A DNA stretch of 39,126 nt from Armatimonadota bacterium (GCA_025060305.1 JANXCD010000003.1:1-39126); one strand, 5' to 3'; positions 1 to 39,126 are shown, counted from the first letter of the stretch. Notes: generated from the sequence alone by a model not told the origin. A program made the numbers and translations.

Positions 1-1812
1 AACGACATTTGACCAACTGCCTCTCTGACCACTTGTATCAACAGCCCTGACTGCATAACGCAATCTTTGATAGCGTGTCAGTTGGTTTGCAGGCGTTGGC
101 ATAAAGTTAGCAACAGGGTCAACATAGGATGTTGTCGTGATATTACTTTCGATGACTGCGTTGTCAAATTCACTTCCGCCTTGCTGTCTTAAGCGTGGAT
201 TGGTTTGCAAAACCCTCTGGATGATTGTTGGCGAAGTTGTGGGAGTAGGAACTGGGCGACCTGATCGTTCAATTAAACTTCTTGGAGCCCTTGTCTCTTC
301 TACTCTAACTCTTGCGACTTCATAGTAAGCAATGTCGGGGTCAGGAGGTGCCTGCCAAGTCAAGGTAACAGTTTTTGCTACTGGGTCAAATCTTGCTGTC
401 AAATTGAGTGGTGCTTGAGGCGCTAAATTTCCTGGTGTGGCATTAACTGTTGCACTTGGTGCACTCATGTAACCGAAAGAACTAACTGCCCTAACGAAAT
501 ATCGGTAAGGGACATTGTTTTGCAAGCCTCGGTCAATGTAAGTCGTGGTCCTGACGATGTTCTCATCAGCGATTAGAACATCGTTTCGGAAAATTCGGTA
601 ACCGACAACCAATCCTGCTGGATTAAGGTCTGACCAATTGAGCCTAACGGCTCCATCCAAAGCCTGAGCCGTCAAGTTGGCTGGAGGCAGAGGAATTCCT
701 ACTCCAACAGGAGCAGGTTGAGTTGGTGAAATAATTCCCAAGTTAGCGTCTTGACTAATTTCCCTTCCATCAGGGTAAACGGCAGAAACTGAGTAAATGT
801 ATGCTTGCCCAATTTGAGCAGTCTTGTCTTCGTATGAGGTAAAGCGAGTGGGTTCAGTAGTAAGCCTTTCCCTACCCCGTCCTGATTGCGACCTTCCTAT
901 ATCAACTGCTTGGCGATAAATATTGTATCCGATGGGAGTTCCCCTTGAAGGGGGTTGCCAAGAAACTATGACCACACTGCCTTGCGGAATAGCAGTGACA
1001 CTTCGTGGTGCATCACCAGGACCAAGTGGAACAGGTCCAGCCTTTTCTCTACCGCTACTTATGGCTGCTGCAAGTAACAAAGCGGCAATTAAGGCAACAG
1101 CAGTGCCTATGCCTGGTGCTGGTTTTGGTTTTACTTCAACAACTTCAACCACAGGACGACCAAGCAATCTGGCGACGATTTTCTTTACTGCGCTATACAT
1201 TGCTTCAGCAGCCAGAGTATCTTCAGAGGTTGGCTTTAACTTAGGGGCACTGCTTCCTTCTTCGGAAATCTCTTCCGTCTTAGTGACAGAAATGGCTTCA
1301 AGGTCAATAGTCAAAAAGCGGACAGTTAATTGGATTTTAACTGAACCATTATTGGATGGGTCATAAACATAACTGTCAACAGTCCCGAAGGCAGCGTTAG
1401 GGATTTTCATTGCTGCAGCAATTTCGGCGATCCCTTCAGGTGTAGGTTGCTCCAGAACCGCTGTAATGGCATCTTCGGAGAGCAATCTTTCGCCAATCAA
1501 ACGCTTGACAGTTGGGTCTTCAAGAGACAAACGGGTTGGGGCATATTGTTTAGAATCAGTCAACTCTTTGATAAGAGCGAAAGTTGCTCGTCCAGCAATA
1601 TTAGTTGGCACTCCTTCCGCTGCTGTCAACGGGACAACTAAAATTGGCTGGGCGACAGATGAAGGTGCAGGGACTTGAGCAGAAGCCTTCATCGCCACAC
1701 TCAGCCATGCAGCCTCTAAGCCAAATAATGCTGGACTAAACAACATCACCAAAGTCAAAAACATCGCAACATCAATTTTCCAACTTTTTCGGCGCACTTG
1801 CATCAATCTCAC
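1..1812 (-). CDS. Partial CDS (3' end beyond left edge): exported CsgG/TolB-like N-terminal region, mid-protein TM segment, then fibronectin type III-like repeats
   Basis: Manual reverse translation from GTG at 1812 (AAGGAGGGG upstream, about 7 nt spacing) stays open to position 1. It begins VRLMQVRRKSWKIDVAMFLTLVMLFSPALFGLEAA... and contains FN3-like segments (VVIVSWQPPSRGTPIGYNIYRQ; VRLNWSDLNPAGLVVGYRIFRN; VTLTWQAPPDPDIAYYEVARV). It is absent from the ORF track because it is truncated. Confidence 0.85.
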   Translation of the reverse strand, partial: MRLMQVRRKSWKIDVAMFLTLVMLFSPALFGLEAAWLSVAMKASAQVPAPSSVAQPILVVPLTAAEGVPTNIAGRATFALIKELTDSKQYAPTRLSLEDPTVKRLIGERLLSEDAITAVLEQPTPEGIAEIAAAMKIPNAAFGTVDSYVYDPSNNGSVKIQLTVRFLTIDLEAISVTKTEEISEEGSSAPKLKPTSEDTLAAEAMYSAVKKIVARLLGRPVVEVVEVKPKPAPGIGTAVALIAALLLAAAISSGREKAGPVPLGPGDAPRSVTAIPQGSVVIVSWQPPSRGTPIGYNIYRQAVDIGRSQSGRGRERLTTEPTRFTSYEDKTAQIGQAYIYSVSAVYPDGREISQDANLGIISPTQPAPVGVGIPLPPANLTAQALDGAVRLNWSDLNPAGLVVGYRIFRNDVLIADENIVRTTTYIDRGLQNNVPYRYFVRAVSSFGYMSAPSATVNATPGNLAPQAPLNLTARFDPVAKTVTLTWQAPPDPDIAYYEVARVRVEETRAPRSLIERSGRPVPTPTTSPTIIQRVLQTNPRLRQQGGSEFDNAVIESNITTTSYVDPVANFMPTPANQLTRYQRLRYAVRAVDTSGQRGSWSNVV

Positions 1813-1903
1813 AGCAGTGCCCCTCCTTATCTAAATCTAAAATTTGCTGTCGCTTTTTTACCACGCCTTTTGTATGAGTTAAACGCATCTTTTCGTTAAG
1901 TGT

Positions 1904-1959
1904 TGCGTTCGGCGTTGAGAGTCTTGATGAGACGAAAAAACATTCAAACACCGAACGCA
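1904..1959. repeat. Inverted repeat (possible terminator/attenuator) between the 907-aa gene and the left-edge gene
   Basis: TGCGTTCGG (1904-1912) and CCGAACGCA (1951-1959) are perfect complements, with an inner GTCT-TGATG-AGAC hairpin. Confidence 0.6.
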
Positions 1960-1967
1960 GGTGTTCA

Positions 1968-4691
1968 TTATCGCAATCTTAAAATTGTTTGGGCTTGAGT
2001 TTGTCGCCCATCATCTGTCTCAGCATAGATAACGACAGTGTAAATGCCCAAAGGCAAAGCCTCGTCGGATTTGCTACGACCGTTCCAGAAAACTGAACAT
2101 AACTGACTACTAACTTGCTCACTCTTTTCCCAAATAATTCGCCCTGTCAAGGAACGAATTTGGATTTGAACTTGCGCTGGCATAGTCACAGCAAATTGGA
2201 TATGAGCACCACGACCTCGTAGCGGAGTCACCTTGAGCCTTTGAACCCTAAGGGGCAATTGATCGGTTTGAAGGGCTACAACTTGTAAACGCTTGGGTTG
2301 CTGAGGTTGAGTTGAGATGTTAACTGAAGAAACTGAACGCAGTGACCATTTTTGGTTCGTCTCAGGGTCAACGAGCAAAAGTGAAACGGAGCGTGGAATT
2401 TGAACCAACCCATTAAACTGCAGTTTCACTTCTCCACCTGATGGATTGAGCAACTCCAAATTCCAAAGGATTTTGCCTTGAGGCGCTCTGATATCCATGC
2501 TCAAGGGCAATTCGGAACGACCAACACGAACAACACTGCTCACTTGGACAGAGCTAGGGGGAGGTGGAACTTTCGGCAAATCCAAACGGTCAAAATCGTT
2601 GCGAGCGTCTTTGCTGACACCAAGCCAAAGAGTGCTGTCTCTACCTGAAGCACTTATTGCAGTAACTTGAAATGCCCAACCTGAATTTGGTTGAAAAGTT
2701 TTAAGAGACTCTTGGGAGCCTCTTATTTGCCATGACCCCAAAGAGGCTGGCGGTCCGAAAACGATGTTGCCGTCAATTTCGCTGTAAAGCCAGAACCCCT
2801 GAAGTGGGTCTATGCGGAGATTGGGACCAAGTCTAATTAGCGAGTATTCGCCTCCATGAGGCGGAATTTTTGGGTCGTTTCGCCAAACGAAAATTGCTCC
2901 TTTGACCCAACCTCTTGCAACTGCTTCGTCAAAAGTGATAGTCAATGTTTCTGAGCCAAATCTTACTCCTTCACCTCTAAGCAAGACCTGCCAAGGGAAA
3001 GGATTTGAGAGCAAGTTCCAACCCCGCCTAATAGGCACTACAACAGGCTGGTCAGTTGGAAGGGAGAGAATGTTTTGTATAGGCAAATCAATTGATTGAG
3101 CCATCGGCATTCTAATCCAATAACCAAGACCAAGTTCCAAACGGTTTAACTGCAAGTCACGACGATAGTAAAGATAGTTTTGGGCTATTGAATCCCAAGC
3201 AGCCAGTTGAATTTGCTCGGGCAAAATGCCCAAAACTACCGATGGTTCAGGGTTAACGAAAAAGAAGGGAAAACCAATTAAGTTGAGACCAGAGTTGAGG
3301 TTCAAACTTAACACGAGGTTGCCATCTTGCCTTCTTAAAGGCAGAGATGGAACCACAACATAGGCTTTCACTTGTCTGACGCCAACTTGAGAGGTGAAGG
3401 CAGTGACGACAAGTTCTTTAACCCCTACCGTTGGCAAATTGACTTGGACTTGCCATGAAACTTTTTGCTCGCCTCCTGCTCCTATGGAAGGCAAAAATTT
3501 TGTTGCCGTCTCTCCCGGCGGGAAACTTAAACCTTGAGGAAGACCTAAAGTGACACTGACATTAGTCAAAGGATTATCGGCGAGGGAGTTGTAAACAAAA
3601 GCAGTGACAGTGAAAGGATTAGGAGAGACATAGGCTTGCTCAGTTTCAGGTGTGAAGGGGTCATCACCTAATAAAACTTGCAAAGGTTCAGGTTGAATCA
3701 CCCTCAAACTCATAGGACGACGGTAATCGCCAGGTCCAATATCAACTCCGAGAAAAGTGACTACTTCAACAGAGCCTCTTGCTGGCAAAGCCAAGCGATC
3801 CCAGTAAAGCCCAACAGCACTATCAGCAGAAGCAAGGGCATCATAAGGGTTAGGGGTGTAGTCAAATCCATAGCCTACCAACGCTGATTGGATGTTTGAA
3901 ACCAAAGCGAATAAAACTTTGTTTGGCAAAGGGCCTTCACCAGCGTTTAAAATGCCTTTGAGTTGTCCTATCGGCAAAAGGGGAAAAGCAAAGTAAAAGT
4001 CAGGTAGACCTTGAATTTTAGTATAGGCACGCTCATACTGAATAACTCCTGAAAAATTGGAGACAGCAAAATTTCCAGGTGTGTCTTGAGTGGCGTTGGC
4101 TGGCGGATTGAAGCCTGTGTCAAGAATAGCACCAAAACCAATGTTGCGAGAAAAGTTACTCCTGTTTGTGACTCTAATTCGGATTTCAACCATATTGCCA
4201 ATTATTGTGCATTCTCTCTCCACAACTAAAGTCGGATTTTCAGGCGAAGGCAATTGCCCTAAAGCATCAGACACATAAACAAGCCACCTTGCCCTTATCA
4301 TCGTAGGGAAACGCTCCACGACATTCAAAGTGTAGTATGCTGTGTCCAATTTATCTCCATCCCTCAAATCAAAATCAATTGTGCCGTAAGTCACAACATT
4401 GTCTTCAACATCTACGGGGACATTGTAAAGTCGCAAGATGAAAGCAGTATCATCTGGGTCAGTGATTGCCAAATTGTCATCTGAAGGTTTTGAAGGGTCG
4501 CCTTGGATAGTTAAGATTGTCATGTTGCCGTTTTGAGTGTTCACATTTACTTGCAGGTAGGGGTTGTTAATCGTGAGGATATTTTGACCCCACAAGGAGT
4601 TATCGGCTGCGAGAAAGCAAAAGAAAATCACAAACAATCCAGTCAAGTTCAAGGATACAAAGCGCTTAATTTCCAAATCTCTTGCTTTCAT
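1968..4691 (-). CDS. Secreted protein, 907 aa, with paired 'GW.ll..PFPW / GYW' modules and a C-terminal FlgD-like/T9SS-CTD-like domain
   Basis: Long ORF with an N-terminal hydrophobic signal (FVSLNLTGLFVIFFCFLAADNSLWGQ) and C-terminal ...IRSLTGRIIWEK...FWNGRSKSDEALPLGIYTVVIYAETDDGRQTQAQTILRLR. ATGA overlap with the upstream gene. Confidence 0.9.
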   Translation of the reverse strand: MKARDLEIKRFVSLNLTGLFVIFFCFLAADNSLWGQNILTINNPYLQVNVNTQNGNMTILTIQGDPSKPSDDNLAITDPDDTAFILRLYNVPVDVEDNVVTYGTIDFDLRDGDKLDTAYYTLNVVERFPTMIRARWLVYVSDALGQLPSPENPTLVVERECTIIGNMVEIRIRVTNRSNFSRNIGFGAILDTGFNPPANATQDTPGNFAVSNFSGVIQYERAYTKIQGLPDFYFAFPLLPIGQLKGILNAGEGPLPNKVLFALVSNIQSALVGYGFDYTPNPYDALASADSAVGLYWDRLALPARGSVEVVTFLGVDIGPGDYRRPMSLRVIQPEPLQVLLGDDPFTPETEQAYVSPNPFTVTAFVYNSLADNPLTNVSVTLGLPQGLSFPPGETATKFLPSIGAGGEQKVSWQVQVNLPTVGVKELVVTAFTSQVGVRQVKAYVVVPSLPLRRQDGNLVLSLNLNSGLNLIGFPFFFVNPEPSVVLGILPEQIQLAAWDSIAQNYLYYRRDLQLNRLELGLGYWIRMPMAQSIDLPIQNILSLPTDQPVVVPIRRGWNLLSNPFPWQVLLRGEGVRFGSETLTITFDEAVARGWVKGAIFVWRNDPKIPPHGGEYSLIRLGPNLRIDPLQGFWLYSEIDGNIVFGPPASLGSWQIRGSQESLKTFQPNSGWAFQVTAISASGRDSTLWLGVSKDARNDFDRLDLPKVPPPPSSVQVSSVVRVGRSELPLSMDIRAPQGKILWNLELLNPSGGEVKLQFNGLVQIPRSVSLLLVDPETNQKWSLRSVSSVNISTQPQQPKRLQVVALQTDQLPLRVQRLKVTPLRGRGAHIQFAVTMPAQVQIQIRSLTGRIIWEKSEQVSSQLCSVFWNGRSKSDEALPLGIYTVVIYAETDDGRQTQAQTILRLR

Positions 4692-7600
4692 CTCAACACC
4701 ACCACCCGCTGGGTTTCACGACCTAAATTGTCACGAGCCTGCAGGCGCAATAGCAAAGGCGTTGAAGGAAGTAATTGACCGTTATCGCTGCGACCATCCC
4801 AGACAAATTGAAATTGAGTTTTGGGTTCACCTGAACTTGGCAGGACTTTAAGCAAGCGGCCTGTCAAAGTCCTTATTTCGGCTTGAACTATTGCAGGTGC
4901 AGTTAAGCGACCAGTGATTAGGTAACTGCTGCTGCGCATCCTTGTGACTCTAATCTCAACTATGCGGAGCGGAATTTCATTAGCCATGCTTATGCTTAAA
5001 ATCAAGCGCTTCGTTCCAAGTTCATCGGTAGTTACTTTCCATTCACCATTTTCGTTAAGAGCAAACGCTCTGTGCGTTGACGGGTCAGACAAAATTGCTT
5101 GCGAGGATGAACGCCTCAAGGCTTGCCAACGAATTACGACAGTTTGGTTGGGTTGAGTTGATTGGACAATAAGCCACCATCTTTTAGGCTGGTTTGCTGG
5201 GATTTCCATCAAAGGTAGTTGAGCATTCCGTGAATTTTGACGATAAGCGATGAAACCTGCCCAAGCCGTTGTAGTTGGCGATGCAGGTGGCGCTGGAACT
5301 ATTTCTTTTCCGTCAGTGATGGCGAGACGATAAGGCGACTGAGAATTATCGCCCCAAACTTCCAACGAGATTAATTCCTTTGCTTTACTTTGTGTCTTTT
5401 GCCCTGCCAGCCTTGTAGCGGGAACTGGGCTGACAACCAAAGAACAAGGCTGGAACTTATAAATCCAATAACCAGTGAAAGGTTGAAGCAACCAATCTTC
5501 AACCTTAACCGAGATGTAAGAAGGAGGGTCAGAAGCAACTGAATAGTAAAAGACTCTGTTCATGATAACATTTTGCTGAACTGCTTCACTAAGGGAAAGA
5601 ACTTGACCTGATCCAAGCATTACCTGAACTGCTGACGAATTAACAGGGAAGGGGTAAGGGTTACCTACCTGCTGCCATCCTTCATCAAAAGCATTCAAAT
5701 CCCAAATCGGCTCATTGACAATTCGGAAGGGTTGAGAGCGGTCAACATCGGGAGCGTCAATAGCTAAAATGACATCTCTGAGCAGACGAACCCAATAAGC
5801 CCTACCAGGAGCCAATTGCTCAACAAACTCGCCTGAGCGAAGATAACCCTTTTGACCGGCAGCATTTATAACTCCCCATCGGGCAATAAGTGGCGGTGCT
5901 CCGAAGATGAAACTTGGTCTTCGCCTCTCAATGGGAACGCTTTCGTGTTGGAAATTGTAAGGTAAAGTAACCATGAAAGGCAAAGGAACTCCAGTCCTTG
6001 TTTTCGCTGCCCTAAGTTGTAGTGGAAGGATTGTAAAGTTTGCTGTTACAGGAAGGACACTAACCCCACCACGATTGCGGGCACGAACTTCAACGGTGTG
6101 AGCACCAACTGGAAGCGGTCTTGTAGGGTCAATAGGGTCAACTAAGGGCAAAAACAAAGTTTGTGTCCCTTCGTTGAAGAAAGGAGCGATATTGGCTATG
6201 GGCAAAGGAGTGCCATTGACCAAAACACTAATGGTTGATGGGTCAATATCGGCAAAAGCACCTAAAGGAGCGATGAACTGAACCTGCAAAGTCGGTCGTG
6301 TTGTGTATATTATTTCGCCTTCTCTCGGAGCCAAAATTATCCCTTGAGGTTGAGTGACTACTCTCAAAGTTGCTTGGACTGTTCCATCAGGTTGAGGGTT
6401 GATGTCAAGCACACGGACGCCACTGTCAATGCCAAGATAACTTAGGCTTGATGGACTGCTTAGCAAATCAAACCTTGTTTTATTGGTTCTGCCAGGGAAG
6501 GGATCGCCGTCATCGCCCCAATTCCCTCTTACAAATCCAGCAAAACCAAAACTTGTCCAATCAAAGGCTTGAGTTTGAATTGGTGCATCGTCCATATCGT
6601 TACGAGCATCAGCATCAACCAAGTCTACCGCTTTACGAGTTGGGTCCCTTTGCACTGCGTTTTGCATGTAAAGAACAAGGTCGCTCAAAATTGAACGGTC
6701 AATGTGGAAGATGTTCAAGCCACGACCTGGTAGCAAATTATCAAAACCTCTAAGTTGCCGATTAACTACTAAGAAGTATTCATCAGAAGTGGGACTTCCA
6801 AATGCCCAAAGCCTGTAAGCAACTGGCTGTTCCGCCCAAATCGGAATCGTCACTGTCCCAAATTCCCTTGTGACTTCAACAGGCGTGACCCAACCCCAAA
6901 CCAATTTGCACCAAGGGTCAGGATGACCTGGGTGACCGTCAGGACGGAAGGGGTTAAGAGTCACGCGACTAGGGTAAAAACGGTCACCTGTCGCCATTAA
7001 AGACCAAGCACCTGGGTCAACTTGGTTGATGTTATCAGGGTTGTAAAGGTCGGGCATGCCAAAAGCGTGACCGAATTCGTGAGCGTAAGTTCCGCAGCCA
7101 AAGAAAGTGTGAAGACTTTCAACTTCGTGGACAAAAGTGACGCATTCAACAACAACGCCGTCATTGGTAGTAGCCATCGGTGGAATGTTAGGCGAAATGA
7201 GGCGAGTCTGACCCCAAGTGACGGTAAACGCTCCATTTGTTGGGTCTTGAGTGTAATCGCCGTTAGGTGGGCGAGCATCAGGGTCGGAAGCAAAAGTCAA
7301 AAACAACAAATCTATCCGACCATCGCTATCGCTATCATAACGAGTGAAGTCAAGATTATCGTCAAGAGCCGAAAGCGCTCTTTGAACGATAAATCTTTGC
7401 ACCGCTGGCGATTGCAAGTTTTCAATGAAGGTGATATTTCCTTTTGTCGCAGTTTTAACATCAATTGTTATCGGACCGAAGGAATCGCCGACTAATCGGC
7501 ATCTGCCGTATGATGCTTCTTTGATGAAACTTGCCAACGAAGTTGAATTGGTTTCGTCAAAGAGAAGTCTGCGGTAGTAGTCGGCTGTGTGTTTTGGGTC

Positions 7601-7912
7601 AGGTGTTATGTCAGGCGAATTGGGTCTGATGAAGATGTGGATGCCACGAATTGTTCCCAACAGACCGCCCCTTGGGTAAAGGCTCGTTCCCAAACCGCCG
7701 TAAAAGTAAGAGGGCAATTCTCGCCCCACTTGTCGTTTCTGGAGTTGGGCAAAGGCACGAATTTTTTCTTCAGTAATGCCAAAATACTCCAACAAGTTTC
7801 TTTTGACTTGAGCAGTGCGACATCTGTAGGTTTGTCCAAACACTGCCCCTGTCAGCAAAAAGGTGCTCAAAACCAAATAAATCCAACAATTGCTCAATTT
7901 CTGCCATCTCAT
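4688..7912 (-). CDS. Secreted M6-family (immune inhibitor A-like) zinc metalloprotease with C-terminal FlgD-like domain
   Basis: Signal peptide-like N-terminus; zinc-binding motif in THFFGCGTYAHEFGHAFGMPDLYNPDN-type context (HEFGH); C-terminal IRTLTGRLLKVL...FVWDGRSDNGQLLPSTPLLLRLQARDNLGRETQRVVVLR. Confidence 0.9.
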   Translation of the reverse strand: MRWQKLSNCWIYLVLSTFLLTGAVFGQTYRCRTAQVKRNLLEYFGITEEKIRAFAQLQKRQVGRELPSYFYGGLGTSLYPRGGLLGTIRGIHIFIRPNSPDITPDPKHTADYYRRLLFDETNSTSLASFIKEASYGRCRLVGDSFGPITIDVKTATKGNITFIENLQSPAVQRFIVQRALSALDDNLDFTRYDSDSDGRIDLLFLTFASDPDARPPNGDYTQDPTNGAFTVTWGQTRLISPNIPPMATTNDGVVVECVTFVHEVESLHTFFGCGTYAHEFGHAFGMPDLYNPDNINQVDPGAWSLMATGDRFYPSRVTLNPFRPDGHPGHPDPWCKLVWGWVTPVEVTREFGTVTIPIWAEQPVAYRLWAFGSPTSDEYFLVVNRQLRGFDNLLPGRGLNIFHIDRSILSDLVLYMQNAVQRDPTRKAVDLVDADARNDMDDAPIQTQAFDWTSFGFAGFVRGNWGDDGDPFPGRTNKTRFDLLSSPSSLSYLGIDSGVRVLDINPQPDGTVQATLRVVTQPQGIILAPREGEIIYTTRPTLQVQFIAPLGAFADIDPSTISVLVNGTPLPIANIAPFFNEGTQTLFLPLVDPIDPTRPLPVGAHTVEVRARNRGGVSVLPVTANFTILPLQLRAAKTRTGVPLPFMVTLPYNFQHESVPIERRRPSFIFGAPPLIARWGVINAAGQKGYLRSGEFVEQLAPGRAYWVRLLRDVILAIDAPDVDRSQPFRIVNEPIWDLNAFDEGWQQVGNPYPFPVNSSAVQVMLGSGQVLSLSEAVQQNVIMNRVFYYSVASDPPSYISVKVEDWLLQPFTGYWIYKFQPCSLVVSPVPATRLAGQKTQSKAKELISLEVWGDNSQSPYRLAITDGKEIVPAPPASPTTTAWAGFIAYRQNSRNAQLPLMEIPANQPKRWWLIVQSTQPNQTVVIRWQALRRSSSQAILSDPSTHRAFALNENGEWKVTTDELGTKRLILSISMANEIPLRIVEIRVTRMRSSSYLITGRLTAPAIVQAEIRTLTGRLLKVLPSSGEPKTQFQFVWDGRSDNGQLLPSTPLLLRLQARDNLGRETQRVVVLR

Positions 7913-7974
7913 TCATTTTCCCTCCGTCTTTTGAGCAATTAAGGGCAAAGCAAACTTTACAAGTTTTTTCTTTT

Positions 7975-8022
7975 GGAGGGCAAGCCCTTAAGTTGTCAAA
8001 TTTTCGCTTGCCAAAACCCTCC
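7975..8022. repeat. Imperfect inverted repeat in the spacer between the M6 protease gene and the CsgG-like gene
   Basis: GGAGGGCAAGC (7975-7985) pairs with GCTTGCC-AAAA-CCCTCC (8006-8022), with a 4-nt bulge. Confidence 0.55.
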
Positions 8023-8085
8023 AGATTTTCGCAACCAGTTTTAGCCAAAATCTAATTGCAAACTTTTGAGCAAAGGTAATTCCCT

Positions 8086-9897
8086 TTAGCCTGGCGGGGG
8101 CGGTCCTATTAGGGCAGTGAATGAACGGACTTGGCTGAAAACCCAACCGCCTTCTGGTGGTCGGAAGTCACCTGAATATCGGTAACCGACCCGCCAATAC
8201 AAGGTTTGACCTGCCCTGAAACGACCAGAAAGGTTTTGATTTCTGATGACAATTTCTTGACCACCTATGTCAGGATTTGGGAGTCTATCACGCAAAGGAA
8301 TGGTAACTGTCTGAGCAGCAGGAAAAGCAGGGTTGTCGCTAACTTGGACAATGTATTCGTCAGCACCTTGCGCTGATACAAACCTGAAGGTAACATTTGC
8401 AATATTGACATCACCAGTAGGTTCAAGCAAATCGGCTTGAGATAACTGCACCAAAGGAGTAAATGGACCTACTGTGCTTGAAGAAAGGCTATAAACCAGC
8501 CTGAAAGGCTCAATCTCTTCATCAGAGCCTGGAGGCGGTGGGGACTGTCTAACAGCGTTCACGAAGCGAATGGCATACCAGTAATGCAGACCGGGTTGAA
8601 GTGGTTGGTGTATGTAAGAAACTTCATATTCAAAATCTCCACGATTGAACTCGTCTCCCGGGTCGCCAAGGCTGCGATTGATTCTGGGTAATCGGTCTGC
8701 TGGTGTGTCTTCATCAATTTCAATGGAGACAGTTCCGCTTTCAAAGAAGTCGCCATCGTTGTATTCCTTTACAACTTGCCCATCCAAGATTGCTATGGGG
8801 TAAGTGCCTTCAGTGTTGATACCTGGTGCTGTGTTACGATAGACTTCAATCGCTACGCAATCCCTTGCTGGACCGAAGATGAGTTTAACCTGTCTACCAT
8901 TGTTGATTACTATTCCAGTAAAGGAGGGCATCTCTGTTCCGCGCCTGCTCCGTCCGACAAGTGAACCTAAGACAGCAATGCCGAGGATAATAAGCAGAAT
9001 GGTTGGAACGACAGAACCTGCTCCTTTCCTAACTTTGCGAACAGGCGGTTCAGTAACACCAATTTTGGGGAAATCATAGACACCAATGACTCGGTCTGGG
9101 TATTGGATTGGCACGATTTCTTCTTTGATAACTCCAGAAGATTGCCTTGCTTCTGCGCTCTCTATTTGAATAAGTCCAGTTCTATTGCGAACCCAAAAAT
9201 CAGTTTCTGGGTCACGAACGAGCCGATAAACCCAAAATTGCATTCCCTCTCTAATTCCTTGATCATGACCTTTGTTGATGATAACTGTGTTTCCGACACG
9301 CTGCATGATTTGTCCTTCTGGAAGTTTTGTTGCTAAAACTTGTTGAGCAGCCTGATTGGCAGCAATGTTAATTGCTTGGTCAATCAAAATGTCTGGTTCT
9401 ACGCCAGGTCTTGAAGGTGTCGTTGCAAAAACATTTGCACCGTTAAGAGGGACTTCCAAATAACGGTCATGAAAAAGCATTTGAAGGTGAACGCTCCCTT
9501 GACCTGTCTTTTCGTTAACGAAGGTTTTAAGGACTTTGCCATAGACTACGAAGCGAGCCTCAAGTCTTTTAGCGAGAGCCGTCAATTGATTGGGTTGAAG
9601 GGGTGGGTTTAACCTCAATTCTGTAAGAGCGTTCTCAACTTCGCTTCGTGAAACAACTTCATATTTGTTCGTATCTGCTAATGCCAATGCAACTGCATCT
9701 GCTGCTTTCCTGCCTATGATAGGCGAAATGCCTTGGCTAACATTAAAATCCAAGATGGCAACTCTCGGTATAGGTGTTGGCTTTGTTGCTTCTTCAAACC
9801 TTACTTGGGCATTTCCTATTCCGACCCACTGAATTGTTAAAACTCCAACAAGAATTTGGGCGACCAGTCGCCAAATTTTTTGTTTTCGCCAACGCAT
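8086..9897 (-). CDS. Exported CsgG/TolB-like domain protein with internal TM segment and FN3-like region
   Basis: RVAILDFNVSQGISPIIGRKAADAVALALADTNKYEVVSRSEVENAL...LEARFVVYGKVL is typical of CsgG/TolB-N-like folds, followed by VVPTILLIILGIAVLGSLVG. Start moved from 9933 to ATG 9897, which has GGAGGGG upstream. Confidence 0.8.
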   Translation of the reverse strand: MRWRKQKIWRLVAQILVGVLTIQWVGIGNAQVRFEEATKPTPIPRVAILDFNVSQGISPIIGRKAADAVALALADTNKYEVVSRSEVENALTELRLNPPLQPNQLTALAKRLEARFVVYGKVLKTFVNEKTGQGSVHLQMLFHDRYLEVPLNGANVFATTPSRPGVEPDILIDQAINIAANQAAQQVLATKLPEGQIMQRVGNTVIINKGHDQGIREGMQFWVYRLVRDPETDFWVRNRTGLIQIESAEARQSSGVIKEEIVPIQYPDRVIGVYDFPKIGVTEPPVRKVRKGAGSVVPTILLIILGIAVLGSLVGRSRRGTEMPSFTGIVINNGRQVKLIFGPARDCVAIEVYRNTAPGINTEGTYPIAILDGQVVKEYNDGDFFESGTVSIEIDEDTPADRLPRINRSLGDPGDEFNRGDFEYEVSYIHQPLQPGLHYWYAIRFVNAVRQSPPPPGSDEEIEPFRLVYSLSSSTVGPFTPLVQLSQADLLEPTGDVNIANVTFRFVSAQGADEYIVQVSDNPAFPAAQTVTIPLRDRLPNPDIGGQEIVIRNQNLSGRFRAGQTLYWRVGYRYSGDFRPPEGGWVFSQVRSFTALIGPPPPG

Positions 9898-9964
9898 CTT
9901 CATTCCCCTCCGTCTTCTGTTTGAGCGTCGCAAGGGAACGAACCCTTGCGAACCTGCTCAATTT

Positions 9965-12900
9965 TTACCACCTCAAAGGCATGATTGCACGCACTTGCTC
10001 ACCTCGTTCGCCATAGGCACGGACTTCAAGCAAGTAGAAACCTTTGGGCAGACCGCTATTGAGGCTTCGGCTGTCCCAAAGAATTCGTTTTTCACCTGCA
10101 GCCATCAACTTGCGAGGTTGAAGGGAAGAGACAAATCTTCCTGTCAATGTAATCAAATTGCATTCAACTTCAGCAGTTTCCGTCAAAGTGAAGCGGACGA
10201 GTAATTGACCGCTGCGAGTGATTTCTGGTTTCAATCCCACAATTTTCAACCCACTTCCAACCTTTCGCTCAGCAATTATTCTCAACCTCTTTACTGCAAC
10301 ATTTCCCTCTGCATTCCTTGCCACGAAAGTATAGCCTCCTGTCGTCCTCATGTATCTTGCCTCACCAGTTTCCATGTCAACTAAAATCAAACTTACATCC
10401 GAAGGAACTCTCTCGTTTACTCCCTCCCAAGAGACAGTCAAGTTTTCATTGCCAGCAGTTGCTTCAACAATTATATCCCAAACTTGTGGTCTCGCCGAGG
10501 GCGCTCTTATGTCGGCGTAAAGCAAAGTTTCACTCCGACCAAAGGTTGCAATTGAACCAAAGGTGAACCAGTTATGAACCCATTGTCTCAGCGAAGGTGG
10601 AGTTAACAAGTCAAGTGAATCCAATCCGTCTTTCGCTTTCGGTGAGACTCCAATTTGGAGAGTGCTCAAAACTTTATTGTCGTTAGTCAATTTGATAGGA
10701 AGCAGCCATCCATCACCATCAAAATTTAGCCGACCGTCAGCCAAAGCCAATTTGCTCCTTGACGGTCTTTCGTTTACCGCTATTTGCCTTGTAGGAATGT
10801 TATCAATCAGTAAGATGACACCTTGTGGTGCTTGCACATAAACCCAATAACCTTTGAAAGGCTCCATGAAAACCGAAGCGACATAACCTGTGGCAAATTG
10901 GTTCAAGGCAAACAAAGTATCATTTATCCAACCTTGAATCGCCGCTTCACGAAGAGGCAATGTTTGACCAGTCGCTCTGTTAGTGACCCTTGTTCTTGTC
11001 CAGTCAACTTTGAAGGGGAAAGGTGTCCCAATGAGCCACCATCCCTGTTTGTCCAAAAGAAGTGAGAAGGGTTGGTCACTCGGAGCAGGTGTTCCTATTT
11101 GAGTGAAATCGGTAAATTGGTCAAATCGGACAAAATAGCCACGACCAAGATGAACCGCATCAGCAGGTGGAACAGGAAAACGAACATAACGACCGCCTCT
11201 GTATCCAGTCATCGGGTCAGTCAAGTTCGGATTAGTCTCCCAAGTGATGATTTGGTTAGTGCCAAGCAAACTGTTAATTGTTATGCCTGTGCCTGTGTAA
11301 TCGTAAGGGATACTGATAAGTTGGACTCCACGAGCAAAAGTATGTTGAGCACGAATTGAGAAATTGACATTTTGTGTTTCCGTCGCTTCTTGGACAACAA
11401 CACCAGTCCGCTCTGCTGGGATTGATGTGTAACCTGGTGCTCTCAACCTGACAGTATATGTTCCCAAAGGCACATTAGCAACCAAGTAATTTCGGCTATA
11501 ATTGCCTACAACGGTGAACTGAGCGTCAGTGACAACACTAATTACAACTTCCCCTGTTGCAGGTTGAATAACTTCAACGACTACTCCACCAACAGGAGTG
11601 CCATCAGCACGGGTTACACGACCAGAAATGCTTCCCGGTTGTGCTCTTGGCAAAGCCAAAGTAACTCTTGTTGTCGCCGCAGTTTGAACTTGAACGCCTG
11701 TGACACTTGCAGGTTTGTAGTTAGGAGCAGTTGCTTGGACAGAGTAAACGCCGACAGGGACATTCGCAATTGTGAAATTGCCTTGAGCGTCTGTTGTTGC
11801 GGAAGCAACGATAGTTGTGCCAGAAATCACTTCAACTATTGCATTGGCAATACCTTGATTAGTTTGGGCGTCAAGGACTTGACCTGCGATGGTTCCAGGT
11901 TCTCCTGGCAACTGGAAATCAACACCTGTGGTTTCTTGCCCTGCTCGGACAATAACTCCAGTTCTCGTCACGGAGGTGTGTCTTGGGGCGGAAGCAGTGA
12001 CTTCATAAGTGGCATTGGGCACTCCTTCAATTCTGTATGTTCCATCAGTTCTCGTTGTGGCTGAGTAAGTGCTGGGAATTCCAGGAGGTAAGACAATAGG
12101 GTTGCCTTGTTCGTCGGCGACTATTCTTGCTGTCACTGTCGCTCCAACGATTGGGGTCGTTCCATCAAGTTCTGTCACTCTGCCACTAATTGAGCCTGGT
12201 GGCAATTTAGTCATAGTGAAATCATTGTTTTGGCTGACAAAACTTGTCACATTATCGCCATCACTTACCCCTTCAACTGAGGTTCGCAGCAAACGGGATG
12301 TCCAACCAGGGACAGAAACTTCCAAATCGTAAATTCCAGTGTTAAGCCCAATAATTTGGTAAAAGCCTCCTCGTTGCGTGAGAGCGCCACCAAAGATGAT
12401 TGGCTGAGGTAAAAGGCTTCCTACTTGTGCCCTTACAGTGAAACCTTCCAAACCATTTCCTTGAGTGTCTACTACCCTTCCAGAAATAGTGCCTGTCCGT
12501 AGAAAGTCCATGATGTAGTTCATCAAAGTGTGACGGAAAACCAAACCTTCAACAAAAGTCGCCTGCCCAATGGTAGTGTTTTTGAAACCATTGTTTAGCG
12601 CTTCCATTGGGAAGAAGAAAGTGACAACTCGGTAATCGGTAGCAGGGTCACGATATTGGACAGCAGCATTTGTTCCACCTTGCAAGTAAGTGTAAGTTGC
12701 AAAAGCGCCTGCTAAAACATCTACCGTGTCCATGACCAATGCGTTCTCGCAACCGTCTCCTGTAAAACCAAAACTTGGGTTATATTGGCTGGCATTGATA
12801 GGTGGGTCGTAAGTAGTTGCATCATATCCAAAGCCAAGCAACTCAATTCCTGAAGCCGTCCCATGCCTTTCTTGGTCTGGGTCTCTAAGTTGACCGTCAA

Positions 12901-15478
12901 CAGTTGGTCTCTCTTCATTATAACCAAAACCTTGTCCCCAATCATGAATGCCTGAAGCAATCAGTCTACCCTGAAGTTTGTGCCTTTCGGCTCGGTAAAC
13001 GCTAATCAAATCAAGACTGTAGTCACCATAAAAGCCACTAACAACACGGGAAAAGCGAGCCTTCAAGTAGTTTGTCAAAAAGTCATTACTAACTTGTCCG
13101 TTTATGGTCAAAGCCCAACCCAAATCTTGTCCACTGGCTATAAACAATCGTCCACTTCTGCTCAAGAAAGATGCCAACTTGCCTTGAGTTACTGGGTCTT
13201 CAAGACTTCCTTTGTCAACCCAGATGCTGCCTATGTAGGGAGCGAGCCAAACTACTGCTCGTTCAGCATGCAAACGAGTTGTGTTCGTTATAGGGTCGGG
13301 GAAAGAGCGAGGCAAATAAAGGTTCAAAACTTCATCGGGCACAGGTCCTCGGCACAAAATCCTCCAAATTCCAACTAAATAGGAATCAGGGAAGGGACAA
13401 TGTGATTCGCTTCTCGGTATAACTCCTTTGTTAGGGTTGAAAGGCACAAACAAAGGTCGGGGCTTTATGTCGCCGAAATAATAAGTTTCGGTTGGGATAC
13501 CCGGATAGTTTATGAAAACCTCAAAGTTGCCAAGCCCTGATGCCCTTTGCGTCGTCCATTTTTGTCCGCAAGCGTAATCGCTAACAAAAAGCACATCCTT
13601 GTCGGCAGTAAAAGGTTTGGTAGTGCAACCAACGATGTTGTCATAGCCAACATTGGGAATTGCTTCAAGCGAACGATCGGCAATCAAAATGCGACCCTGT
13701 TGCGTCGTGATAATGGTAACATCAGGTGCAAGGTAATTGCCCGAACTAGGCATTACCATACTAAAAGTCCCTAAAGCCATGAAAGCAAAGATGGCAGGCA
13801 TATTTCCTGCTCTGTCAATAGGCACAATAGTCACATAATAGTCACGAGGTGTTAATGGCAACCTGATGCGGCGAGTGTAAATTCCGTCGTTAGCCCTTTG
13901 ATCGCCGTTTGTGCCGTTATCAAACAACTCAATAGCGTAAGGCTGAATTAATCGCCAATATCCGTCAACATCAGCACCTTCGCTGGCTTGATACATTAAT
14001 TCCACAGTATTGACCAAGCCAACTTCATCGCCAGTATCAGGATTGAAGTTTACGATGAACCAATCAACTTCGTGGGAAATTGCTGCTTGGTCACCTGGGT
14101 TTTGCTGGCTGGCTCCATCTGGGAAGCCTTCATTGTGCACTGCCCACAAAAACATCGGGTTATCGGCACTCTTAAAAACGGCGTAAACCCTGTCAACTCC
14201 ACTTTCTGGGTCATAAACATGTGCAGTCAAAGTTACAGTGTCGCCTGGCAAGTTGATTTTGGGTGTGATTTGGGGTAGCTTAGGGTTGCCAAATCTGTCA
14301 GAAAGCAGCGGAGGGAATATGTCAATGGAAGAGATGACCCAAATGTCCTCATTGCCATTGCGGTTCGTTACAAAAGCAATTCGCTCAATGTTGCCAGGGA
14401 TAACCGGAAAAGGCTCAACCGTTGATTGGAATTCTTGAGTTCGGTTGCCAGAAGGTGAAACTTGCCTAATATTTGACCCTTGATCATCGGAAAGAAAGAT
14501 GTCACGGTTACCATTACGGTCAGAAGTGAAAGCCAAACGGAAGCCACGACGACCCAAGTTAGTGCTTGGGTGCGTAAAGTAAACTGGGGCAGGTTCAGTG
14601 TCGTTTTGCCTACCACTTGTTATTGGTCTTTGATTCTGACCGTCGCCACGCATTACCCAAATGTGAAAGAAGGCTCCAGGTTGACCAGTAGTGGGATCAA
14701 GGTTGCTCTCGTAAAGGATACGACCGTCGGGCAAATAGGCTGGATTGCGGTTGACGCCTTGTGTAGTCAATTGGCGGATGCGACCTGTGTCCAAAGCCAC
14801 CAAATAAATCTGATTGTTTTGCTCAAAAGCGATCTCAGCACCCGATGGCGCAACGCTGATGCGGCGAACACCACGAAGCCCAAAAGTTCGCTGTTGAATT
14901 TGAACGGGAGAAGTCCTCAAGTTGGCTGTGTATATGTCGGTGACACCACCTGAACTGATAATGAAAGCGATAGTGATGCTGTCAGAAAACCAAGAAGGGG
15001 AAAGTTCGTCGCCTGTTGGGATGTTTGGTGGAATGTCTCTTTCTGGAATAGCAGGGCGAGCGTTGCTTCCATCAGGGCTCATAAGCCAGATTCGGAAGCG
15101 TTGTCCAGTTCCATCATTTCGGTCTAAGCGACCATTGCCATTGCTATCAACGCTATTAGTGCTGAAAGCGATAATGCGACCGTCTGGCGACCAAGTAGGC
15201 GTTCGCTCGCTACCAGGCGCTTCCGTCAGGGGTAATTCCTGCCCTCTCGCTTGACGAGTAGCCAAAGCACGCTTTTGCCATTCCTCTCGCAATTGATTTT
15301 CCAAACCAGGTCGTCGGTTTTGAAGGTATTGACGAAGTGCCATTTGCCATCTCTCAGAGGGAATTTGCAAATCCTTTTTTCGTGACGGGAATGGATTGTT
15401 TGCAAAAGCAAACCAAACTATTCCCGCCATGACAAAAACGCCAAAAAGAATTTTCAACCAGCGGTTTTCATTTTTCAT
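9965..15478 (-). CDS. Very large secreted protein (1837 aa): TolB-like beta-propeller, about four carboxypeptidase regulatory-like domains, paired GYW modules, C-terminal FlgD-like domain
   Basis: LTEAPGSERTPTWSPDGRIIAFSTNS (TolB/PD40 repeats); GTISGRVVDTQGNGLEG, GSISGRVTELDGTTPIVG, GTIAGQVLDAQTNQGIAN and GSISGRVTRADGTPVGG (CarboxypepD_reg-like); terminal LITLTGRFVSSLQ...ILWDSRSLNSGLPKGFYLLEVRAYGERGEQVRAIMPLRW. Confidence 0.9.
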   Translation of the reverse strand: MKNENRWLKILFGVFVMAGIVWFAFANNPFPSRKKDLQIPSERWQMALRQYLQNRRPGLENQLREEWQKRALATRQARGQELPLTEAPGSERTPTWSPDGRIIAFSTNSVDSNGNGRLDRNDGTGQRFRIWLMSPDGSNARPAIPERDIPPNIPTGDELSPSWFSDSITIAFIISSGGVTDIYTANLRTSPVQIQQRTFGLRGVRRISVAPSGAEIAFEQNNQIYLVALDTGRIRQLTTQGVNRNPAYLPDGRILYESNLDPTTGQPGAFFHIWVMRGDGQNQRPITSGRQNDTEPAPVYFTHPSTNLGRRGFRLAFTSDRNGNRDIFLSDDQGSNIRQVSPSGNRTQEFQSTVEPFPVIPGNIERIAFVTNRNGNEDIWVISSIDIFPPLLSDRFGNPKLPQITPKINLPGDTVTLTAHVYDPESGVDRVYAVFKSADNPMFLWAVHNEGFPDGASQQNPGDQAAISHEVDWFIVNFNPDTGDEVGLVNTVELMYQASEGADVDGYWRLIQPYAIELFDNGTNGDQRANDGIYTRRIRLPLTPRDYYVTIVPIDRAGNMPAIFAFMALGTFSMVMPSSGNYLAPDVTIITTQQGRILIADRSLEAIPNVGYDNIVGCTTKPFTADKDVLFVSDYACGQKWTTQRASGLGNFEVFINYPGIPTETYYFGDIKPRPLFVPFNPNKGVIPRSESHCPFPDSYLVGIWRILCRGPVPDEVLNLYLPRSFPDPITNTTRLHAERAVVWLAPYIGSIWVDKGSLEDPVTQGKLASFLSRSGRLFIASGQDLGWALTINGQVSNDFLTNYLKARFSRVVSGFYGDYSLDLISVYRAERHKLQGRLIASGIHDWGQGFGYNEERPTVDGQLRDPDQERHGTASGIELLGFGYDATTYDPPINASQYNPSFGFTGDGCENALVMDTVDVLAGAFATYTYLQGGTNAAVQYRDPATDYRVVTFFFPMEALNNGFKNTTIGQATFVEGLVFRHTLMNYIMDFLRTGTISGRVVDTQGNGLEGFTVRAQVGSLLPQPIIFGGALTQRGGFYQIIGLNTGIYDLEVSVPGWTSRLLRTSVEGVSDGDNVTSFVSQNNDFTMTKLPPGSISGRVTELDGTTPIVGATVTARIVADEQGNPIVLPPGIPSTYSATTRTDGTYRIEGVPNATYEVTASAPRHTSVTRTGVIVRAGQETTGVDFQLPGEPGTIAGQVLDAQTNQGIANAIVEVISGTTIVASATTDAQGNFTIANVPVGVYSVQATAPNYKPASVTGVQVQTAATTRVTLALPRAQPGSISGRVTRADGTPVGGVVVEVIQPATGEVVISVVTDAQFTVVGNYSRNYLVANVPLGTYTVRLRAPGYTSIPAERTGVVVQEATETQNVNFSIRAQHTFARGVQLISIPYDYTGTGITINSLLGTNQIITWETNPNLTDPMTGYRGGRYVRFPVPPADAVHLGRGYFVRFDQFTDFTQIGTPAPSDQPFSLLLDKQGWWLIGTPFPFKVDWTRTRVTNRATGQTLPLREAAIQGWINDTLFALNQFATGYVASVFMEPFKGYWVYVQAPQGVILLIDNIPTRQIAVNERPSRSKLALADGRLNFDGDGWLLPIKLTNDNKVLSTLQIGVSPKAKDGLDSLDLLTPPSLRQWVHNWFTFGSIATFGRSETLLYADIRAPSARPQVWDIIVEATAGNENLTVSWEGVNERVPSDVSLILVDMETGEARYMRTTGGYTFVARNAEGNVAVKRLRIIAERKVGSGLKIVGLKPEITRSGQLLVRFTLTETAEVECNLITLTGRFVSSLQPRKLMAAGEKRILWDSRSLNSGLPKGFYLLEVRAYGERGEQVRAIMPLRW

Positions 15479-16085
15479 GGGTGACCATCCTTTCGGTCAT
15501 TTCCCAATTTTGCCTTCTCCCGTCAGTGACGATTACCCGATGAGCACGGCGACTAAACTCAACATCGGACAATTGCCTAACCATTCTTTGCAAAATCGTC
15601 TCCCTTTTCACCCTCGTCTTACCCTTATCTCTCGTTCCTTGTTCGCTCTTTTCCATTCGCTTTAGACGCTCTCTAAAACTTGCCGTCAACACCCAAACCT
15701 CGTTGACGAAAGGTCGCAATCCCATTTCAAACAAAACTGCAGCCTCAATTGCAATCAACTTTATCCCTCTACCCTTCCACTCTTTGAGAGCAGCGTCAAT
15801 CATGTGACGCATTTGAGGGTGTGTCAAGCGGTTAAGCCTTTTAAGTGCTGAGGGATTTTGAAAAACCCATCGCCCAACTTTTCCTCTGTCAAGTTCGCCA
15901 GAAGAAGTTAGGATTGTCTTTCCGAAAGTTGCCACCATTGACCTTAAGACTGGGCTTCCCCTTTTCACCAACTTACGATTTACTTCGTCGGCAGTGACAG
16001 TTTTGATGCCAAATTTTTGCATTTGCCTGATAAGCGTTGTTTTACCTGCACCCAAACCACCAGTGATTCCGATAACTTTTTTCAC
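15468..16085 (-). CDS. coaE: Dephospho-CoA kinase
   Basis: VIGITGGLGAGKTTLIRQMQKFG (P-loop), ITADEVNRKL-like motif and LTHPQMRHMI. Start re-assigned to GTG 16085 (GGAGGT upstream) rather than 16181, which would overlap rpsA. Confidence 0.9.
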   Translation of the reverse strand: MKKVIGITGGLGAGKTTLIRQMQKFGIKTVTADEVNRKLVKRGSPVLRSMVATFGKTILTSSGELDRGKVGRWVFQNPSALKRLNRLTHPQMRHMIDAALKEWKGRGIKLIAIEAAVLFEMGLRPFVNEVWVLTASFRERLKRMEKSEQGTRDKGKTRVKRETILQRMVRQLSDVEFSRRAHRVIVTDGRRQNWEMTERMVTHEK

Positions 16086-16110
16086 TCTATCACGACCTCC
16101 AAACCAAATT

Positions 16111-17322
16111 TTAATCTTGTTGTTTTCGCTCTTCTTTTTTTCCTTGCTGCGTTGAAGTTCCCAAATTGGGAAAAACATCACCTAAGGTAATTTGAGGCGA
16201 TGGTTGCTGTTCCATGTATTGGCGTAATTCAAGCCTTTCTCGCTCTTGGGCGACTTGCCTCATGCTGAGCAAAATCCTTCGCTTCTCCGTCTCAACTTGG
16301 TAAACTTTCGCTTCAATTTCCTGACCGACCTTGACAATATCTTCTGCCCTAACATTTCTTCTCGTTGAAAGTTCGTTGTTCGGAATAACCCCTTCAATGC
16401 CTGTTGGCAACTTAACAAAAACACCAAAAGGGACGATGCGAGTTACTACTCCTTTGACTTTTGAGCCAACAGGATAATCTTGAGGTGCTGTTCTCCAAGG
16501 ATCTGGCAACAACGGCTTTAGGCTCAACGAAATTTTTGGACCATCAGGTTCAAAGCCTATGACTGCGACTTGAAGCTTTTGTCCTTCCTTGACCACTTCT
16601 GATGGATGGTTCACTCTTGTCCACCCCATTTCGCTGACATGGAGCAATCCATCAACGCCGCCTAAGTCAACGAAAGCACCGAAATCGGCTATGCGCCTCA
16701 CAGTGCCCTCCAAAATTGCACCTTCATACAACTTAGCCAAAGTTTCCTGCCTTCTACGCTCACGGTCTTCGTCAAGGGCAATTCTGTTGGAACAAAGGAC
16801 ACGCCTTTTGTCTCTATCAATCTCAATGATTTTGATTTTTATCGTACGACCGATGAAATGTTCCAACCTCCAACCAGAAGGGATGACAACTTGTGATGCT
16901 GGGACAAAGCCATCAATACCAAGGTCAACGATCAGACCGCCTTTAATTCTGTCTTTCACCATCACTTGCAAAATTTCTCCATTTTCAAAGGCTTCCTGAA
17001 TTCGCTTCCATGCCCGCTCGTAGTCTGCCCTTCGCTTTGAAAGCAAAACCATCCCTTCCGTCTCTTCTGCTTTTGATTCAGGTCGCAAAACATAAACTTC
17101 AATCTTTTCACCTATTTTCGCCTCTTCAAGGTGATTACCGCCCCACTCACTGGCAGGTATGAAACCTTCAGCCTTACCGCCGATGTCAATGAGAACTCCG
17201 TCCTGACGAACTTGGACGACAAGACCTGTTAAAATTTCGCCAGTGCGAACAGGTTGCATCGCTTTGAAGGCTTGCATCATCTCGTCCATGTTCTCTGCTG
17301 GCATAGTCGTTTGTTCGTTCAT
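16111..17322 (-). CDS. rpsA: 30S ribosomal protein S1 (four S1 RNA-binding repeats)
   Basis: GEILTGLVVQVRQDGVLIDIGGKAEGFIPASEW; GGLIVDLGIDGFVPASQV; GTVRRIADFGAFVDLGGVDGLLHVSEMGW; GVVTRIVPFGVFVKLPTGIEGVIPNNEL. Start at ATG 17322, preceded by AGGGGGAG. Confidence 0.92.
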   Translation of the reverse strand: MNEQTTMPAENMDEMMQAFKAMQPVRTGEILTGLVVQVRQDGVLIDIGGKAEGFIPASEWGGNHLEEAKIGEKIEVYVLRPESKAEETEGMVLLSKRRADYERAWKRIQEAFENGEILQVMVKDRIKGGLIVDLGIDGFVPASQVVIPSGWRLEHFIGRTIKIKIIEIDRDKRRVLCSNRIALDEDRERRRQETLAKLYEGAILEGTVRRIADFGAFVDLGGVDGLLHVSEMGWTRVNHPSEVVKEGQKLQVAVIGFEPDGPKISLSLKPLLPDPWRTAPQDYPVGSKVKGVVTRIVPFGVFVKLPTGIEGVIPNNELSTRRNVRAEDIVKVGQEIEAKVYQVETEKRRILLSMRQVAQERERLELRQYMEQQPSPQITLGDVFPNLGTSTQQGKKEERKQQD

Positions 17323-17553
17323 CTTTTTCGCTCCCCCTTGATGAAGCACATTAGCCAGATTCCTGGTCACTTGCACCCTTCCTTTGATTTTTCTTTTAAG
17401 ACTTACACATTTGCGTGCTGAACTTGCGGTGTCTCACTTTTTGCAATCGGTTGCCAAAAAAATTTTGTCATCTGGTTGCAAATTTTCAACTCCCATTCCG
17501 CGCAAATTCATTAGGAATTCAGTAACCTAACTGAAATTGGCTCGTTGAAAGTT

Positions 17554-18231
17554 TTACTTTTGCCGACAACCTGAATTAGGTTCTCTCGGATTGCGACCGT
17601 TTAGGCTTATGAGCCAGCCTTTACCAACTTCAAGATACATTTCTGCCCTCGCTTTGACAGCCCTAATTAAACCCAACTTCTCTTCCTTCATCACATGGCT
17701 AACCCCACGAAGGATCACTGTTTTGACATTCCAATTATGTTCACGAGCAAATTTATTGAGGGCTGCTTCAAGTCCATAGCCTAAATGCGAAAAATTTGGC
17801 AATTCACGAATCCGTTTTAGCGGAAATGCCCTTTGACCTGAGACCCAAGGGGCAATCAAGTGAGATAGGTCTGTCCAAATCCTACCGCCACGAAAAATTC
17901 CCAAAGTCATATCAACGCCATCGTGAGCAACAGGATAAGCAAGGTCTTCAATGTGTGATGGTTTCAGCCCTTTCAAATCAGCGTCAAGGAAAACAACAAT
18001 AGGCTGACTAACTTCTTGTAGACCAATCCAGACAGCGCCGGCTTTTCCGAGATTTTTGTCAAGCCTTATTGCTGTGACGCTGAAATTTTTTGCGACCTTG
18101 AATGTGTTATCTTCCGAGCCATCGTCCACCAGAATAACCTGTCGCACAGACTCACAAGCAGTCACTGCTTCCAAGACCGCTGGCAATCGCTCTTCTTCGT
18201 TGTAAGCAGGTATGACCACCGCAATTTCCAT
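17554..18231 (-). CDS. Glycosyltransferase family 2 protein
   Basis: MEIAVVIPAYNEEERLPAVLEAV...ILVDDGSEDNTFKVAK...VVFLDADLKGL. Start could be 18231 or 18240. Confidence 0.88.
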   Translation of the reverse strand: MEIAVVIPAYNEEERLPAVLEAVTACESVRQVILVDDGSEDNTFKVAKNFSVTAIRLDKNLGKAGAVWIGLQEVSQPIVVFLDADLKGLKPSHIEDLAYPVAHDGVDMTLGIFRGGRIWTDLSHLIAPWVSGQRAFPLKRIRELPNFSHLGYGLEAALNKFAREHNWNVKTVILRGVSHVMKEEKLGLIRAVKARAEMYLEVGKGWLISLNGRNPREPNSGCRQK

Positions 18232-18376
18232 CGCAATCACCTTCGCCTTTTTGACCTCGCCACGCTTATCAAGATGTTAATTCATCTTTGCGAAAAAAGA
18301 ACCTCACTTTTGGGTTTCCGTGCTTTTTTGGTAAGGAAAAACCCTAAAATTGGCAAAGGCTCAATCTTTGCCTTGA

Positions 18377-18416
18377 AACGACGCTAAAATTTTAACGCCT
18401 CAAAGTTAAAGTCGTT
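18377..18416. repeat. Bulged hairpin in the divergent GT2/hppA spacer
   Basis: AACGAC(18377-18382) + TTTAAC(18391-18396) ... GTTAAA(18405-18410) + GTCGTT(18411-18416). Confidence 0.5.
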
Positions 18417-18505
18417 CTTTACTTCAAAAGGCTTTTGATAAAGGATTATGGCATAGGACTATGTCCTTTCGCTCTTTACTGCAAAGTTTATCAGTGCTTG
18501 GTCGT

Positions 18506-18538
18506 CCATGCCACTGGCTTTAGCCAGTGGTTGATGAC
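18506..18538 (+). repeat. 33-bp palindrome-containing dispersed repeat, copy 1
   Basis: CCATG-CCACTGGC-TTTA-GCCAGTGG-TTGATGAC; perfect 8-bp stem. Identical to the reverse complement of 27207-27239. Confidence 0.85.
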
Positions 18539-18604
18539 GAACTAAATTCTAACTTTGCAGCAAAGATGGTTAAAAGACTCACAGCAAAAGGAGGGCGAAA
18601 TTGG

Positions 18605-20614
18605 ATGGACAACTTGGTCTCTATGCTCACTCCAGTTGCTCCAATTTTAGGAATTGCTGGAGTAGCAATTGCCGGCTACAATTACTTGTCAATGCTCAAG
18701 CGTCCTGAAGGCACTGAGCGAATGCGTTGGTATGCTGAAGCCATTCACGATGGTGCAATGACTTTCCTCAAGCGAGAGTATCAAGCCATTTCAATTTTCG
18801 TTGTTGTGATGTTTGCAGTTTTGACTTTCGCTTTTTGGCAGAAGTCTCCTTTAATTGGTCTGGCTTATGTTTTTGGTGCTGTTTGTTCTTTATCGGCGGG
18901 CTTCTTGGGCATGAAGGCATCAACCCGAAGTGGAGTTAGGACAACAGAAGCAGCGAGGCAAAATGGCATGGGCGATGCTCTTGTTGTCGCCTTTACTGGT
19001 GGTTCGGTTATGGGTTTAGCAGTTGCTGCTTTGGGCTTACTTGGTTTAGGTGTTGTCATGCTTTTGGGCAGAGAAATTGAAACTTCTGTCTTGCTTCAAT
19101 ATTTGACTGGCTTTTCAATGGGAGCATCTTCGGTGGCTTTGTTCGCTCGTGTTGGTGGCGGAATTTACACCAAGAGCGCAGATGTTGGTGCTGACTTGGT
19201 AGGGAAAGTTGAAGCGGGAATTCCTGAAGATGACCCTCGCAACCCCGCTGTTTTAGCCGATAATGTTGGCGATAATGTTGGTGACACTGCTGGCATGGGT
19301 GCTGATTTATTTGAAAGTTATGTTGGCTCGGTTGTTGCAGCCATAGTTGTTGGTGCTTCCCTTGGTGCTGTTCGTGAAGAAGCATGGCGATGGATGACTT
19401 TGCCACTCGGTTTGATTTCCCTTGGTTTGGTCACTTCGGTTATAGGGGTTTTATCAATTCGTGCTTTCCGAAACCTTGAGCCTCAATGGGCCTTAAATGC
19501 TGCTGTTGGCATTTCTGTTTTGGCGTTCATTATTATTTCGGCTTGGCTTATCCCTGCTTGGGTTGGTTCTTTTGCTCCCTTTTGGTCAACTTTGGCTGGT
19601 TTACTTGCAGGTCTTTTCGTTGGCGGAGTTAGTCAATTTTACACCAGCGGTCCTCCCATAAAAGAAATTGCTCACTCTGCTAAGTATGGTGCTGCAACCA
19701 ATATTTTGGCTGGTGTCGCTGTCGGCTATTTAAGCACTGTCTTGCCTCTGATTGGTATCGCTGCTGCTATTTGGGCTGCTTACGCCACTAACGGTCTTTA
19801 TGGAATTGCCCTTGCAGGTGTTGGGATGCTGGCTACTATTGGCATCGTCATGAGCACTGATAGTTACGGACCAATTGCTGACAATGCAGGTGGCATCGCT
19901 GAAGTTGCAGGTTTTGGTGAAAATGTCAGGCGCATAACCGACAAGTTAGATGCTTTGGGCAACACCACTGCTGCCGTAGGTAAAGGTTTCGCTATTGGCA
20001 GTGCTGCTTTAACTGCATTGGCACTTTTCGCTGCTTACCAACAACAAGCCCAATTGAAAACCATAAACTTGACTGATGCAGCAACATTGGTTGGACTGTT
20101 CATAGGTGTTGCTATGCCTTGTTTGTTTGCAGCGTTAACTCTCAGAGCAGTGAGCAGGGCTGCTGATCAAATGGTTGAAGAAGTCCGCAGGCAATTCAGA
20201 GAATATGGCATCTTGGAAGGGAAAGGTCAGCCTGATTACAACAAATGCGTTGACATCGTTACCAAGTCGGCACTCAAGGAAATGGTTTTGCCCAGCATTT
20301 CAGCAGTGTTAGCCCCTTTGCTTGTCGGCTTTCTACTCGGAAAGGAGGCACTCGGCGGTTTCCTCTCTGGAGCGTTGGCTATGGGGGTTGCTATCGGTTT
20401 GATGATGGCTAACTCAGGTGGTGCTTGGGATAACGCAAAGAAGTGGATTGAAGAAGGAAATCTCGGGGGCAAAGGAAGCAGCGCTCACAAAGCAGCAGTT
20501 GTCGGCGATACTGTCGGCGATCCCTTCAAAGATACGACAGGACCGAGCATGAACATCCTCATCAAGTTAATGAGCATCGTCGCCCTTGTATTTGCACCCT
20601 TGTTCTTCAAATGA
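18605..20614 (+). CDS. hppA: Membrane-bound (V-type) pyrophosphatase, K+-dependent type by motif
   Basis: [47 protein letters not shown] and [24 protein letters not shown]. Start re-assigned from GTG 18527 to ATG 18605 (AAAGGAGGG upstream). Confidence 0.93.
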
Positions 20615-20776
20615 TGGTTGTGAGCAAAAGCCTTTTGTCAAGTAATCGTTTCGCTCTTTAATGCAAACTTTGCTGATGGCATATGATGTGCAAGTTGGGA
20701 GATAGACAAGTTAACAGCGATTAAAAGACACTCAAAGCACAAAGCAAGGCACTCAACTTCAAATTTACGAGAACCG

Positions 20777-21886
20777 TCATCTTTGTGCCAGTTTTTTTAG
20801 CCTTAAAAGAGACCAAGTGAAGAACTTGTGCAAGTTAGCAGCCAAACTTGAGATGGGCTTATCGGCTTGCCAGAGGAAAAGGTGAAAGTTTTGTTGAGTT
20901 ACCGTGCCAAATTGGGCTTTATAGGTTTCGTTGCCACGCATGAAATCAAAAATTTTCGCTCCCTCCCTCTGCGCTTCGTCAACCACTTTCGCCAGCAAAA
21001 CTTTGCCGACACTGTATTTGGCAAATTGGGGGTTGAAACCGCAAGTGTAAAAGCCAGAGTAATCGCCACATTTGAAAGCGTAATAGGCAGCAGCAACAAA
21101 ATCGTCAAGGCTAAGCCAGTGAAGACGCAACCAACCTCGCATCAGCAATCTTTTTGCCAACTCAATGTGAAACCTTTTGACTTTCGGAAAGATGAAAACG
21201 CCCGTTTGTCCCACTTGACCCCAGCGAAGCCGATGGAGCGCAAGGAGTTGCTGCATTATTCGCTCAACCTCTTCAGTGTTTTGGGCAAGCGAAAATTGAA
21301 CCTTAAAGTTACGCAAAATTTGTCTCTCTCTCCTTTTGATTTGCTCCCTCAAGGATTTACTTGCTCGTTCACGCCAAGAGCCAGAATGGTTATCAAAGGA
21401 TATTCTGTGACAAATTTCGCCTGCCAAAACACTCACCCTGATTTCGTTAGGCAAATGGCTTTTTTTCAACGCCAGTATCGCTTGACTATCTGTTGGCAAC
21501 TCGTAAAGCGCAATGACATCCCAAAAGGAACGATTGTCAAAGAGCCATTGCCAGATGTGTTTTGTCAACTCTTGAAAACCTTTGCGTGTCAGAAAGTCAT
21601 TGTAATCTGCGCTGCCACTACCGATGAACCGAACAATTCGGACGAAAGGCAAGAAAGGCGAGATTGAAGAAAAAAGTGGCGCCGCTGCCAACAAATTTTT
21701 GCCTTCGGTGACAGCGATGACCATCAACTTACCTTGCCCGAAAAATTTCCACCAAGTCGTTAGCCACTCGTGACTGAGGAAGATGCGTGCTTCAAAGGCG
21801 GTGCTGTTAGCGAGCAAATCGTCCCACTCTTTTTGCCATCTTGACCATTGGTCTAATTCAGTGAAGACTTTGATTTTGAAACTCAT
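20777..21886 (-). CDS. CelD/BcsL-type acyltransferase (GNAT/FemAB-like, Acetyltransf_6)
   Basis: FIGSGSADYNDFLTRKGFQEL and C-terminal KIFDFMRGNETYKAQFGT are typical of the family. Confidence 0.8.
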   Translation of the reverse strand: MSFKIKVFTELDQWSRWQKEWDDLLANSTAFEARIFLSHEWLTTWWKFFGQGKLMVIAVTEGKNLLAAAPLFSSISPFLPFVRIVRFIGSGSADYNDFLTRKGFQELTKHIWQWLFDNRSFWDVIALYELPTDSQAILALKKSHLPNEIRVSVLAGEICHRISFDNHSGSWRERASKSLREQIKRRERQILRNFKVQFSLAQNTEEVERIMQQLLALHRLRWGQVGQTGVFIFPKVKRFHIELAKRLLMRGWLRLHWLSLDDFVAAAYYAFKCGDYSGFYTCGFNPQFAKYSVGKVLLAKVVDEAQREGAKIFDFMRGNETYKAQFGTVTQQNFHLFLWQADKPISSLAANLHKFFTWSLLRLKKLAQR

Positions 21887-21889
21887 GGC

Positions 21890-23152
21890 TCATTCCTGCT
21901 CTTCTGCTTCCACAGGTCTTTTTGAGAGTTCGTAACTCAGCCAGAAAGTCAGCAAAAAGGCTAAGGCGAGAAAAGAAGCGCCAACGATAAAAGGAAACTT
22001 CAAACCCAAAGCCTTGCTGCTTGAAAACTTAATCACCAATTCAGCGATAATTCCGCCAACTGGAGCGCCAAAAATCGCTCCGATGCCTTGACCGCCGTAA
22101 ATCAAGCCGACCGCAGCACCTCTCTCTTGGTCAGTTACAATTTCGCTGACTAACGCTAAAGCAGCGGGAAAGGCTAAAAGCCAAACAAAACCGATAAGCA
22201 CACCCAACCCAGCAATAACGAAAATGCTCTTAGCAAAAGGGAAAAGAGCAAGCGCAATTGAGGCGCTCAAAAGAGCAATGCGCAGAGAAGTCTCGTGTCC
22301 AATATCGTCGGAAATCCTTCCAACTGGAACTGCCATCAAAGCAAGCGCACCAGCAGTAAAACCTATTCCCAATCCGAGTTCCAAGTCAGTCAAATGCAAA
22401 ATTTGCTTGGCGTAGGGGACGATGACTGGAACTTGCATTGATGCAGCAAATTGACTGACACCAAAGACGGCTGCAAGGACAAAAACGGGGCGAGATAAGG
22501 CTGGCAGCCGAGCAAAACGAGGCTTGAACAAAAAGCGTTGATTTGTTTTGCTTTTTCTATCTCCCTGATCCTTTGATGAAGGCAAAAAAAGGAGAACCAG
22601 AATGCCAGCAAAGGTCAAAATTACAGCCGTGATGAAAAAGGCATGAGTGTAAGTTCCTGCATGGTGGTGAAGCAAAAATCCCAAAGCAGCGCTAATTCCC
22701 AAACCACTCAAGTAACTCAGATTGAGAATGCCTATCATCCCTGCACGATGTTCCTCAGGGGAATGGTCGGCTACGAAAGCAGCAATTGCAGGGAAAAAAG
22801 CGGCAAAGCCAACCCCTGTCAGCGGGAAAAGCAACATAACAGCATGGTGGTTGCTAACTGAACCGAGCAAAAGAGTGGTGAAAATGGCAATTAGCAAACC
22901 AATCAACATCACAATCTTCCTACCCCATCGGTCGCTCAAAGCGCCAAAAGGCGCTTTCAAAAAAGTTTCAACAGCAAGGTAGCCTGAAAAAGCCAAACCC
23001 GTAACATAGGGAGGCGCTTTGAGTTCATCACTCAAGTAAAAGTTGACAAAGGGAATGAGAGCGCCAAAGGCGATATCCGCCAAAAAGGAAATGACAAGAG
23101 TTCGTCTCAAAATTGGCTCTCGCTTCCAAAGTTCAAAATATGCCGAAAGCAC
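21890..23152 (-). CDS. Major facilitator superfamily transporter
   Basis: About 12 hydrophobic segments; FGALSDRWGRKIVMLIGLL (MFS loop 2-3 motif) and VPVGRISDDIGHETSLRIALL. GTG start at 23152. Confidence 0.88.
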   Translation of the reverse strand: MLSAYFELWKREPILRRTLVISFLADIAFGALIPFVNFYLSDELKAPPYVTGLAFSGYLAVETFLKAPFGALSDRWGRKIVMLIGLLIAIFTTLLLGSVSNHHAVMLLFPLTGVGFAAFFPAIAAFVADHSPEEHRAGMIGILNLSYLSGLGISAALGFLLHHHAGTYTHAFFITAVILTFAGILVLLFLPSSKDQGDRKSKTNQRFLFKPRFARLPALSRPVFVLAAVFGVSQFAASMQVPVIVPYAKQILHLTDLELGLGIGFTAGALALMAVPVGRISDDIGHETSLRIALLSASIALALFPFAKSIFVIAGLGVLIGFVWLLAFPAALALVSEIVTDQERGAAVGLIYGGQGIGAIFGAPVGGIIAELVIKFSSSKALGLKFPFIVGASFLALAFLLTFWLSYELSKRPVEAEEQE

Positions 23153-23223
23153 ATCTGTTCGCTCCCTTTCTCTCGCAAAGTTAAGCGAAATCAGAACTTA
23201 AGCATTTGAAGCCGTTTTGTAGG

Positions 23224-23239
23224 GTCAGACGATAGTCTG
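23224..23239. repeat. Short hairpin (TGTAGGG-type element)
   Basis: TGTAGGGT-CAGAC-GATA-GTCTG-CCTGAAAAA. Confidence 0.45.
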
Positions 23240-23430
23240 CCTGAAAAATGTTCACAAAAAGTTAATTGTTCGGTCGGGTTTCATTCGCACCTACCTTCAA
23301 CTTCATAACTTCTGCGAAATACTTGAAGGGACTTTCGGAGAACGAAAAAACCAACCCAATTGGAAACTGCTCAAAAGAAGCATCAACACAAACAGGTTAC
23401 TTACTGTCCTTAGCGCCAAAAATAACTTTG

Positions 23431-24735
23431 TCAATCTCCGACGATGCGAATAGTGGTGCACAAAGAGAATCGGCGTCCACCGTTTTCATAGACAAGTTCG
23501 GCAAAGGCTGCTGCATAGCCACTTTCTGGTTTTTGCAAAAGGAATTTCACTTCCTCTCCTTCAAGGGCAAGGGTTTTGCTTGACCATTTTGCATCTCGGA
23601 AATCTTTGCTGGATGACTGGGCTGTCCAAATCATAATTTCCTTTGGCATCGGTTCTGAGCGGATGGTGAGAATTTGGTTTGAGTTCTCGCTTTTCCAGTT
23701 CCAACTGACCTTAGGAAACTCAATGCGACCAGCAAGGTATTGGAAGAAGGCAACAAGTGTCCTCAAAACTCTGTCAATCCCACCTTCAAGCCCATGACCT
23801 GCGTTGGGCACATAAAGGATGTGTTTTTCGCCAGGTAAGTCGTAGAAGTAAAAGTTGGCTGCAGTGAGCGCCCAGTAGCGGTCATTTGTGCCATTGATGA
23901 TGAGTTTGGGCATCTTCAATCTATCACGGTAAAAGTAAGGGTCAACAATTTGAACGAGTTCTCGTGCCTTGCCATTACCGACAACAAGGTCAACAAGACC
24001 ACGCTTAACATACTCGTTTATTTGCTCGCTGTAAGTTCCGAAGACTTCCTTCTGGTGCTTCATTTGTGCTGGAATGTTCAAGTTATCGTAAACGATGGGT
24101 GCTATTCCTTTAACCCGATTGGGGTCTGCAACAGCGGTAAGCCAACTCGTCCAGCCACGCTTTGACGCTCCAGTAACAAGGAAGCCATTGACTTTTGTGT
24201 TTAATTCCTTTTCTGCAAATTGCTGAATTGCATCCATCGCTTTGACAGCGCTTTTGGTCATAGGTAGCAGGCAAGCCCATTCTCTATCGCCAGTCTCTAA
24301 AACCTTGACGAAGGTGTGGGCAATTAAATCGTCTTCAACGAGACCTTCAAAAAGCGGTTGATTTGGAACGGCAAACAAGACAGAGACGATGGCTTGAATT
24401 TGAGCGGCTATGGTAGAAGCGAGCAACCTCATTTGGATGTCTCCTCTGCTCTCTGTGCTTCCACCAGCGATGACCAAAACAGACAAATCCGTTGTGACCT
24501 TAGAGGGTTGAATGACAAGGAGAGTGTGCCGCCAATTGATTTCTTTCCAACGCTGAGATGTCAATTTGAGTTCGTAGATGGTGACGCCCAAAGGTGTTTC
24601 GCTTTTGCCCTCTAAAACCCAAGAGAAGGCTTCATCATCACGGTTAACATAGTCCAAAAGCAAAGGCTTTTGTTGCTGACCATAAATCTCAAGCAAAATC
24701 ACAAAGCAAACCAAAATCAACCAAAAGCAACGCAT
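23431..24735 (-). CDS. PhoPQ-activated pathogenicity-related (PqaA-type) alpha/beta hydrolase-like secreted protein
   Basis: Signal-like N-terminus; VTGASKRGWTSWLTAVADPNRVKGIAPIVYDNLNI; PKLIINGTNDRYWALTAANFYFYDLPGEKHILYVPNAGHGL. Confidence 0.85.
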   Translation of the reverse strand: MRCFWLILVCFVILLEIYGQQQKPLLLDYVNRDDEAFSWVLEGKSETPLGVTIYELKLTSQRWKEINWRHTLLVIQPSKVTTDLSVLVIAGGSTESRGDIQMRLLASTIAAQIQAIVSVLFAVPNQPLFEGLVEDDLIAHTFVKVLETGDREWACLLPMTKSAVKAMDAIQQFAEKELNTKVNGFLVTGASKRGWTSWLTAVADPNRVKGIAPIVYDNLNIPAQMKHQKEVFGTYSEQINEYVKRGLVDLVVGNGKARELVQIVDPYFYRDRLKMPKLIINGTNDRYWALTAANFYFYDLPGEKHILYVPNAGHGLEGGIDRVLRTLVAFFQYLAGRIEFPKVSWNWKSENSNQILTIRSEPMPKEIMIWTAQSSSKDFRDAKWSSKTLALEGEEVKFLLQKPESGYAAAFAELVYENGGRRFSLCTTIRIVGD

Positions 24736-24822
24736 GTCCTATCCCTCCTCTCTTAAACTGATTCGCTTTCAAATTTGGCTCGTCATTGCTGTTTGCAATT
24801 TTATCACTAAGCAGGGCAAGCA

Positions 24823-25953
24823 TCACTGGCTAACACTGGCAATAATTTTGACGAGCAAATCAACGCTTTGGAGCGCCGAAGGGATGTCAAGCCTTTCGTT
24901 TTCGGGAGAATGAGGGCTTTCTTCACCGCAGCAAATCAAAAGGCATTTAATTCCATGCTCATTGAAAATGTTGGCATCACTGCCACCACCTGTTATCTCC
25001 CATTGAGGCTCAAGTCCCATCTTAGCCAAAGCCGATTTTATCAACTGAGAAGGTGGGTCATCTTCAGTGATTTTGAAAGAGCGGTAACTTTCAGTGACCT
25101 CAACTTCCGCTTTGCCACCACCTTTTTGAGCCTCGGTCTCAAGGAGTGAAACCATGTGGGCAATTTGAGCCTCCAACTTTTTCAAGTCATGACTTCTTGC
25201 TTCACCCCAAATTTGAACTTCTTCGGGCACGATGTTAGTTGCCAAGCCGCCCCTTATAATGCCGATGTTGGCGGTAGTCTCTTGGTCAATTCGCCCAAGC
25301 CTCATCGCAGCAATCGCTCTCGCTGCCAATTGAATGGCGTTGATGCCCCTTTCAGGTGATACTCCTGCATGCGCTGCTTTGCCTTTGACAACTGCCCGCA
25401 AATTCTTTTGTGAAGGCGCTTGAACGATAACTTTGTTGATGGGTGGACCACTATCAAGGACGAAACCAAATTTTGAGTTTATGCGTGAGTAGTCCAAATT
25501 CTTTGCCCCAAGCAAACCGACTTCTTCAGCGACAGTGAAGACGATTTCAATGGGACCGTGTTTGATGCCATCCTCCTTAAGAACACGCAAAAATTCAAGT
25601 AAGACACAAACTCCTGCTTTGTTATCAGCGCCTAAAATTGTTTTGCCGTCGGAGCGAACTTTATCGTCTTCAATAATGGGATTGACATTCTCGCATGGGA
25701 CAACAGTGTCCAAATGGGCATTGAAAAATAGAGGCTCAACACCGTTGACATTACCTTGAACTTTGACTATCAAATTGCCTTGCTCTCCTCCGAAGGCTTT
25801 GCCAGCATCGTCCTCTTCAACTTCAACCGTTAGACCTATCACTTCTATCTTCGCTTTGACTGCTTGAGCGACTTTTCCTTCCTTGCCTGAAGGACTTGGT
25901 ATGCGAACCAATTCCAAGAAATCGTTCAAAAAACGCTCCCTATTGACAGGCAT
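24823..25953 (-). CDS. M20-family peptidase, PepT-like
   Basis: RIPSPSGKEGKVAQAV; LFFNAHLDTVVP; DGKTILGADNKAGVCVLLEFL; FTVAEEVGLLGAKNL; TGGGSDANIFNEHGI. Start re-assigned to ATG 25953 (AAAGGAG upstream). Confidence 0.9.
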   Translation of the reverse strand: MPVNRERFLNDFLELVRIPSPSGKEGKVAQAVKAKIEVIGLTVEVEEDDAGKAFGGEQGNLIVKVQGNVNGVEPLFFNAHLDTVVPCENVNPIIEDDKVRSDGKTILGADNKAGVCVLLEFLRVLKEDGIKHGPIEIVFTVAEEVGLLGAKNLDYSRINSKFGFVLDSGPPINKVIVQAPSQKNLRAVVKGKAAHAGVSPERGINAIQLAARAIAAMRLGRIDQETTANIGIIRGGLATNIVPEEVQIWGEARSHDLKKLEAQIAHMVSLLETEAQKGGGKAEVEVTESYRSFKITEDDPPSQLIKSALAKMGLEPQWEITGGGSDANIFNEHGIKCLLICCGEESPHSPENERLDIPSALQSVDLLVKIIASVSQ

Positions 25954-26144
25954 TGCTACATCACTCCTTTCTCTCGGTTTTAATGCTACGACAATCTTTG
26001 CATTTTGAAGCAAAGAACGATTTGGCATTTCGCTTTTTACTCAAATTTTCGTTGACTTAATTGGAAGCAGATGAAATCAGCCTGAAAAATTTTAACAGGC
26101 TTCACTTGCGCTTACGATTGGACAAAATTTCTCGTTCAGTTGTA

Positions 26145-26193
26145 GGGGCAGGTAGAGCCTGCCCAAAAATTCTTCAGGCGGGTTTCACCTGCC
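26145..26193. repeat. Tandem pair of related hairpins
   Basis: GGGCAGG-TAGAG-CCTGCCC (26145-26163) and GGCGGGT-TTC-ACCTGCC (26177-26193, one G.U pair). Confidence 0.6.
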
Positions 26194-26396
26194 CTCCCTC
26201 CCACCAACAACCTTTCAAGCAAAGAGCGCTGCATTTGCATCAGAGGAAAAATCTTTGCCAAACTTTGCATCAAGCAACGGAGAAGATTATCCGATGAATT
26301 TTTTGCTATGATTTTTCAAGCGAATTTCTTTGTTACAAGGCAAAACTAATTGCGTAAGTTCTGTCGTGAAAACGCTAAAGGGGGAGATGAGTTGCT

Positions 26397-27059
26397 ATGG
26401 CTTTCAGTGAAGAGTTATGGCGAAGCATTGAGGGAATTTTTACTCGGATACTTGAACACCCGTTCCTGAAAGGCTTGACGGACGGAACACTTGACGAAGA
26501 GGCTTTCCAGTTCTATGTCGTCCAAGACGCTCTCTACTTGCGTGACTTTGCTCGTGGTTTAGCAATATTGGGCGCAAAAGCGCCAGAAGACAATTGGCTT
26601 GTTATGTTTTGCGAGCATGCAAAAACTGCTATCGTTGTTGAGCGTTCACTGCATGAAAGTTTCTTCCGAGAGTGGGGTATCACAGATGAGAAAGTTTATT
26701 CAACTCCGATGGCTCCTACAAACCTGCTTTACACTAACTATTTGCTCCGAGTTGCCTACGAGCGACCTTTTCACGAGGTCATAGGTGCATTTTTGCCTTG
26801 CTATTGGATTTACTTGGAAGTTGGCAAAAATCTTGAACTAAAAGGTTCACCCAATCCGCTATATCGGCGTTGGATTGATACTTACTCAAGTGCCGAATAC
26901 GAAAGTGTCGTTCGCCAAGTTATTGAAGCAGCAAACAAAATTGCTGAAACTCTCACTGACGCCCAACGGGAAGCGATGCGACGACATTTTGTGATGACGA
27001 GCAAAATGGAGTGGATGTTTTGGGACATGGGCTACAGAAAGGAAGAATGGCAAGTTTGA
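26397..27059 (+). CDS. tenA: TenA/thiaminase II family aminopyrimidine aminohydrolase-like protein (TenA_C type)
   Basis: FQFYVVQDALYLRDFARGLAILGAKAP and FLPCYWIYLEVG, containing the expected catalytic Cys context. GGGGGAGATGAG ribosome-binding site. Confidence 0.9.
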   Translation: MAFSEELWRSIEGIFTRILEHPFLKGLTDGTLDEEAFQFYVVQDALYLRDFARGLAILGAKAPEDNWLVMFCEHAKTAIVVERSLHESFFREWGITDEKVYSTPMAPTNLLYTNYLLRVAYERPFHEVIGAFLPCYWIYLEVGKNLELKGSPNPLYRRWIDTYSSAEYESVVRQVIEAANKIAETLTDAQREAMRRHFVMTSKMEWMFWDMGYRKEEWQV

Positions 27060-27206
27060 TTGCTTTCAACTCGTAACCTTTATGTCCTTTTGAAATTTGA
27101 ACGAAGGATTTGCTCTTTACTTCAAGTGTTGTTGGTGAAGGCTTTTTCATCATCATGTTATGGGCTTTAGAAATTTCTCCAAATGAATTCGGTGCTCATT
27201 TTGTTT

Positions 27207-27239
27207 GTCATCAACCACTGGCTAAAGCCAGTGGCATGG
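27207..27239 (-). repeat. 33-bp palindrome-containing dispersed repeat, copy 2 (inverted relative to copy 1)
   Basis: GTCATCAA-CCACTGGC-TAAA-GCCAGTGG-CATGG; exact reverse complement of 18506-18538. Confidence 0.85.
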
Positions 27240-27361
27240 CTAACTGCGCACTAACGAACTTTTGGGTCAGGTGGACATCAAGTGCGAACATGCTCATCTT
27301 CTGCCACTGCCCTTTAAGTATCATTCCATCGCCATTGCTGCTTTGACTTACGAATTCACCT

Positions 27362-28357
27362 TTACTGAGGCAAGGACAATGCCTTTCCACCTGATTTTGC
27401 TGATCGTTCGGCATATTCCATAACTGCAATCACTTTCATTGCTTGTTCAGGCTTGATGGCTAACTCTTCACCGTGAAGCAAATGGTTGGCGATATTGCGG
27501 TAAAACTCATGCCAATTGCTTTGCCGATAGGGAATTTTTGTTTCTGCTGGGTTGCCATTGACGAAGAATTTGATGCGGAACTGGTTTTCTTCGCTAACTA
27601 TTGCTCCATCTGTGCCCAAGATAAACCATCTTGGCTTGGTCTCAGCGGAAATGGTTGAAAACTGAACATCTGCAATTGCACCGTTAGCGAACCTAATGAA
27701 GGCTTGAACATGGTCTTCAATAGAGACATCTTGCCATTTGATTTTGTGGAACGAACCTGTGACACTTTGGATTTCGTGGGGTATGATTTGCAAAAGCCAC
27801 CAAAGATAATGAGCGCCCCAATCGTAGAATAATCCACCTGATGCCTTTTTATCCGAGCGCCACGCCCAACTCGGCTTGTGATAACCACCGCCGAACATCT
27901 CAACATGGAAAATTTCACCGATAAGTCCACTTTGCAAAATCTCACGCAAAGCCAAAAAATCACCGTCCCAATGGCGGTTGTGGTAAACAGTCAGCATCAA
28001 GCCCTTTTGTTTCGCTGTCTCTATCATCGCTTTTGCTTCCTTGACAGTGATGCACATCGGCTTCTCAACGATAACATGCTTGCCTGCCTTCAGGCATTTT
28101 AGAGTTAATGGTGCATGAGTGTTGTGGGGTGTGACGATAACCGCAAGTTCAAAATCTTCATGAGCCAACAAATCCTCCACGCTTTGATAGGTGTTGATTT
28201 GCGGAAAATCCCTTTTTGCTTCTTCCAATCGCTTTGAGTTGACATCGCAAATTGCTACTAACTTCATTGCATTCGTCTGCTCAATTTGCTCAGAATGGAA
28301 CTTGCCCATGCCATAGCCAATGACAGCGCAACGAATTTCTTTCATTCCCTTCACCAT
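27362..28357 (-). CDS. Gfo/Idh/MocA family oxidoreductase
   Basis: IRCAVIGYGMGKFHSEQIEQTNAMKLVAICDVN (Rossmann) and AGKHVIVEKPMCITVKEAKAMIETAKQKGLMLTVYHNRHWDGDF. Confidence 0.92.
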   Translation of the reverse strand: MVKGMKEIRCAVIGYGMGKFHSEQIEQTNAMKLVAICDVNSKRLEEAKRDFPQINTYQSVEDLLAHEDFELAVIVTPHNTHAPLTLKCLKAGKHVIVEKPMCITVKEAKAMIETAKQKGLMLTVYHNRHWDGDFLALREILQSGLIGEIFHVEMFGGGYHKPSWAWRSDKKASGGLFYDWGAHYLWWLLQIIPHEIQSVTGSFHKIKWQDVSIEDHVQAFIRFANGAIADVQFSTISAETKPRWFILGTDGAIVSEENQFRIKFFVNGNPAETKIPYRQSNWHEFYRNIANHLLHGEELAIKPEQAMKVIAVMEYAERSAKSGGKALSLPQ

Positions 28358-28484
28358 TGTCCATCACCTTCTGATGTGATTTTTGACGCAAAGGCAGTTC
28401 TTACGAGCCACTGAAATTTGGCTTAAAAAGAAAGCCTAAATTAGTTGGCTTTAGAGCCTAAAACATAAAAACTTCACGCACAAT

Positions 28485-28503
28485 AGCGAGCAAGCCGCTC
28501 GCT
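28485..28503. repeat. Perfect 7-bp stem hairpin
   Basis: AGCGAGC-AAGCC-GCTCGCT. Confidence 0.6.
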
Positions 28504-28523
28504 AATTTTATGGTTTTTCGGAA

Positions 28524-28549
28524 GGCAAGTCTATGGCTTGCCGATTTTT
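28524..28549 (+). terminator. Hairpin followed by T-run, terminator-like in + orientation
   Basis: GGCAAG-TCTATGG-CTTGCC-GATTTTTT upstream of glyQ. Confidence 0.45.
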
Positions 28550-28682
28550 TATCAGTCATTAGCCTAATCATCCGAAGTTTCTTTGCATCGGCTATAAGCC
28601 AACGCTACTTTGTGTTATTTTATGTCAGCGTTAAAGGGTGAGTGCTATCTTTTAGTAAAGTGATGTTGTGGAGGTGATAACT

Positions 28683-29588
28683 TTGAACTTTCAAGATTTG
28701 CTGATGGCTTTACAGCAATTTTGGTCTGAGCAAGGTTGCTTGATTGTGCAACCTTTTGACATGGAAGTTGGCGCTGGCACGATGCATCCTGCAACGGCTT
28801 TGCGTGTGCTTGGACCTGAGCCTTGGAATGTCGCTTATGTTCAACCGTCAAGGCGTCCGACAGACGGTCGCTATGGTGAAAATCCCAACCGCTTGCAGCA
28901 TTACTATCAGTTTCAAGTCATCATGAAGCCTGCACCTTCAAACATCCAAGACCTTTACCTTGAAAGTTTGCGCAAAATCGGAATTAAGCCAGAAGAGCAT
29001 GACATTCGCTTTGTGGAAGATGACTGGGAATCGCCGACCTTAGGTGCTGCAGGTGTCGGGTGGGAAGTTTGGTTAGATGGAATGGAAATAACTCAGTTCA
29101 CTTATTTCCAGCAAATGGGCGGTTTTGAACTCAATCCAGTCAGCGTTGAAATCACTTACGGACCTGAACGGATAGCCATGTATCTTCAAGGGGTTGACAG
29201 CGTCTTTGATTTAGAATGGGCACACGGCATAACCTATGGCGAAATTCACAAGCGCACTGAGTATGAAGGCAGCCTTTACAACTTTGAATTGGCTGATACT
29301 GAAATGCTCTTTCGTCTCTTTGACATGTTTGAGCGTGAAGCCGAACGAATTTTGGAAGCAAATTTGGTTTTTCCTGCTTTTGAATACACCCTCAAGTGCT
29401 CTCATACCTTCAATTTGCTGGACAGCAGGGGAGCATTGAGCGTGATGGAGCGGACAAGATACATCAAGCGAGTTCAAAGGTTAGCACGAAAATGTGCTGA
29501 AGTTTATTTGAAACTCCGTGAGAGTTTGGGCTATCCGCTTTTGAGAAATCAAAAACTGTCGGAAACTCTTGTCAGCACTCAAAGTTGA
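28683..29588 (+). CDS. glyQ: Glycyl-tRNA synthetase alpha subunit, probable TTG start
   Basis: [92 protein letters not shown] is 6 nt upstream of TTG 28683; the track start GTG 28668 lies upstream of this RBS. Confidence 0.96.
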
Positions 29589-29598
29589 TTTTGCCTTT

Positions 29599-31026
29599 TC
29601 ACAACGCTGCCCACTTCCACCAAACGATCCAAGTAAGAAAAGCAAGTAAAACAACAGTGGCAAAAATGGCTTGCCAAACTAACTTGCTTGGGACAATCCG
29701 AAAAATTCCGACCGCAAACAAATAAGCCATCGCCGAATGGGCTGGATAAAAGTAACGGGCTTGGGCTTGAAAGAAGTGGTAATTGAATTGAAGGAACTCT
29801 ACTAAAACGAGCAAAAGCAAAACGAAAGGCAAAACATGAGCGAAAACAACATTCCATTGCCTTTGCTTCATGGAGTTTGCACAATAACGGCAAATTTCAA
29901 CACAACCCAAAGCAATTGCAACCAAAGCCCAAACCCCGATGATTGTTGCAATTAGCACCCAAATCCAGTTGGGTTCATTGCCTTCAAGAAGCCGAGCCAA
30001 ACCTTTAACTGCTTCGTTAGGTTCGCCGTAAATTCCAAGCCATGTGAAGAAGGTGATTTGCGCAACCCATGTGATGTAAGTTGTCAATGGCATCGTCCCA
30101 TGTTTAGCATAACGACCGCTTGGTTCAAGAAAATCGCTCGGTTTTGGCGAATCTTTGAAGCCCTCCAAAAATGCTTGAACTGCCAAAGGGTCGCCATAAA
30201 GCATTGTGTTGCGCCAAAGCCACCAACCAGCAACAAAAGCAAATGCAAAAAAAGTGACAGCGAGAAAAAGCAAAAGTTCGGGAACAGAAAAAGAAGAGAT
30301 GTTTTGAAGAAGTTGCACATTACTCTTTCGCTTTTTTGACGAAGCAATAGGCTTGACGGGTTGCTTTTCGGCTTGAACAGAAAGCAAAGCGATAGCAATT
30401 AATGCCAAAGGCAGAACGATGATGTTGCTGCTTTTAGCCAAAAGCGCTACTCCGCTCAGTAAACCAGCGACTGCTGCTTCCCATAACCTTTGCTGTTTGG
30501 TCTTTTCGCCTTTTGAAAGGCAAACATGACAAAGCCACAAAATTGCCATTCCTGAAGTTGCTCCTGCAATTGCATCGTTGCCTACGGATGCACAAACGAG
30601 AAGGTGAACAGGCAAAAGCGAAGCAAAAGCACCAGAGAGAAAAGCAATAGGAAGCGCATCTTGCTCATTGCTTTTTAGGCGCAGTGTCAGCAGGAAAGCA
30701 ACTACTACAACGAAAGCACCCCACAAAGTTGAAGTAAAGCGGGCTGAATATAGCGCCATCAAGTTTTGTTCGCCGTTTCCCAAAAAAGGAGCAACGAAAG
30801 GAAGTGCTGTCAAATAGTAAAGTGGAGGTTGGTGAGCCTCGTATGTGCCTTCATATTTGCCGTAAAAGATGGGCAATTTGCCAGTTCGGTAAAGATGTTG
30901 GATGTAGGCGAAATGAGCACCTTCGTCAGGTGCACGCCACGCTGGAAAACGAAGCAGGTAGGCGATAGATGCAACAAAATGAAAAGCCAACAAAATCGTT
31001 AGTGCCAAAAAAATTTTGCTTCGCAT
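29599..31026 (-). CDS. Polytopic membrane protein, GT-C/ArnT- or DUF2142-like glycosyltransferase
   Basis: RFPAWRAPDEGAHFAYIQHLYRTGKLPIFYG...AHQPPLYYLTALPFV, followed by many TM segments. Confidence 0.75.
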   Translation of the reverse strand: MRSKIFLALTILLAFHFVASIAYLLRFPAWRAPDEGAHFAYIQHLYRTGKLPIFYGKYEGTYEAHQPPLYYLTALPFVAPFLGNGEQNLMALYSARFTSTLWGAFVVVVAFLLTLRLKSNEQDALPIAFLSGAFASLLPVHLLVCASVGNDAIAGATSGMAILWLCHVCLSKGEKTKQQRLWEAAVAGLLSGVALLAKSSNIIVLPLALIAIALLSVQAEKQPVKPIASSKKRKSNVQLLQNISSFSVPELLLFLAVTFFAFAFVAGWWLWRNTMLYGDPLAVQAFLEGFKDSPKPSDFLEPSGRYAKHGTMPLTTYITWVAQITFFTWLGIYGEPNEAVKGLARLLEGNEPNWIWVLIATIIGVWALVAIALGCVEICRYCANSMKQRQWNVVFAHVLPFVLLLLVLVEFLQFNYHFFQAQARYFYPAHSAMAYLFAVGIFRIVPSKLVWQAIFATVVLLAFLTWIVWWKWAAL

Positions 31027-31039
31027 GACTTTAGCCTCA

Positions 31040-31783
31040 TTATTGGCTTAGGGTTAACGCTGCGATTGTCAAAGCGAAAATCGCAACTGCCAAAATCAGG
31101 CACAAAAACAGAAACCTCCAGACAAAAGTAAGGTAGTGGGTTTCGGTTTTGCTCTTAGTTTGGGGACTCAAAAGGTTAAACTTGGTCAGCATCCATTGAC
31201 CACTCGCCAACAGCCAGTCTGAACCTCGCCAACAAACAGAACTCTCAAGTTTGGGACGAAGCCAATAACTCCAAGCCAAAGAGGTAGCCATATTTTTGCT
31301 GCCAAAAGCCAAAGTGAAAAATCCGTAAACCCAAAGAACAACCGCTAACGACCACTTTTCTGAACCGCTTGGTGTGGTTGCAACTGTGGTTGAGAGAGCC
31401 AATAATCCAAAAAGGACAAGACACTCAATTAAAACGAAACCTCCTTCCATCAAGCCCAAAAAGAACGCATATCGTTTGACATTTGGGGTCTCACATTTCT
31501 TTCCTGCAAATACGCTCAAAAAGACTTGAGGCGATTTTTGAACTATTCTTTGAAGGCTTAAGGCTTTCAAGAAACTAAGCCCAACACCCAAAACTACCGC
31601 TGCCACTGCCAACCGAATGGAGACGAAAGTCCATCCTTTTATGGCTACTGATGCAGCAATTAGGGCAGCGAGACCTGCAGCGCACCACAAAATTCCGTGC
31701 GCCCATTTCTCGTAAAAATGCTTTTCTACCAATTCCCAACATTGGTGCAAATTTCGTTCATTGAGCCAATCTTGATCGTTCAT
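31040..31783 (-). CDS. Membrane protein of unknown function
   Basis: About five hydrophobic segments. Start re-assigned to ATG 31783, giving an ATGA overlap with the upstream gene's stop. Confidence 0.75.
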   Translation of the reverse strand: MNDQDWLNERNLHQCWELVEKHFYEKWAHGILWCAAGLAALIAASVAIKGWTFVSIRLAVAAVVLGVGLSFLKALSLQRIVQKSPQVFLSVFAGKKCETPNVKRYAFFLGLMEGGFVLIECLVLFGLLALSTTVATTPSGSEKWSLAVVLWVYGFFTLAFGSKNMATSLAWSYWLRPKLESSVCWRGSDWLLASGQWMLTKFNLLSPQTKSKTETHYLTFVWRFLFLCLILAVAIFALTIAALTLSQ

Positions 31784-33759
31784 TTCTTTCGCCTCCTTAC
31801 CACCTCTGCGATTTCTTTTGTTCTTTCCTGCCACAACTGCTCAATCAGCCCTTTCCTTTTGCCATCGGAAATCCAACGCTCCAAATCACTTCCTTTTGGG
31901 ACAAACTGCCAATCAATTAGGACATGAGTGACACCAAACCGATTCCATTCGTCAATCAAATCCTCAACATTCCGTATGCGTTCGTAGTGTATCATCCTGT
32001 TGTGACCACTTTCTGCCCAAAAGTATCTTCGGTCAAGGTAAAAACCCAAAGGCATCCCATATGTCGCTATGACTGAACGCTTTGGCAATGCCTTATTGAC
32101 GAATTCTGCTATCTTGTAAGTTGGCTCTGCCCTTTGCAAAAATTCGTCGTTAGAAATTAACCCGACGGCAACAGATAAGGGCGTTAATGTTGTGGCTTGC
32201 CAAAGGGCAACGAGAACCCCATAGGAAAGTCCTACGGAAATAGTGCCACGAGTTATGACAGCCGTCAATAGCCCTGACTTTAGCCATTTTGATGCGCCCC
32301 AACCTGCAAAGACTGAAAGGCAACCGAGCGCTGGCAGCAAATATCTCAAATATTGAGCCTCCATTAACCACCAAGCAAACCAAAATAGCATTACGATAAC
32401 AGGAACGCTAACAGCGAAAGGCAAAGTTGTAAGTGCAATTGTGAAGATTGAAACTGGAGTGAGAACAAGTGGCAGGAAACCGATGCTGAAGTTGGGTAAA
32501 TCTTGGTTGTCAAATTTTCCGCACTTCCATTGCATTCTGCATTCGCCCCAATTTTTGCAACTTCCAAGCCATTGTCTTGCGCACTTGCCGAAGCGAATTT
32601 CATTTAAAGCCATGTTGAAAGGTATCGCAATCGTGGTCAAAAAATCTCTGCTACCGCCAAACTCTCGGTTTGAAATGGTGTAAGTTTGAGCCATCTCTTT
32701 CGTCCAGTTTTTGCCCCCGAAAATTCCATAGGCGAAAGGAAAAACAGGATTGCCCGTCCATAGCCAATTCTTGACATACCAAGGCGATGCAATTGAGGCT
32801 GAAAGCAAAATTCCAATTGCCAGATGAGACCATCTCGGTTCGCCAACTCGCCTTATTGCCCATAAACCCAAAGGAATTAACAAACTGATGAGCAATAAGC
32901 CTGTGTATTTAGTTCCTGCTGATGCGCCAGCAAATATCCCAGCGAGAATTAGCCACCTTCCATCAGGCTGAGAATGGAAGCGAGAAAGTGCAAAAAGGGA
33001 AAGCAAACTGTAGGCAGTGAGGGCTAAGTCAACATAGGCGGTCGTCGCTTCAAAAAAAGCAATAGGCAAAGAAGCGAAAAAGACAACAGCAACCAAACCA
33101 AGCCTCAGACTTCGCTCCTTGACAGCAGTTCCCCAACAAAGCAAAGTCATTTGGCAAATTATGAAAAAGAGCCAATGGAAAAGTTTGGCGACCGATGTGC
33201 TTTTCAAACCCGTCAGACCCAACCCAAGCAAGTAAAGCATTTGAGCAGTCATAGGAAATTGAGCGTGATGGGAAAAAGGGATGTAGTTTATGCGACCGTC
33301 AAGCCAGTAAAGTTTCGGGATAGCAAGGTGATAAGACAAACTGTCCCACTCGGTTACTTGTGTCGGAGGGACGAAACAAAGTAACATAGCCAAAAGGTTT
33401 AGAAACAAAAGCAACCAAACCCAAACTTTCTCCCAAAGGTAAAGTTCGCTCCAACCTTCACTGAAAGGAGAGGCAAATTGTCTTGTCTTCAGGAAAAGCG
33501 GAAGTTCAGTGAAACCAGAAGCGAAACAGAAACCCAGAAGAAGGTAAAGGACGGTTTTTTGAAGCCAACCTAACAAACCGATGAAAAACAAAGAATAAGC
33601 CACAAAAATCGTCCCCAAACCCAAAGAAATTGGTAGCAACTCAAGAAAGGAAACACCAAAGGGCAAAAGCCTTCGTGCTAAAGCAATGCCGATGCTCAAA
33701 ATTGCAAGGAAACACAAAGCGAACAAAAACAAATCAATCGCCCTTTGGACAAACTCCAT
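31780..33759 (-). CDS. Polytopic membrane protein, GT-C/PMT (GT39)-like glycosyltransferase
   Basis: WDSLSYHLAIPKLYWLDGRINYIPFSHHAQFPMTAQMLYLLGL; ...AYVDLALTAYSLLSLFAL; LAGIFAGASAGTKYTGLLLI. Start M at 33759 in GGAGGCGGTGAAAGGAATG context. Confidence 0.8.
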   Translation of the reverse strand: MEFVQRAIDLFLFALCFLAILSIGIALARRLLPFGVSFLELLPISLGLGTIFVAYSLFFIGLLGWLQKTVLYLLLGFCFASGFTELPLFLKTRQFASPFSEGWSELYLWEKVWVWLLLFLNLLAMLLCFVPPTQVTEWDSLSYHLAIPKLYWLDGRINYIPFSHHAQFPMTAQMLYLLGLGLTGLKSTSVAKLFHWLFFIICQMTLLCWGTAVKERSLRLGLVAVVFFASLPIAFFEATTAYVDLALTAYSLLSLFALSRFHSQPDGRWLILAGIFAGASAGTKYTGLLLISLLIPLGLWAIRRVGEPRWSHLAIGILLSASIASPWYVKNWLWTGNPVFPFAYGIFGGKNWTKEMAQTYTISNREFGGSRDFLTTIAIPFNMALNEIRFGKCARQWLGSCKNWGECRMQWKCGKFDNQDLPNFSIGFLPLVLTPVSIFTIALTTLPFAVSVPVIVMLFWFAWWLMEAQYLRYLLPALGCLSVFAGWGASKWLKSGLLTAVITRGTISVGLSYGVLVALWQATTLTPLSVAVGLISNDEFLQRAEPTYKIAEFVNKALPKRSVIATYGMPLGFYLDRRYFWAESGHNRMIHYERIRNVEDLIDEWNRFGVTHVLIDWQFVPKGSDLERWISDGKRKGLIEQLWQERTKEIAEVVRRRKK

Positions 33760-34438
33760 TCCTTTCACCGCCTCCTCTGATAACCTCTTCAGGTGTAACA
33801 ATCAAATCAGCCTTGACATCTTCTTCGGTAATCCATTTGGCAAGGTCATCGGCAAACTGGAGTGGGTGGACAATTGTCGCTATTTTCGTCCCTTTGTGGG
33901 CAAAGCCACTTTCAAGGAGCATATGCCAATATTTGTCGCCAAACTCTTTTCTTGGAGTAAGCCTGTTGCCTTTTCGGTCAACCACGACGCTTGACAGGAC
34001 AGCAAGGTCTACAGGTTGAGATAGAGGTTGACCATATCTCAGGAAGTTGTCAACATTTGTTGCTGCCTTGATAGTCTTCCTTTCGGTGATTTGCAAAAGT
34101 TTTGGCTTACCTTGCCTAATCAAAGGCTGTGGCAAAGAGATTGCGAGAATTTTGCCGCGCTCCAAAACCAACTCTCTAACCCTACGAAGCACATGGTCAG
34201 GTGAAACGAAAATGACTTTTGCTTGTTCAAACTCAATTTGCTGAGCCAAAAGTTCTGCTGCCCTTTCCGCACCGATAAAATTCGGGACTTTACCAAAGAC
34301 ATCCAAGGGGAAAGTTAAAACTCCCGCCGCTTCCATCAAATGCCAAATTCGTCGTCTTAACCTTTCACGGCGATTTAGAAATCGTGACAAGGGGATGCGA
34401 CTGGTCATAACTCTTTCATTCCCTTCAATTGCCTTCAC
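33734..34438 (-). CDS. 5-formyltetrahydrofolate cyclo-ligase-like (COG0212) family protein
   Basis: RRRIWHLMEAAGVLTFPLDVFGKVPNFIGAERAAELL and DLAVLSSVVVDRKGNRLTPRKEFGDKYWHML; closer in style to the FCL-like paralogue branch than to classic FCL. Confidence 0.75.
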   Translation of the reverse strand: MKAIEGNERVMTSRIPLSRFLNRRERLRRRIWHLMEAAGVLTFPLDVFGKVPNFIGAERAAELLAQQIEFEQAKVIFVSPDHVLRRVRELVLERGKILAISLPQPLIRQGKPKLLQITERKTIKAATNVDNFLRYGQPLSQPVDLAVLSSVVVDRKGNRLTPRKEFGDKYWHMLLESGFAHKGTKIATIVHPLQFADDLAKWITEEDVKADLIVTPEEVIRGGGERNGVCPKGD

Positions 34439-35288
34439 CTTTCCTCAAATCGGCAGGTGGATGGGTTTCAAGGAAGCGCAAAAGTTTTTGGGCTTGTTGC
34501 CTTAACTTTTCTGATTTGCTGGTTCGCAAAAAATCCTTGAGGGCTTCTTTGGATTCTTTATCTTGTCCCAAAGCCAGATGAGTAACCGCAAGATAGAAAC
34601 GGGCTTCTTCTGCTTCTTTTGTGTTCGGGAAGCGATTGATGACTTCACGAAACTCTTCTATGGCTCGGTGCGCCAACTTTGCTTTGTGAGTAGCAAAGTA
34701 AAGACCAAGATGAAGCCTCATGGAAGCATGAAATCCTTTTTGGTTTTTAGGGTCAACTTTAAAAAGTCTCTCTGCCAAAGGTAAACCACGCCGACCATCG
34801 CCACGCTCCAGAAACCAAACCGCTGCCTCGTAAACTGTTTCAGGGTCATTAGGGTTCGCCTTTAACCTTCGTTCAACAGTGTCAGTTCGCTTGCCAGCAA
34901 GGAAGGCTCTAAGGAAAGCAGCAAAGGCATCAGCGTTCAAGTGCCCAACGATTAAATCGGCTAACTTGCCTTCGCTGTCAGTTATGACGATAATCGGCAG
35001 TGGAGAAAGTTCGCCACGCTTTGGCAAAAACTCCTTCAGTTTCTGCTTTTCCTTTTCAGGGTTCAACTTCACAACGACAAAACGCTTCAAAAGGCTTGAA
35101 AGTTGGGGATTGTCAATAGTTTGAGCGGAGTAGCGTTGGCAAGTGAAACAATTAGGGTCGGAAAAATAGGCTAAGACATATTTTCGCTCTGACTTCGCCT
35201 TTTTGATTGCATTCTCCCATTCGCTTTGAGCACAAACAGAAACAACGAAAAATGCCAACAAAATAGCGACACAGAAAACAGCAGGCAT
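34425..35288 (-). CDS. Exported thioredoxin-fold protein with CxxC motif and TPR-like C-terminus
   Basis: Signal peptide-like N-terminus; WENAIKKAKSERKYVLAYFSDPNCFTCQRYSAQTI; C-terminal repeats such as AHRAIEEFREVINRFPNTKEAEEARFYLAVTHLALGQ. Confidence 0.85.
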   Translation of the reverse strand: MPAVFCVAILLAFFVVSVCAQSEWENAIKKAKSERKYVLAYFSDPNCFTCQRYSAQTIDNPQLSSLLKRFVVVKLNPEKEKQKLKEFLPKRGELSPLPIIVITDSEGKLADLIVGHLNADAFAAFLRAFLAGKRTDTVERRLKANPNDPETVYEAAVWFLERGDGRRGLPLAERLFKVDPKNQKGFHASMRLHLGLYFATHKAKLAHRAIEEFREVINRFPNTKEAEEARFYLAVTHLALGQDKESKEALKDFLRTSKSEKLRQQAQKLLRFLETHPPADLRKGEGN

Positions 35289-35371
35289 GTTTTTCCACCT
35301 CCTTTGGATTTTTGGCTGCGCTCAAATCATTCTGTCATGAATTGAAGGTTTGTGCACTACACTGAACGAAA

Positions 35372-36172
35372 TTACAGGCTTTTAACACCCAACTCATCAA
35401 TAATGCCTGCAACAAGTTTCCAATCGGTCAAGTCGTAAAGGGTTTTGTCTTGGGGAATGGGTGAACGGACGAGCGAAGGTGCTTCGCCTTTCATGGCTTC
35501 ATTCCACTGAAGTGGCAAACGCTTTTTTGAAGTTCCAACGCTCCAAACGGGGACGCCTATTTGGTTTGCAAAGGACGCCAAAATTTTCGTCCCAACTTTA
35601 TGCACCAAGCCATCTTCACACCAAGCATCCGCACCTAAGAACACAATTTCGCATCCCTTTAGCCAAGCAAAGGCTTGTAAATCTGCGACAAGAGTGACTT
35701 TGAGATTGGCTTTTGAAAGCGCTTTCGCTAAGTCAATACCTTCACCGCCAGGAAAAGATGCTGTGCAGATGATTTCCAAATTCTTACCTTTTCGGCTCGC
35801 ATGGATTAAGGATTGATGCACAAGTGAACTGAAGGAATGGGTCAAAATTTTACCTTCAGGAAGCCATTCGGAAGCGTGAGCAATTGAGGCTTTGGTGCTT
35901 ACTTCCATTTCGGCAAGAAATTGATTGAGTTGAGATTTCAAAACTTTCGGATTTTCTGCATACCCGTAAGTTAACTGAGCGAGATGCCACAAAGAAGCCA
36001 TCGCTGGGTGAGCGTTGTAAATTTGCGTTGCTGCTTCAATCAATTTTTTAGTTTCAACCTTACTTTTTGCCATTTGCATCAAAAGTTGAGCCGACCTTTT
36101 CGTCAAAGCGGTAGCGCTTCTTTTTCGGTCAAGGCAAATTCGCTTCAACGCTTTTCGCCATTCCTTCATCAT
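35372..36172 (-). CDS. eIF-2B alpha/beta/delta-like (IF-2B/MtnA/R15P isomerase superfamily) protein
   Basis: EIICTASFPGGEGIDLAKAL and IVFLGADAWCEDGLVHKVGTKILASFANQIGVPVW match the superfamily GAD..(N/D)G...K.GT signature. Confidence 0.85.
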   Translation of the reverse strand: MMKEWRKALKRICLDRKRSATALTKRSAQLLMQMAKSKVETKKLIEAATQIYNAHPAMASLWHLAQLTYGYAENPKVLKSQLNQFLAEMEVSTKASIAHASEWLPEGKILTHSFSSLVHQSLIHASRKGKNLEIICTASFPGGEGIDLAKALSKANLKVTLVADLQAFAWLKGCEIVFLGADAWCEDGLVHKVGTKILASFANQIGVPVWSVGTSKKRLPLQWNEAMKGEAPSLVRSPIPQDKTLYDLTDWKLVAGIIDELGVKSL

Positions 36173-36308
36173 CGCTCACTCCTTACAGGTTACGAGATTG
36201 ACAAACGAACTGAAGATGAACTCTGCCAAAAAAATTTTTGGTAGGCTTCGCTCTTTGAGACTAAGAAAACATCAGACGCTTGTGTCAAATTTGTAAAAGG
36301 TGGGAGAG

Positions 36309-37520
36309 ATGCCAGTTTACGAATGGCAAGGACGAGATTTAGCAGGGCAGCCACAGCGGGGAACGATTTATGCCGAAACAATTGTTGAAGCGCAGGAAAG
36401 GTTGCGTGAGCGAGGAATTCAGCCAACTTTGCTTCGTCCAGTTCAGCAGAAAACAAGGGGTTCGTGGTGGGCAAGGACTGTTGGGCTTCGCCCTTCAGTG
36501 CTTGGTCAGTTTTTCCACAATCTTCACCAATCCGTTCGGGCAGGTGTTCCACTAAGGGACGTTTTGGAAACAATTGCTAAAATGCCAACACCTTTATCGC
36601 CAGTTGCCCAACATGCAGCCAAAAGAATTAGCGCTGGCGTCCCTCTTTCCCAATCGCTTGCTGAAACAGGTGTTGCTTTCCCGCCCTATGTTATCCCGAT
36701 GATTCAAGCAGGCGAACAGAGCGGAAGGCTTGATGAAGTTTTGAGTTATCTTGCCGATTTTTTCCAAAGGGAGCACCGAACTTGGCTTATAACTTGGGGA
36801 GCGTTAATGGGTTGTTTCGGTTGCTATACTGTCGGTTGCGTTGTGCCAGTGGCTTTGCTCATCATCTTCGCTTTGCCGAAAATTATAACTTTGGTCTCTC
36901 GTGACCCTCAATGGTCGCTCGGACTTTACCAGCAAATGTTCGGACCAGTCAAATATGTCCTTTTGGGAATCTTGGTCTTTTTTGCCTTTTACCTGCTCAA
37001 CTGGCTTTTCTCACGCAACCCCAAATTAGCCCTTTGGTGGGATGGAGTTAAAATGAAATTGCCACTTGTTGGATTGCCTCAACAGCGAAACGCAGTAGCG
37101 AGATTTGGGCGAGTTTTGTCAATGCTTTATTCGGCTGGAATTACACCTGCTGAAAGTTTGATTTTGGCTGGACAGGCTTCTGGAAGTTTGACGATGGCTC
37201 ATGCCACTCGCCAGCAAGCGACAAGGTTAAAACAAGGAGCAAAGTTCAGTGAAGCCATCGCTTCAATCCCTTTCATTCCGCCAACAGTCATTCAAGCAGT
37301 CGCAATAGGAGAAAGGACTGGCAATTTAGATGAAGGTTTGAAGCGAGTTGCTGAAATGCTTGAGCAAGAGGCTCAGGCTATTCAAGCGGCGAAACCTTTT
37401 GCTTTGGGAACACTTTACTATGCACTCATTGCAGCAGCACTTGTCTTCTTAGTCATTTGGGCTTGGCGCGCCTTTATCAAACTTTACGAAACTGTGCTCC
37501 AATGGACAGAAATTCCCTAA
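36309..37520 (+). CDS. Type II secretion / type IV pilus inner-membrane protein, GspF/PilC family
   Basis: MPVYEWQGRDLAGQPQRGTIYAETIVEAQERLRERGIQPTLL; LGQFFHNLHQSVRAGVPLRDVLETI; FGRVLSMLYSAGITPAESLILAG; AIGERTGNLDEGLKRVAEML. Confidence 0.92.
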   Translation: MPVYEWQGRDLAGQPQRGTIYAETIVEAQERLRERGIQPTLLRPVQQKTRGSWWARTVGLRPSVLGQFFHNLHQSVRAGVPLRDVLETIAKMPTPLSPVAQHAAKRISAGVPLSQSLAETGVAFPPYVIPMIQAGEQSGRLDEVLSYLADFFQREHRTWLITWGALMGCFGCYTVGCVVPVALLIIFALPKIITLVSRDPQWSLGLYQQMFGPVKYVLLGILVFFAFYLLNWLFSRNPKLALWWDGVKMKLPLVGLPQQRNAVARFGRVLSMLYSAGITPAESLILAGQASGSLTMAHATRQQATRLKQGAKFSEAIASIPFIPPTVIQAVAIGERTGNLDEGLKRVAEMLEQEAQAIQAAKPFALGTLYYALIAAALVFLVIWAWRAFIKLYETVLQWTEIP

Positions 37521-37605
37521 TTGCTTCTCCTATAATTCCATAAAGCCTTACGCTCAAAAGTTTGTCGGCAACAGGAATTGCGCAGTTGGCATCGCTTCAT
37601 ATTGG

Positions 37606-37620
37606 CAGACAAAAGTCTGC
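37606..37620. repeat. Short hairpin
   Basis: GCAGAC-AAAA-GTCTGC. Confidence 0.45.
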
Positions 37621-37672
37621 AACCATTTCAAATTTGAATTGAGTAAAATTTGGCAAAAGAGGTGTGAAGGCG

Positions 37673-39126
37673 ATGGTTTGGTGTATGGTCTTTGCAATGC
37701 TGTTAAGCGCAGATGGCAAAAAGTTTCAAATTGTCAACTTGGCTCAACATTGTAACCAAACGCTTCATGCTGATTGGAATGACCCGAATTCTTTTGCCGG
37801 ATTGATTGCGGGCAAGCGTTGGGTTTTGGGTGTCCCTTTCGTCATCGTTGACCCAGTGCTGAACAAGGGCAAAGCAATTGTCCGCAATGCCGAAATTCCC
37901 ATTAATGCCAGCGCCAATTTCCTTTTCGCTTTGATTTCAAACTCGCAGCCCAACGCTCAATTGATTTTGCGTTTCGCTGATGGCAAAGAGCAAAAATTTT
38001 CGCTTGCCGAAGCAGTTCCTGTCATAATCGCTCATCCGCCACTTTACAGTTGGCATATTGACATGGTTGTGATACGGACGGGACGAGGGACACGGGACGA
38101 GAGACGAGTGATTGTGTCAATTCGGGTTGAGGGGGCGGATTTATTTGCGCTGACTTTGAGCACACACAGCGAAAGTGAGTTGCGAGAGACATTGACGGCT
38201 ATTAAACGCAAGCAAAATCAGTGGCAAGAGGAACGAAAACTTGTGGCGAAACTGAACGAGTTGAAAGAGACTTTGTTGCCCTTGAAAGGGCAAATTGTCG
38301 TCTTGCCAGTTCCGCCACCTGAGTCTGCACGAAGTCATCCTTTGTTTCCGCCTTTGAGCAAATCAAGTTTGACAGAAAATTGGACGATGCTTTTACCATC
38401 GCAACTCATTGACGAGACTTTCTTCACTGCCCAACGCTTTCCCATCGCTCTTTACCTTTCGGGCGAACGGTCTTACTACACTGTCAGGGAGCAAAATGAC
38501 GCTGTTGAAGCGATTCGCAAATTTTTGCGAGACGGCGGAATTTTGCTGGTTTTCGCATCTCAGCCCTTTCCGTTTTACTACGACCAATCCGACAAGGTTG
38601 TCGGCAACTCAGAAGCCTTTGGGCTTCCCATCCGTGGCGGTTGGGAGGAGCCACCTAAAGGCATCAAGTTCAATCTTCATCTCAATCCAAACCAAAACAT
38701 CGTCACCGATTTGCCAGAAATAATTCCGTTTCCGACAGAAGGCGATTTGCGTTGGCGACCAATTGTCAAGCCCAAAGGTGTTGAAGGCGTTGACTTCATT
38801 TACACGCCGATCTTGACTTTGCGAGACGATAAAGGCAATGAGTATGGCGACGGAGTTGCGATTTTGGAATACCGAAAGGGCGATTTTGCTTACGGTCGGC
38901 TCGTCTATGTTTGGCACACTCTTTGGCAAACAGAAGCAAGGTTGTCGTTGTTGACGGGACTTTTGCGTTGGACTGTGCAAACTGTTCAAGAACGACCGCC
39001 AATTGCTCAGACCATTGTCTACCGAACTTCAAAGCCTATTCGCATTGACGGAATTTTGGACGAACCAGAGTGGCAAATGGCTTCACCTTTGGAACTGAAA
39101 GACATCAAAGGGCGCAGCGCACCAAA
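37673..39126 (+). CDS. Partial CDS (open at right edge): large exported protein reaching a CBM9-like carbohydrate-binding domain
   Basis: Manual translation from ATG 37673 (AGAGGTG upstream) is open for more than 480 codons: MVWCMVFAMLLSADGKKFQIVNL...AIRKFLRDGGILLVFASQPFPFYYD...KPIRIDGILDEPEWQMASPLELKDIKG. 'IDGILDEPEW' is the hallmark start of CBM9-like domains. Missing from the ORF track because no stop lies in the window. Confidence 0.85.
   Translation, partial: MVWCMVFAMLLSADGKKFQIVNLAQHCNQTLHADWNDPNSFAGLIAGKRWVLGVPFVIVDPVLNKGKAIVRNAEIPINASANFLFALISNSQPNAQLILRFADGKEQKFSLAEAVPVIIAHPPLYSWHIDMVVIRTGRGTRDERRVIVSIRVEGADLFALTLSTHSESELRETLTAIKRKQNQWQEERKLVAKLNELKETLLPLKGQIVVLPVPPPESARSHPLFPPLSKSSLTENWTMLLPSQLIDETFFTAQRFPIALYLSGERSYYTVREQNDAVEAIRKFLRDGGILLVFASQPFPFYYDQSDKVVGNSEAFGLPIRGGWEEPPKGIKFNLHLNPNQNIVTDLPEIIPFPTEGDLRWRPIVKPKGVEGVDFIYTPILTLRDDKGNEYGDGVAILEYRKGDFAYGRLVYVWHTLWQTEARLSLLTGLLRWTVQTVQERPPIAQTIVYRTSKPIRIDGILDEPEWQMASPLELKDIKGRSAP

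Follow-up and report, generated by a model that had tools for sequence, protein, structure and literature searches.

The window, that is, the whole 39,126-nt stretch of Armatimonadota DNA that was analysed, comes from a genome that is 63% complete, and positions 1,968-15,478 were the region under study. Three large exoprotein genes were found at the positions given in the original prediction, all on the minus strand: P0001 (1968-4691, 907 aa), with a signal peptide and an N-terminal half of unknown kind; P0002 (4688-7912, 1074 aa), an M6 metalloprotease that exceeds the TIGR03296 cut-off and keeps the HEFGHAFGMPD metalloprotease motif intact; and P0003 (9965-15478, 1837 aa), which holds a PD40 propeller, a choice-of-anchor X stretch and four CarboxypepD_reg repeats. 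Each of them ends in a common tail, and the start of P0001 overlaps the stop of P0002 by 4 bases. The same range also contains a fourth co-oriented gene, devoid of the tail, P0004 (8086-9933, minus strand), coding for a CsgG-like protein of 615 aa that passes the CsgG profile cut-off (26.5 bits vs 20.8; E 4.8e-6). At 1-1812 on the same strand lies P0005, 604 aa or longer since it is cut by the contig end, in which a CsgG/LpoB-like N-terminus, a hydrophobic helix and fn3 repeats were recognised. Both CsgG-like genes are conserved partners of the locus, and its conserved upstream flank is made up of coaE (dephospho-CoA kinase, 15468-16181) and an S1-repeat protein gene (rpsA-like, 16111-17376), again on the minus strand. 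Additionally, a PhoPQ_related gene (PF10142) was observed at 23431-24735, whose homologue in another genome (L178_05 in G084) is found directly downstream of an LptD-like ORF.

Architecture of the shared tail

It had been proposed that the three proteins end in the same order of parts, and pairwise BLASTP of their last ~450 residues established their homology, with alignments spanning ~410-470 columns and E-values of 9e-27 (P0001-P0003), 1e-23 (P0002-P0003) and 2e-19 (P0001-P0002), a likeness that, judged by alignment, is far beyond chance. The lobe motifs, the common linker (LQIGVSPKAKDGLDSLDL / LWLGVSKDARNDFDRLDL) and the endings LRLR, VVLR and PLRW were all recovered as quoted, and the tail runs from a lobe pair through a beta-rich middle to a FlgD-like end. 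In P0001, the paired-lobe domain, without a Pfam match, was delimited by tail alignment to residues 458-650 (2742-3320; this and all following tail features on the minus strand), the middle domain, which corresponds to a beta-rich part of the P0003 structure prediction, to about residues 651-813 (2253-2741), and the FlgD/T9SS-CTD-like terminal domain ending in LRLR to 1971-2252 (FlgD_ig E 3.8e-4, below cut-off). In P0002, the corresponding parts were placed by alignment at residues 644-836 (5405-5983) and about 837-980 (4973-5404), followed by the terminal domain ending in VVLR at 4691-4972 (FlgD_ig E 4.8e-3, below cut-off). In P0003, the modelled lobe pair covers residues 1378-1562 (10793-11347), the linker and beta-rich middle domain, set by alignment and model, about residues 1563-1743 (10250-10792), and the terminal domain ending in PLRW, assigned by homology and model, 9968-10249. 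In the same genome, the tail profile retrieved these three proteins plus two others of 1003 aa (G000:C281) and 1790 aa (G000:C110).

The module had been put forward as undescribed, which holds only in part. The last ~90 residues belong to the known FlgD_ig/T9SS-CTD superfamily, given that 35 of 38 diverse terminal domains matched PF13860 (FlgD_ig), the best at 1.2e-15; thus, a match to known Pfam domains, which the original prediction had named as an observation against it, was found for the terminal ~90 aa and for none of the lobes. The 27-bit FlgD_ig cut-off was exceeded by 12 of 16 full-length tail proteins scanned among the relatives, and in the window proteins the domain stays under it (20.8 and 17.3 bits, and no match in P0003), so that their membership rests on homology. 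Other models were also matched by the 38 domains, namely PorU (27/38), TIGR04183 (15/38 at E <= 0.01, best 3.5e-5) and PorZ (11/38). PF18962, the T9SS CTD profile, found nothing in the window's own genome and only one of the 38 members (E 0.0099), and by that profile the terminal domain would not be counted in the T9SS type A CTD family. Its top PDB sequence matches were FlgD chains (7eh9, 2.5e-12), followed by the PorU C-terminal domain (0.002). FlgD is the flagellar hook protein, and, since FlgD_ig occurs there too, the fold alone proves nothing; the tail domain differs from that of FlgD in that it follows a lobe pair, ends secreted proteins and carries a nearly fixed last arginine.

The lobe pair is the part that corresponds to neither a Pfam entry nor a solved fold. 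When its structure was modelled in P0003, as the original prediction had suggested, one compact domain was obtained (pLDDT 91.9, pTM 0.86). The lobe pairs of 15 members gave no meaningful Pfam match, and no solved relative was found in the PDB either by sequence or by fold. The sole fold match below 1e-3 was A0A8D9C8P8 (E 1.3e-4, TMq 0.56), a protein of 587 aa from an uncultured marine phage, annotated as 'putative hemin binding protein'; a tblastn search of one lobe pair against phages and plasmids returned chance matches only. Repeats of the type GWNLIS...GYQV, which we take to resemble the lobes, are presumably carried by T9SS proteins of marine Bacteroidota. The full tail was modelled with a lower pLDDT (78.6), and its fold search yielded generic beta-sandwich chains, with PorU (6za2) among the matches.

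Distribution and C-terminal position of the tail

By profile search, the tail was detected in 237 of 251 Armatimonadota genomes and in 5/5 of the window's class. The terminal domain alone was found 1-13 times per genome in 12 of the 13 genomes scored in depth, and not at all in the thirteenth. As to whether the module is always C-terminal, the answer was affirmative almost without exception: in 104 of 105 distinct proteins with complete 3' ends, the terminal domain lies no more than 5 residues from the stop. The last residue of the 105 distinct tail proteins was R in 94, P in 4, K in 3, W in 3 and E in 1, compared with a terminal R in 50 of 400 other ORFs of the same loci; in the first 20 loci, the corresponding counts were 56/60 and 11/107. 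Since the proteins behind these terminal-R counts are related, the counts are not independent, although the tails share only ~25% identity. The terminal Ig domain is the last part of its proteins, and their final residue is nearly always a free arginine.

The tail was expected on unlike cargo with a Sec-type N-terminus; the cargo is indeed varied, and the N-terminus appears to be of the Sec type in most of the proteins. A hydrophobic N-terminus was scored in 78 of 98 tail proteins vs 148 of 360 others by a crude hydrophobicity screen, several failures of which show plain signal peptides or wrong or over-long predicted starts. Taken together, the alignments indicate one homologous unit carried by unlike secreted proteins. 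It was also observed that one tail gene contains an in-frame stop (L177, G004:C104:99209-100872), possibly as a pseudogene or an assembly error, and that another, in G045 (L080_06/07), is split in a similar manner.

The conserved locus, its CsgG-like proteins and its putative barrel

In 20 fetched loci, the gene order was largely conserved, with insertions and losses. It usually begins with the S1-repeat protein gene and coaE and continues with a propeller/CarboxypepD giant bearing the tail, a CsgG-like gene, a protease or unknown protein with the tail, a 907-type protein with the tail, a second CsgG-like gene, sometimes with fn3 and Big_1, and a barrel gene. In the window, this order can be followed as far as P0005, the second CsgG-like gene, at which the contig stops. 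M6 fills the protease slot in G072 and in the class of the window, and an S8 subtilase does so in seven other loci, while the tail proteins found elsewhere in the phylum carry S8, LVIVD propellers or no known domain. In G084 and G195, the locus is reduced to three adjacent genes, for a CsgG-like protein, a single tail protein and the barrel. A tree of 60 tails sorts by locus slot, the S1 tails forming a single clade (99/96), which indicates an early triplication of the tail family. The tail-bearing genes belong to a locus, ancient and found throughout the phylum, that also encodes CsgG-like proteins and an apparent outer-membrane barrel. In some lineages, a Peptidase_C11-like (clostripain-like) gene was observed between the CsgG-like gene and the protease-slot tail protein, over the Pfam cut-off at L082:9153-10325, below it at L088:8948-10123 and recognised by eye in L008_03; C11 peptidases belong to clan CD, the clan of PorU.

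In both CsgG-like proteins, a hydrophobic helix separates the CsgG-like domain from an fn3-like part, and a 19-residue helix screen was passed by 27 of 29 P0004 homologues and 4 of 5 P0005 homologues (L075-L094, L179-L197). With such a helix, the two halves of each protein would be separated by a membrane. Neither of the two CsgG-like proteins shows a lipobox.

The composition of the locus is not uniform. In family f22 (G061, G029 and G133), the giant (L192_09, L193_11 and L197_07) stops after the lobe pair, without the FlgD-like domain and without a terminal arginine, with the CsgG-like genes and the barrel retained alongside, and terminal lobes lacking the FlgD-like end were also found in L021 and L023; the lobes are terminal in G004:C148 as well. 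Since the locus persists in f22, it can be maintained without the FlgD-like end, which weakens the case for this end as the essential signal. In families f20 and f28, the barrel is present and no tail was recognised. In one tail-less family, the ORF beside the CsgG-like gene (L190_10, G108) enters a masked (N) stretch, so that a tail may have been missed there. These observations bear on an alternative in which the lobes and Ig domains would serve as a structural or docking module, holding the locus products in one extracellular or envelope complex, where the C-terminal place would reflect domain order and no sorting signal would be read. This would agree with the inheritance of tail-protein and partner genes as one locus, the few tail copies per genome, the lobes-only tails with the same partners in f22 and those of L021 and L023, and the generic beta-sandwich chains of the full-tail fold search. 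However, a mere end-cap would not need a free C-terminus kept to the last residue (94/105 R), and tails also occur on other cargo that is encoded away from the locus. We regard the docking reading as somewhat unlikely.

The barrel protein, of ~660 aa, bears an N-terminal Big_1/Invasin_D3 (invasin-type Ig) domain and was found in 196 of 201 genomes. Of 61 genomes tabulated, 38 have it no farther than 25 kb from a listed tail gene, and often no farther than 1.5 kb; many of the remaining barrels are on other contigs of fragmented assemblies, and the two are truly unlinked in G089, which is a single contig. The genome of the window has its barrel gene on contig C227 (6219-8240) and an LptD-like ORF beside LptF/G on C259. 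The barrel profile picked up the LptD-like ORF adjoining LptF/G in G002 (HMM, E 2.5e-6), and hhalign related the barrel family to the LptD-like family at 96% probability and E 3.5e-9, in an alignment that included one non-LptD sequence. By these profile comparisons, the locus barrel is a paralogue of the organism's own LptD. The last residue is aromatic (F/Y/W) in 24 of 30 barrels, as expected of an outer-membrane barrel, and both this C-terminal end and the homology to LptD point to the protein being one. On the other hand, direct comparison with E. coli LptD was not significant (P 0.08), and the Pfam LptD model does not recognise the locus barrel. That the barrel is the organism's LptD was considered and rejected, since its gene is separate from an LptD-like ORF that adjoins LptF/G in G084, G002 and G000 (L178_04, L185_03 and L181_04, respectively); its N-terminal invasin-type domain is a further difference. 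Pfam LptD (PF04453) exceeded its cut-off in 0/17 genomes despite such ORFs, which indicates that the standard model misses the LptD of this phylum.

Given its kinship with LptD, the barrel may export glycolipid rather than protein, and a glycolipid role with the tail proteins attached is the main mechanistic alternative. In its full form, the LptD paralogue would be the core of a machine that exports and attaches glycolipid or polysaccharide, and the tail proteins would be parts or acceptors of this machine, not its cargo. PorU and PorZ carry CTDs in T9SS, and the terminal domains match the models of both (27/38 and 11/38). Similarly, T9SS cargo is joined to anionic LPS (PMC5562754), and the tail protein of the locus directly adjoins the barrel in G084 and G195. 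However, no conserved glycosyltransferase or ABC exporter was present among the annotated ORFs of the fetched loci, where part of the flanking ORFs was annotated, and genomes with up to a dozen CTD matches bear tails on unlinked proteins. As a complete account, such a machine seems improbable to us.

Relation to T9SS and the proposed role of the tail

The original prediction had left room for a T9SS-like route and asked whether tail-bearing genomes encode PorU, PorV and Sov homologues. The markers surveyed do not support a T9SS. SprA_N (PF14349) was found in 0/251 genomes and GldM (TIGR03517) in 0/201, both being weak negatives since the two profiles were silent in control genomes too. The PorV family (NF033709) exceeded its cut-off in 1 of 201 genomes, with sub-threshold and mostly partial matches in 78 more, and the C25 peptidase (PF01364; PorU-type sortase) is patchy, being found in 45 of 201 genomes and in 0/5 of the window's class, where the tail is present in 5/5. 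T9SS as the route was rejected on this marker distribution, with the silence of the SprA and GldM controls kept in mind. In agreement, a survey reported T9SS only in Bacteroidetes, with Armatimonadetes not mentioned (PMC4793230). A divergent T9SS, in which SprA, PorV and PorU would have escaped detection and would export the FlgD-like end as a type A CTD, could draw on the TIGR04183 and PorU matches of the terminal domains and on the C25 peptidases of 45 genomes; set against the missing or rare markers, the class with tails and no C25, and the reported confinement to Bacteroidetes, it is very improbable.

This distribution lowers the probability that the route is a T9SS, not that it works like a CTD system. 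The tail shares with the T9SS type A CTD (TIGR04183/PF18962; RgpB, PorU, PorZ) an Ig-like beta-sandwich that ends secreted proteases and large exoproteins, and the profile matches of the Armatimonadota terminal domains are weak but repeated. Both have a basic residue near the end, although in T9SS CTDs it is a lysine that lies inside the last strand (PMC11285876) and in the tail an arginine at the final position. The tail differs in that, by sequence, FlgD_ig is a closer match for its end than the T9SS CTD model is, in that a lobe pair and a middle domain precede this end, and in its few copies per genome, as well as in the machinery, since neither SprA nor GldM was found (controls silent) and PorV exceeded the cut-off in one genome. 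With T9SS type B CTDs, whose genes often adjoin those of their cognate barrels (PMC12618676), it shares a module longer than the last domain and a dedicated barrel gene nearby or immediately downstream; however, the type B barrel is PorP/SprF, that of Armatimonadota is an LptD paralogue with Big_1, and no T9SS translocon was found. By analogy, the tail would work like a T9SS CTD with a cognate barrel, which is not the same as being shown to be a T9SS.

We therefore favour, with a confidence just short of even, the reading of the tail as a C-terminal surface-targeting or anchoring module of Armatimonadota served by its locus, of which the mechanism, including sorting or anchoring by the tail itself, is inferred. 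The tail proteins would be carried out of the cytoplasm by Sec, and the tail would fold in the periplasm, where its free C-terminal strand would be recognised by the outer-membrane proteins of the locus. The barrel and the CsgG-like proteins would then pass the tail to, or hold it at, the cell surface, and the proteases and propeller giants would thereby be displayed outside; the passage might be formed by the LptD-type barrel, by the CsgG-like proteins or by neither, and no energising or pulling component was identified in the analysis. A role of the extreme C-terminus would have a precedent in RgpB, whose export is blocked by removing two C-terminal residues (PMC11285876). Each genome has few tail proteins (0-13 CTD matches across 13 genomes, with only one in some), as would be expected of a machine part more than of a general signal. 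Additionally, the lobes-only tails of f22, the tail-less f20 and f28 and the single-tail genomes point to a complex specific to the locus more than to a general export signal and hold confidence in the sorting reading below one half. A more specific version, in which Armatimonadota would possess a display system of their own, with a pre-radiation origin independent of T9SS, whose LptD-derived Big_1 barrel and CsgG-like partners would read the lobe-pair/FlgD-like module by its free terminal arginine, is rather unlikely.

In the literature consulted, no description was found of how Armatimonadota place proteins on their surface. The phylum-wide coupling of a T9SS-CTD-like tail to an LptD paralogue would be a candidate for a secretion or anchoring route that has gone unrecognised. 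If this is true, an LptD-type barrel would have been recruited to protein display, which would help to explain the occurrence of FlgD-like C-terminal domains in a phylum without a recognisable T9SS.
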